Source: Carboxylicivirga sediminis
GTDB taxonomy: Bacteria > Bacteroidota > Bacteroidia > Bacteroidales > Marinilabiliaceae
NCBI RefSeq assembly: GCF_018156225.1
Contig: NZ_JAGTAR010000042.1
Coordinates: 1 to 46,816, forward strand
Direction of reading: 5' to 3'
Length of the DNA stretch: 46,816 nucleotides
Numbering within the stretch: position 1 is the first letter of the stretch; the number at the start of each line of letters is the position of its first letter. Under the pieces are notes generated by a model. That model searched no databases and was not told the DNA's origin. It saw only the letters and a list, made by a program, of their open reading frames with translations. Shown one piece after another: positions 1 through 46,816 of the stretch. Made by a program: the position numbers and the translations under genes.

Positions 1-39
1 CCCCGCCGTGACTAACAACCCTTGTTGTTTTTGCGGCTG

Positions 40-72
40 CAAAGATAAAGGTTTTTATTTTTAATATCCAAA
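40..72 (-). promoter_or_regulatory. Promoter reading off the left edge
   Basis: On the minus strand TATCTTTG (positions 47-40) matches the Bacteroidota -7 consensus TAnnTTTG, and a TTTG (72-69) lies 21 bases upstream as a -33 element. It would start transcription near position 33, toward a gene outside the window. The transcribed gene is not visible, so this rests on motif match alone. Confidence 0.55.
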
Positions 73-406
73 ACTATTTTTGAAAAACTTTTAGCTTTTT
101 TTTGAGTCAGGAAAACTAAGATATTACCTCTTATCCTCCTTGTCAAGACTACGCCCTTTTTTACCTCTCAATACGTATCAATAAAAGCCTGCAGCCCCTA
201 TCAATCCTGCTTTTCATGACAACCGTTGTTCTCAAAAGCGGGTGCAAAATAAGAGAGTATTTTTTTATTATCCAAATGGAAAATCGAGAAAAATGATGGC
301 GCACGTGAGGCATTGATAGCTTAGAGGCTGAATGGGTGAGAGTTGGAGAGGGAGATTTTTTTTGAGAAAAACAACATACCGCAAATATGGATTCTTTGAT
401 GAGTAG
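73..406. other. Intergenic stretch, no gene seen
   Basis: AT-rich intergenic DNA between the left-edge promoter and the end of the cyclophilin gene. I see no convincing ORF, RNA gene or strong hairpin in it. Confidence 0.5.
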
Positions 407-973
407 TTATAACTGATGCATATTGTATATGACTACCTGCTCATCTAACAATTGATCTGTATTGCTCAATGCCCAGATTTTTCTTACAACATCCATTCCT
501 TTTATTACTTTACCAAATGCCGCAAACCCTTCCCCATCAGAATTCCTCTTACCACCATAATCCAACTCCGGCTGATTGCCAATGCAAATAAAAAATTCAG
601 AAGATGCACTTCCCGGCTCCAGTCGAGCCATACTTATAGTACCATCTTCGTGCAACACGCCTGTTTGGTTCGTCGATTCATGTAATATACTTTTTAACAC
701 CAAAGGATGTTCTTCTTCAAACAGTCCGCCTTGAATAACATCTATCTTAACCTCAACACCTTCCTGATTATCCTTATTTACAACTCTATAAAAACCCGCA
801 CTATCATATCTTCCATCATTTACATACTTCAAAAAATTATTTGTTGTGACCGGCGCTTTATCTTGATATATTTCAATTAGAATATCACCCAACTCTGTCT
901 CTACAACCACCCTAGGATTTTCCTTACAACCCAACAATAACAGCAACAGACTTATTGATAAAAAATATTTCAT
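407..973 (-). CDS. Cyclophilin-type peptidyl-prolyl isomerase lipoprotein
   Basis: A 188-residue cyclophilin that should catalyse cis-trans isomerisation of proline bonds in exported proteins. Residues 1-16 form a lipoprotein signal ending in LLGC, so Cys16 is likely lipidated and the enzyme membrane-anchored in the periplasm. Cyclophilin signatures are visible: FYRVV (catalytic Arg), IQGG, SMAR, SSEFFICIGN and GFAAFGKVI. Its start overlaps the stop of the upstream lipoprotein gene by four bases (ATGA), so the two are probably translationally coupled and it is the last gene of the sigma-factor unit. The linkage suggests an envelope-folding job within an envelope stress response; that role is inferred. 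Confidence 0.9.
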   Translation of the reverse strand: MKYFLSISLLLLLLGCKENPRVVVETELGDILIEIYQDKAPVTTNNFLKYVNDGRYDSAGFYRVVNKDNQEGVEVKIDVIQGGLFEEEHPLVLKSILHESTNQTGVLHEDGTISMARLEPGSASSEFFICIGNQPELDYGGKRNSDGEGFAAFGKVIKGMDVVRKIWALSNTDQLLDEQVVIYNMHQL

Positions 974-2001
974 GCTCTTCTTTTAACTATAAACGATACT
1001 ACCAAGATAATAAACAGCACTGCAATTATAATAAAAGCCCAATAATTAATGGTACGGTATTCAAGAGTAAGGGTATAATCTTTATATAGAAAGCTGCCAC
1101 GACAAAAACTCCATTTAGCGCTATTATTGTCTATACTATTGGCATTGGTTGCGAATAATAAGCCCGGAATTTCAATCTCAGCGCTATAATCGTTATCATC
1201 CAGCATTATAACTTCATCATCAATCTGCTTTTCAAAGTGCTCAAAATAGCCATCAGCATAGGCTTCACTTAACCAGGTTGCATTCATTTGCTGATCAGTT
1301 AACTGGCAAATTTCAACCAGCTCGGGACCATCATCAACAGACGATTTAAACAGTTGTAGAACGAACAGCGAATCAGATTCCGTTAAACCTTCTTTTTGCG
1401 ATTGATGAGCCAATTCATCAGTAAGTTGAACAAACTCAATCCCTAAAGTGCTTGTCAGATAATCCCAAAATTTCTCTTCACCTTGCTCTTCGAAAGCTTC
1501 AACATCAGCTTCACTCATGTTTTGAACAATAGATGTATCATCTTCGAAGAAGTATGCATATTCATCACTACTCAGATAATCATCAACAGACAAATGTTTA
1601 AACGGAAACCGTTGTTTAAATGTCTCGCTATACTTGTGAAAGGTGAAAAAGCCTCTGAATTTACTATTTATACTGAGCGAGATATTATCCTTGTATACGG
1701 AATCATTTTCAGGCACAAGGTCTTTATTCACCGCTGTAACATTCAGAAAAGTCTTCTCTACAATTACGACGAACAAGGTATCCTCGCTATTTTTATCTAT
1801 TTTCTTATCATAACTCACACTCCATCCATCATTAATATCAAAGGAAAAGGGATTGGAATATATTTTTGAAGAATCACCTTCTGCTACAATTCGTTTAAAA
1901 ATGGTCCCATCATCATTTATTCGTGTATAATAATGATACCTTAAATCTTTGCAAGCCGATACAATAAGCACCAGCGCAATCAATAATATTTTTGTTTTCA
2001 T
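970..2001 (-). CDS. Lipoprotein with C-terminal membrane anchor, unknown function
   Basis: I do not recognise this 343-residue protein. It starts with a lipoprotein signal (IVSACKD, Cys17), then a long soluble region rich in acidic residues, and ends in one hydrophobic helix (about residues 318-338) followed by KRRA, which would place the tail in the cytoplasm. It sits six bases after the anti-sigma-like gene and overlaps the cyclophilin start, so it belongs to the same operon. The layout suggests a periplasmic sensor or partner of the anti-sigma protein, which is inference only. Confidence 0.7.
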   Translation of the reverse strand: MKTKILLIALVLIVSACKDLRYHYYTRINDDGTIFKRIVAEGDSSKIYSNPFSFDINDGWSVSYDKKIDKNSEDTLFVVIVEKTFLNVTAVNKDLVPENDSVYKDNISLSINSKFRGFFTFHKYSETFKQRFPFKHLSVDDYLSSDEYAYFFEDDTSIVQNMSEADVEAFEEQGEEKFWDYLTSTLGIEFVQLTDELAHQSQKEGLTESDSLFVLQLFKSSVDDGPELVEICQLTDQQMNATWLSEAYADGYFEHFEKQIDDEVIMLDDNDYSAEIEIPGLLFATNANSIDNNSAKWSFCRGSFLYKDYTLTLEYRTINYWAFIIIAVLFIILVVSFIVKRRA

Positions 2002-2007
2002 AGCGCA

Positions 2008-2559
2008 CTAGTTATTGGTTATCCAGTTACACACATCATATTCTTTTCTTAATTGCCAGGCTGTTAACTGCACTGTTTCGCCAGACTGAAAAGCGGCATA
2101 GTCTGATGGATAAAATTGTTCCATGTATACAAGCACCCTTTCCAGCATTACAAACAACTCGGCATTTTCGTTTTTGATCTGCTTCAGGTGAACCTTACTA
2201 AGAGCTACACCCTTATTACTAAATGGCAGTGATTCTGAGCTGGCTAATAATGTCATTATTTCATTAACCGCCTGCTTACACGACCCAGATGAAGGTTGCA
2301 CCAACTGATTGCCGTTTATTTGCTGCTCAACCAGCCACCTTTGCTCTCTGGTATCTACTTCCATCCAAATATATGTACCCAAACTTAGCAATAGGACTAT
2401 AGAAGCTGCTACCCTAAGTACTTGTATCAGTCTGTTGCTGTTGTTGCGAGGTTGGTCAATCTTCTGCAATAATCTTTGTTTAAAGATGTCCTCATCCGAC
2501 ATCCTCAAGTCTGTCCTTTTCACATCCTCAACAAATCGCTTATAAACATCCTTTTCCAT
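2008..2559 (-). CDS. Putative anti-sigma factor, single-pass membrane protein
   Basis: A 183-residue protein with a charged N-terminal part of about 40 residues, one transmembrane helix near residues 46-66 (VLRVAASIVLLLSLGTYIW) and an extracytoplasmic C-terminal half. This is the usual layout of anti-sigma factors paired with ECF sigma factors. It begins three bases after the sigma-factor stop. No zinc-binding HxxxCxxC motif is visible in the N-terminal region, so it would be a non-ZAS type. The call rests on position and topology rather than on a recognised domain. Confidence 0.6.
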   Translation of the reverse strand: MEKDVYKRFVEDVKRTDLRMSDEDIFKQRLLQKIDQPRNNSNRLIQVLRVAASIVLLLSLGTYIWMEVDTREQRWLVEQQINGNQLVQPSSGSCKQAVNEIMTLLASSESLPFSNKGVALSKVHLKQIKNENAELFVMLERVLVYMEQFYPSDYAAFQSGETVQLTAWQLRKEYDVCNWITNN

Positions 2560-2562
2560 TAT

Positions 2563-3099
2563 CTATCCTGTTACATGTTTCATAAGGCGGTCCCTGATAA
2601 GCTTACGCGCTACATACAAATTGTCTTTAATCTGCTTAGCCGATAAACCAGTAATCTGCCTTACCTCATCTACTTCCAACTCTTCCACATCACGGAGCAC
2701 GAATACCACTTTTTGTAAAGGTGATAAGTTTTTAGTAGCCTTTAGAATTAACTCACCAACTTCTTTATTTGCTAATTGATAATACGCATCCTCACAATAT
2801 TTCGACACAACTCCATCGTCCACTGGTATGTGATGTTTCCTCTTTCGCAAGGAACTAATCGCCTGACGAGTTGCAATAGTATACAGCCAGGTTGTAAATT
2901 TTGACTTCCCGGCATCGTATTGGCTCAACTTCTGCCACACTACAATAAATGTATCCTGCAAAATATCTTTTGATTCCTCCTCATTGTTAATGATACGGAA
3001 AACTAATTGATACAAATAACTGGTATACTTATCTATCAGCTGTGCAAAGGCCAACTTATTTCCCTGCTTACTACTATTTATTAATTGTTCTTCAGTCAT
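2563..3099 (-). CDS. ECF-type RNA polymerase sigma factor
   Basis: A 178-residue sigma factor with the two expected domains. Region 2 (about residues 15-85) contains the conserved stretch around EESKDILQDTFIVVW and FTTWLYTIATR. Region 4 (about 120-170) contains LSPLQKVVFVLRDVEEL and a helix-turn-helix. The reading frame can be opened one codon earlier at a TTG, but the ATG at 3099 is preferred. It heads a four-gene unit with the anti-sigma-like protein, the lipoprotein and the cyclophilin. Such factors usually activate their own operon; the upstream region holds repeated TGTTCG/CGAACA half-sites. Confidence 0.88.
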   Translation of the reverse strand: MTEEQLINSSKQGNKLAFAQLIDKYTSYLYQLVFRIINNEEESKDILQDTFIVVWQKLSQYDAGKSKFTTWLYTIATRQAISSLRKRKHHIPVDDGVVSKYCEDAYYQLANKEVGELILKATKNLSPLQKVVFVLRDVEELEVDEVRQITGLSAKQIKDNLYVARKLIRDRLMKHVTG

Positions 3100-3185
3100 C
3101 AAACATATTCAATGTTTACATATGATACGCAAAGACGGCATTGCGGTCGAATAAAAACGTGCATCACCATTAAAAACAATCGATT

Positions 3186-3282
3186 TGTTCGAAAACGCAC
3201 ACCTCGAACACTGTAACCGATTAGGACCCTCAATCGTCCTATTTGTAAAGCCTAACAAAAATCATGTGTTCGAAACCGAACA
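3186..3282. promoter_or_regulatory. Four TGTTCG/CGAACA half-sites in a divergent promoter region
   Basis: The 331-base gap between the sigma factor and the efflux ATPase carries two inverted repeats of the same hexamer: TGTTCG-N13-CGAACA at 3186-3210 and TGTTCG-N4-CGAACA at 3267-3282. Four copies of one hexamer in under 100 bases are unlikely by chance, so they may be operators for one or both divergent units. No regulator gene lies next to them except the sigma factor itself. Confidence 0.5.
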
Positions 3283-3430
3283 AAATTAAAGTAAATCTAA
3301 GGTTAAAATAGGTGTAAACCAAAAAACAACAGCCATAACACACTGAATAAGTGAACTTTTAAACGTGTGGCACATCCATTGCTATTATGTATTGAACCCG
3401 TTAGAATCTATATATCTAAGAAAAAACATT

Positions 3431-4177
3431 ATGAGCCAAAGCATTATTAGAGTGAATCAACTTCACAAATCTTATATCACAGGCAGCAACTCTCTTCACG
3501 TACTTAAGGGGCTTGACATTGACATTCAGGAAGGCGAGATGGTTTCTATCATGGGATCTTCCGGTTCAGGTAAATCAACTCTACTCAACATTCTGGGCAT
3601 ACTCGATAATTATGATGCTGGTGAGTATTACCTCAATGATATTCTTATTCAGCAAATGAATGAACGAAAGGCTGCAGCGTTTCGCAACAAGTATATTGGC
3701 TTTATCTTTCAATCATTCAACCTTATTTCGTTTAAAAATGCAATGGAGAATGTTGCACTCCCCTTATACTACCAAGGCGTTAGTCGGAAAAAGCGCAATG
3801 CCAAAGCTCTTGAGTTACTCGATCGGCTGGGCTTGAAAGAGTGGTGGAACCATTTACCCAGCGAACTGTCCGGTGGACAGAAACAGCGCATTGCCATTGC
3901 TCGATCATTAATATCTTCCCCCAAAGTCATCCTTGCCGATGAGCCAACCGGTGCCTTAGACACACAAACATCCTATGAAGTGATGGACATCCTGAAAGAA
4001 GTGAATGCTTCGGGAATCACCGTTATTATAGTAACGCACGAAAACGACATTGCAGATATGACCCAACGTGTCATTCGTCTGAAAGATGGTATTATTGAAT
4101 CCAATAGCACTAATCATCAAGGCACATCAGCCGACAACAGTCAAATTTTCACCTCGCACAAGTCTGTATTATCATGA
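3431..4177 (+). CDS. MacB/LolD-type ABC transporter ATPase
   Basis: A 248-residue ATPase that should power the two FtsX-type permeases downstream. Walker A (GSSGSGKS), Q-loop (FQSFN), signature LSGGQ and Walker B followed by the catalytic Glu (VILADEPTG) are intact, as is the H-loop (VTHE). The frame is open further upstream to a GTG at 3365, but the ATG at 3431 starts the usual family N-terminus (MSQSIIRV), so it is chosen. The stop overlaps the next ATG by four bases, which ties ATPase and permease together. Confidence 0.92.
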   Translation: MSQSIIRVNQLHKSYITGSNSLHVLKGLDIDIQEGEMVSIMGSSGSGKSTLLNILGILDNYDAGEYYLNDILIQQMNERKAAAFRNKYIGFIFQSFNLISFKNAMENVALPLYYQGVSRKKRNAKALELLDRLGLKEWWNHLPSELSGGQKQRIAIARSLISSPKVILADEPTGALDTQTSYEVMDILKEVNASGITVIIVTHENDIADMTQRVIRLKDGIIESNSTNHQGTSADNSQIFTSHKSVLS

Positions 4178-5424
4178 TTGATTATTTACAGGAAATATTT
4201 TCCACACTTAAGCAGAACAAGCTTCGAGCCATCATGACAGGCTTTAGTGTAGCCTGGGGTATATTCATGCTCATCATACTGTTGGGCTCGGGTAAAGGAC
4301 TTGAAAATGGCATGGAATTTAATTTCAGAGGCACATCTAAAAATGCTTTATGGATTTGGAGTCGCCGGACACAAGTCGCTCATGATGGACTTAAAGCAGG
4401 GCGCCGCATTAACTTCACGGTAGCCGATGGCGAAATGCTAAAGCGCAAGTTTGAAGATGACATGGATAACTTCTCAGGCCGCTTTCATCTTTGGGGTGAC
4501 TTTGGAGTAACTTACAAAAATGAATATGGCGACTTCCGCATTGAAGGCGTTATGCCGGAGTTTAAGAAGATTCAATTAGTTGACATCCAGCAAGGCCGAT
4601 ACATTAACGAAATAGATGTCAAGCAATTCAGAAAATCAGTTATTATTTCGGAACCGGTACAAAAACATCTTTTTAAGGATGAAGATCCCATGGGCAAATA
4701 CATCCGGATAAGTGGAGTGCCTTTTATGGTGGTAGGAACATTTGTTGATCCGGAAGACAAAGACCGAAAACAGTTGTATATGCCGCTTACAACAACCCAG
4801 CGAGTGTTTAATGGCAACAACCGCCTGACAGAGATGGCCATATCAACCAATGCCACATCGGTTGCTGAAAACAAACGAATAGAAGATGAAGTAAGAAATA
4901 CGCTGATGGAACGTCATCGGGTGGCACCAGATGACCAGCAGGCCATTGGTATTTGGAATACCCTGGAAAGTTTTAAACAGGCACAAGGCGTTTTTGCCGG
5001 CATCCGCATGTTTGTTTGGGTTATTGGAATTATGACCATTATAGCAGGTATTGTTGGAGTCAGCAACATTATGATCATCCTGGTAAAAGAACGAACAAAA
5101 GAAATTGGTATTCGCAAAGCTATTGGCGCTTCTCCTTTTTCAATCATCAGGCTGGTATTATCTGAATCTGTTTTGATAACTGCCCTGGCAGGATTCTTTG
5201 GATTGGTGGCCGGCATGGGATTATTGGCTGGTGTTTCAGCCATCCTGCAACAGATAGCCACACAGAATCAGGATGTACAAAGAGCCTTTTTCAACCCTTC
5301 AGCCGATTTAGGCGTGGCACTATGGGCTTTAGCCATATTAGTGACAGCCGGATTGATAGCCGGTTACATCCCGGCCCGTAAAGCATCTGCTATACGACCA
5401 ATTGAAGCATTACACGACGAATAA
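4174..5424 (+). CDS. MacB-like ABC permease (FtsX family), first copy
   Basis: A 416-residue inner-membrane permease. It has an N-terminal transmembrane helix (about residues 19-40), a large periplasmic MacB core domain (about 45-270) and three C-terminal helices forming the FtsX domain, with the conserved stretch VKERTKEIGIRKAIGA. It is a paralogue of the next gene, with a similar N-terminal pattern (LQEIFSTLKQNKLRA versus WQEIFNAIKKNKLRS). The pair may form a heterodimer with one ATPase, in contrast to homodimeric MacB. Confidence 0.9.
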   Translation: MIDYLQEIFSTLKQNKLRAIMTGFSVAWGIFMLIILLGSGKGLENGMEFNFRGTSKNALWIWSRRTQVAHDGLKAGRRINFTVADGEMLKRKFEDDMDNFSGRFHLWGDFGVTYKNEYGDFRIEGVMPEFKKIQLVDIQQGRYINEIDVKQFRKSVIISEPVQKHLFKDEDPMGKYIRISGVPFMVVGTFVDPEDKDRKQLYMPLTTTQRVFNGNNRLTEMAISTNATSVAENKRIEDEVRNTLMERHRVAPDDQQAIGIWNTLESFKQAQGVFAGIRMFVWVIGIMTIIAGIVGVSNIMIILVKERTKEIGIRKAIGASPFSIIRLVLSESVLITALAGFFGLVAGMGLLAGVSAILQQIATQNQDVQRAFFNPSADLGVALWALAILVTAGLIAGYIPARKASAIRPIEALHDE

Positions 5425-5446
5425 ATCTAACCCAAAGTCTAAAGCT

Positions 5447-6727
5447 ATGTTTGATAAAGATAGGTGGCAGGAAATATTTAATGCTATCAAAAAAAATAAA
5501 CTAAGAAGTGTTCTGACAGCCTTTGGTGTGTTTTGGGCCATCTTCATGCTCATTGTTATGACCGGCTCAGGCAATGGCCTCAAGAACGGTGTATATGAGG
5601 GTGTTAAAGACTTTGCTACAAACAGCGGTTTTATGTGGGCCGAGAACACTACTATTGCCTACGAAGGTTTTAAACGCGGGCGTCACTGGCAAATCAATAA
5701 TGATGATATTGAAGCCATCAGAGATCAGGTACCAGAGGTAGAAGTAATTTCACCCCGATTGAATGGCTGGAACCTGCGTAGTGGTGAAAACATTGTGAGA
5801 GGCAAACGCTCTGGCGCATTTAATGTGATGGGTGACTACCCCAGCTATCGGGAGATAGACCCCTGCAGCATGCCTTATGGCCGTTACATTAACGATGAGG
5901 ACATTAAACTGAAACGCAAAGTCTGCATCATTGGCGAAAAAGTTTATGAAGTAATGTTCGATGAAGGCGAAGATCCGGTTGGGGAATACCTGCGCGTTAA
6001 TGGTGTGTATTTCATGGTGGTTGGCGTTTTTAAATCAAATAATCCAAAGATAAACATTGGAAGCAACAAAAAGGAAACTGTCTACCTGCCCTTTACTGCC
6101 ATGCAACAAACCTTTAATTATGGCGACCAGGTGCATTACTTTGGATTAATTGCCAAGAAAGGCGTTAAGGTACAAACAGTGATCGACAAAATTTCACCAA
6201 TCCTGCAGAGCAACCACAAACTTTCGCCCGACGACAAGGAAGCTATTGGCAAGTTTGATCTGGAGAACCAGATCAAAACCATGAACTTCATTTTCCTGGG
6301 CATTGACATCCTTATATGGGTAGTTGGAATTGGGACTTTAATTGCCGGAGCAGTTGGTATCAGTAATATTATGCTGGTCATCGTTAAAGAGCGAACCAAA
6401 GAAATTGGCATTCAACGCGCTATTGGGGCCCGCCCTGCAATGATTGTGGGCCAGTTATTAACCGAGTCTGTATTCCTGACCACCATCGCCGGCTTTATCG
6501 GCCTCGCATTTGGCACAGTTGTATTGTACTTGGTAGATATGGCGGTTGACGCCTCTAGGGCAGCTGGCAATGTGGAAGATGAAACATTCTTCCTAAACCC
6601 CGAAGTTGGATTACCACTGGCCATTGCAGCACTCATGATGCTCATCTTGGTAGGTTTAATAGCCGGACTCATACCAGCTATGAAAGCCATTAAGATTAAA
6701 CCAATTGAAGCCTTAAGACACGAATAA
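5447..6727 (+). CDS. MacB-like ABC permease (FtsX family), second copy
   Basis: A 426-residue permease with the same architecture as its upstream neighbour: N-terminal helix, periplasmic MacB core and three C-terminal helices, with VKERTKEIGIQRAIGARP. The frame also opens at 5402, inside the preceding gene, but MFDKDRWQEIF at 5447 aligns with the start of the paralogue and leaves a 22-base gap, so that start is preferred. Divergence between the two copies suggests they are kept as different subunits. Confidence 0.9.
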   Translation: MFDKDRWQEIFNAIKKNKLRSVLTAFGVFWAIFMLIVMTGSGNGLKNGVYEGVKDFATNSGFMWAENTTIAYEGFKRGRHWQINNDDIEAIRDQVPEVEVISPRLNGWNLRSGENIVRGKRSGAFNVMGDYPSYREIDPCSMPYGRYINDEDIKLKRKVCIIGEKVYEVMFDEGEDPVGEYLRVNGVYFMVVGVFKSNNPKINIGSNKKETVYLPFTAMQQTFNYGDQVHYFGLIAKKGVKVQTVIDKISPILQSNHKLSPDDKEAIGKFDLENQIKTMNFIFLGIDILIWVVGIGTLIAGAVGISNIMLVIVKERTKEIGIQRAIGARPAMIVGQLLTESVFLTTIAGFIGLAFGTVVLYLVDMAVDASRAAGNVEDETFFLNPEVGLPLAIAALMMLILVGLIAGLIPAMKAIKIKPIEALRHE

Positions 6728-6767
6728 AAAATTTGAACATACTAGAAACTATAAAAAATCTAAACTC

Positions 6768-7850
6768 ATGAAGAAGGTATTAAAAATATTAGGTAGCGTT
6801 GTTTTTATCGCATTATTTGCCTGGGTGGTATTTTACTTATACAATCAGTCGAAAAAAGATCCTGTAGTTTACGAAACTGAGACGGCAGAAGTTACCAACA
6901 TTATCAAGAAAACAGTTGCTACTGGTTCCGTCGTACCCAGGAAAGAGATTGAGATCAAACCTCAGGAGTCGGGCATCATCACCGAAATATTTGTTGAAGC
7001 AGGTGATGAAGTAAAGAAAGGCGACCTGATTGCTAAGGTGCAAATTATTCCCGAAATGATTCAGGTGAACAATGCAGAAGCGCAATTAAAAAGAGCCGAA
7101 ATCAGCTTCAAGAATGCTAAAGTTGAATTCAATCGCAAAAAGGAGTTATTCGATACTGGCGTTATTCCTGAATCTGAATTCCTGGAAGAACAATTACGAT
7201 TTGAGACAGCTGAAGCGGATAAACTGGCTGCCGAAAACAATTTACAACTGATTAAGGAGGGTGTAACGAGCAACTCGAAGAACCAAACCAATACCTTAAT
7301 TCGTTCTACCATCACTGGTATGGTGCTGGATGTACCTATTAAAGAAGGTAATTCGGTGATTAAAAGTAACACCTTCAACGATGGAACAACCATTGCTGTT
7401 GTAGCCGATATGGGCAAAATGGTATTTGAAGGTAAGGTAGACGAAACTGAGGTTGGCAAGATTAAGCAAGGCATGGCGCTATTGCTGTCTATTGGGGCCA
7501 TCGAAGATGAGAATTACGATGCTTTTCTGGAATCTATTGCTCCGAAAGGTGTGGAAGAAAACGGCGCTATTCAGTTTGAGATTAAGGCGGCCGTTAAATT
7601 AAAGGAAGGCCAGTTCATCAGAGCCGGCTACAGTGCCACTGCTGATATTGTGCTTGACCGCAGAGATAGCGTTTTAGCCATCAAAGAAAAACTAATCACG
7701 TTTAGCAACGACTCAGCATTTGTAGAGATAGAAACTGGGGAACAACTGTTTGAAAAGCGCCTGGTGACAACCGGCCTATCGGATGGTATCAAAATCGAAA
7801 TCACCGAAGGACTGTCAAAAGAGGATAAAATTAAGATTCCTAAAAGCTAA
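6768..7850 (+). CDS. HlyD/MacA-type periplasmic adaptor, first copy
   Basis: A 360-residue membrane-fusion protein linking the permeases to the outer-membrane channel. One N-terminal helix (about residues 5-25) anchors it. A lipoyl-like half-motif follows (IKPQESGIITEIFVEAGDEV), then a helical hairpin (about 90-160), the second lipoyl half (STITGMVLDVPIKEG) and beta-barrel domains. It follows the second permease by 40 bases, in the same operon. The order permease, adaptor, TolC fits a complete tripartite MacAB-TolC-like pump or lipoprotein/peptide exporter; the substrate cannot be read from sequence. Confidence 0.88.
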   Translation: MKKVLKILGSVVFIALFAWVVFYLYNQSKKDPVVYETETAEVTNIIKKTVATGSVVPRKEIEIKPQESGIITEIFVEAGDEVKKGDLIAKVQIIPEMIQVNNAEAQLKRAEISFKNAKVEFNRKKELFDTGVIPESEFLEEQLRFETAEADKLAAENNLQLIKEGVTSNSKNQTNTLIRSTITGMVLDVPIKEGNSVIKSNTFNDGTTIAVVADMGKMVFEGKVDETEVGKIKQGMALLLSIGAIEDENYDAFLESIAPKGVEENGAIQFEIKAAVKLKEGQFIRAGYSATADIVLDRRDSVLAIKEKLITFSNDSAFVEIETGEQLFEKRLVTTGLSDGIKIEITEGLSKEDKIKIPKS

Positions 7851-7942
7851 TTGAATAATAATTGATATTTTTATTAACAATTTAGTTCTAATTTTTACCT
7901 GAAGAGAAACAATTAGGCTCACACCCTATAAAAGAATTATCT

Positions 7943-9310
7943 ATGATACGGAAATCTATTATTGCACTTGCCTGCATACTGTTTGCTTTGCCCAATATAA
8001 AAGCACAAGATAGCCTGAAGCAGGTTTGGGGCGAGAATAAAAAGCAATGGTCGTTGCTGGAATGCATCAACTACGCGCATGAAAATAATATCACTATACA
8101 GCGTCAGGCCATCAATACCGAATACCAGGAGAATCAGTTAAAGCAAAGTAAACTCAACCGCTTACCTGATTTAAATGCCAATAGTGATGGGTCTGTTAGC
8201 TTTGGTTATACCTGGGTGCAACAGGAAGCTACGAATGTTGATCAGGATCTACGTTCGTTTGGCATTAGCGCCAGTAGTAGCATGAATGTTTTTAGTGGTT
8301 TTACCAATAACAATACCATCAAACGAAATCAGGTTGACTTATTGGCCGCCATTGAAGATATGCAAAAAACAAAGAATGACATTGGCCTCCAAATAACTGG
8401 TCATTATCTGCAGATACTTTTTAACAAAGAGCTTCTTAACGTAGCGAAAGAGCAATATGAAACCAGTAAGCTACAAGCTGAAAGAACAAAAAAACTGGTT
8501 GATGCAGGCAGTCAGGCAATGGGCAGCTACCTGGAAATTAAATCGCAGGCGGCCAAGGAAGCATTGAATGTTACCCAGCAAGAAAATAACCTGGCCCTTT
8601 CATTACTGAATCTGGCACAACTGCTTGATCTGGAAAGACCTGTTGAGTTTGATATTCAAATACCTGTACTACCGGAACTAACTGTTTTTACACCTGAACC
8701 ACCAACGGATATTTACATGACAGCACTTGGCATTATGCCTGAAATAAAAAGTGCCACCTACAATACCGAAAGTAAGGAATATGACTTAAAAATTGCCAAA
8801 GGCAATTACTATCCAACTCTGGGATTAGGTGCTGGCATGTCAACCAATGCCAACTGGTTGGTGGGCGATCCTTATGACTCTAATCGTTCGCTAAACGAAC
8901 AGTTTAAGACCAATCGCAACACATACATTGGTGCCCGTTTAAACATTCCTATCTTCAACCGCTTACAAACCCGTAATAATGTGGCTAACGCCAAACTTGG
9001 AGTAGCAGATGCCCAGTTTCAACTTAAGCAAGAAAAACTTAACCTGCGTAAGAACATTCAGCAGGCCTATGCCGATGCAATGGCAGCCTACAATAAGTTC
9101 TTATCTAGTCAGGAAGCTGTCAACTCCTTTGCTGAATCATTCAGATACACCGAAAAGAAATTTAATGTTGGATTAGTGAATTCGGTGGACTATAATGTGG
9201 CGAAAACAGATTATACCAGGGCCCAGTCGGATTTATTACAATCAAAATACGAATACATTTTGCGTACAAAGATCCTTGATTTCTATAAAGGAATTCCTAT
9301 CGAACTATAG
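7943..9310 (+). CDS. TolC family outer-membrane efflux protein
   Basis: A 455-residue protein with a signal peptide cut near residue 21 (NIKAQDS). It carries two long helical regions typical of the outer-membrane efflux fold, around 120-215 and 330-430, with repeated LxxAxxxY-type patterns. It should form the outer-membrane channel for the adjacent ABC pump. The gene ends 30 bases before a strong hairpin, so the second adaptor downstream is probably transcribed from its own promoter or by read-through. Confidence 0.9.
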   Translation: MIRKSIIALACILFALPNIKAQDSLKQVWGENKKQWSLLECINYAHENNITIQRQAINTEYQENQLKQSKLNRLPDLNANSDGSVSFGYTWVQQEATNVDQDLRSFGISASSSMNVFSGFTNNNTIKRNQVDLLAAIEDMQKTKNDIGLQITGHYLQILFNKELLNVAKEQYETSKLQAERTKKLVDAGSQAMGSYLEIKSQAAKEALNVTQQENNLALSLLNLAQLLDLERPVEFDIQIPVLPELTVFTPEPPTDIYMTALGIMPEIKSATYNTESKEYDLKIAKGNYYPTLGLGAGMSTNANWLVGDPYDSNRSLNEQFKTNRNTYIGARLNIPIFNRLQTRNNVANAKLGVADAQFQLKQEKLNLRKNIQQAYADAMAAYNKFLSSQEAVNSFAESFRYTEKKFNVGLVNSVDYNVAKTDYTRAQSDLLQSKYEYILRTKILDFYKGIPIEL

Positions 9311-9340
9311 ATTCATAATACCCTTTTTACCCTTTATTTT

Positions 9341-9377
9341 AAAACACCGGATAGTTGCCAGCATTATCCGGTGTTTT
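9341..9377 (+). terminator. Hairpin after the TolC gene
   Basis: AAAACACCGGATA pairs perfectly with TATCCGGTGTTTT (13 bp stem, 11-base loop). The stem ends in T residues, consistent with an intrinsic terminator. Confidence 0.75.
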
Positions 9378-9452
9378 AGTATAAGAATTCCTTTTGTTAA
9401 TGGCCGCTTTTTTATTTTGAATGATTAAATTAGCCGATAAATTACTGAACCT

Positions 9453-10721
9453 ATGAAAAAACCCGTAGTTATAGCCATTGCTGCCATCTTCATTATTATT
9501 ATTGTTTTAGTTATAGGAAAAAAACAAGGCTGGATTGGCCAGGAATACCAGGAAAAAGTACTCACCGAGAAAGCACAACTCCGCACAATTACCGAGTCCA
9601 TTACAGCCAACGGCAAGATTAAGCCAATGGTGGAAGTTAAAATCAGCTCTGATGTTTCAGGTGAGATTCTGGAGTTACTGATTGAAGAAGGCCAGGAAGT
9701 AAAAAGAGGGCAAATGCTGGCGCGTATTCAGCCCGATATATACCAGCGTAACTTTGAGAAAATGCAGGCATCGCTAAAATCTGCCGAAGCCAACCTTTTA
9801 CAAGCCGAAGCTCAGCTGCAACAAAAGGAACTCAATTACGAACGCAATAAACAATTATGGGCAGACAAAACCATCTCTGAATCTGATTTTGAACAGGTTG
9901 AATCTGAATATGAAATTGCAAAAGCCAACAAATCTTCTGCTGAAGCTGCATTGCGTAACTCTAAAGCATCATTGAACGAAGCCAGCGATAACCTTAATAA
10001 AACAACCATTTATGCACCTATGGACGGCACCATATCACGCCTCAATGTAGAAAAAGGCGAGCGTGTTGTAGGAACGGCTCAGTTTGAAGGCACGGAAATG
10101 ATGACTCTGGCCAACCTGCATCAGATGGAGGTACTGGTAAATGTGAATGAGAATGACATCATTCGAGTTAGTCAGTACGATACCTGCCTCATTGAGGTGG
10201 ATGCCTACCTGAAGCAAAAGTTTAAAGGTATTGTAACGCAAATAGCCAACTCAGCCAAAACACAAGGTGCCAGTGCCGATCAAATTACCAATTTTGAGGT
10301 TAGGGTACTGATACTGCCTGAATCCTATGAGCATTTAGCAACTAAAGACATTAAAAACAGGTATCCTTTCCGCCCGGGCATGTCAGCTACGGTTGATATA
10401 CAAACCAACACCAGGTACAACACACTAACCATTCCTATCCAATCGGTAACCACCCGTCCTGATACTATCCAGAGTGATTCTACAAAAGTAGAAGCGGACA
10501 AAGACAAGCGACTGGAAGTGGTATTTGTGGTAGAAAACGGTAAAGCTATTCAGAAAAAGGTAGTGCCGGGTATTCAGAACACCAAACACATTGAAATATT
10601 AGAAGGGCTGGTAGAAGAAGATGAGGTCATCAGTGGTCCATACTCAGCCATCTCAAGAAAACTAAACAATGAAACACCTGTCCAGGTCGTTGATAAATTA
10701 TTTGAAGACAAGAAAGAATAA
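9453..10721 (+). CDS. HlyD/MacA-type periplasmic adaptor, second copy
   Basis: A 422-residue membrane-fusion protein. It has an N-terminal helix (residues 5-21), a lipoyl half-motif (VKISSDVSGEILELLIEEG), a longer helical hairpin than the first adaptor (about 95-175), the second lipoyl half (IYAPMDGTISRLNVEKG) and beta-barrel domains. It resembles MacA more closely than the first adaptor does. It follows the TolC gene but lies beyond a terminator hairpin and ends in its own terminator, so it may be expressed separately. Confidence 0.88.
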   Translation: MKKPVVIAIAAIFIIIIVLVIGKKQGWIGQEYQEKVLTEKAQLRTITESITANGKIKPMVEVKISSDVSGEILELLIEEGQEVKRGQMLARIQPDIYQRNFEKMQASLKSAEANLLQAEAQLQQKELNYERNKQLWADKTISESDFEQVESEYEIAKANKSSAEAALRNSKASLNEASDNLNKTTIYAPMDGTISRLNVEKGERVVGTAQFEGTEMMTLANLHQMEVLVNVNENDIIRVSQYDTCLIEVDAYLKQKFKGIVTQIANSAKTQGASADQITNFEVRVLILPESYEHLATKDIKNRYPFRPGMSATVDIQTNTRYNTLTIPIQSVTTRPDTIQSDSTKVEADKDKRLEVVFVVENGKAIQKKVVPGIQNTKHIEILEGLVEEDEVISGPYSAISRKLNNETPVQVVDKLFEDKKE

Positions 10722-10744
10722 TTGAATTCGATAACAACATACAC

Positions 10745-10783
10745 CGGGCCTTTAAACGATTGTTTAAAGGCCCGCTTTGATTT
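10745..10783 (+). terminator. Terminator after the second adaptor
   Basis: CGGGCCTTTAAAC pairs perfectly with GTTTAAAGGCCCG (13 bp) around a four-base loop, followed by a T-rich run. Confidence 0.85.
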
Positions 10784-10813
10784 ATAACCATTTCCATCTA
10801 TCAAACTATTTCT

Positions 10814-10821
10814 TAATTTTG
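10814..10821 (+). promoter_or_regulatory. Candidate -7 element for tsaB
   Basis: TAATTTTG matches TAnnTTTG about 105 bases before the tsaB start. No clear -33 TTTG is seen at the expected distance, so support is modest. Confidence 0.4.
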
Positions 10822-10925
10822 CGCAACAATGATTTATTCATGTGGCGATTATATTGACTAGTAGCTGGAGTGAAAAATTTACAGCATTTAAGTTACTGTT
10901 ATATAACTCAAAACAAACATATAGC

Positions 10926-11627
10926 ATGGCAAAAATTTTAAGTATAGAGACGTCAACAGGCGTATGTTCAGTGGCATATAGTGAAAACGGGAAAGTTGTT
11001 GAATCAAAAGAGCTTTACCAGGTTAATTCACATGCCACCAACTTAACACTTCTTATTGAAGAATTATTTGAGTTAGGTGAAACGCCCGATATTAAAGACA
11101 TTGATGCCGTAGCTGTCAGTAGTGGTCCTGGTTCGTACACTGGTCTGCGTATTGGTGTTTCTACAGCTAAAGGTATATGCTATGCCTTAAACAAACCATT
11201 AATCGCCATTGATTCCATGCACATTATGAGTCAGCCTATTATAGCACAACACCAGGCTAGCGGCTCATTATCACCAGTCTTTTGTCCACTTATGGATGCA
11301 CGACGCATGGAAGTGTACACGGCTGTTTTTGATCGACAACTTAACATCCTGGAAGCTATCTCGGCCAAAATTGTAGATGAAACCACTTTTGAAGAATGGC
11401 TTAATCAGTACCAGGTTGTTTTCTTTGGCAATGGCGCAGAGAAGTGCAAAGAAGTTATCCAACATGAAAATGCAGTTTTCCTGGACGACTGTCATCCTTT
11501 GGCAAAAAATCTGGCCCCTTTGGCCGAACAGTATTTTGCACAGGAAAAGTTTGAAGATGTGGCCTATTTTGAGCCCTTCTACCTTAAAGATTTTGTGGCC
11601 ACTACACCAAAGAAAAAGATATTATAG
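10926..11627 (+). CDS. tsaB: tRNA t6A37 synthesis protein TsaB
   Basis: A 233-residue ASKHA-fold protein, the partner of TsaD in making threonylcarbamoyl-adenosine at tRNA position 37. Family motifs are ILSIETSTGVCSVA at the N-terminus and VSSGPGSYTGLRIGVSTAKG near residue 65. The frame opens upstream at a GTG (10842), but the ATG at 10926 gives the standard MAKILSIETS start. It stands alone between terminators and a DUF3108 gene. Confidence 0.93.
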   Translation: MAKILSIETSTGVCSVAYSENGKVVESKELYQVNSHATNLTLLIEELFELGETPDIKDIDAVAVSSGPGSYTGLRIGVSTAKGICYALNKPLIAIDSMHIMSQPIIAQHQASGSLSPVFCPLMDARRMEVYTAVFDRQLNILEAISAKIVDETTFEEWLNQYQVVFFGNGAEKCKEVIQHENAVFLDDCHPLAKNLAPLAEQYFAQEKFEDVAYFEPFYLKDFVATTPKKKIL

Positions 11628-11700
11628 TCAGAACATATAAGTAATTCCAGGCGTTTGTTTGTCATATAGAGTAAGTAACCTTAACTTATTCTCAAAATGA

Positions 11701-12516
11701 ATGCTTATGAAACGAGCCACCATATTTCTGTTTTGTGTACTTTTTAGTGTTAATATACTGGCATCACAAGAAGAAAAGAAAGATACCGTATTTATCCCTC
11801 CCTACCCTTTAACTACTCATGCGGCTTATCAGGGAGGCGAGCAGTTAGTTTTTTCACTTAATTATGGGTTTGTAACGGGAGGTAAGGCCACCCTCTCGGT
11901 TAATGATTCGGTTATTAACAATATCGCTACGCACCATATAGTTGGCAAGGGTGTAACAGTTGGCGTAGCCGATGTACTTTACAAAATCAGAGACCGCTAC
12001 GAAAGCTTCATTGATATAAAAACCAACGAACCAATAAAAGCCATTCGCAGTATTCGCGAAGGCCGTTACCGCTATTACAATGAAGTAGAATATAACCGTG
12101 ACTCATCCCAGGTTATTTCTAAAAAATCAGGCGTACACAAGGTTCAGGAGGGCATACTTGATATTCTCTCAGCCTTTTACTTTGCCCGTAACCATAAGTT
12201 CAATGAAGAACTGGAGGTGGGTGAAGTCATTGAGTTCATGACCTACTTCTCAGACGAAAACTTCCCTCTGCGCATACGCTACCGCGGCACGGAGGTCATT
12301 AAAACCAACTTTGGCAAAATTGAGTGTTACAAATTTTCACCGGTAACGGAAGTGGGGCGTGCTTTTAAAACAGAAGATGACATGCAGGTATGGATTAGCC
12401 GCGACAGCAACCGCATTCCGGTTCGTGTCAGGTTCGATCTGGCAGTGGGCTCTTTCACCTGCAACCTCGAATCATTTAAAGGCCTCAAGCACCCGTTTAG
12501 TAGCGTAAGGCATTAA
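11701..12516 (+). CDS. DUF3108 family exported protein
   Basis: A 271-residue protein with a signal peptide (hydrophobic up to NILASQ, about residue 22). The body is rich in beta-strand patterns such as LVFSLNYGFVTGGKATLSV, then YKIRDRYESFIDIKT, and a VWISRDSNRIPVRVRF stretch near the C-terminus, which match the DUF3108 family. The family is periplasmic and of unknown function. ATG at 11701 and ATG at 11707 are both possible starts; the second gives a more typical signal peptide (MKRATIF). Confidence 0.7.
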   Translation: MLMKRATIFLFCVLFSVNILASQEEKKDTVFIPPYPLTTHAAYQGGEQLVFSLNYGFVTGGKATLSVNDSVINNIATHHIVGKGVTVGVADVLYKIRDRYESFIDIKTNEPIKAIRSIREGRYRYYNEVEYNRDSSQVISKKSGVHKVQEGILDILSAFYFARNHKFNEELEVGEVIEFMTYFSDENFPLRIRYRGTEVIKTNFGKIECYKFSPVTEVGRAFKTEDDMQVWISRDSNRIPVRVRFDLAVGSFTCNLESFKGLKHPFSSVRH

Positions 12517-12577
12517 GAACATCAATCTCAGCTGGTAGCTTTTCATTCTCACAATTCGTTTTTTCCGCGAATTACTT

Positions 12578-12585
12578 TATTTTTG
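12578..12585 (+). promoter_or_regulatory. -7 element of the efp promoter
   Basis: TATTTTTG matches TAnnTTTG and lies 41 bases before the efp start, a typical leader length. The -33 region is not clear. Confidence 0.5.
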
Positions 12586-12625
12586 CACCGTTTTTTAAGA
12601 TAATAATAATCACAATTTCAATAGT

Positions 12626-13192
12626 ATGGCAACTACAGCTGATTTTAGAAATGGAATGTGCATTGAGTACAATGGACAGTTATTCTTCATTATACAGTTT
12701 CAACACGTTAAACCGGGTAAAGGAGCTGCGTTTGTAAGAACAAAACTTAAGAATGTATCAACCGGAAAGGTTATTGAGAATACATTTAACGCAGGCGTTA
12801 AAGTAAATGAAGCACGTGTTGAGCGTCGTCCTCATCAGTTCTTATATAAAGATGACATGGGCTATCATTTCATGAACGCCGAAACATTTGAGCAGATTCC
12901 TATCGATGAGTCGCTGATTGATAATACATCTTTACTTAACGAAGGTATGGAAGTAGAAGTAGTATACCATGCTGATACAGAAACAGCATTGATGGTAAAC
13001 CTGCCTACTAACGTGGTATTTGAGGTAACTTATACCGAACCTGGTGTTCGTGGCGATACTTCATCAACCAACTCATTAAAACCAGCCACAGTAACTACAG
13101 GAGCAACCATCATGGTACCTTTATTTATTAACACTGGCGACAAAATCAAAATTAACACCTCCGACAACTCATATGTTGAGCGTGTAAAATAA
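12626..13192 (+). CDS. efp: Translation elongation factor P
   Basis: A 188-residue EF-P, full length for the family. It relieves ribosome stalling at polyproline stretches. The three OB-like domains are recognisable: an N-terminal KOW-like domain with the tip loop KPGKGAAF, where Lys32 is the position modified in many bacteria, a central domain, and a C-terminal domain with [17 protein letters not shown]. It has its own promoter and is followed by a long-loop hairpin. Confidence 0.97.
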
Positions 13193-13209
13193 TTTTGCAC
13201 AACATTAAC

Positions 13210-13258
13210 CCCTGTTATAGACTTTAAATTAACTATTTATAAAAAGCTTATAACAGGG
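13210..13258 (+). terminator. Long-loop hairpin after efp
   Basis: CCCTGTTATA pairs perfectly with TATAACAGGG across a 29-base AT-rich loop, followed by TATTTTAT. Possible terminator, weaker because of the large loop. Confidence 0.45.
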
Positions 13259-13347
13259 TATTTTATAGCCCAAAACAACGATGTAACAATAATTCCTGAC
13301 TTTTATAGGTTTTTTTTAATACCTTAGTTGGAAAGAGTTATCCGGAT

Positions 13348-14580
13348 ATGGTTACGCAATTAAGAAAGAAAAGACTAAGACTTTACAAGGACCGATTAAA
13401 CATCATCCTTGATATTGCGCAAACCATCAATGAGGATCACTCCATCGATGATTTGCTTTCCGAATTTGAAATACTTCTCCGTGAAGAACTTGAAGTGGGC
13501 AAAGTACTTGTTTACACCTTTTCAAACGAAGAGTGGAAGAACCTTTTAACTTCTGGTGTTACAGAGGAAGAAGCAGCCGCAATTGATGTAGAAAAGGATT
13601 TATTGCAGTATGATACCATTGAGAGCATTACGCTATCGCACCCTCCCAATCTGAAAGGCTTTGATGCGGTTATCCCACTGTTTCACAGATACAGGGCCAT
13701 TGGCTATGTACTCATTGGAGATATTGAGGAGGAACAACAGGGTATTAGCCCAACGATTAAGCACCTAAAGCTGATTCAGATTATTTCGAACCTGATCATT
13801 GTGTTTGTTGAAAACAAGCGCATGCAGCAGGAGCTACTTGAGCAGGAAGCGATTAAAAGAGAGATGGAGCTGGCTTCCAGAATACAGAATCAGCTGGTAC
13901 CAAGCAAGCACCAATTGCCCAAAACCTCTAAGCTGGATATTCACACCTATTATCAGCCTCACATGGGCGTTGGCGGTGATTATTACGATGTTTTTCGCCT
14001 GTCGAGGAATACCATTGGTTTTTGTATTGCCGACGTATCAGGTAAAGGTATGTCAGCCGCCATGCTGATGTCCAACTTCCAGGCGGTTATTCGCTCACTT
14101 TTTTCGTACCGCTGCAACCTAAAGAAACTGGTCCATCAGCTGAATGCTCGTGTCAACGAAAGTGCGAATAATGAGAAATTTATCACCTTGTTTATTGGCC
14201 GCTACAACCTTTTAACCCGTCGCTTGAGCTATGTAAATGCAGGTCACCTTCCACCCTTACTATACGACACCCGGAAACAGCATCTGGTACATCTGGAAAG
14301 TGGGTGCATTGGATTGGGTATGCTCGACTTCATCCCATCCATTGAAGTAGGTAAGGTACACATTCCCAAGGGCTCTAAACTATTGGCTTTCACTGATGGC
14401 CTGGTAGAGTTGGACGATGGCTACCAGGTGGAGTCAGGCGCAGAGGAAGTCGAAGCAATTATGAACAACAACCATCCACTTGAACAGAATTTTCAGGGTC
14501 TGAGGGCAATCATCGATCGTATTGAAAGCGATGGTGCAGCCTTTGACGACATCTCACTCATTGGCCTCGAATTCAAATAA
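13348..14580 (+). CDS. SpoIIE/RsbU-type PP2C serine phosphatase
   Basis: A 410-residue protein. Residues 1-150 resemble a GAF-like sensor region, a short coiled coil follows (about 155-185), and residues 190-410 form a SpoIIE-type PP2C phosphatase. Metal-binding motifs are visible: GGDYYDVF, IADVSGKGMSAAML, FTDGLVEL and DDISLIGLEF. Such enzymes usually dephosphorylate an anti-sigma-antagonist (STAS) protein in a partner-switching cascade. No STAS or HPK-type kinase gene lies next to it, so its partner is elsewhere or it acts on another target. Confidence 0.88.
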   Translation: MVTQLRKKRLRLYKDRLNIILDIAQTINEDHSIDDLLSEFEILLREELEVGKVLVYTFSNEEWKNLLTSGVTEEEAAAIDVEKDLLQYDTIESITLSHPPNLKGFDAVIPLFHRYRAIGYVLIGDIEEEQQGISPTIKHLKLIQIISNLIIVFVENKRMQQELLEQEAIKREMELASRIQNQLVPSKHQLPKTSKLDIHTYYQPHMGVGGDYYDVFRLSRNTIGFCIADVSGKGMSAAMLMSNFQAVIRSLFSYRCNLKKLVHQLNARVNESANNEKFITLFIGRYNLLTRRLSYVNAGHLPPLLYDTRKQHLVHLESGCIGLGMLDFIPSIEVGKVHIPKGSKLLAFTDGLVELDDGYQVESGAEEVEAIMNNNHPLEQNFQGLRAIIDRIESDGAAFDDISLIGLEFK

Positions 14581-14582
14581 AA

Positions 14583-14606
14583 AAAGCAGACCAACCGGCC
14601 TGCTTT
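14583..14606. terminator. Hairpin between convergent genes
   Basis: AAAGCAG pairs with CTGCTTT around a short loop, directly after the phosphatase stop and before the tyrS stop. It could end both transcripts. Confidence 0.5.
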
Positions 14607-14628
14607 AACTATGCTGTTTATTCGCTTA

Positions 14629-15921
14629 TTATTGTGCTATCACTAAAAAGTAGTTTTTCTTACCTTTTTGCACCAATAAATATTTGTCATTTAGCAAGGC
14701 ATCTGTTTTAACAGTCATCTCTGCATCTGTCACTTTTTCCTTATTCATGCTTACTCCTCCACCTTTGATGGTACGTCTCAATTCGCCTTTGGATGGAAAG
14801 ACGGCTGTTTTTTCGGCTAATAAATCAACAATATTAATGCCTTCAACCAGAACAGCTTTATCAACAAAAAACTGAGGTACTCCTTCAAACACTGCTAAAA
14901 GTGTTTGTTCATCAATCTTGCGCAACGCTTCTGTTGTAGCTTTACCAAATAGTATTTGAGATGCTTCTACTGCCGCCTCATACGCCTCTTCAGAATGCAC
15001 CATAACAGTTACTTCTTTTGCCAAGCGTTGCTGCAGTGCCCGTCTATGTGGTTGCTCTTTGTGTTCTTCAATCAGCGTCTCAATCTCGTCTTTTGAGAGC
15101 AACGTAAAGATTTTAATATATTTCTCCGCATCCTCATCTGATGTATTTAACCAAAATTGGTAAAATGCATAAGGTGATGTACGAACAGGATCCAACCATA
15201 TATTACCAGACTCAGTCTTTCCAAATTTCTTACCATCGGCTTTTTTGATTAACGGACAAGTCAGTGCAAATGCTTCTCCACTTCCTGTTCTGCGGATTAA
15301 CTCGGTACCCGTTGTGATATTACCCCACTGATCAGAGCCCCCCATCTGAAGCTTACAATTTTTTTCATTATACAGGTGTAAAAAATCCGTTCCCTGCACC
15401 AATTGATATGTAAACTCGGTGAAAGAGAGACCGGTTTTATAGCTTCCGTCCAATCGTTTTTTAACCGAATCTTTGGCCATCATATAATTAACCGTAATGT
15501 GCTTACCAATATCGCGAATGAATTCAAGAAACGAATACTCCTTCATCCAGTCGTAGTTATTTACCATTTCGGCTGCATTTTCTGCATCTGAATCAAAATC
15601 CAGAAAATTTGACAGCTGCTTTTTAATGCCATTCTGATTTTTACGCAACTGCTCTTCGTCCAGCAGGTTGCGTTCATCAGATTTACCTGAAGGATCGCCA
15701 ATCATACCTGTTGCTCCACCAACCAAAACAATTGGTTTATGTCCACATACCTGAAAGTGTTTAAGCATCATTACACTTACCAGGTGACCAATGTGTAAAG
15801 AATCTGCTGTTGGGTCGATACCCACATAAGCCGACGTCATTTCTTTCTGAAGTTGCTCCTCTGTACCTGGCATTACATCGTGGATCATACCACGCCATCT
15901 TAATTCTTCTACAAAATTCAT
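14629..15921 (-). CDS. tyrS: Tyrosyl-tRNA synthetase
   Basis: A 430-residue class I aminoacyl-tRNA synthetase that charges tRNA-Tyr. The HIGH motif is at residues 43-46 (LHIGH), the KMSKS-type loop reads KFGKT at 232-236, and the tyrosine-site stretch [10 protein letters not shown] is intact. The C-terminal part (about 360-425) is an S4-like RNA-binding domain. It is full length and monocistronic, convergent with the phosphatase gene. Confidence 0.97.
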
Positions 15922-16169
15922 GGTAAGTGCATTATTTTATTGTCTTAAGCAAGACACTATTATACATGTGTTAATAACAAAAGCACAAAGATAATAAAAA
16001 CCCGATGTCAATTGTATGCCATTTTGCAGGTAAAAACTACAATTTGATAATATACCATGCACAAAGAGAACTTCTTGAGGGTTTTAACATGCTATTAACC
16101 TCTGAATCATCAACTTTTTAGTAATTTTAGTCATCTTTTAACACACACTAAACTCTACTATCACTAACC

Positions 16170-18581
16170 ATGAAACTTATCTTCCTGCTGCTGACTTTCA
16201 TTAGCTGTCTGCAACTCACAGCACAAAAGAAACAGGTTGAAGCAATTTACCTCAATCAACCCTTAAAAATTGATGGAGTTCTCGATGAAACAGCTTATCA
16301 AAGTGCCATTGCAGCCACCGACTTTGTGCAGCTTGAACCGTATAATGGCCAGCCGGCGATGCAAAAAACCGAGGTGTACTTTTTTTATGACCAAACAGCG
16401 GTATACCTTGGAGCTATATTGCATGACTCTGCACCCGACAGTATTTACAATTACTTGTCTGAAAGAGATAACATTGGCGCCTCCGACTATTTTGGTGTTT
16501 ACTTTGACCCATATAATGAAGGGCAGCTCTCTTATGGCTTTTTTATTACACCCGCCGGCATACAAACCGATATCAAAGCCATAAAAAGTGATCGTGACCG
16601 TGAAGATGCGAACTGGGATGCTGTATGGGAAAGCAAGACCTGCATAACCGATGAAGGCTGGACAATTGAAATGCGTATTCCTTATTCTGCACTCCGATTT
16701 CCTGAAAAAGATATTCATACCTGGGGATTGAATATGTTTCGCAATATCCGTCGCTATAATTCGAATAATTCATGGAGTTTTATTGATCGGAACATCTCTG
16801 GATTTATCCACCAACAAGGAGAACTTACTGGTATTAGTAACATCAAACCACCCACCCGCCTATCGTTTACTCCTTATATGGCCACCTACCTGGAGCACAA
16901 CGAAAACAGCGGCGAAACAGACTTCATTTACAAAGGCGGCTTGGACCTTAAATATGGCATCAATGAAAGTTTCACACTGGACATGATGCTTATTCCTGAT
17001 TTTGGACAGATACAGTCGGATGATAAACAACTAAACCTGTCGCCTTACGAAATATATTACGATGAGCGCCGTCAGTTTTTCACTGAAGGGATGGAACTGT
17101 TTGATCGCGCCGATATCTTCTATTCACGGCGCATTGGCAGCCGGCCCAAATTTGCAGGTGATGCCGACGATGCCCTGCAAGAAAACGAAATCATCGCCGA
17201 TCGTCCTTCTGAGACACAATTGGTAAATGCAACTAAAATATCAGGACGCAATAAAAGTGGTATGGCCATTGGCGTACTTAATGCCATGTCGCTCAACTCG
17301 CATGCCACACTGGGAGATACAATCACCAACCAACAACGTGAGATTCTGATACAACCATTTACCAACTACAATGTAACGGTGGTGGATCAGTCATTAAAAA
17401 ACAACTCTTACATTAGCCTAATCAACACCAACATGCTCATGTACGATCACGCGTTTATGGCCAATGTCACCGGCACTGAATTTCAGTTTCGTGATAAAAG
17501 CCTGAACTTTGCCTTGAGCGGTAAAGGAGGCATCAGCCACAGAGGTGCAGAAGATAAGGAAACAGGCTGGTTTACCGAATTGGAGCTAGCTAAAAATGGT
17601 GGTAAATGGCAATACGGCATGTCGCAAGAAGCCTACTCAAAAGATTATAACCCCAATGACATGGGTTACCTCAGGCGCAATAACCTTTTCGATACGGATG
17701 CATTTATTCGATTTCAGCAGGTTGAACCGTTCAGTATTTTCAGGCAGTGGATGAGTCAAATCAGGTACAAACATGATATGAACATGGAGCCATTTGCCAT
17801 CAAAAATCAGGAAGTGAGCGTATATACCGAAGGTCAGTTTATGAATAATTATGGCTTCGAAGTACATGGGGTTTGGATGTCGGAAGAGCACAACTATGAT
17901 GAGACGCGTGTTAAAGGTCGCTATTTTTATAAACCACCAGGCTACCGCATTAATCTTTTTATGCATACCGATTGGACCAAAAAACTAAGTGCCTATGGCT
18001 ACTTTGGAGGCTATGCCAGACCTGAACGTAACCAGGATGGCAACTGGATGGGCTGTGGCATACAATGGCGCATCGGGCAAAAGCTAATACTGGACTATGA
18101 GTTGGGATATGATTTTGAGAATAATGATTATGGCTATGTCGATAAGAATGAAGCTCAGGACTCTATTCATTTTTCGCAGCGTAACCTGGGCACCGTCGAA
18201 AACATCCTTGAAATGGCTTATACGTTCAACAATAAGTTAAGCCTGAGACTTCGAAGCAGGCATTATTGGTCAAGTGTTGAAAACCTGTCCTTTTATTTAT
18301 TGCAGGATGATGGTAGCCTGCTACCTGATCACGCTTATAATGACAATCACGATCATAATTTTAATGCTTTCAATGTTGATATGGTAGTGCGATGGGTATT
18401 TGCCCCAGGTTCGGAAATGACATTGGGTTGGAAGAACTCCATTTTTCACCTTGAAGAAACAGTTACAAAAGGTTACAAGAAGAATCTAGACATAGTCAGA
18501 AACAGCCCACAGATTAATACACTCTCGTTTAAATTACTCTACTACATTGATTACAATTCGGTGTTTAAAAAGAGCACCTGA
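16170..18581 (+). CDS. DUF5916 outer-membrane protein with CBM9-like domain
   Basis: An 803-residue protein with a signal peptide (MKLIFLLLTFISCLQLTAQ). Residues 25-220 form a family-9 carbohydrate-binding-like beta sandwich (KIDGVLDE, DYFGVYFDPYN, WTIEMRIPYSALRFP). Residues 230-803 are a DUF5916 region of alternating beta-strands with aromatic girdles that looks like an outer-membrane beta-barrel (SFTPYMATYLEHN, RRIGSRP). The ligand is unknown. It is not in an obvious operon, and it reads in the same direction as the next two exported-protein genes. Confidence 0.8.
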   Translation: MKLIFLLLTFISCLQLTAQKKQVEAIYLNQPLKIDGVLDETAYQSAIAATDFVQLEPYNGQPAMQKTEVYFFYDQTAVYLGAILHDSAPDSIYNYLSERDNIGASDYFGVYFDPYNEGQLSYGFFITPAGIQTDIKAIKSDRDREDANWDAVWESKTCITDEGWTIEMRIPYSALRFPEKDIHTWGLNMFRNIRRYNSNNSWSFIDRNISGFIHQQGELTGISNIKPPTRLSFTPYMATYLEHNENSGETDFIYKGGLDLKYGINESFTLDMMLIPDFGQIQSDDKQLNLSPYEIYYDERRQFFTEGMELFDRADIFYSRRIGSRPKFAGDADDALQENEIIADRPSETQLVNATKISGRNKSGMAIGVLNAMSLNSHATLGDTITNQQREILIQPFTNYNVTVVDQSLKNNSYISLINTNMLMYDHAFMANVTGTEFQFRDKSLNFALSGKGGISHRGAEDKETGWFTELELAKNGGKWQYGMSQEAYSKDYNPNDMGYLRRNNLFDTDAFIRFQQVEPFSIFRQWMSQIRYKHDMNMEPFAIKNQEVSVYTEGQFMNNYGFEVHGVWMSEEHNYDETRVKGRYFYKPPGYRINLFMHTDWTKKLSAYGYFGGYARPERNQDGNWMGCGIQWRIGQKLILDYELGYDFENNDYGYVDKNEAQDSIHFSQRNLGTVENILEMAYTFNNKLSLRLRSRHYWSSVENLSFYLLQDDGSLLPDHAYNDNHDHNFNAFNVDMVVRWVFAPGSEMTLGWKNSIFHLEETVTKGYKKNLDIVRNSPQINTLSFKLLYYIDYNSVFKKST

Positions 18582-18604
18582 TATTAATTCAAAAGAATAA
18601 AGTG

Positions 18605-18612
18605 TAACTTTG
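18605..18612 (+). promoter_or_regulatory. -7 element before the 133-residue exported protein
   Basis: TAACTTTG followed by CCGC matches TAnnTTTG and the common Bacteroidia continuation. It lies 27 bases before the next start codon. Confidence 0.5.
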
Positions 18613-18638
18613 CCGCACAATCCTAGCAAAACATCGAA

Positions 18639-19040
18639 ATGAAAAAAGTTAAACTGTTTTTTTTGTTGATATGCAGCAGCCTGTTCTGCTATGGCCAATA
18701 TACCTACGAGGCCGATAGTATCAAACAGGATACACAGGTTAGCCTGGATTTGAAATTAAGCTACACACCTATTCAACTGGATATTAATTCGGGCGAGATT
18801 AATAAGCACAACCGCCCGATATATCTTTATAAGCAATGGGGTATGTACGAGCAATTTCAGGTAACCCAAAACTCAACTGTCATGCTCATGCCCTATAAGG
18901 CACATTACCCGGCCGATTTTTTTAGCTATACTGGTACCAATCGCATACGTGATAGTTTTAACCCACATGGTTCCAACGATATTGGCAGTGCCCTTATCAA
19001 TGGTTTCCTAAATGGTGTTATACTAGGCAATAAATACTAA
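18639..19040 (+). CDS. Small exported protein, unknown function
   Basis: A 133-residue protein I do not recognise. It has a signal peptide (about residues 1-19, ending CYGQYTYEA) and a body with a few beta-strand patterns and no metal or catalytic motifs. It has its own -7 element and is followed 56 bases later by another exported protein, so the two may be functionally or transcriptionally linked. Confidence 0.6.
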   Translation: MKKVKLFFLLICSSLFCYGQYTYEADSIKQDTQVSLDLKLSYTPIQLDINSGEINKHNRPIYLYKQWGMYEQFQVTQNSTVMLMPYKAHYPADFFSYTGTNRIRDSFNPHGSNDIGSALINGFLNGVILGNKY

Positions 19041-19096
19041 GCAATACCCCGCTCCCTTTGCCCTGCTTGAACATAACTAATTAATTAAATTGCAGA

Positions 19097-19672
19097 ATGA
19101 AACAATTACTTATTGTTGCACTGGCATTATTATCTGTTAATGCCATGGCTCAGCATGACCATCATGCCGGGCACGAAACACACTCAAGCCATGAAACAAG
19201 CAGTCATGGCAAACACAAACTGTCGCTTTACACCGGTTTTACTCACATTCCTTCGGCTTTTTATGAGCATGAAACACATGAAGAGAGCACAGGAAAATGG
19301 GTGCCAACCATTGGAGTTGACTACTATTACTCCTTAAACAACAAATGGGCCCTTGGCCTCATTGGTGATGTTGAGCTTGACCAATATTACATTACCACCA
19401 GTAACCATGATGAACTGGAGCGTAATAATGTAGTAGTGGTATCAGCCGTTGGCAAATACAAACCAACGCACCGCATAGGTATTCTTGCCGGCCCTGGTGT
19501 TGAGTGGGAATTTAAAAATCACGATACCGAGACCTTCTTTGTGCTTAAAACAGGAATTGAGTATGAAGTTGAAATAGAAAACGGCTGGGAGCTAACCCCT
19601 ATGTTTACCTACGACTTTAAAGAAGAATACAGCGCCTATTCCTTTGGTATTACCATTGGTAAGCGCTTCTGA
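19097..19672 (+). CDS. Outer-membrane beta-barrel protein with His-rich N-terminus
   Basis: A 191-residue protein with a signal peptide cut after NAMAQ (residue 19). The mature N-terminus is strikingly histidine-rich: ten histidines in about 24 residues, starting HDHHAGHETH. The rest consists of alternating strands (LSLYTGFTHIPSAF, VDYYYSLNNKWALGLIGDV) ending in a terminal Phe (KRF), typical of a small outer-membrane barrel. The His-rich segment could bind divalent metal; no metal-transport gene is adjacent, so this is inference. Confidence 0.65.
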   Translation: MKQLLIVALALLSVNAMAQHDHHAGHETHSSHETSSHGKHKLSLYTGFTHIPSAFYEHETHEESTGKWVPTIGVDYYYSLNNKWALGLIGDVELDQYYITTSNHDELERNNVVVVSAVGKYKPTHRIGILAGPGVEWEFKNHDTETFFVLKTGIEYEVEIENGWELTPMFTYDFKEEYSAYSFGITIGKRF

Positions 19673-19726
19673 TAATCTGAATTTAACGTTTATTGCTGAT
19701 TCAGATTAACATTAGAAACAGCATTT

Positions 19727-19752
19727 AGCCGGCAATAACGCCGGCTTTTTTT
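19727..19752 (+). terminator. Terminator after the His-rich protein gene
   Basis: AGCCGGC pairs with GCCGGCT across a short loop and is followed by seven T residues. Confidence 0.85.
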
Positions 19753-19824
19753 ATCTCTTACATGAAAAAATGGGCTATATTTAAACTTATTCAAAACGCA
19801 AAAACAATGTAATCCTTATAAACC

Positions 19825-21282
19825 ATGAAAATAACCTTAATCATTTCCCTGGCGATACTCACCTTATCTGCTAATGCCCAATCGCCCAAGTTTAAATCTA
19901 AATACCTGAATAGCATTGACTCAACAAGCCTCAAGCAACATGTTTATGTATTGGCATCAGACAGCCTGCAAGGACGTGATACTGGCTCGGAGGGCGAACA
20001 TAAAGCAGCGCGCTACATTGTTAATTATTTTAAGTCTGCCGGACTTAAACCTTTCAACGACACCACATACCTTCAAAATATCGGGCTATGGAGCTGGCGC
20101 TGGGATAGTTTCCAGTTTAAGCTTAAAGACAAACAATTAATTCATTATGAAGATATTGTTTATCTGAGCACTGCACCAATCGAGCCGTCAATCAGTAGCC
20201 AATGTATTTTTATTGGAAATGGTAACGATTCTATTACCGACCACCTCAACATGAAAAATAAAATTGCAGTAGCTCTGGCAGATAACCTTAATAGCTGGTA
20301 TTCATTGGCCAGCAAGACCAAAAGAGATGGTGCAATAGCATTAGTTATGGTACATCAATCGGATTCGGATGCTTTTTCAAAGCTGAGCGCACAAATGAAA
20401 GCAAAACACAATAAGCAGTCCATCTATCGCTCACGGCCATCTTTTAGCAATAATCTTACAAAAGCGTTTGCTATCAGTCATGATTGTTTAGAGTCGCTTT
20501 TTAACAACTCGCTTGAAACATTATCCGGCTATCAAACAGCCAAAGCTATTAAACAATTGCCACAACCCGAACTCACCATCACTTGCCCTATTATCATTGA
20601 AAAAGCCAATGCCAATAATGTAGCCGGCTATCTGCCCGGCAAAACTAAATCACAAGAAACGCTTGTAATTTCGGCCCATTACGATCATGTGGGTGAACGA
20701 TATGATGGTATATGTGTTGGTGCCGATGACAATGCCAGCGGCACGGCAGCTGTCATAGAGCTGGCAAAAGCGTTTGCTCCACTGAAGGGTAAACTAGACA
20801 AAAACATTGTGTTTTTAGCCACCTCAGGTGAAGAGAAAGGATTATTGGGGGCGTTTTATTTTGCCGATCATCCGCAAGAACATGTCTTTAATATCAAGGC
20901 CAATATTAATGTGGATATGATTGGACGCATTGACTCCACCCATAAGTCCAACTATATCTACACTATTGGCAATAATCATTACCCTGAGTTTGATTCACTT
21001 TTACATGTGGCCAACAACCTGCTCACACCAATCACTATACAATACGACTACAACAAAACACAAGGCTTTGGTAACTTTTTAAGGCTATCGGATCATTATG
21101 CATTTCACCGCATTAACATCCCTGTACTGGGCTTTTTCAGTGGCCTGCATCCTGACTACCATAAACCAAGTGATACGCCCGACAAGATTAACTATCGGGA
21201 AATGGAGCAACGGGTCAGACTAATTTTTACAACCGCCTTTTTAGCTACCCAAAAAACCGCTTTTAACACACAAGATGACTAA
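19825..21282 (+). CDS. M28 family zinc aminopeptidase, exported
   Basis: A 485-residue peptidase with a signal peptide cut near residue 19 (NAQSP). The M28 catalytic domain (about 265-475) has the expected two-zinc ligands: His285 (SAHYDH), Asp301 (GADDNASG), Glu336-Glu337 (TSGEEKG), Asp364 (NVDMIGR) and His446 (YHKPSDT). A protease-associated-like insert lies at about 105-255. It should act outside the inner membrane on peptides. It precedes a peptide-type transporter by 70 bases, so the two may cooperate in peptide use. Confidence 0.88.
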   Translation: MKITLIISLAILTLSANAQSPKFKSKYLNSIDSTSLKQHVYVLASDSLQGRDTGSEGEHKAARYIVNYFKSAGLKPFNDTTYLQNIGLWSWRWDSFQFKLKDKQLIHYEDIVYLSTAPIEPSISSQCIFIGNGNDSITDHLNMKNKIAVALADNLNSWYSLASKTKRDGAIALVMVHQSDSDAFSKLSAQMKAKHNKQSIYRSRPSFSNNLTKAFAISHDCLESLFNNSLETLSGYQTAKAIKQLPQPELTITCPIIIEKANANNVAGYLPGKTKSQETLVISAHYDHVGERYDGICVGADDNASGTAAVIELAKAFAPLKGKLDKNIVFLATSGEEKGLLGAFYFADHPQEHVFNIKANINVDMIGRIDSTHKSNYIYTIGNNHYPEFDSLLHVANNLLTPITIQYDYNKTQGFGNFLRLSDHYAFHRINIPVLGFFSGLHPDYHKPSDTPDKINYREMEQRVRLIFTTAFLATQKTAFNTQDD

Positions 21283-21352
21283 ATACATTTGGTTTATACA
21301 CTAAAGCAATTATTTTAGCCGTTTCTGAAAAATATAAACCAATAAAAACGAT

Positions 21353-22807
21353 ATGTCGGGAATAGTTAAGACGATTAAAAGTTTTCCAAAGGTGTTTTGG
21401 GTGTCCAACACCATGGAGTTATTTGAAAGATGGGCATGGTATGGGTTTTACATGGCCTTTGCTTTATACCTTGTTGGCTCAAAAGATACTGGTGCATTAG
21501 GTTTTACACCAAATGAAAAGAGTATAATAATGTCAACAGGTACATGGTTACTATACTTATTACCACTTTTCACTGGGGCAATTGCCGATCGAGTTGGATA
21601 CAAGAAAGTACTAATCCTTTCCTATGCAATGTACATAAGTGGTTATTGGATGTTATCAACATTCAATTCTTTCTCTCTAGTATTAGCTTCATATATCTAT
21701 TTGGCAGTAGCTGGTGCCCTTTTTAAGCCCATTATATCAGCGATGATATCCAAAACAACTACTTCTGAAACTTCGTCTATCGGTTTTGGCATTTTTTATA
21801 TGATGATTAACATCGGTGGTTTTATAGGACCATTTATCGCAGGTGCCATTTATAAGAAAAGTTGGGATTGGGTTTTCTACATCTCCATGATTACCATATC
21901 AATCAATTATATCTTTGTTTTCTTCTTTTTTAAGGAACCAGGAAGAGATGAATCCAACAAGAAAGAACCTTTAGGTCAGGTTTTTATTCAAGCACTTAAG
22001 AATATTGGTGTAGCACTTAGAAATTTTAAATATGTGCTGTTCCTCATAATAATGATCGCTTTCTGGACTGCCTTTAACCAGCTATACTTCTCATTCCCTG
22101 TATTTGTTGACGATTGGGTTGATACTTCGAACCTTTACAATGCTTTACATGCCGTTTGGCCATGGTTAGCTGAAAGCATCGGTACCCCTGAAGGAACTAT
22201 TACAGCCGTTACCATTGGAAGTCTTGATGCTTTCTTTATTATCATTTTCCAAATATGGATTTCAGGATTAGTGATGCGCTATAAGCCTTTAAACGCCATG
22301 ATGAGTGGTATTTTCGTATTAGCTATTGGAGTGGGAATGATGTTTGCTTTCCAGAATAGCTTTTTCGTAATATTGGGTATCCTTACGTTTAGTATTGGTG
22401 AAATGGCCAGTAGTCCTAAATTCACTGAATACGTCGGAAGCATAGCCCCGCCTGACAAAAAAGCCCTTTACATGGGAACATCGTTCTTACCAATAGCAAT
22501 GGGATACCTTTTTGCTGGTGTTGTTTCTGGTGATATTTATGATAAAGCTGCAGGTAAATTATACCTTCTAAAACAAGAAGTTGCAAAACGCGGATTGAGT
22601 ATACCTGAAGTCTCAGACTCTTTTACCAAGAATGATTATTGGAATAAAGCAGCAGAACTGATGGGCATGAGTGATTCTGAGCTAACAAACTTTATTTGGA
22701 TTAACTATAATCCTTCTAAAATATGGATGCTTTATGCAGGAATTGCCGTAAGTGCTGTTATTGCTCTTTTTATCTATGACAAGTTTATATTGAAATCAAA
22801 AGCATAG
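21353..22807 (+). CDS. POT/PTR2-type MFS transporter
   Basis: A 484-residue transporter with about 12-14 membrane helices. Helix 1 has MELFERWAWYGFY, matching the ExxER motif of proton-coupled oligopeptide transporters, and the loop after helix 2 reads GAIADRVGYKK, the MFS motif. The likely job is proton-driven uptake of di- or tripeptides, and the upstream M28 peptidase supports this. The gene looks more AT-rich than its neighbours. Confidence 0.85.
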   Translation: MSGIVKTIKSFPKVFWVSNTMELFERWAWYGFYMAFALYLVGSKDTGALGFTPNEKSIIMSTGTWLLYLLPLFTGAIADRVGYKKVLILSYAMYISGYWMLSTFNSFSLVLASYIYLAVAGALFKPIISAMISKTTTSETSSIGFGIFYMMINIGGFIGPFIAGAIYKKSWDWVFYISMITISINYIFVFFFFKEPGRDESNKKEPLGQVFIQALKNIGVALRNFKYVLFLIIMIAFWTAFNQLYFSFPVFVDDWVDTSNLYNALHAVWPWLAESIGTPEGTITAVTIGSLDAFFIIIFQIWISGLVMRYKPLNAMMSGIFVLAIGVGMMFAFQNSFFVILGILTFSIGEMASSPKFTEYVGSIAPPDKKALYMGTSFLPIAMGYLFAGVVSGDIYDKAAGKLYLLKQEVAKRGLSIPEVSDSFTKNDYWNKAAELMGMSDSELTNFIWINYNPSKIWMLYAGIAVSAVIALFIYDKFILKSKA

Positions 22808-22827
22808 ACTCAATAATACACACTTTG

Positions 22828-22862
22828 AAAGCCCGAAGCATTTTTTGTTTCGGGCTTTTTTA
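22828..22862 (+). terminator. Terminator after the POT transporter
   Basis: AAAGCCCGAA pairs with TTCGGGCTTT around a T-rich loop and ends in a run of T residues. Confidence 0.85.
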
Positions 22863-23043
22863 TTTCCCTAATCTTTATTAGTAGGCTGGACTTTTATATC
22901 CCATTATTCCGCCGTAACTTCTGCTAACGTTATGCGTATAGCAGCTTATACCTTCCGTTAAAGTGTGAGAACAGCTTCTTTTTGATGATAATCTGCAATG
23001 GTGAGATGCAGAGGTGTTGAATTGTGTACAAAAGTGTGTTGTT

Positions 23044-24945
23044 ATGGGGATAGATTTTTTAAACAATCTGAAGATTGGCATGCGATTGAATTATATATTG
23101 GGTTCAATTGTTGTCATTATCGTTGTATCGGTCGGAACATATTCATCGTTCAAACAGTACCAACAAATTACCACAGAAATGGACTCAACCTCATTTATGC
23201 AAACGGAGGATTTGAAGCGTCTTGTGGAAGTACAAATTGCGGACCGACAGGCTTTTGTTAAATCCGGGGTTAAGATGATGAAGCGAATCGCTTCACTAAA
23301 GGAGTTCAGCCTGGATGATGATAACAAGGTGGTAGTGAATGCTATTAATCAGCTAAATAAGGAACAGACAACTATTTCGATTCCTACGCTGATGCATGGT
23401 GAACAAAGTATCTTTCACAATTACGAGCTTGTTGATGAAGTTGGCGAGATAATGAACGGCACTGCCACAGTGTTCCAAAAAATACCGCAAGGTTTTCTGC
23501 GCATATCCACCAACGTTAAGAAACAGAACGGGGAGCGCGGGATTGATACTTATATAAGTAACGACTCTCCGGTTGCGCAAAAAATAATTACCGGAGATAG
23601 CTTTTATGGTCGTGCTTTCGTTGTAGATGACTGGTATCTCACTGCCTATGAGCCCTTATTTATCAATGGTAAAGTGGAGGGTATCATTTACGTTGGAGTA
23701 AAAGAGAAAGATATGGATGGTATTAAAAATGTCTTTCGAAGTAAAAAATACCTGAAATCAGGCTATCCGTTAATGGTAACAAGTGATGGCGAGTTTCTAA
23801 TTCACCCTACTAAAGAAGGTCACAATACAGTAGATGCGGATTTCTTTCAGCAAATCATTAACAGCAATAGCGAGAGAGGTAAAATTGAATACCTATGGGA
23901 AGGCGAGGATAAAGTGTTGTATTTTAGATTTGTAAACGACATTGATGCATACATTGTAATTACCTATTACAAATCTGAGATAACGGATATCATTAAAGAA
24001 AACGTGATGATTTTGGGTGTTATCTTTATCATAGCCATCACCTTACTAATTCTCATTATTCGGCTGGTAAGTCGTTCCATTACCAAGCCATTGTCGGAAT
24101 GTGTAATTTTTTCGGAACAACTATCAGAAGGAAATCTGTCCGCAAGTATTTCAATAAGTCAAAATGACGAAATTGGTACGTTGGCAAAAGCCTTGCAAAA
24201 TATGATTTCGAAAATTGAGGCTGTAGTATCTGATATTATTAAAGGTGCTGATGATATAGCCGGTGCCAGTCACCATGTGAGCGACACATCCTTACAGTTG
24301 TCAAAATCAGCCACCGAACAAGCTGCTTCAGTTGAAGAAGTATCGTCGACCATGGAAGAAATGGTTAGTAACATTGAGCACAATGCGCTTAATGCTAATA
24401 ACACGCGAAAAGTTTCGCAAATGGTTTATACGAATATCAAAGACATCAACCGCTCAACCATTGAGTCGGTTGAGGCCAATGAAGCCATTGCGCAAAAAAT
24501 TAATGTTATCAACGAAATTGCTCAGCAAACCAATATTCTTTCGCTTAATGCAGCAGTAGAAGCAGCCAGGGCGGGCGAACAAGGGAAAGGTTTTGCCGTA
24601 GTTGCTACAGAAGTACGCAAACTGGCTGAGATAAGTCGGGCTTCGGCCAAGCAGATAATTGATTTATCCAATTCGAGTCTTAACCTGAGTGGCAAGGTAG
24701 GTGAGCAAATGGAACATATAGCACCCGAGGTGCAAAAAACCAGTGAACTGGTAGATGAGATATCATCATCAAGCGACGAACAGCTAAAAGGAGCCGAACA
24801 GGTTAACTCGGCCATGCAGCAGCTTAACCAGATTACTCAGCAGAATGCATCGTCAAGTGAAGAGTTGGCGGCCAGCTCCGAACAACTCACCTCACAAGCC
24901 GAAAACCTCAAACAGATAGTCAGCTTTTTTCATACCAAAAAATAG
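23044..24945 (+). CDS. Methyl-accepting chemotaxis protein
   Basis: A 633-residue chemoreceptor. It has an N-terminal membrane helix (about 16-36), a large extracytoplasmic Cache-type sensor region (about 40-325, with [20 protein letters not shown]), a second helix (about 328-350), a HAMP linker and a long helical signalling domain. The hairpin tip carries [20 protein letters not shown], the conserved contact for CheA and CheW. A GTG start 30 bases upstream is possible, but the ATG at 23044 is better placed before the first helix. No CheA, CheW or other che gene lies in the window. Confidence 0.92.
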
Positions 24946-24965
24946 TAACAGCCAGAAACGAACAT

Positions 24966-25006
24966 ATACAACAAAGCCTGAGTAATAAACCCAGGCTTTG
25001 TTGTAT
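24966..25006. terminator. Bidirectional terminator between receptor and RRM genes
   Basis: A 15-bp perfect stem: ATACAACAAAGCCTG pairs with CAGGCTTTGTTGTAT across an 11-base loop. It sits between two convergent genes and can serve both. Confidence 0.8.
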
Positions 25007-25018
25007 GTATAAAATACA

Positions 25019-25312
25019 TTAATAACGTCGCTTGTTACCTCCTCGGTTTCCACCCCCTTGGCGGCCACCTTCTTTTGGTCGGGCTTCTTTAATATTAATG
25101 ATCTTGCCATCATATTCAGCCCTGTCAAGCTCATGAATGGCTTTCTTGGCAGCTGCATCATCAGGCATCTCAACAAATCCAAATCCTCTTGACTTTCGCG
25201 TTTCGCGATCCTTGATAACTTTAGCGGAAGTTACCTCACCGTACTCTTCAAATAGGTCTTTCAAATCTTCATCCCAGACGTTATCTGTCAAACCCGCAAT
25301 AAAAATATTCAT
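25019..25312 (-). CDS. RRM-type RNA-binding protein, glycine-rich tail
   Basis: A 97-residue single-RRM protein. RNP2 reads IFIAGL near residue 3 and RNP1 reads KSRGFGFVEM near residue 40. The last 20 residues are rich in Gly and Arg with an RRY end. Such proteins are common in Bacteroidota and bind single-stranded RNA; related Bacteroides proteins act as global regulators. The leader between the putative promoter and the start codon is unusually long (about 150 bases), which suggests post-transcriptional control. Confidence 0.93.
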   Translation of the reverse strand: MNIFIAGLTDNVWDEDLKDLFEEYGEVTSAKVIKDRETRKSRGFGFVEMPDDAAAKKAIHELDRAEYDGKIINIKEARPKEGGRQGGGNRGGNKRRY

Positions 25313-25628
25313 GCTATAACACTTAAAAAATTAAACTACAGCACCCACAAGTGCCAATAAAAACTATTAAAAAAGAGAGGAGAATTGAAGGTTTGAATTG
25401 TAGTTGACTTCTTAGGAAGAGAAGAAAGGACTAAAAATCAGTGTAATATCAAAATTCAATCTTTTAAAATATGTGCAAAGGTAGCTAAATAATTAGGTGT
25501 TACATATTATTTGACCATAAAGAGTGTTAAACATTATCTGCTTACTAATTGTATTTTACTAATTTTAGTTGCCAGATAATTAGTGACAAATAAAGGTTAA
25601 TCCCTACAACAACTAACGCTCAATACAA
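25313..25628. promoter_or_regulatory. Divergent intergenic region with long RRM leader
   Basis: This 316-base AT-rich gap separates the RRM gene and the Nudix gene. On the minus strand TACCTTTG (25483-25476) matches TAnnTTTG and would give the RRM mRNA a leader of about 155 bases rich in U and C. I see no perfect long hairpin by eye and no small ORF that looks coding. Confidence 0.45.
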
Positions 25629-26243
25629 ATGGACTACCTGAATACATTCAAGAAAATAAAAGCATTGGCCGAAACGGGACTGGTATATGCACAAAACGGT
25701 TATGAAGTTGAACGCAATCAGGAGCTGGTTGATTTAAGCAAAGAATTGATGGCTGCCATTGCCGACCACCCTGTTGAAGCCTTTGACACGTATTACCTGC
25801 CGCCTAAAGAGTACCCAACTCCCAAAGTGGATGTGCGGGCCCTGATTCTGAATGATAAAAATGAAGTATTGATGGCTAAGGAAAAGATGGACGGTCGTTG
25901 GTCGATACCCGGTGGTTGGGCCGACATAGGCCACAGTCCTTCTGAAGTAGTGGTTAAAGAAGTGGAAGAAGAAACGGGTCTACAGTCTAAAGTTATACGG
26001 GTGTTAGCCATTTACGACAAGCGCTGTCACCCGCATCCGCCACAGCCCTGGTATGTGTATAAAATCATGTTCCTGTGTGAAATAACTGGCGGAACATTGC
26101 GCGGTAACTTTGACATTGAAGAAGCTGATTGGTTTGCCATTGATAGCTTGCCACCACTATCAAAAGATCGCATCCTTGAATCACAAATTAAGGAGCTGTA
26201 TCATCTGGCTATGCACCCTGAACTGCCTGTTGTTTGTGATTAA
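25629..26243 (+). CDS. Nudix hydrolase with N-terminal Nudix_hydro_N-like domain
   Basis: A 204-residue hydrolase of nucleoside-diphosphate-linked compounds. Residues 1-60 are a helical N-terminal domain; the Nudix fold follows. The box at about 96-119 reads GGWADIGHSP then SEVVVKEVEEETGL. The catalytic REUxEE part is KEVEEE, so Arg is replaced by Lys, and the usual Glu after GGx4G is His. This GGWAD form is a known subgroup that includes nucleotide-sugar or CDP-choline type enzymes, so ADP-ribose is only one possible substrate. Confidence 0.85.
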   Translation: MDYLNTFKKIKALAETGLVYAQNGYEVERNQELVDLSKELMAAIADHPVEAFDTYYLPPKEYPTPKVDVRALILNDKNEVLMAKEKMDGRWSIPGGWADIGHSPSEVVVKEVEEETGLQSKVIRVLAIYDKRCHPHPPQPWYVYKIMFLCEITGGTLRGNFDIEEADWFAIDSLPPLSKDRILESQIKELYHLAMHPELPVVCD

Positions 26244-26292
26244 ATATCTATGGTACTTATCTGACATGAAAAGCAGTACTCACTAAATTATC

Positions 26293-26300
26293 TATATTTG
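26293..26300 (+). promoter_or_regulatory. -7 element of the rarD-like gene
   Basis: TATATTTG matches TAnnTTTG and ends exactly where an upstream in-frame GTG could start the protein. A transcript starting about seven bases later would exclude that GTG and supports the ATG at 26321. Confidence 0.5.
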
Positions 26301-26320
26301 TGTCGCATAACCAGCTACGC

Positions 26321-27214
26321 ATGTCAACACAACATAATCAGGCCTCAGGCTATCTTTTCACCTTCCAGGCATTTTTAACCTGGGGTTTACTGCCTATCTA
26401 CTGGAAGTTGCTTAACCACATACCGGCACTTGAAATACTGGCTCATCGTATTTTCTGGTCGTTGATTTTTGTGTTACTCTTTCTGGTGTGGAAAAAGCAG
26501 CTAAAGCTACGTAGTATATTCGCTAATAAAAAAGCACTAACTACCCTTACTATTGCGGGCTTGTTAGTTGGCAGCAACTGGGGCGTATATATCTATGCCG
26601 TCAACGTCAACCACATTGTAGAAGCCAGCCTGGGTTATTATATTACACCGCTCATTAATGTGGCATTGGGCATCTTATTTCTGAAAGAACGTCTAAATAA
26701 ATTGCAACTAATTGCCTTGCTGCTTGCTGCGTCATCCGTTATATACCTGACGGTTGACTATGGCCGTTTCCCATGGATATCCATTTACCTGGCTGCATCA
26801 TTTGGATTATACGGCCTGTTAAAAAAGATGAGCGGAGTAGATGCTATGCCTGCATTGGCTATCGAAACAATGGTGCTCACACCATTCGCCCTGAGCTATA
26901 TCATTTGGGGCATGGTTAGTGGTAATGGCCACCTGTTTACCGAGAGCTTACAAACCGATGCATTACTAATTATGGCCGGCGTTGTAACAACCTTGCCGTT
27001 ATATTGGTTTGGACTGGGCGCCAAACGTATATCTCTCACATCGGTAGGTTTTATGCAATACATAGCCCCTACCATTATGCTCCTGTTGGGCCTGTTTATT
27101 TACCACGAAGGATTTCCTCAGGAGAAACAAGTAGCCTTTGCAGCCATCTGGATGGCCCTTGCTATATACAGTTATTCAATAATTGTGAGCTATAAAAAGA
27201 AGCAACAACGATGA
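26321..27214 (+). CDS. rarD: RarD-type EamA transporter
   Basis: A 297-residue membrane protein with ten predicted helices in two EamA repeats. The RarD signature is visible at the N-terminus: TWGLLPIYWKLL then EILAHRIFWS. The substrate of RarD proteins is not firmly known. An upstream GTG in frame (26300) coincides with the putative -7 promoter element, so the ATG at 26321 is chosen. It is followed 76 bases later by a second EamA transporter. Confidence 0.87.
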   Translation: MSTQHNQASGYLFTFQAFLTWGLLPIYWKLLNHIPALEILAHRIFWSLIFVLLFLVWKKQLKLRSIFANKKALTTLTIAGLLVGSNWGVYIYAVNVNHIVEASLGYYITPLINVALGILFLKERLNKLQLIALLLAASSVIYLTVDYGRFPWISIYLAASFGLYGLLKKMSGVDAMPALAIETMVLTPFALSYIIWGMVSGNGHLFTESLQTDALLIMAGVVTTLPLYWFGLGAKRISLTSVGFMQYIAPTIMLLLGLFIYHEGFPQEKQVAFAAIWMALAIYSYSIIVSYKKKQQR

Positions 27215-27290
27215 GCTCATGTCAAAAACAAAGATGAAAATCATATGCTGCTAATGCCGCACCACTTACATTTGAAGAAATTTTAAGAGG

Positions 27291-28169
27291 ATGCCCGTTC
27301 AACCATCTACCTTTAAAGCTTATGCTGCCTTATTTGCAGGGCTCATTATCATCGGTTTTTCAGCGATTCTTATCAAGTCGGCTGAAGCACCTGGCATTGT
27401 GACTGCCTTTTACCGGGTAGGATTGGCATCAGTTGTGCTGCTTTTGCCCTTAATCAGCAGATGGAGACAGGTACATCAGCTTTCACTCAAAGCACTGCTA
27501 CTGCCTGTATTGGGAGGAATTGCCTTTGGGGTAGACACAGGCTTATGGTCGTGGGCCATCGAAATAAGCAACGCCACCATTCCCACACTTATGGCCAATC
27601 TGGCACCAGTATGGGTAGGTCTTGGAGCCGTTTTCATCTTCAAAGAAAGACAGTCGAAAGGCTTTTGGTTAGGATTAGCCGTTACCATAGCCGGTATGTT
27701 TATGATGGCAGCCCGCAGCTGGTATGTAAAGGATGGATTAATTGCCGGCATCACTATCAGTATAATTGCCGGTATCTTTTATGGCATTTACCACCTGTTT
27801 ACTCAGCAAGGACGCTCACGTATGAGCACACTCCTGTACCTATCCATCAGCAGCATGACAGCAGCTGTCACAACAGGTATTGCAGTCATTATTAGTCCCT
27901 ATTCGTTTACCGGTTACAGCAGCACTACCTGGCTAATCTGGCTGGTTTATGGCATTGGCGTGCATGTGGGCGGCTGGGCATTAATCAACTATTCGCAGGG
28001 GCATTTAAAAGCCACTACTGTTTCCCCAACGCTTTTAGGTCAACCCGTGATTACAGCCATTGCTGCCTTCTTTATTCTGAATGAAGCGCTTACCTCCTGG
28101 CAAATTTTTGGTGGCATCATTGTGATTGGAGGCATTTACCTGGTGAATATTACCCGTTTGAAACGCTAA
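27291..28169 (+). CDS. EamA/DMT family transporter
   Basis: A 292-residue drug/metabolite transporter superfamily protein with ten predicted helices as two EamA halves (about 10-140 and 150-290). Typical family features are the charged loop after helix 4 (FIFKERQSKGFWLG) and the repeat of the same pattern near the C-terminus (FILNEALTSWQIFGG). It is only distantly similar to the RarD-like neighbour. The substrate is unknown; export of small metabolites is usual for the family. Confidence 0.85.
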   Translation: MPVQPSTFKAYAALFAGLIIIGFSAILIKSAEAPGIVTAFYRVGLASVVLLLPLISRWRQVHQLSLKALLLPVLGGIAFGVDTGLWSWAIEISNATIPTLMANLAPVWVGLGAVFIFKERQSKGFWLGLAVTIAGMFMMAARSWYVKDGLIAGITISIIAGIFYGIYHLFTQQGRSRMSTLLYLSISSMTAAVTTGIAVIISPYSFTGYSSTTWLIWLVYGIGVHVGGWALINYSQGHLKATTVSPTLLGQPVITAIAAFFILNEALTSWQIFGGIIVIGGIYLVNITRLKR

Positions 28170-28242
28170 TTGCCAGCTTGGTTTGTAACAAGCCTAAAAA
28201 GGTTTTATATTCAACCTTCACTATTTATCATGACCATTTCAA

Positions 28243-28701
28243 ATGCAGTATAAATTCAAACCGTTTAAGGAATTAAGCTTAATAGAGCTATACAAAATTC
28301 TACAACTACGTGCCGAAATATTTGTTGTTGAGCAAAACTGCGTATACAACGATTTAGACAGTAACGATGAGCAGGCGTATCACCTGATGGCTTTTAATAA
28401 CAATGACATGGTAGGCTATGCCCGCATACTACCTCCCGGCAGCCGCTTTAAAGAAGCCTCTATTGGACGTCTGGTAGTTCATAAAGACTTCCGCTTCAAA
28501 GGCCTGGCTCGGCAATTAATGACCACTGCTGCCGATTGGGTATTTGAACAATGGGAGGTAAAATGCATCCAAATAAGTGCCCAAAAGTACCTTAAAGCTT
28601 TTTATGGTAGCCTGGGCTATCAAATTATTTCCGACGAATACCTGGAAGATGGTATTCCACACCTGAAGATGGAGTTACAAATCGATCGCGCAGAGCAATA
28701 A
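28243..28701 (+). CDS. elaA: ElaA-like GNAT acetyltransferase
   Basis: A 152-residue GNAT-fold protein with the ElaA pattern: LQLRAEIFVVEQNC near residue 21, YARILPPG near 65, and the acetyl-CoA loop region VVHKDFRFKGLARQLM around 84-99. Its substrate is not established. It precedes a 74-residue ORF by 48 bases, so it may head the two-component operon. Confidence 0.8.
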   Translation: MQYKFKPFKELSLIELYKILQLRAEIFVVEQNCVYNDLDSNDEQAYHLMAFNNNDMVGYARILPPGSRFKEASIGRLVVHKDFRFKGLARQLMTTAADWVFEQWEVKCIQISAQKYLKAFYGSLGYQIISDEYLEDGIPHLKMELQIDRAEQ

Positions 28702-28749
28702 AACTATACGTCCTATTTTTCCTACCTTTAGGCTAAATACACAACAAAC

Positions 28750-28974
28750 ATGAAAGACCAAAAAGCCATACTGCATAAATGCCTGCGAAATGACTGGCCC
28801 GCGTTCGTCATTGCAGGTACCGATATATGTGCCATTGAAACGATGGAAGCCTACCTGGAAATTGCCAAAACTAAAGGTTGCAGTCAGGCGTTTTTAGACG
28901 ATATGCAGCTGGTGATTGATGAGATGAAGCATTTTCAGCAAGAAGAACCTGAACACATTAAAATACCTGACTAA
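28750..28974 (+). CDS. Small protein upstream of the sensor kinase, unknown function
   Basis: A 74-residue acidic, mostly helical protein that I do not recognise (MKDQKAILHKCLRNDW at the start). No signal peptide or membrane helix is seen. It ends eight bases before the histidine kinase start, so it is very likely co-transcribed with the two-component genes and could be an accessory factor; that role is a guess. Confidence 0.65.
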   Translation: MKDQKAILHKCLRNDWPAFVIAGTDICAIETMEAYLEIAKTKGCSQAFLDDMQLVIDEMKHFQQEEPEHIKIPD

Positions 28975-28982
28975 TACTCTAA

Positions 28983-30548
28983 ATGATAAAAAAACGATTC
29001 ATTATCAAACCCTGGTTAATTGTTGGGATGCTGCTGGTCATTCCCACCTCGTTATTTACAGCCATTGAGTTATTGAAACTGAATGACCAGGAGGAAGTTA
29101 TTGAATCGATCTATACCAAACAGCTGGAGTCTGTATTATACTCCATCAATCAATACTCCGATGACATTGCCAACAACTGGATAAATATTCTGTACAAAGA
29201 CATTCATCCGGCAGACTATGAGAGCACACTTGAGCAGCCACTCAACAACTTTCCCCAGTTGGAGTCATTTATTCTCCATCCTTTAGATTCGGTTTCATTA
29301 AACCTGGATGATTTCCGGATAAGCAACGATACACTTAGGCAGGAAATTATTTCACAACTACAGACTAACAGTAATGAAATAGCGCAGCTCAAACGGTATA
29401 TGAAGAGTGGCTACCGAAAAATAATAGGCATCGATCTTGAATACAGGCAGCACCTCAGCATGCTGGTGTTTGTGAGTGAACAGGAAAACCATTATTACCT
29501 AAACATACTGCTGGTTAATGCTCAACGCTTCATAAGCGAAGCCTTATCGCCGCGATTACAAATGGTAGCTGGCGACGACCTGATTATTGTAGTACGCCAC
29601 AGCAAAACCAATGAGCTGATTGCCAGCAGCCTGCTAAACGAAGCTCCTGATGAAGTTATTAAGGAACAGGCTATCTGGCTATTGCCCGACTACAAACTGG
29701 GTATATTGCCGGTTGGCATTAGCATTGAACAACTGGCACGCGACAGAGCCAGGCAGAACATTGGCCTGCTCATATTGGTTGACTTGCTGCTCATTGCCGG
29801 TGCCTGGTTGTTTTACCGCAATGTCAAACGCGAGCTGCACCTGGCTAAGGTAAAGTCTGACTTTGTTTCGAATGTATCGCACGAAATACGCACACCACTG
29901 GCACTCATCAGTATGTATGCCGAAACACTTCAACTGGGGCGCCTGAAAGATGAAAGCAAGCGCCTGAAATATTATGACATCATCTATCGCGAAACGCAAA
30001 GGCTATCAGGCATCGTCAATAACATCCTCAATTTCTCGCGCATAGAAAGTGGCCGCCAGAAACTAAGCTTTGGACAGGTGGCATTAAATGAAGTGGTGGA
30101 CGAAGTGTTGACCAATTACCACTATCATTTTAACGAAAAAGGCTGTAAAGTGACGCAAAATTTGTCGCCTGAACTAGAGCCAATTAAGGCTGACAAACAA
30201 GCCATTACTGAATGTCTGATTAACCTGGTGGATAACGGGATTAAATACAGTGGTGATATTAAAGAGCTGACCATATCAACCGGAAGAAAAGGTAAGTACC
30301 AGTTTATTGAAGTCAAGGACAAGGGCATAGGTATTTCACCCAAAGAGCAGAAATATATTTTCGATAAGTTCTACCGGGTAACCAAGGGTGCCTTGGCTCA
30401 CCATGCCAAAGGTTCAGGCTTAGGCCTAAGCATTGTGATGCACCTGGTAAAGGGGCATAACGGACAGATTGAGCTGGAGAGTGAGGAGCATGCAGGTAGC
30501 AGCTTCCGTATACTCTTCCCCATTAATAACCAAACTACAAAAGCATGA
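28983..30548 (+). CDS. Membrane sensor histidine kinase
   Basis: A 521-residue kinase. Two membrane helices (about 11-30 and 259-278) flank an extracytoplasmic sensor region of about 225 residues with no domain I recognise. The HisKA domain has His300 in NVSHEIRTPLALI. The HATPase domain shows the N box (INLVDNGIKYSG), G1 (VKDKGIGISP), F box (IFDKFYR) and G2 (KGSGLGLSIV). It overlaps the response regulator start by four bases. PhoR-like architecture fits, but the stimulus is unknown. Confidence 0.93.
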   Translation: MIKKRFIIKPWLIVGMLLVIPTSLFTAIELLKLNDQEEVIESIYTKQLESVLYSINQYSDDIANNWINILYKDIHPADYESTLEQPLNNFPQLESFILHPLDSVSLNLDDFRISNDTLRQEIISQLQTNSNEIAQLKRYMKSGYRKIIGIDLEYRQHLSMLVFVSEQENHYYLNILLVNAQRFISEALSPRLQMVAGDDLIIVVRHSKTNELIASSLLNEAPDEVIKEQAIWLLPDYKLGILPVGISIEQLARDRARQNIGLLILVDLLLIAGAWLFYRNVKRELHLAKVKSDFVSNVSHEIRTPLALISMYAETLQLGRLKDESKRLKYYDIIYRETQRLSGIVNNILNFSRIESGRQKLSFGQVALNEVVDEVLTNYHYHFNEKGCKVTQNLSPELEPIKADKQAITECLINLVDNGIKYSGDIKELTISTGRKGKYQFIEVKDKGIGISPKEQKYIFDKFYRVTKGALAHHAKGSGLGLSIVMHLVKGHNGQIELESEEHAGSSFRILFPINNQTTKA

Positions 30549-31237
30549 TGAAACGCATTTTAGTTGTTGAAGATGAACCGGATATGCAATCCGGCATAAA
30601 AGATAATCTGGAGTTTGAAGGCTACGATGTTGATACGGCATCAGACGGGAAAGAAGGCTTGCAAAAGATATTAACTGACAGCTTCGATTTGGTTTTGCTC
30701 GATGTTATGTTACCCCATATCAGCGGCTTTGATGTTTGTAAAAAAGTAAGGCTCGAGAACAACAACACGCCAATCATCTTTTTAACCGCTAAAGGAGAAG
30801 AAATAGATAAAGTGATAGGACTTGAATCGGGTGGTGACGACTACCTGACCAAACCCTTTAGCCTGCGTGAACTGCTGGCCCGGGTTAAGGCTGTTCTGCG
30901 CCGCACCGAAATGCAGAATCCATCTGCCACAAACCATGAAATGCAGGTTGGTCGCTTAAAAGTAGACTTCAGTACTTATACTGCCTGGGTGGATGGTGAA
31001 CAGGTAAAAATGACCAGCAAAGAGTTTGAAATACTTCAGTATCTGCTGAAACACAAAAATGCCACCATCAGCCGCGACAGTCTGCTCGATAACGTATGGG
31101 GTTACGATTTTCAACCAACCGCACGCACCATTGACAACTTCATATTGAAGCTGCGACATAAAATAGAAGACAATCCCAATGAACCCCAAATTATCATTAC
31201 CGTGCATGGCATGGGCTATCGACTGGTTCACAGTTAG
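30545..31237 (+). CDS. OmpR/PhoB-family response regulator
   Basis: A 230-residue transcription factor. The receiver domain has the acidic pocket (VVEDEPD), phospho-acceptor Asp53 (LLDVMLP), Thr (FLTAKGE) and Lys (YLTKPFS). The C-terminal winged helix (about 135-230) includes MTSKEFEILQYLLKH and the recognition-helix region TARTIDNFILKLRHKIE. ATGA overlap with the kinase gene shows coupling. The array of TGAC repeats about 220 bases downstream is a good candidate target. Confidence 0.95.
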   Translation: MMKRILVVEDEPDMQSGIKDNLEFEGYDVDTASDGKEGLQKILTDSFDLVLLDVMLPHISGFDVCKKVRLENNNTPIIFLTAKGEEIDKVIGLESGGDDYLTKPFSLRELLARVKAVLRRTEMQNPSATNHEMQVGRLKVDFSTYTAWVDGEQVKMTSKEFEILQYLLKHKNATISRDSLLDNVWGYDFQPTARTIDNFILKLRHKIEDNPNEPQIIITVHGMGYRLVHS

Positions 31238-31300
31238 ATTATTAAGAATCAAGACAAAAGGCTCAAGATATAAGACTAACGCATGACATCTTTTTAAGGA

Positions 31301-31340
31301 TCGCATCTAGAATTCAAATGCTAATAAAGATGCGAGCTTT
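31301..31340 (+). terminator. Possible hairpin after the response regulator
   Basis: TCGCATCT pairs with AGATGCGA across a 19-base loop, followed by GCTTT. Weak candidate for transcription termination of the two-component operon. Confidence 0.35.
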
Positions 31341-31455
31341 ATGACATAAGACTCACAAGTATCATCCCCACCTTAAACCATCGTCCCTAAACCACTAACA
31401 AACAACTCAATTCAACAAAAAACAGCTTAACAAATCAACCACTTTATAGCATCCA

Positions 31456-31530
31456 TGACATTTTGATGACAATTAATGACAACAGATGACTTCATTTTGA
31501 CGATGCGGTGTTAAGCCCCCTCTACATTTG
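31456..31530 (+). promoter_or_regulatory. Promoter with five helically phased TGAC repeats
   Basis: TGAC occurs at 31456, 31467, 31477, 31487 and 31498, spacings 11, 10, 10 and 11, about one DNA turn each. The last copy overlaps TTTG (31496-31499), a possible -33 element. TACATTTG at 31523-31530 matches the -7 consensus. OmpR/PhoB-family regulators bind direct repeats about 11 bases apart, and the pho box read on the other strand contains TGACA. The adjacent response regulator is the obvious candidate activator. The rest of the 331-base gap shows no gene. Confidence 0.65.
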
Positions 31531-31568
31531 CTTTTGTAATTCAATTATTAACCCAAAAACAAAGAGTT

Positions 31569-31934
31569 ATGAAAGCAAGACATCTTTTCACAGCATTGGT
31601 ACTTATGGTTGGACTAAGTACAACAACATTTGCACGCACCCCTGAAGCGGTAGCTTTTAAGAAATGTTCGAAACAACTAAACAAAGAGCTTAAAAGATCT
31701 TTGAGAGGACCAAGTTTTGAGTATTTAAAACCAGACTGCTGCGAGAATGTGGTCGTAAAGTTCAAAGTGGACAAAAACAACAAACTGATTTTCCACAATG
31801 TATCCGGTGAAGATGAACAGTTGATGAAGTACGTGGCTGAAACCCTTCAAGAGGCGGATATTTATGCCGTTAATTCATCATTGCAAGGCAAGATGCTCAG
31901 ATTTCCTATCAACTTTCAGCATGTTGAGCACTAA
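31569..31934 (+). CDS. Small exported protein, probable two-component target
   Basis: A 121-residue protein with a signal peptide cut near residue 22 (TTFARTPE). The mature part is basic at first and has one Cys pair (PDCCENVVVKFKV). The strand pattern VVVKFKVDKNNKLIFHNVSG with a following helix recalls a TonB C-terminal-like or similar small alpha/beta fold, but I cannot assign it. Its promoter carries the phased TGAC array, so it is probably induced or repressed by the neighbouring response regulator. Confidence 0.65.
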   Translation: MKARHLFTALVLMVGLSTTTFARTPEAVAFKKCSKQLNKELKRSLRGPSFEYLKPDCCENVVVKFKVDKNNKLIFHNVSGEDEQLMKYVAETLQEADIYAVNSSLQGKMLRFPINFQHVEH

Positions 31935-31998
31935 AAACCGTCGCCTGGATTTTTACCTTTTTTGGATATAACCCGATAATATGTACTTTTAATCGTTG

Positions 31999-33081
31999 AT
32001 GATACGTATGGTAGCCAAAACACTAAAATATTTCGCACTTACCCTTAGCCTGCTAATAATTAGCACACTCGGTTCGAACTCCCAAATCCTTCAGGAAGAA
32101 CAATACCTTGAAGGTTACTGGAAGTTCTCGATAGGCGATGATGAACAATGGAAGCAGCCGGATTTTGATGATTCGCAATGGAGCAGCATACGTGTACCGG
32201 CCTCATGGGAGTCGCAAGGCTACAACGATTACAATGGCTATGCCTGGTATCGCAAAACGATTCGCCTTGATATCATTCCCAAACATGACCTGGTACTGCG
32301 CATTGGCAGCATCGATGATATTGACGAAGTATATATCAATGGGCGTTTTGTGGGCAACTCAGGTAAGATGCCTCCAAACACCAAAACAGCATACAGCGAG
32401 GAACGGTTTTACACCATTCCATCCAGCTACTGGCAAAAAGGCGCCAATGTGATTGCCATACGTGTCTATGATTATTATGACCAGGGCGGCATTATCAGAG
32501 GACCCGTTACGCTCAACACCAATGTGGCCGAACAACTGGTGTCCCTTAATCTGGCAGGCAGCTGGAAATTTGCAATACACAACCAGCACAATGCTGAAAA
32601 AGCCAACTACGACGACTCTGACTGGAGTGACATACAGGTGCCAGGATTCTGGGAAAGTGCAGGCTGGCCGGGTTACGATGGTATAGCCTGGTACCGAAAA
32701 TCCTTTAAACTACCGGCCCACCTGGCTAATGAGGAGCTGATATTGCTGCTGGGTCGTATTGATGACGAAGATAAAACATGGCTGAATGGCACCCGCATTG
32801 GTGGCGTATCACCAGGAAGCCTGCGTTCATCGCTGGCCAGAGGATTATTTGGTTCCTACCAGTCGCACACAACCCTGCGTGCCTATGAGATACCTCAAAG
32901 CATTATTAACACGGTTGGTGACAACACCATTGCCATCAGGGTGGTTGATACGGGCATTGACGGTGGTATATACGACGGACCAATTGGCATAATGACCCGT
33001 CAGCAATTTGATACATTTAAAAAGATGGTGCGCAAAGAGCCAGACTGGATAGATACATTTTGGGAATGGCTTAACAACTAA
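31999..33081 (+). CDS. Exported tandem sugar-binding jelly-roll protein, first copy
   Basis: A 360-residue protein with a signal peptide (to about residue 29). The body is two copies of the GH2-type N-terminal jelly-roll domain. Copy one shows GYWKFSIGDD, WSSIRVPASWESQGY and YAWYRKTI; copy two shows GSWKFAIHN, WSDIQVPGFWESAGW and IAWYRKSF. In beta-galactosidases and glucuronidases this domain binds sugar at the edge of the active site, but here no catalytic TIM barrel follows. Its start is ATG at 31999; a TTG one codon earlier is also possible. It lies five bases before its paralogue. Confidence 0.8.
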   Translation: MIRMVAKTLKYFALTLSLLIISTLGSNSQILQEEQYLEGYWKFSIGDDEQWKQPDFDDSQWSSIRVPASWESQGYNDYNGYAWYRKTIRLDIIPKHDLVLRIGSIDDIDEVYINGRFVGNSGKMPPNTKTAYSEERFYTIPSSYWQKGANVIAIRVYDYYDQGGIIRGPVTLNTNVAEQLVSLNLAGSWKFAIHNQHNAEKANYDDSDWSDIQVPGFWESAGWPGYDGIAWYRKSFKLPAHLANEELILLLGRIDDEDKTWLNGTRIGGVSPGSLRSSLARGLFGSYQSHTTLRAYEIPQSIINTVGDNTIAIRVVDTGIDGGIYDGPIGIMTRQQFDTFKKMVRKEPDWIDTFWEWLNN

Positions 33082-33086
33082 CGGAT

Positions 33087-34109
33087 ATGATCAGAAAGTC
33101 TCAATATAGCATCCTGTTACTGTTTACCTTTCTACTATTGATTGGAAAGGCAGACGCACAGAACCTGCGCGACTATATATCGCTGAATGGCAAGTGGTAT
33201 TTCTCCATTGGCGATAATACTGACTGGGCCCGCTACCACTATAACCATTTCGAATGGGAACAGATACGCGTGCCATCGCCCTGGGAACAGCAAGGTTTTA
33301 ATGGCTATGATGGCTTTGCCTGGTACCGCCGTGAGGTGCACATTGGCCCCGAAGCAAAAGAACTGAGCCTATGGCTCGACCTGGGCTATATTGATGATGC
33401 TGACGAAGTATACCTGAATGGCGAGCTCATCAACCGTTCGGGACAGTTCCCACCTGCCTTTAAAACAGCTTACAATGCCCATCGACAGTATAAATTACCC
33501 AGCCAGCATATACGGTACAACCAGACCAATGTGATTGCTGTTAGGGTGTACGATGCCTACAATGAGGGAGGCATCATCTCGGGCAATATTCGCATACGGG
33601 CAGAGATTAACCCGCTTGTGCCTGACCTGCCATTGGAGGGCCACTGGAAGTTTAAAACAGGTGACGAGAGCTATTACAAAGCAGTTGCCTACAACGATAG
33701 TAACTGGGATGAGTTAATGGTACCACGTGCATGGGAAGATCAGGGCTACAGCGACTACGATGGCATGGCCTGGTATCGTAAAACCATAACCCTGCCCGAC
33801 AATCTGAAAGATCAACGCCTTGTTATCCTTTTGGGGAAAATTGACGATGTAGATGAAGTTTATATCAACGGAGTGCTTATTGGCCAAACCGGCGAGATCA
33901 ACGACAACTACTTCTTCACCTACAACAATGCATGGAAAGCACTACGGGGCTATACAATACCTCCAAAATTACACAAGGCTACTACACAACTGACCATTGC
34001 TGTGCGTGTACAAGACCGCACCCAGACTGGCGGAATCTACGAAGGGCCGGTTGGCATTATCACCATGGATAAATACATTAATTATTGGAATGCCAGGCGC
34101 ACAAAATAG
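33087..34109 (+). CDS. Exported tandem sugar-binding jelly-roll protein, second copy
   Basis: A 340-residue paralogue of the preceding gene, again with a signal peptide (cut after ADAQ, residue 25) and two GH2-type jelly rolls: GKWYFSIGDN, IRVPSPWEQQGF, FAWYRREV, then GHWKFKTGDE, LMVPRAWEDQGY, MAWYRKTI. No catalytic domain follows. It starts five bases after the first copy, so the two are co-transcribed. Together they carry four jelly rolls and may bind polysaccharide at the cell surface or in the periplasm. Confidence 0.8.
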   Translation: MIRKSQYSILLLFTFLLLIGKADAQNLRDYISLNGKWYFSIGDNTDWARYHYNHFEWEQIRVPSPWEQQGFNGYDGFAWYRREVHIGPEAKELSLWLDLGYIDDADEVYLNGELINRSGQFPPAFKTAYNAHRQYKLPSQHIRYNQTNVIAVRVYDAYNEGGIISGNIRIRAEINPLVPDLPLEGHWKFKTGDESYYKAVAYNDSNWDELMVPRAWEDQGYSDYDGMAWYRKTITLPDNLKDQRLVILLGKIDDVDEVYINGVLIGQTGEINDNYFFTYNNAWKALRGYTIPPKLHKATTQLTIAVRVQDRTQTGGIYEGPVGIITMDKYINYWNARRTK

Positions 34110-34222
34110 TGACTGATGCCTGGCTCAGGCTTTAGCATTAACTATCTAGCTGCCAACTCTTCCACAATCGAAAGTTGCGAATAATCTTCCGACGATGGTA
34201 TGTATTAAAAGTGCCGGAACTA

Positions 34223-35056
34223 TTATTGCTCTGTCCTATGACGCTTCAGCTTTGTGATGCGGTCCATTTCCATAAGTAACAACGGAAAGGCCGGCTCAGT
34301 CATGCCATGGTCATAGCCTTGCAGCTCCAGCAACCTGGTTGATGAATGACCAACAACCTTCATCATGCGCATCATGTAGGCATTCTCTTCGTAACGCCCC
34401 AAAAGCTCCAGCTCACGATCACCGGTAATCATCAACAATGGTGGAGCATCTGCCCTTACATGGTAGAGGGGAGCATACTCATCAACAACGGCCTGGGTGC
34501 CTTCAATGCCACGCTCCTTACGAATGGTAAAATGGGTGATGGTATGCCCGCTAAAGGGAATCAGTCCGGCAATGCTATCTGCCTCTACCTGGTGAGGCGT
34601 CAGCCAACGCTTATCCATGCCCACCATGCTGGCCAGGTAGCCACCTGCCGAGTGCCCCGACACAAATATCAATGATGGATCGCCACCATATTGCTCAATG
34701 TTTTTAAAAACCCAGGCAACAGCAGCAGCTGCATCTTCAATATAAGCCGGCGCCGACACCTTCGGATGCAGCCGATAGTTAACACCCACAACGGCAATAC
34801 CCTTTTGTTTGAGTGCCTCAGGTATTTCTTTTTGACCGGCCTGAATACCGCCACCATGCAACCATACAACAGTGGCATAAGCGGCACTGTCCTGTGGATA
34901 ATATACATCCAGTACACAGCGCTCATTGATATAATCATCCGATTGATTCAGTGATTCGCTATAGTAGTGGATATTCTCTTTTAAAACATAGTTTTTTTGC
35001 GCTACAAGGCTAAAGCTAAAGGTGACAAAGGCAATCAGTACAAGTGTATATTTCAT
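34223..35056 (-). CDS. Exported alpha/beta hydrolase, carboxylesterase-like
   Basis: A 277-residue serine hydrolase with a signal peptide (cut after LVAQ, residue 20). The oxyanion-hole motif HGGG is at 67-70, the nucleophile Ser136 lies in GHSAGG, and Asp213 (TGDRE) and His250 (YDHGM) complete the triad. The layout matches BD-FAE/Aes-type esterases that act on ester-linked groups, for example acetyl or feruloyl groups on polysaccharides. It is convergent with the jelly-roll genes; a shared role in polysaccharide use is plausible but unproven. Confidence 0.87.
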   Translation of the reverse strand: MKYTLVLIAFVTFSFSLVAQKNYVLKENIHYYSESLNQSDDYINERCVLDVYYPQDSAAYATVVWLHGGGIQAGQKEIPEALKQKGIAVVGVNYRLHPKVSAPAYIEDAAAAVAWVFKNIEQYGGDPSLIFVSGHSAGGYLASMVGMDKRWLTPHQVEADSIAGLIPFSGHTITHFTIRKERGIEGTQAVVDEYAPLYHVRADAPPLLMITGDRELELLGRYEENAYMMRMMKVVGHSSTRLLELQGYDHGMTEPAFPLLLMEMDRITKLKRHRTEQ

Positions 35057-35143
35057 AAGAGCACATTAATGTTGGTGATTGTATAGATAACAAATCTAGA
35101 TAAAATCCTTCACTACTATTGAGTAAGGCAAACTTTGCAAGCT

Positions 35144-36208
35144 TCATTCCTCCTTAATCAACTCTTGAATCCTCATGGGGTATTGACTTCTAACTTCTTT
35201 TATTTGCTCGCTTTCAAGTTCCAGATAGTTATCTACCTCATAGGTGACCATAGCATAGTCATTGCGCAATTCGATATAGGCGTTTTGCAGCTCAGCTATG
35301 CAATTGAGGTAGGTTTCATAACTGAGGGTCTCCTCGAACTCAACCCTGATAATGGACTTGTGATTACTTTTTATCAAACGTTTGACAGCATCTTTACAAT
35401 TACCCCAGTCACTATTATTGCCGTTAATGGTCAGTGAGTCGGGCTTAACGCAAACCATGATATTATTTGCCTTTCTATTTATCAGGTCCAGTGGTGGAGG
35501 TAACAAACGACCTCCTATTGAATCAAGAGGTGGCATTAATGTACCAATTGTGGTTCTGTTCCCACTATCGTCAATTGCAGCAAAACCGACTGCATTTAAC
35601 TGAGCTCTTTGCAACTCACTTTTGATGCGGTTTAACACGCCAACTCTTACCTCTTTATCAATATATAGTAGCGTTCTTGTAGCCCATTCTTTCTTATCAA
35701 GCAGTATGTAAGATGTATCCGACAGCGTATGAGCTTTCCCATTAAAGAAGATGAGTATTTTGTTGTTCTGCCAATCAGCAAATAAGGTGTTGTGATAAAT
35801 ATGGCCAGTAGCTTTAAACTCAGAACGTAGTTGTGGCAAATTAATGGAGTGCTTCCTTTTGTGATTGAAATAATCTACTAAATCTGTAAAGGTATCCCGC
35901 TCATATATTTCGATGATGGTATCACCTTCAATATCTTTCAACTTCAGATGCTCATTATCAAACACTATTAATGACTTATAAATACTATCAAACTGATTGA
36001 TATATAAAGTGTCCTTCCGGATGTGGTACAGCTTTTCACCGCTAAATACATTCGACTCCATCTTAACCGAAAAATCGGAAAAGGTTAATCGGTAAGGATC
36101 GACAAAATTATCAGCTTCAATCCACTTGCCCTGTATTTTATCCTTGTTAGTTTGACAGGCATATAGTCCAACAACATATATAAACAGAATAGCAAAACGA
36201 ATTTTCAT
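35144..36208 (-). CDS. Lipoprotein with two ExbD-like periplasmic regions
   Basis: A 354-residue lipoprotein (Cys18 in VGLYACQT). Residues 24-110 look like a small beta domain. Residues 140-215 and 245-350 resemble the periplasmic half of ExbD proteins. The second copy contains the pattern typical of Bacteroidota ExbD tails: YETYLNCIAELQNAYIELRN, then IKEVRSQYPMRIQEL. The N-terminal membrane helix with the essential Asp of ExbD is absent, so it cannot be a normal proton-channel subunit. It may instead bind peptidoglycan or a TonB-like partner. No exbB or tonB is nearby. Confidence 0.65.
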   Translation of the reverse strand: MKIRFAILFIYVVGLYACQTNKDKIQGKWIEADNFVDPYRLTFSDFSVKMESNVFSGEKLYHIRKDTLYINQFDSIYKSLIVFDNEHLKLKDIEGDTIIEIYERDTFTDLVDYFNHKRKHSINLPQLRSEFKATGHIYHNTLFADWQNNKILIFFNGKAHTLSDTSYILLDKKEWATRTLLYIDKEVRVGVLNRIKSELQRAQLNAVGFAAIDDSGNRTTIGTLMPPLDSIGGRLLPPPLDLINRKANNIMVCVKPDSLTINGNNSDWGNCKDAVKRLIKSNHKSIIRVEFEETLSYETYLNCIAELQNAYIELRNDYAMVTYEVDNYLELESEQIKEVRSQYPMRIQELIKEE

Positions 36209-36265
36209 CTATTGTAAAGTTTAGATCTGCATAAACACTTGTATAATAGTTATAGTTGAAAATAT

Positions 36266-36640
36266 CTACACCCCACCTCGCGTATCACTGATTGATTGCA
36301 TGTTCAGGTACTTATATAGGATCAGGCCTGCAGCAAACATGTTTAGGCACCAAATGGCCAGTCCGCCCCAAAGCATTTGCAGGGCATCACTATTAAACTG
36401 ACTAAACTCGGAAAGCTCTGAAATTAAAGCACCCAGCATAAACAAGTTGACCAGTATAAACAAGCTACTTAGCAACACACCTATGATGTGTTTCTTTAAA
36501 ACGATTTGCATAATAATCAATGCAGCCAATACGATAGCTATGATATTAAAGTGAAATGGCGGTGTATAACCGGCCAAAAGAACTACTGCCAGTATGTAAA
36601 ATTCAGGCAGTTTCATAAGGATTGGGTTACTGTTCATCAT
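36266..36640 (-). CDS. Four-helix membrane protein, unknown function
   Basis: A 124-residue very hydrophobic protein with four predicted helices (about 11-28, 30-48, 50-74 and 88-111) and no recognisable motifs. It lies 57 bases upstream of the ExbD-like lipoprotein gene on the same strand, so the two may be co-transcribed. I do not recognise the family. Confidence 0.6.
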   Translation of the reverse strand: MMNSNPILMKLPEFYILAVVLLAGYTPPFHFNIIAIVLAALIIMQIVLKKHIIGVLLSSLFILVNLFMLGALISELSEFSQFNSDALQMLWGGLAIWCLNMFAAGLILYKYLNMQSISDTRGGV

Positions 36641-36765
36641 TATAGATAAATCTGAGATAAGAACCTTCTACTCTAATCCAGATATAATTTCATATACTCC
36701 TACCGCACTACGGAAAAGGATATTATCACCAATATTTGAGCTCATTAATCCAATTAATAGTTGTT

Positions 36766-37776
36766 TTATTTCTTTAGCACCTTAAATGTATATTTGGCCC
36801 TATCAGATCTTTCAACTACAATAAAATATATACCATTTCCATAACTTGATAAGTCAATGGTACCTTGTTGCACTCTTTCAATTATTTTCTGACCAAGAAT
36901 ATCATAAACGCGAACTAAATCTATTGGCTCAGAGGAATTAATATAAACAACACCGGTCGTAGGGTTTGGATAGACAGATGGAGTTTCAAGTTTTTCATTC
37001 TCTATAGATGTAGTATTGCATTCTGCTTCTGAATTAACAAATAAGCTTTTATCATCAATATTTAACCAATTAGCAACAGAATATTGGGTATCATCAACAA
37101 TCACGCAAGTCAAATTGGGAGAGTTATGAGCTTGAAAATGGTCGTTGGGAATATTAATATTATTCCCGTTTTTTATATTTAAGCCCGAGATATTTGAATC
37201 ATTTATCCAACATGCAATTAAAGATGGATTCTGACTCAAGTCCAGATAACCTGTAAAATCATTTCCTCCTCCAATTCCAAAATACACAAGCTGAGTCCAT
37301 TCTGAAAAAAATCCTGTAATATCTCCCGAAAGTTGGTTGCCATCCAACCAAAAATTAGTCATCGCAGTTAAATTTCTCAAGGAAGAAGGTACCGCACCTG
37401 TTAATTCATTCTCATCTAAAAATAACTCTACCAATCGTGTGCAATTGCCCAATTCCTCAGGAATAGTACCATTTAGATTATTTTTCCATAGATTTAGCGA
37501 CTCCAGCATTGGAAATTCCCCAATCTGTTTAGGGAGTGGTCCTTTTAGCATATTGTTCGCAAGCTCAATCTCTGTCACATGCCCATCTTTTACTGTAATT
37601 CCTAACCATTCATTTACAGATTTTGAGCTATTCCAATTTGAATTATCCCTCCAATTATGTCCATCTGTTGAATTAAACAATGTAACTAATGCATCTCTTT
37701 CTGATTGTGGCACCTGAGCAAATAGCATTGGAGTTATTATAACGTAAAGTATCGCAGAAAGTAGTTTTTGTTTCAT
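36766..37776 (-). CDS. Leucine-rich repeat protein with T9SS sorting tail
   Basis: A 336-residue exported protein with a signal peptide (cut after LFAQ, residue 20). An LRR N-terminal cap reads ALVTLFNSTDGHNWRDNSNW. About five plant-type LRRs follow (LWKNNLNGTIPEELGN, LDENELTGAVPSSLRN, LDGNQLSG) to about residue 190. The last 75 residues are a type A T9SS sorting domain: YPNPTTG, VYDILGQ and a terminal KVLKK. It should be moved across the outer membrane and attached to the cell surface or released. Confidence 0.88.
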   Translation of the reverse strand: MKQKLLSAILYVIITPMLFAQVPQSERDALVTLFNSTDGHNWRDNSNWNSSKSVNEWLGITVKDGHVTEIELANNMLKGPLPKQIGEFPMLESLNLWKNNLNGTIPEELGNCTRLVELFLDENELTGAVPSSLRNLTAMTNFWLDGNQLSGDITGFFSEWTQLVYFGIGGGNDFTGYLDLSQNPSLIACWINDSNISGLNIKNGNNINIPNDHFQAHNSPNLTCVIVDDTQYSVANWLNIDDKSLFVNSEAECNTTSIENEKLETPSVYPNPTTGVVYINSSEPIDLVRVYDILGQKIIERVQQGTIDLSSYGNGIYFIVVERSDRAKYTFKVLKK

Positions 37777-37940
37777 AATGATTAATAAAGGTCAATTTAT
37801 AAAATATATTCTCAATATAGCTTTCAGCTATCACCTACTTGCTTTAAATTAAACACCATCTAAATACACATATAACTTGCTTGTAGTCTAAAAAATAACA
37901 GCTATGACTTAATTAGGCACTAACCAAGCAACTAATCCTT

Positions 37941-37970
37941 AAAAAACCCGGTTCCAACAACGGAACCGGG
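37941..37970 (-). terminator. Terminator of the helical protein gene
   Basis: CCCGGTTCC pairs perfectly with GGAACCGGG across AACAAC. On the minus strand it is followed by six T residues (37946-37941), so it ends the minus-strand gene that stops at 37987. Confidence 0.85.
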
Positions 37971-37986
37971 GCACTTCATCTCCCGA

Positions 37987-38721
37987 TTAGTTGGAGTCTG
38001 ATATATCAGCTCCTTCTAGCTCGTCAATTGGCTCGCCTTTGAGGTAGCGAAACCTGAATCCGTAGTTTTGTAGTATGCGCCGGCGTCCTGCCGCCTCTTT
38101 CTTGCGCAGCATAAAATTCAGTGTGTCGTAAATATCACGTATCAGCTCATCCACCTCGTCACGTATTTCAGCAATGGCTTCCTGTGCCTTATCATAACTC
38201 TCGTCGGCAGCCGGCACGTCATTCACTTCTTTCCAGGCCTTATCCAGCACCTCCTGCAGCTCGGCCACTGACGGATTCATCATAGCCGGAAAACCTTTGG
38301 CAACGGCTGCTGCATCGCCATCAATGACACGACGGGCAATTTCGAGCATATCTTTTTCTTTCGATAGCCTTGGTGTGATGCCATCAAGCGGCAGCTGGTA
38401 ATAGGTCAGCACCTGTGCAGGATGGTTGAGGCGAGCGGTGCGCCTGCGTAACACTTCCCACAAGTCGCGCAGCCAGGTGCTCAACACAGTCAGGGCAGCC
38501 TGTTTCTCGCTCACTTCTTTGGAGCGCTGGCTCAACAGGCTATTGACTGAACTCAATTTCTCATCAAAAAGGGGTAATAGTTCATTGCCCTTGTCCAGTA
38601 AGTTTTGTGGAATTAATACCGGTGTGCCTTCTTCTGATTTAACTGAGGCATCGGCGCTAATGCATTTTTTAAGAAACTGCGACCTTGCATTGTCGCTGGT
38701 GGGGAACAGAATTTCTGCCAT
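37987..38721 (-). CDS. Helical cytoplasmic protein, unknown function
   Basis: A 244-residue protein I do not recognise. It is almost wholly alpha-helical with many charged residues (LSQRSKEVSEKQAAL, AIAEIRDEVDELIRDIYDTL) and may form coiled coils. No signal peptide or membrane helix is seen. The frame extends 23 codons upstream into a hydrophobic, AT-rich stretch, but the ATG at 38721 (MAEILFPTSDNA) gives a sensible soluble start. It is monocistronic with its own terminator and is followed upstream by a non-coding repeat block. Confidence 0.65.
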   Translation of the reverse strand: MAEILFPTSDNARSQFLKKCISADASVKSEEGTPVLIPQNLLDKGNELLPLFDEKLSSVNSLLSQRSKEVSEKQAALTVLSTWLRDLWEVLRRRTARLNHPAQVLTYYQLPLDGITPRLSKEKDMLEIARRVIDGDAAAVAKGFPAMMNPSVAELQEVLDKAWKEVNDVPAADESYDKAQEAIAEIRDEVDELIRDIYDTLNFMLRKKEAAGRRRILQNYGFRFRYLKGEPIDELEGADISDSN

Positions 38722-39174
38722 AATAATGGGATTAAGATTAATTAAAAACAGTATAAAACTAATATTTATGATAACATAATCAAATCCCAATGTGACTTTT
38801 TTACTTTATATATAATTATCTACCTATCCATTACACCACATAAACCCAACAGCCTTCAACTATTATATACAAACAAAACACATCCGATGTAAAACCCTTT
38901 TATGATAGCATAAAAAGTAATGATGGAAAACCGGAAGCACGCCGTACAGCACTCCAGGCTCAGTGCGGATTTTCAAAATCGCTTCCTGCCAGAGTACAAC
39001 CACATCCAGGGTAGCCACCATCGATATAGTTACCCCTTACAAGCGCTTTGTGGCTGCCGCAATGCCTTTTTTCTGCAGTTACAGCATCACCCGGGTTGCC
39101 GGCAGACCTATGTTTGTGTCTGTCAATTGGGTTTGGGCAGCCGGCATGCCCCATGACTACCGTCAGCATGCTTG
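38722..39174. other. Gene-free stretch, AT-rich then GC-rich
   Basis: About 450 bases without a credible gene. The first 200 are AT-rich and may hold the promoter of the helical-protein gene, though no clear -7 motif is seen. From about 38930 the base composition changes to clearly GC-richer DNA. ORFs are open on both strands there, but their translations are rich in Cys, His, Trp and Arg and look spurious. Confidence 0.5.
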
Positions 39175-39298
39175 GTGGGTGGCGACAATGCTATTGTACT
39201 ACAGTCTGCATCGATGCCGGTTGCCAGCATCGAGTAGTAGAGCAGCCGGCATTGATACCCGGCACCGGCAATGCACCTGTAGCGCAGTCGGCATCGAT
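39175..39298. repeat. Three degenerate ~41-bp tandem repeats, GC-rich
   Basis: Units at 39175-39215, 39216-39256 and 39257-39298 are 41, 41 and 42 bases and end alike (GCATCGAT, GCATTGAT, GCATCGAT), preceded in each by a CAGTC/CAGCC-type segment. Further decayed copies seem to lie at about 39060-39174 (for example GCAGCCGGCAT at 39137). Base composition is much richer in G+C than the surrounding chromosome. I cannot tell a decayed repeat element from a structured RNA. Confidence 0.5.
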
Positions 39299-39351
39299 TT
39301 GGGCAGCCAGAAAGCCCATATACCTGCTGCAGGCAAGCCCTTGGGGAAACG

Positions 39352-39386
39352 AAAAAAGCGCCCCGAGCAATCCAGAAGCGCTTTTT
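39352..39386 (-). terminator. Terminator of the acidic lipoprotein gene
   Basis: AAAAAGCGC pairs with GCGCTTTTT across a 16-base loop. On the minus strand the stem ends in six T residues, after the gene that stops at 39417. Confidence 0.7.
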
Positions 39387-39416
39387 AAAGCTAATTGAAT
39401 TCAGATATATAAGTGA

Positions 39417-40145
39417 TTAATCTTCCTCTTCGTCGTCATCCTCATCAATATCAAAGGCGTTTTCAACAGCCGCTTCAAACTGGTCTAAAATCGCCTTGTT
39501 CTTGTCTTTGCTAATCAGGATTGAACCATCTTCCCCGGCCACAGCACTGGCAAAATCAATGGCTGCCACAAAAGTTTTCAGCTGTCCCAGGTTGAGGTCG
39601 ATAAACAGGCGCGAGTCGGCCCCATCCAGCGTATAGCCATTGGTATATTCCAGCTCCAGCTCTAGTTCCTCATCGCTAACAATAGTAAAAGCCGTTCCTT
39701 CATAGCTGCCCTTTACAAGGATAGTATTGCCCGTCATGCCGGCCGGCTCATTTTTGTCGTAAGGCTCAAAGTCGAACTCTATTTCTTCGTATACAGCATT
39801 TGGCACATGGGCGGTAGCCAGATCAATACCGGTAATGACATCGGCCGATAGCAAATCAATCAGGAAAGGGCCTTCCAGTTCAATATCGCTGTAAATAGAG
39901 TCGCCTCCCGGAATCATATCTTCCATATCGTCGTTGACATCAAACTCAATCTCTCCCAGACATATTTGGAAAGTTTCCAATGATAAAGGTTCTGCAGTTG
40001 TTTCACCACCTGCCTTCAACACCGTTTGAGAAGCCTTCAATGCCACCTTCACCTTGCTACTGTTGGCATTTCCTTCATCATCGTTACAACTGCTTAATAT
40101 GACCAATCCAAGGGTTAATACAAATAGGTTTCTAAGTACTTTCAT
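39417..40145 (-). CDS. Acidic lipoprotein, DUF4382-like
   Basis: A 242-residue lipoprotein (Cys20 in VILSSCND). The body has beta-strand patterns such as FLIDLLSADVITGI and YEEIEFDFEPYDKNE that resemble DUF4382-type extracytoplasmic proteins, though the family call is tentative. The last 15 residues are nearly all Asp and Glu (DEDDDEEED), which could bind calcium or other cations. It is the last chromosomal-looking gene before the integrase and may mark the left side of the island. Confidence 0.6.
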   Translation of the reverse strand: MKVLRNLFVLTLGLVILSSCNDDEGNANSSKVKVALKASQTVLKAGGETTAEPLSLETFQICLGEIEFDVNDDMEDMIPGGDSIYSDIELEGPFLIDLLSADVITGIDLATAHVPNAVYEEIEFDFEPYDKNEPAGMTGNTILVKGSYEGTAFTIVSDEELELELEYTNGYTLDGADSRLFIDLNLGQLKTFVAAIDFASAVAGEDGSILISKDKNKAILDQFEAAVENAFDIDEDDDEEED

Positions 40146-40563
40146 TTTTCAGATTATTTGTTAGTAAATTGTTTTCCTTTCTTTACTAGCATGACGAGAG
40201 ATTTAGCCGAAACGTTGGAAGGGTTTCAAAAAATTCTAATGATTTTATTGGCGTGAAAGACCTCAAGCAAATAATTACCACAACAAAGGCATTACATTAT
40301 TTTTATCATTAAATAAACGCACAGGATGTTCTAGCTTTGTCTAATAACCTGAGTTCGATAAATTAATAATTCCAGATAATTCTATTTAGTTCTAAATACT
40401 TCCAAAACAACCTATTGCAACTATTCTTTGTTTGATATAGTTTGTGTTTTTTCTACATTTGAAAAGCAAATGTATGATAAAATGTATGTGAAAATTTTAC
40501 TATCGAAACCACTAATTTTTATCGGTAGGGAAATTATCGCAAAAATTAAAAAAACACAAAAGT
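40146..40563. other. Intergenic region upstream of the integrase
   Basis: A 418-base AT-rich gap between the acidic lipoprotein and the integrase. It contains the integrase promoter and an inverted repeat described separately. The left end of the island, and so an attachment site, probably lies here, but with no flanking copy visible I cannot place it. Confidence 0.45.
40431..40474 (+). promoter_or_regulatory. Integrase promoter with overlapping inverted repeat
   Basis: TTTG (40431-40434), 19 bases, then TACATTTG (40454-40461) is an excellent match to the Bacteroidota -33/-7 consensus. The -7 box itself is the left arm of a perfect inverted repeat: TACATTTG, AAAAG, CAAATGTA (to 40474). A protein bound there would block the promoter, so this is a candidate operator for the integrase. 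The leader is about 90 bases. Confidence 0.6.
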
Positions 40564-41805
40564 ATGGGTAAAAAAGTTACAACAGCGATAGTTTTATATA
40601 CAAGTCAAACAAAGAAGAATGGTAAGCACCCTGTGAAATTGAGAGTTACCTACAATAGGAAGCAAATGTATTATGGAATTGATACAAAAGACCGTGTTTA
40701 TGAGTTTACTCCAGATGAATTTAAGAAGGTTTTAGCACCAAAGCCAAGAGGTATTAATAAGGAAGTTCAACTTGAACTTTCTGAAATAGAGAGCAAAGCT
40801 CATCGAGTAATTACTTCAATGAGCGAGTTCTCTTTCAGAACGTTTAAAACAAGATTCGGTATTACAGGTGGTGACTTAACAAATATCCTTTTCTTTTTTG
40901 AAAGACGATTAAAAGAATTAAACGATAACGAGCAGCTAAGCAGCTACGGACACTATAAAGCATCGGCTAGAATGCTTAAAAAGTATTTTGGTAATAGCAA
41001 GCGAATTGATTTTAAAGATATAACTGTTTCAATGTTGGAAAAATTTGAGCGTTCATTGCTTGATGATGGACTTGCATTGGCAACAATTAGATGTTATACA
41101 GTTGCAATACGTGCAATATTCAGGATAGCTCAAAAGGATGGAGCTATTCCTTTAGATTTATACCCATTCGGACCAGATGGTTACCAAGTACCTGTTGGTA
41201 GAAATGTAAAGAAAGCACTTAAAATAAATGAGATTGAGAAAATTTATAAGTATGAGACTGTGGAATTCTCAACTATGGATGAAGCAAAGGATTTTTGGCT
41301 ATTAAGTTACTTTATGAATGGTGCAAACATAACAGATATAGCACGATTGAAGTACAGGAGCATTGGTGATGACTTTATCACTTTTATTCGTAAAAAAACC
41401 GAAAAAACAAGTAAACGACTAAAACCAATTAGTGTACCCATAACAGCCGAAATCAGTAGGATAATTGATAAATGGGGAAGAGCAGATCGCACACCTGACA
41501 ACTATGTATTCAAAATTTTGGAAGAAGGAATGTCTGCTCGAAGGATTCGCAGCCGTGAATGTATGTATATTCAAAAAATCAACAATAAAATGAAAATTAT
41601 TGGAGAGGATTTAGAAATTAAAAAGCCAATTACAACATATACAGCTCGGCATAGTTTTTCGACAGTATTAAAGCGATCTGGTGTATCTACTGAATTTATT
41701 GGAGAAAGTTTAGGTCATAATAATGTTCGCACAACCGAACTGTACCTAGATAGCTTTGAGGATGATATGAAAAAAGAAGTGGCAAAGCATTTAACGGCAT
41801 TTTAA
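40564..41805 (+). CDS. Tyrosine recombinase (integrase)
   Basis: A 413-residue phage-type integrase that would insert and excise the island. It has an arm-type DNA-binding region (about 1-60), a core-binding SAM-like domain (about 100-200) and a catalytic domain (about 215-410). Box II reads YTARHSF with Arg362, followed by GHNN (His385) and nucleophile Tyr394 (TTELYLDSF). At the usual Arg I position the sequence is NGANITD, without Arg; Arg261 shortly after may substitute, and CTnDOT integrase also lacks a canonical Arg I. It converges with the E1 gene. Confidence 0.9.
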   Translation: MGKKVTTAIVLYTSQTKKNGKHPVKLRVTYNRKQMYYGIDTKDRVYEFTPDEFKKVLAPKPRGINKEVQLELSEIESKAHRVITSMSEFSFRTFKTRFGITGGDLTNILFFFERRLKELNDNEQLSSYGHYKASARMLKKYFGNSKRIDFKDITVSMLEKFERSLLDDGLALATIRCYTVAIRAIFRIAQKDGAIPLDLYPFGPDGYQVPVGRNVKKALKINEIEKIYKYETVEFSTMDEAKDFWLLSYFMNGANITDIARLKYRSIGDDFITFIRKKTEKTSKRLKPISVPITAEISRIIDKWGRADRTPDNYVFKILEEGMSARRIRSRECMYIQKINNKMKIIGEDLEIKKPITTYTARHSFSTVLKRSGVSTEFIGESLGHNNVRTTELYLDSFEDDMKKEVAKHLTAF

Positions 41806-41813
41806 AAGGTAAA

Positions 41814-41840
41814 AGCCTAAATTCACTTACGATTTAGGCT
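41814..41840. terminator. Bidirectional terminator between integrase and E1 genes
   Basis: AGCCTAAAT pairs with ATTTAGGCT across a nine-base loop. It overlaps the last codons of the E1 gene and follows the integrase stop by nine bases. Confidence 0.55.
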
Positions 41841-43251
41841 CTTCATTTTCAGAAAAAAATAATTCAAATATCGAATCTCCAACTCCAACATGGTTTGTGA
41901 AATCACAGTTCTTTTCACATTCAACATCATAGTTACGACTAAGGAAGCCATGTTTAAATCTATATTTTTGCTCACCATAATATTCAGGTTCAACAAGGTT
42001 AGCTACTAAAGCCATGAAATGTAATACTTCCATTGATGCCAGATTAAAACTGAATGGAGAAATATTTTCACGATTCTTCAAGTGATGATTATCAGGTAAA
42101 CCTTGAATATATGAGGTATCTTCAAGAAGCCCTTGCTTTTCCAATTCAACATCCGAAGAATGATAAGCATTTAAACAATGTAAACAGGGTCTTCCCGGTG
42201 ATACTGTATGAACCGTCCAATCCGCAAAGTTTAGTTTTTTATTATCATCAAATTCAATACTAATACCTCCATCAATTACCGGAATGAGATGTGCATAAGC
42301 GATATGGTTTAGAATATATCTACCCCAAGGCTTATCAACACAGCTAAACAGAACATCACAATCTAGCGATAAACGATAGGCAACTTCGTTTGCTATATGT
42401 TTGTCAGCTATTTCTATTTCCAAGTTGTTTGAGGTCGATGATTTTTCAATATTTCTTTTTATGACATCAATTTTTCGCTCCCCTATATCATCTTTAAATA
42501 CACCGCACAATCTGTCAAGATTATGTTTTTTAACGGTATCATAATCGATTAAAACAAATTTGGAAATTCCCATTCTTGCAAGCATCTCACAGACAACTGA
42601 GCCAACACTACCAAGTCCTATAACTCCAACTCTTAGGCGAGTAATATCATCATTTTGTTCTTCGCCCCACACATTTACAGTTCTGATTGTTTGTCCGTTC
42701 GGTTTAGTTGCAGGTAGAATTTTATCATTAAAAAAAGGCTGAAGTTTTTTCCCTACAACTTTAACGGATTCTGACCATTTATAAATTATATCTTCGTCTT
42801 CACCATAATACCAAATCCTAGAACTCCAATATCCATCATTTCCCAAAGTCATTCCAACGAAAGGTAGCTCGGTTGTAGAAAAAGCATTTACAAATGTCTT
42901 CATTTCGGTTGATTTATCATCATCACTCATACCTTGCCAACCAAATGATATAGGATGACTATGCAGTAATGCAACACCATAGCCTTTCTTCAATGCAGTT
43001 CTACAAACTCGTAACAGGTATTCGTAATTATAACTTACGTTCCCATGAACATTTCTATCTCCCTTCTCTGGAAATATTACCTCTTTGATGATTGCTGTAA
43101 ACCTATTTTTGCCTTCGGAAGGAATCCATAAGGCAAAAGTTAAATCCTCTTGACCATCCTCTCTTAATAGGTGCAGCTTTAAGGTTTCATCAATAGGTTC
43201 ACTTAAAGCACAGCTAAAACTCTTTTGCTTAAATATTTTTAAATATTCCAT
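41827..43251 (-). CDS. JAB/JAMM peptidase fused to E1-like (ThiF) enzyme
   Basis: A 474-residue fusion. Residues 1-150 are a JAB/JAMM metalloprotease domain with Glu57 and HSHP (97-100) followed by Asp110-Asp112. Residues 195-450 are an E1/ThiF adenylation domain with GLGSVGS (212-218), Asp236, the NLDR motif (244-247) and Lys260. A structural zinc site is likely from Cys356, Cys359, Cys445 and Cys449. At the usual ThiF/MoeB cysteine position the sequence is ENISPFSF, without Cys. The E1 should adenylate the Ubl; the JAB part should process it or remove it from targets. The start overlaps the E2 stop by 23 bases. Confidence 0.88.
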   Translation of the reverse strand: MEYLKIFKQKSFSCALSEPIDETLKLHLLREDGQEDLTFALWIPSEGKNRFTAIIKEVIFPEKGDRNVHGNVSYNYEYLLRVCRTALKKGYGVALLHSHPISFGWQGMSDDDKSTEMKTFVNAFSTTELPFVGMTLGNDGYWSSRIWYYGEDEDIIYKWSESVKVVGKKLQPFFNDKILPATKPNGQTIRTVNVWGEEQNDDITRLRVGVIGLGSVGSVVCEMLARMGISKFVLIDYDTVKKHNLDRLCGVFKDDIGERKIDVIKRNIEKSSTSNNLEIEIADKHIANEVAYRLSLDCDVLFSCVDKPWGRYILNHIAYAHLIPVIDGGISIEFDDNKKLNFADWTVHTVSPGRPCLHCLNAYHSSDVELEKQGLLEDTSYIQGLPDNHHLKNRENISPFSFNLASMEVLHFMALVANLVEPEYYGEQKYRFKHGFLSRNYDVECEKNCDFTNHVGVGDSIFELFFSENEEPKS

Positions 43252-43609
43252 TTATTTGTGACATTAAATCTTTTGTTGGATTTTCAGCAGAAAGATTAAA
43301 TCGAAAACTCCAATATCTCCACTCATTTCCAAGATTACTATTAATAATATTTCGTTTTCCTGCTATCGTATCTTTACAATCAAGAAGGTGAGGATTCGAT
43401 TTTACGTGAATACTAGCTCCAGCAGTTCTTGGGTAATCTTTTGGGACAGGAATAGCTAACGCAATTCCTTGTCCTTTAAAGATTCCAAACTGAATTTCAT
43501 ATTCAGTAATAGCAACATAATCCATCCCTTTGCGATCTATCAAATACTCAACGGAATAATCATCTGAGATTAAATCATTGTATAATCTCTCTTTTCCATA
43601 TTCACTCAT
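43229..43609 (-). CDS. E2-like (UBC-fold) protein
   Basis: A 126-residue protein with the core UBC pattern: ALAIPVPKDYPRTAGA near residues 50-65, as in the E2 strand and loop, then NPHLLDC near 72-78 and WRYWSFRF near 97-104. It resembles the Prok-E2 groups found with multiubiquitin-type Ubls. The HPN motif is absent and the only Cys is Cys78, so either Cys78 or a Ser/other residue must carry the Ubl. Its start overlaps the Ubl stop by four bases. Ubl transfer is inferred from context. Confidence 0.75.
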   Translation of the reverse strand: MSEYGKERLYNDLISDDYSVEYLIDRKGMDYVAITEYEIQFGIFKGQGIALAIPVPKDYPRTAGASIHVKSNPHLLDCKDTIAGKRNIINSNLGNEWRYWSFRFNLSAENPTKDLMSQINGIFKNI

Positions 43610-43839
43610 GAGACTGGATTAGGTTTTTTACTAAAAATGGAAAAGTGCATCCCATTTTTCATTTCAATAACCTGTTCGAGGTCATTTAACTCGCCTAAAT
43701 CATGTCCATGCTTTAACACAAGAACATTTTCTTGTGGATTGTAACCACCATAGTCAACAAGTATTTGCTTTACTGTTAACTGTGTTTCAGAAGTTTCAAA
43801 CTTCTTCTTCTCAATAAAAAAAACGGTTTTGTCGTTCAT
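43606..43839 (-). CDS. Ubiquitin-like beta-grasp protein, multiubiquitin type
   Basis: A 77-residue protein with the beta-grasp order: strand (TVFFIEKKKFET), helix (TVKQILVDYGG), strands (NVLVLKHG, QVIEMKNGMHFSIF). This pattern matches the Multi_ubiq family, here as a single domain. The C-terminus ends KKPNPVS, with no Gly-Gly; the JAB domain next door might trim it, or a non-glycine end may be activated. It overlaps the E2 gene by four bases and follows the 41-residue peptide gene by 25 bases. Confidence 0.78.
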   Translation of the reverse strand: MNDKTVFFIEKKKFETSETQLTVKQILVDYGGYNPQENVLVLKHGHDLGELNDLEQVIEMKNGMHFSIFSKKPNPVS

Positions 43840-43864
43840 CTTAAAAAAAATTAAATGTTAATAT

Positions 43865-43990
43865 TTATTTACCTTTTGAGTCTTTTCTGTTACTCCTAAC
43901 ATGAGGTTTAACCTCTATTTTCTTTCCGTTGACAACTTTTGTGTAACCGGGAATGCGATTGAACTTGCTTCCACTTGAATCTTTTGCCAT
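43865..43990 (-). CDS. Small basic 41-residue protein at the head of the Ubl operon
   Basis: A short ORF (MAKDSSGSKFNRIPGYTKVV at the start, ending SNRKDSKGK) with nine Lys and three Arg. The middle has PGYTKVVNGKKIEVKPHVRS, which recalls small Bacteroidota proteins of the GYxxxxGxxVxxHxRS pattern. It lies 25 bases before the Ubl gene, has an ATG start and good frame, and the surrounding gap is otherwise empty, so it is probably real. Function unknown; as a Lys-rich partner it could be a target or regulator of conjugation, which is speculation. Confidence 0.6.
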   Translation of the reverse strand: MAKDSSGSKFNRIPGYTKVVNGKKIEVKPHVRSNRKDSKGK

Positions 43991-44037
43991 ATATTTACTT
44001 ATTATTGCTATTTTTAACTGTTCTTTACCTGTATACT

Positions 44038-44058
44038 AAAAGCGTGACTCACGCTTTT
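44038..44058. promoter_or_regulatory. Perfect 10+1+10 bp palindrome between divergent operons
   Basis: AAAAGCGTGA, one C, then TCACGCTTTT. It lies 47 bases before the 41-residue gene and 23 bases before the sigma-factor start, so one bound dimer could control both operons. No run of T residues follows on either side beyond the arms, and both neighbours start here, so a terminator is unlikely. Confidence 0.7.
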
Positions 44059-44081
44059 GGTAGTTAATTAATAAGACTATT

Positions 44082-44747
44082 TTGGAAGTTAAAGAAGAAA
44101 TAAAAACGGCTTGTAGCCTTGATTTACTAGAGTATATCGGCTGGAAAGATGAATACCCAGAAGAAGCAAAGGCTGCTTTTAGCGTTTTCTGCCTTCGCTA
44201 TGACCAAGCGATATTAAAAAATGCAGAGATTAACTGTAGAAAATGGAATTTATCCTCGACAGTTGCTTTAGACATAGTTAAATGCACTTTTGCACGAGTT
44301 TGGAAATATCCTTCATACAATCATGAGAAATCAAAAACAAAAAACATTGACAATGGAATTAAAAGGTGGCTAAACAAAATATCTTTTACCCAACTTGCAA
44401 ATTACACCGATAAAGGTACATGTCACGAACCTGACAAGGAAACTGACTTATCTCTTATCTATTCTCTTGATGATTTTGTTGAAAATTCAACAGTTGATAG
44501 TTTAAAAAGAAAAGAACTAAAAGAGCAACTAAGTGTTTTAGAAGAAGTTCTTAATGGTTTAGGTGAGAAGCACAGAATCATTTATTTAACGTATAAATTA
44601 TACACCCATGAGGGGAATAATATTCCTAGACCTGTAAGTAAGAAACTTCAAGATGAGTTAGGGTTAGTTCCTGGTTCTATAAGGAAGTATAAGGAACAAG
44701 CCAACAAACAAGTCGATAACTTTTTAAATCAGTACAATGGCAAATAA
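44082..44747 (+). CDS. ECF-like sigma factor of the Ubl island
   Basis: A 221-residue protein with a sigma region 2 pattern (AFSVFCLRYDQAILKNA, then VALDIVKCTFARVWKY and IKRWLNKISFTQLANY) and a region 4-like helix-turn-helix at the C-terminus (EKHRIIYLTYKLYTHEG then GSIRKYKEQANKQVDNFL). The frame has no ATG; the start is probably TTG at 44082, 23 bases after the palindrome. It overlaps the next gene by 11 bases. It may direct transcription of the island genes. The call rests on pattern only and could be a divergent regulator. Confidence 0.65.
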   Translation: MEVKEEIKTACSLDLLEYIGWKDEYPEEAKAAFSVFCLRYDQAILKNAEINCRKWNLSSTVALDIVKCTFARVWKYPSYNHEKSKTKNIDNGIKRWLNKISFTQLANYTDKGTCHEPDKETDLSLIYSLDDFVENSTVDSLKRKELKEQLSVLEEVLNGLGEKHRIIYLTYKLYTHEGNNIPRPVSKKLQDELGLVPGSIRKYKEQANKQVDNFLNQYNGK

Positions 44748-45078
44748 AAAGAAAAACATGGACATTAACGCTGATAGATTTGATGAACTGTTAGCTATTG
44801 CAGGCTACACTTACCCAAGAACAGATAAGGAGTTAGAGATTTTTGAATCAATGTATGAAGATTACGACTTTGAGTTAAAAGATGTAAGAATAAATCCTGA
44901 AGAAATCATTAGTGGTTCTTTTGAAATGAAAGGTAAGGTAATAAAACTTCAAGATGAAGAAGAACAACAGGATATTAGTGAAATAAGGTTGGCTGCAAGA
45001 AAAGGTAGTGAAGAAATACCTCAATCAATTCTTGATAAAATGAAGAGCAAGCATAAAGATGGAGATAAACAATCGTAA
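44737..45078 (+). CDS. Unknown 113-residue protein between sigma and ImmA genes
   Basis: An acidic, soluble protein I do not recognise (MANKKKNMDINADRF at the start). The C-terminal third (DISEIRLAARKGSEEIPQSI) is charged and helical with a basic end. It overlaps the sigma gene by 11 bases and the ImmA gene by 20, so it is made with both. Its position fits an anti-sigma or adaptor protein that the ImmA protease could degrade; this is inference. Confidence 0.6.
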   Translation: MANKKKNMDINADRFDELLAIAGYTYPRTDKELEIFESMYEDYDFELKDVRINPEEIISGSFEMKGKVIKLQDEEEQQDISEIRLAARKGSEEIPQSILDKMKSKHKDGDKQS

Positions 45079-45850
45079 AAGAAACCAGATAAAAGATTTA
45101 GCAGAATTTCTAGCTCTTGAGCATGATGAAACTGTTACTCCATTAAATAAAATTGCTGATTTAGAAGAGCTACCTATATTTTATGATGATTATGGAAATG
45201 CTTTTGATGGAACTCTAGTTTATGATAAAAGCTATTACATACACATAAATACTGCACTCGGAAACACTTCTGATAAAGAAAGAGGGCGTTTTACATTAGC
45301 CCATGAGCTTGGGCACTACTTCATTGACAGCCATAGGATTGCTTTAAGAGCTGGTTTGATTAAACCGCATCCATCAAGATATAATAAAAACAAACATCAA
45401 GTAATTGAACTTGAAGCTGATTATTTTGCTTCTTGTATTTTGATGCCTGAAAAGAGATTTAGAAAAGACTGTGAAAAGTATCGAAAATTCGATTATCAAG
45501 TTATTGAAAATTTAGCAAAGCAATATTTAGTAAGTATTACGGCATGTGCTATTCGTTTTGCTGACATTGGAACACACCCGATTATGGTTGTATATATGGA
45601 AGATAATCGTATTGCTTGGAAATGGCAAAGTAATGATTTTCGATTCTGGAAATTAGCCGATGGTAAAGAAGTTGTGCCAAAAGACAGTTTAGCAGGTAAA
45701 TATTTTAATACAGGTACGGGTGAAAAAAGAACAGAGGAATTATGGGGTGTTGACTGGTTTGATGGGATTAGTGATGATAATATCAACTTCAAAGTTTATG
45801 AACAGGTGATTCCATACAAGAATAAGGTTTTAAGTATCGTATGGTATTAG
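45059..45850 (+). CDS. ImmA/IrrE family metalloprotease
   Basis: A 263-residue protease of the COG2856 type. The zinc motif HELGH is at 82-86 in TLAHELGHYFIDSH, with a third ligand near Glu119 (ELEADYFAS). Relatives cleave a repressor (ImmR, DdrO) to release mobile-element or DNA-damage genes. Here no Xre-type repressor is adjacent; the 113-residue protein or the sigma factor is the likely substrate. It ends the three-gene operon and converges with the muramidase gene. Such proteases are common in phage and conjugative islands. Confidence 0.85.
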   Translation: MEINNRKRNQIKDLAEFLALEHDETVTPLNKIADLEELPIFYDDYGNAFDGTLVYDKSYYIHINTALGNTSDKERGRFTLAHELGHYFIDSHRIALRAGLIKPHPSRYNKNKHQVIELEADYFASCILMPEKRFRKDCEKYRKFDYQVIENLAKQYLVSITACAIRFADIGTHPIMVVYMEDNRIAWKWQSNDFRFWKLADGKEVVPKDSLAGKYFNTGTGEKRTEELWGVDWFDGISDDNINFKVYEQVIPYKNKVLSIVWY

Positions 45851-45902
45851 ATTAGATATTTCAGGAGGGATACGGATACTTAATTTTTAATTTGTATTAG
45901 TA

Positions 45903-46463
45903 CTAATCTTCAAACTCAATTTTGCCAATCCGTTTCAACCAACCCTCCAAAAATAAATGATTTTTGCCTTTCTTGGCAATCTTGTGGTAATAGCGAATTC
46001 TTGCTTTTTTGATTTCCCAAAATAGTTCCTTTGGCTGGCAATTGGCAATTGCTGCAAGGGTCATTTTACCAATAATACCGTCCATCTTTAAATCAGCTTC
46101 AAAGAATTGGTTTAGCACACGTTGAACACCTCTGGCTCCCCATACTCCACTATTAACGCACCAATCAAAAATGATTTCCTGTATTGAGCCATTGGATATT
46201 TCATCAATTTTAAACCTTTTGTAAAAGGTCTGCTCATAAAAACCCTTTACAAGCTCTGTCAATTGAGGAACATCAATCTTAAAGTTCCAAGGTATTTTTC
46301 CATAGGTTTCCTTGTAGGCATCAATGTATTGCCAACCTTCCCAATCGGGGTGCAAATTCCGGGCAACACCCATATAGGTTTCTCCACCTCGGTCGCCCTC
46401 TACATTGGCATAATAGCCTTCATGTTTGATTACACCATCAAACAACTCATCGAATGTTTTCAT
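45903..46463 (-). CDS. GH108-type N-acetylmuramidase (lysozyme)
   Basis: A 186-residue peptidoglycan hydrolase. The N-terminal GH108 motif shows the catalytic Glu in KHEGYY (residues 14-19) followed by GDRGGETYMGV, and the middle has IIFDWCVNSG. The C-terminal part (about 110-180) resembles a peptidoglycan-binding domain (VQRVLNQFF, DGIIGKMT). It overlaps the holin-like gene by four bases, forming a lysis-type pair usual in phages and phage-derived particles. No signal peptide is present, so export probably depends on the holin-like partner. Confidence 0.87.
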   Translation of the reverse strand: MKTFDELFDGVIKHEGYYANVEGDRGGETYMGVARNLHPDWEGWQYIDAYKETYGKIPWNFKIDVPQLTELVKGFYEQTFYKRFKIDEISNGSIQEIIFDWCVNSGVWGARGVQRVLNQFFEADLKMDGIIGKMTLAAIANCQPKELFWEIKKARIRYYHKIAKKGKNHLFLEGWLKRIGKIEFED

Positions 46464-46816
46464 TTTTTACGTCTGTTTTTAAGTTTGACATCATTTACTC
46501 CTGATATTGCACCACCGAAAAGAAAGTCAATAATGGTGCTTAGTTTAGTGGATATTCCACCATTAATACTGCTAACAAAAGCTATTTGCCAATCATCAAG
46601 CTGAATGGTATCGAAAATGAAGTAGTTCAGCATTACAAAAGTCAAAGCACACCAAGCAAGTAAGAAGAATATTGCAAAGGCTTTTTGAAGCCAACTGTCT
46701 TTCTGATACATCTCCCTGGCCGAACTCCTATCGGCAACTGCCATCTTAAAAAGTTCCATTTTCCCCTGGAGCTTTTCTTCTTGTGTGGTGAATATTTCAT
46801 CAATCAGCTTAGTACC
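46460..46816 (-). CDS. Holin-like membrane protein, N-terminus beyond the window
   Basis: The frame is open from the right edge (GTKLIDEIFTTQEEKLQGK precedes the first internal Met), so the visible 118 residues are the C-terminal part of a longer protein. Features are an acidic helical region, VADRSSAREMYQKD, two membrane helices (AFAIFFLLAWCALTFVML and the region INGGISTKLSTIIDFLFGG) and a basic tail. This pattern is typical of holin-like proteins paired with muramidases in Bacteroidota phages. It overlaps the muramidase start by four bases. Confidence 0.7.
   Translation of the reverse strand, partial: GTKLIDEIFTTQEEKLQGKMELFKMAVADRSSAREMYQKDSWLQKAFAIFFLLAWCALTFVMLNYFIFDTIQLDDWQIAFVSSINGGISTKLSTIIDFLFGGAISGVNDVKLKNRRKK

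Follow-up and report, generated by a model that had tools for sequence, protein, structure and literature searches.

The Bub (bacterial ubiquitination-like) operon of Citrobacter, with its solved proteins BubA, BubB and BubCD (PDB 9ea4, 9ea5, 9ea8, 9eae, 9eav), combines a ubiquitin-like protein (Ubl), an E2 without a conserved cysteine and a JAB-E1 fusion, as does the locus reported here. Type 6e of Iyer et al. 2006 is likewise similar, with a mostly N-terminal JAB-E1, a 70-75-aa Ubl and an E2/RWD-like protein lacking a conserved cysteine; excerpts of that paper (PMC1779556) name it from proteobacteria, cyanobacteria and actinobacteria with one to three Ubl repeats, unlike the present locus. 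Bil operons (BilABCD) and type II CBASS (Cap2/Cap3) share the same Ubl-conjugation logic. The E1 (BilD) and JAB (BilC) are separate proteins in Bil, and type II CBASS has an E1-E2 fusion together with a CD-NTase.

The CapH+CapP controller, reportedly described by Lau et al. in 2022, places a CapP protease beside an immune operon, as in our locus, and its CapH has an N-terminal HTH. CapK+CapS, a DNA-damage controller found beside Bub, Bil and CBASS operons, consists of a kinase and a STAS-wHTH repressor (excerpts of PMC13373217). A protease, an anti-sigma factor and an ECF sigma factor occur together in type III CRISPR immunity, where CalpL, a cA4-activated Lon-SAVED protease, cleaves the anti-sigma CalpT bound to the sigma factor CalpS (excerpts of PMC11417357).

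We analyzed a 46,816-nt stretch of Carboxylicivirga sediminis DNA (the window). Its Bub operon has a sigma-type regulator beside it, which distinguishes it from Citrobacter Bub. It differs from CapH+CapP in its extra sigma factor and in having, in place of the HTH repressor, a protein with no recognizable HTH. The candidate anti-sigma factor is accompanied here by an M78/CapP protease instead of CalpL, whose partner system is CRISPR, and a sigma factor with a protease stands where CapK+CapS has a kinase and a repressor, with a DNA-damage signal proposed for the window as well.

A Bub operon with a JAB-E1 fusion

Four ORFs lie on the minus strand, at the positions and with the overlaps and tiny gap given by the first-pass annotation:

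41827-43251, minus strand: JAB-E1 (BubCD), 474 aa, with an N-terminal JAB/JAMM peptidase and a C-terminal E1 (ThiF) domain
43229-43609, minus strand: E2-like protein (BubB), 126 aa, without a family-wide cysteine
43606-43839, minus strand: single-domain ubiquitin-like protein (BubA), 77 aa
43865-43990, minus strand: basic peptide, 41 aa, the first ORF of the operon

From the peptide onward, the spacing is a 25-nt gap, a 4-nt overlap and a 23-nt overlap. By single-sequence phmmer, JAB-E1 matches Citrobacter BubCD (9ea4_A) at 1.8e-26 over residues 16-358, and the JAB-E1 profile matches it at 4.7e-108 over profile positions 6-461 of 470; identity to the eight other aligned Bub relatives is only 20-26%. 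E35, H97, H99 and D111, taken as JAMM, and G212, G217, S218, D236, N244, R247 and D306, taken as the E1 nucleotide site, are invariant across the ten aligned JAB-E1s, in agreement with the motifs read in the first pass. The PADLOC families listed for the fusion (25 of 33) are CBASS E1-E2 models.

The first-pass annotation had proposed an HMM search of the four proteins. Run with Pfam, it matched the E1 half to ThiF (1.8e-32), left the E2 below the 25-bit cut-off of Prok-E2_E (2.7e-4, 21.1 bits), and gave no match for the Ubl or the 41-aa peptide. A profile of ten E2s matches Citrobacter BubB (9eae_C) at 5.4e-29, and the UBC core recognized earlier thus holds at the profile level only. No cysteine is conserved across the ten aligned E2s, in which S101 is the only invariant column; the one cysteine of the window and sister-genome (G001) E2s, in LLDCKD, is missing there in the other eight. 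We take the catalytic cysteine of a canonical E2 to be expected between the YP and WSRH motifs. The solved BubB has no cysteine between them, and the window E2 reads WSFRF where most relatives have WSRH. The 77-aa Ubl, whose last residues are NPVS and which therefore has no C-terminal glycine, is assigned to BubA by profile only: a profile of eight Ubls matches the multi-ubiquitin protein 9cd2 (2.8e-14), BilA 8u38 (2.4e-8) and Citrobacter BubA (9ea8_B, 2.6e-7), whose chain is named as residues 155-229 of a longer protein. The 41-aa peptide is identical at 40 of 41 residues in G001, and in locus L062 a homologue with 71% identity is encoded upstream of a CBASS operon.

Judging from the BubCD, BubB and BubA matches, which bear out the earlier call of a ubiquitin-like conjugation operon, the four-gene operon is a Bub operon. 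It was said to fit neither Bil nor type II CBASS, and this stands, given the single JAB-E1 fusion and the lack of any cyclase match among the eight proteins scanned with PADLOC at 40564-45850; what the annotation missed was a third published kind, Bub, with a solved JAB-E1. A new JAB-E1 system had been suspected at first and was ruled out by the match to BubCD in the PDB. Since the solved Bub E1 is itself a JAB-E1 fusion, the fusion is not new and the operon is of a kind already published.

The Bub assignment is further supported by gene neighbourhoods: among 395 genomes of the phylum, an E2 with a PF14462 match adjoins a JAB-E1 gene in all eight genomes that have one. JAB-E1 was searched in 149 relatives, with matches in 141. 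Among the matches listed, only those of the window's own genome and G001 are full-length; the others listed score at most 49.2 bits, mostly in the E1 domain. Single-sequence searches of viral contigs gave five stretches, none confirmed, and the same kind of search found no E2 match on plasmids. An E2 match in genome G383 was dropped, as the surrounding genes resemble iron-sulphur assembly by eye. It is noted that single-sequence searches are too weak for so divergent an operon. The dN/dS values against G001 are 0.06 for JAB-E1, 0.25 for E2, 0.23 for the Ubl and 0.12 for the peptide, the last three reflecting only 7, 6 and 3 changes, respectively; these ratios indicate that all four ORFs are under purifying selection.

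A divergent unit of a sigma-like protein, a small protein and CapP

A three-gene unit at 44082-45850, just beyond the stretch described in the first pass, is divergent from the bub operon:

44082-44747, plus strand: ECF-like sigma factor, 221 aa, TTG start
44737-45078, plus strand: small protein, 113 aa, putative anti-sigma factor
45059-45850, plus strand: CapP-type M78 metalloprotease, 263 aa, with an HELGH motif

These adjoining genes had been overlooked by the first-pass annotation. Sequence models of the 221-aa protein are weak, with NCBIfam Sig70_bacteroi1 at 4.3e-4, below cut-off, and no Pfam match. Its AlphaFold model (mean pLDDT 86.4, pTM 0.55) gave 180 Foldseek matches, none at E ≤0.001; the best is 6kon_F of a SigH complex (E 3.3e-3, probability 1.00, TM ~0.3), and ECF sigma structures, with probabilities near 1, fill the first 12 rows. 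By its predicted fold only, the protein classifies as an ECF-like sigma factor with sigma2 and sigma4. When ten other sigma-like proteins were compared with Pfam, L064 alone passed the Sigma70_r2 cut-off, L066, L068 and L073 scored below it, and the remaining six showed no sigma domain. In four of the 14 other CapP loci described below (L070-L073), the protein shows no resemblance to the window or G001 sigma by single-sequence phmmer.

The protease matches PADLOC capP (1.6e-66), Pfam Peptidase_M78 (6e-16) and CapP 7t5t_A (1.6e-11). The 113-aa protein matches PADLOC capH over residues 7-108 (6.5e-12). It has no Pfam family and no recognizable HTH, matched no relevant solved chain, and did not match a model built from five HTH CapH proteins. 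Alignment A5 comprises 17 such small proteins, one of which, from L077, probably does not belong there; at E up to 10, the same model matched none of them. An ordinary HTH CapH was therefore set aside, no HTH being found by either Pfam or the HTH-CapH model. Distant kinship with CapH may still exist, because the PADLOC capH model matches HTH proteins as well as the 113-aa protein. The AlphaFold model of this protein is poor (pLDDT 66.9, short helices), and its putative anti-sigma role therefore rests on gene order and on the fusion in G001 described below.

Partners of CapP in other loci

Directly upstream of CapP and on the same strand, an ORF of 104-145 aa and one of 179-257 aa are present in all 14 of the other CapP loci read. 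In a second survey, the upstream partner among 80 CapP relatives, many of whose weaker matches may be other M78 proteases, was a sigma factor in 16, an HTH CapH in 35 and both in 0, with neither detected in 29. Between the two surveys, no pair of loci is ≥80% identical in DNA. Sigma modules lie beside further Bub operons (L063, L071, L078, L099, L116), CBASS operons with a CD-NTase (L061, L062, L068, L069, L084, L086, L087, L088) and a Bil operon (L070).

We lean modestly toward the view that CapP has two alternative partners, either the HTH CapH or, in a widespread class common in Bacteroidota and scattered among other phyla, a dedicated ECF sigma factor with a cleavable anti-sigma factor, the latter turning de-repression into sigma-factor release. 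This variant was not found in the literature searched, which includes excerpts of PMC13373217 and PMC9122588; in the former, "sigma factor" occurs 12 times in 8 places, all concerning anti-sigma-like proteins or references.

Motifs between the divergent operons

The intergenic region contains one further feature:

44038-44058: 21-bp palindrome made of two outward-facing SIG1 motif copies, in the putative promoter region between the divergent bub and sigma operons

It is the only perfect palindrome in the window with arms ≥10 and a loop of 0-1. The SIG1 motif is common to 12 intergenic regions, with a log-likelihood of 79.5, whereas the best of 12 shuffles given equal restarts reached 56.8; without L061 the margin is smaller (74.0 against a maximum of 65.0 in 8 shuffles). 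Each sigma group has its own motif common to its intergenic regions, that of group 2 reaching 123.4 against a maximum of 94.0 in 8 shuffles. With half-site cores picked after inspection of the sequences, an inverted core faces the immune operon in 8 of the 12 SIG1 regions and is missing in the other 4; the distances between inverted half-sites at the 8 loci are 6, 6, 7, 18, 20, 28, 29 and 32 bp.

The sister genome and the cargo slot

The operon and its regulator lie between two border genes:

40564-41805, plus strand: tyrosine integrase bordering the slot on one side (Pfam Phage_integrase 3.1e-13, Phage_int_SAM_5 2e-14)
45903-46463, minus strand: GH108 lysozyme-like gene bordering it on the other side (Pfam Glyco_hydro_108 3.4e-19)

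The integrase is at the same position in G001, G002 and G004, and in G010 as a fragment at the contig end; the GH108 gene is the slot border in all four. In G002 there is almost nothing in the slot; the slots of G004, G010 and a second G001 contig are occupied by different genes. In G002, G004 and G010, the last with a short contig, the border genes are present with no sigma/CapP match. The integrase-bearing island reported earlier is thus confirmed insofar as the integrase adjoins, and is refined to a cargo of operon and regulator between integrase and GH108 genes.

The bub operon is 93-100% identical in DNA between the window and G001, with identity falling off just before the promoter region. 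There, 44020-45907 is replaced by 1.5 kb carrying a sigma factor of the other group and a different promoter region. The 262-aa partner of this sigma factor starts with a second small-protein family (2.5e-7, residues 3-80), and CapP was not found on that contig, as expected if the N-terminal small-protein domain is the sigma-binding part. A regulator swap within an otherwise common element was rejected, with bub closer between the two genomes than the integrase (57-79% identical in 150-column blocks) and closer, too, than the GH108 side (87-94%). Because its identity exceeds that of both flanks, the bub cassette probably recombined on its own.

Proposed mechanism and alternatives

We consider it fairly probable that the operon encodes a Bub conjugation system under the control of the divergent sigma factor, 113-aa protein and CapP. 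By homology, the E1 domain of BubCD would activate the Ubl, the E2-like BubB would help transfer it to target proteins, and its processing or removal would fall to the JAB domain. In the resting state, the 113-aa protein would keep the sigma factor inactive. DNA damage or phage replication would generate single-stranded DNA and activate CapP, which would cleave the 113-aa protein; the freed sigma factor would then read the outward-facing promoters of the bub operon and of its own operon, switching the former on. The data show the gene identities, a conserved order of the genes, the common motif, the alternation with HTH CapH and one bub cassette next to different regulators in the window and G001; the anti-sigma role, cleavage by CapP, the DNA-damage signal and the promoter function are inferred, with CalpL, CalpT and CalpS as a precedent.

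The window operon may serve antiphage defence or stress-linked protein tagging. Excerpts of PMC13373217 state that phage protection by Bub has not been demonstrated and that Bub may mediate more global stress responses, and general stress tagging in place of antiphage action is a real if tentative possibility, set against a controller unit common to CBASS and Bil operons and a position in an exchangeable cargo slot. The same excerpts report CapW or CapH+CapP with 219 of 544 Bub operons. Together with the capH match (6.5e-12) and the resemblance of the palindrome to a dimer operator, this would suit a plain CapH+CapP pair, with the 113-aa protein as a diverged DNA-binding repressor on the palindrome and the 221-aa protein as an accessory. 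We regard this as unlikely, considering that the 113-aa protein has no HTH by Pfam, that the HTH-CapH model matches none of the 17 A5 proteins, that half-site distances of 6-32 bp are odd for a single dimer site, and that all 14 loci read have an ORF of sigma size upstream.

Loss of conjugation through a degenerate E2 or Ubl might be suspected from the missing C-terminal glycine and from WSFRF in place of WSRH. It is very improbable in view of the low dN/dS against G001 and of the solved BubB, which also lacks a cysteine between YP and WSRH. ImmR/ImmA is a model for element excision or transfer upon DNA damage. In Streptococcus mutans, activation of an ICE by an ImmR-like regulator is reported (PMC10233336), and the sigma/CapP unit sits between integrase and GH108 genes; that it serves excision or transfer of the mobile element upon DNA damage, and not bub, is nevertheless quite unlikely, as three slots with the border genes show no sigma/CapP match and the unit adjoins CBASS and Bil operons elsewhere.

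Implications

If control of the Bub operon through sigma factor, small protein and CapP is correct, the database label 'capH' would span two different proteins. With one operon beside different sigma units, the window genome and its sister G001 provide matched pairs for tests of specificity. On sensing DNA damage, a cell could set free a sigma factor that serves its defence operons, and not merely lift repressors. Since the motifs of related units are related, joint activation is conceivable, and several defence operons might come on together through one activated sigma factor.

The operon and its assignment

The genes discussed here lie as follows:

40564-41805, plus strand: tyrosine integrase
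41827-43251, minus strand: JAB-E1 protein (BubCD), 474 aa
43229-43609, minus strand: E2-like protein (BubB), 126 aa
43606-43839, minus strand: ubiquitin-like protein (Ubl, BubA), 77 aa
43865-43990, minus strand: basic peptide, 41 aa
44082-44747, plus strand: ECF-like sigma factor, 221 aa
44737-45078, plus strand: small protein, putative anti-sigma, 113 aa
45059-45850, plus strand: CapP-type M78 protease, 263 aa
45903-46463, minus strand: GH108 lysozyme-like protein

The four minus-strand ORFs from BubCD to the basic peptide, read in the first-pass annotation as a compact ubiquitin-like conjugation operon, are present in the window with the coordinates and spacing described. In Pfam, the JAB-E1 protein matched ThiF (1.8e-32), the E2 gave only a sub-threshold match to Prok-E2_E and the 77-aa Ubl had no match. 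The top solved structure for the 474-aa protein alone is Citrobacter BubCD (1.8e-26). For profile building, the E2 model PF14462 was run against 395 genomes from the phylum and matched in eight, the window's own genome not among them; the E2 adjoins a JAB-E1 gene in all eight, and a Ubl lies upstream or is fused (seven loci by model, L023 by eye). The resulting alignments of 10 JAB-E1, 10 E2 and 8 Ubl sequences were compared as profiles with solved structures. JAB-E1 matched Citrobacter BubCD (4.7e-108), E2 matched Citrobacter BubB (5.4e-29, both of its two matches being BubB chains), and Ubl matched multi-ubiquitin proteins (2.8e-14), BilA (2.4e-8) and Citrobacter BubA (2.6e-7). Because of these matches the operon is, on sequence grounds, a Bub operon, a further member of an already published kind. 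The description of operon type 6e in the accessible part of Iyer et al. 2006 (PMC1779556) applies to it as well. According to the accessible text of PMC13373217 (EMBO J 2026), 219 of 544 Bub operons are accompanied by CapW or CapH+CapP and 59 by CapK+CapS; phage protection by Bub is given there as not demonstrated.

Among the matches listed from 149 relatives, the only other full-length JAB-E1 is in the same-genus genome G001 (97% protein identity). A single-sequence E2 search of 395 genomes of the class returned the window and one other match, which was dismissed on inspection. The E2s of the window and G001 carry a cysteine in LLDCKD that is absent there in eight other aligned Bub E2s. The 41-aa basic peptide has a counterpart of 71% identity at L062:6510-6632; the two precede a Bub and a CBASS operon, respectively, both near related sigma modules.

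Genomic setting

The bub operon and its regulator genes sit between the integrase and GH108 genes. The contents of this cargo slot of a mobile element (window 40564-46463; L075, L194-L197) differ across five same-genus genomes, G000 (the window's own), G001, G002, G004 and G010: a 48-aa ORF alone in G002, where the borders are about 0.3 kb apart, a 1104-aa protein in G004, a 749-aa protein in G010, and, by eye, Fur-like, TonB-receptor-like and transporter-like genes on a second G001 contig. Per 1-kb block, G+C is 32.5-35.3% in the six blocks between 40 and 46 kb and 34.6-49.0% in the window's other blocks.

Regulator proteins

The 221-aa, 113-aa and protease genes diverge from the bub operon and overlap successively by 11 and 20 nt. 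The CapP identity of the protease, judged from its sequence, is secure. The 221-aa protein has no Pfam match; its AlphaFold model (pLDDT 86.4) gave 180 Foldseek matches. By title, the best 50 of these all concern sigma factors or RNA-polymerase initiation, and the top 12 contain ECF sigmas (SigH, AlgU, SigE, SigL), with probability near 1 for these 12 but E-values >0.001 and TM about 0.3. The 113-aa protein is matched by the PADLOC capH model PDLC04142 at 6.5e-12, and the same model matches five HTH CapH-like proteins at 7.6e-20 to 2.8e-31. Pfam found no HTH in the 113-aa protein, a model built from those five proteins did not match it, and no relevant solved chain was found. Since one model matches both, the capH label appears to mix two protein kinds, HTH CapH and sigma-linked proteins without a recognisable HTH.

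Sigma partners of CapP in other genomes

CapP was matched in 32 of 395 genomes of the class, including the window's. All 14 further CapP places read (E up to 9.6e-16) have a 179-257-aa ORF and a 104-145-aa ORF immediately upstream in the same orientation. Single-sequence phmmer found similarity to the sigma of the window or of G001 for ten of these larger ORFs and none for those of L070-L073. The larger proteins were divided into a first and a second sigma group and the small ones likewise into a first and a second small-protein group, and models from this survey were run on the best 80 of at least 182 confirmed CapP relatives in named genomes. The upstream partner was a sigma factor in 16, HTH CapH in 35 (five being the source of the HTH model itself), both in none and neither in 29. 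The two surveys have no DNA in common at >=80% identity, and the near relatives within the 80 (L093/L096, L095/L100, L101/L103/L114, L108/L112/L115) include none of the sigma set. By record title, seven of the 16 sigma loci are from Bacteroidota (Sphingobacterium, Chryseobacterium, Chitinophagaceae, Robertkochia, Flavobacteriaceae, Winogradskyella, Mucilaginibacter); the others are from Fodinibius and from Botrimarina, Methylophilus, Kofleriaceae, Anaerolineae, Methylotenera, Mesorhizobium, Devosia and Luteibacter. The HTH loci include 21 from Proteobacteria and five from Bacteroidota, the latter with short CapP-like ORFs (171-183 aa). Three "neither" loci from Planctomycetota or Pirellulales (L091, L093, L096) carry an ORF of 213-224 aa at the sigma position, that of L091 being sigma-factor-like by eye. 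Gene identities, gene order and co-occurrence, and the alternation of CapP partners, are matters of observation.

Immune operons adjoining sigma/CapP modules (L-numbers, loci in other genomes)
CBASS (CD-NTase): L061, L062, L068, L069, L084, L086, L087, L088
Bil (BilB, BilC, BilD): L070
BilD-like E1 (4.8e-15): L064
Bub: window, L063, L071, L078, L099, L116 (BubCD in two frames in L116)
Bub, less clear: L124
E1-like gene, type ambiguous: L065

The genes sent to PADLOC were chosen for an immune-like look, so these tallies are not frequencies. The assignments leave out L066, L067, L072, L073, L074, L089, L092, L097, L105, L113, L117, L130 and L146, and the L085 neighbourhood ends at a contig end. 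Similar 415-417-aa proteins diverge from the modules at L066:4825-6075, L072:4352-5599 and L092:4628-5872, a position held elsewhere by CBASS or Bub operons; the L092 copy has no Pfam match, and the protein is possibly an uncharacterised immune gene. L089 also has an ORF of similar length (413 aa). At L074:2262-5702 the module diverges from genes resembling, by eye, TnsA, TnsB and TnsC of a Tn7-like transposon. In the Bub locus L076:5393-7386, whose architecture may be mixed, a 174-aa sigma-like ORF (5e-8) occurs together with an M78 protease and a 178-aa HTH protein recognised by the HTH-CapH model (4.9e-5).

Putative promoters and the G001 operon

In the first sigma group, 12 intergenic regions have in common an 18-bp motif, a.TcACGGtTTT.ggTAT. 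Its log-likelihood is 79.5, whereas 12 dinucleotide shuffles with equal restarts averaged 52.9 and reached at most 56.8; with L061 omitted, the motif scores 74.0 and the shuffles at most 65.0. The second group has a different 30-bp motif in 14 regions (123.4 against 94.0, eight shuffles). With cores chosen after viewing the sequences, eight of the 12 first-group regions have an inverted core, at a distance of 6 to 32 bp, that faces the immune operon. This variable spacing fits two back-to-back candidate sites better than one dimer operator. The window's inverted cores form the palindrome at 44038-44058, and the window has no other of such quality.

The window and G001 share 93-100% DNA identity from about 41858 to 43957 and 82% in a final block that ends at 44019. 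They are dissimilar from there until 45908, beyond which identity is 87-94% except in the last 9 bases. Across the integrase part it is only 57-79%. In place of window 44020-45907, G001 has 1.5 kb with a second-group sigma (1.8e-23) and a 262-aa protein, which begins with the second-group small-protein domain (2.5e-7, residues 3-80) and has no Pfam match in its remainder. No CapP was found on this 7.5-kb contig. The like cassettes and unlike regulator stretches indicate that closely related bub cassettes are served by two distinct putative regulators whose putative promoter regions also differ, and the fusion indicates that the small-protein domain can join another part. At the Bub locus L077:6617-9371 lie a 266-aa ORF that no model matched, a 281-aa protein carrying the first-group small-protein domain (1e-9) and, two genes from the latter, a caspase-family protease (3.4e-14) in place of CapP.

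Proposed mechanism

Among the papers listed by a literature search, which was incomplete, no description of a CapP controller with a sigma factor was found. We propose that single-stranded DNA would activate CapP, as the accessible text of PMC13373217 states for CapP, and that CapP would then cleave the 113-aa protein. The sigma factor would thereby be released and would transcribe bub, and the Ubl would be conjugated. The nearest mechanistic precedent for a protease-freed sigma factor, to judge from the accessible part of PMC11417357, is CalpL/T/S.
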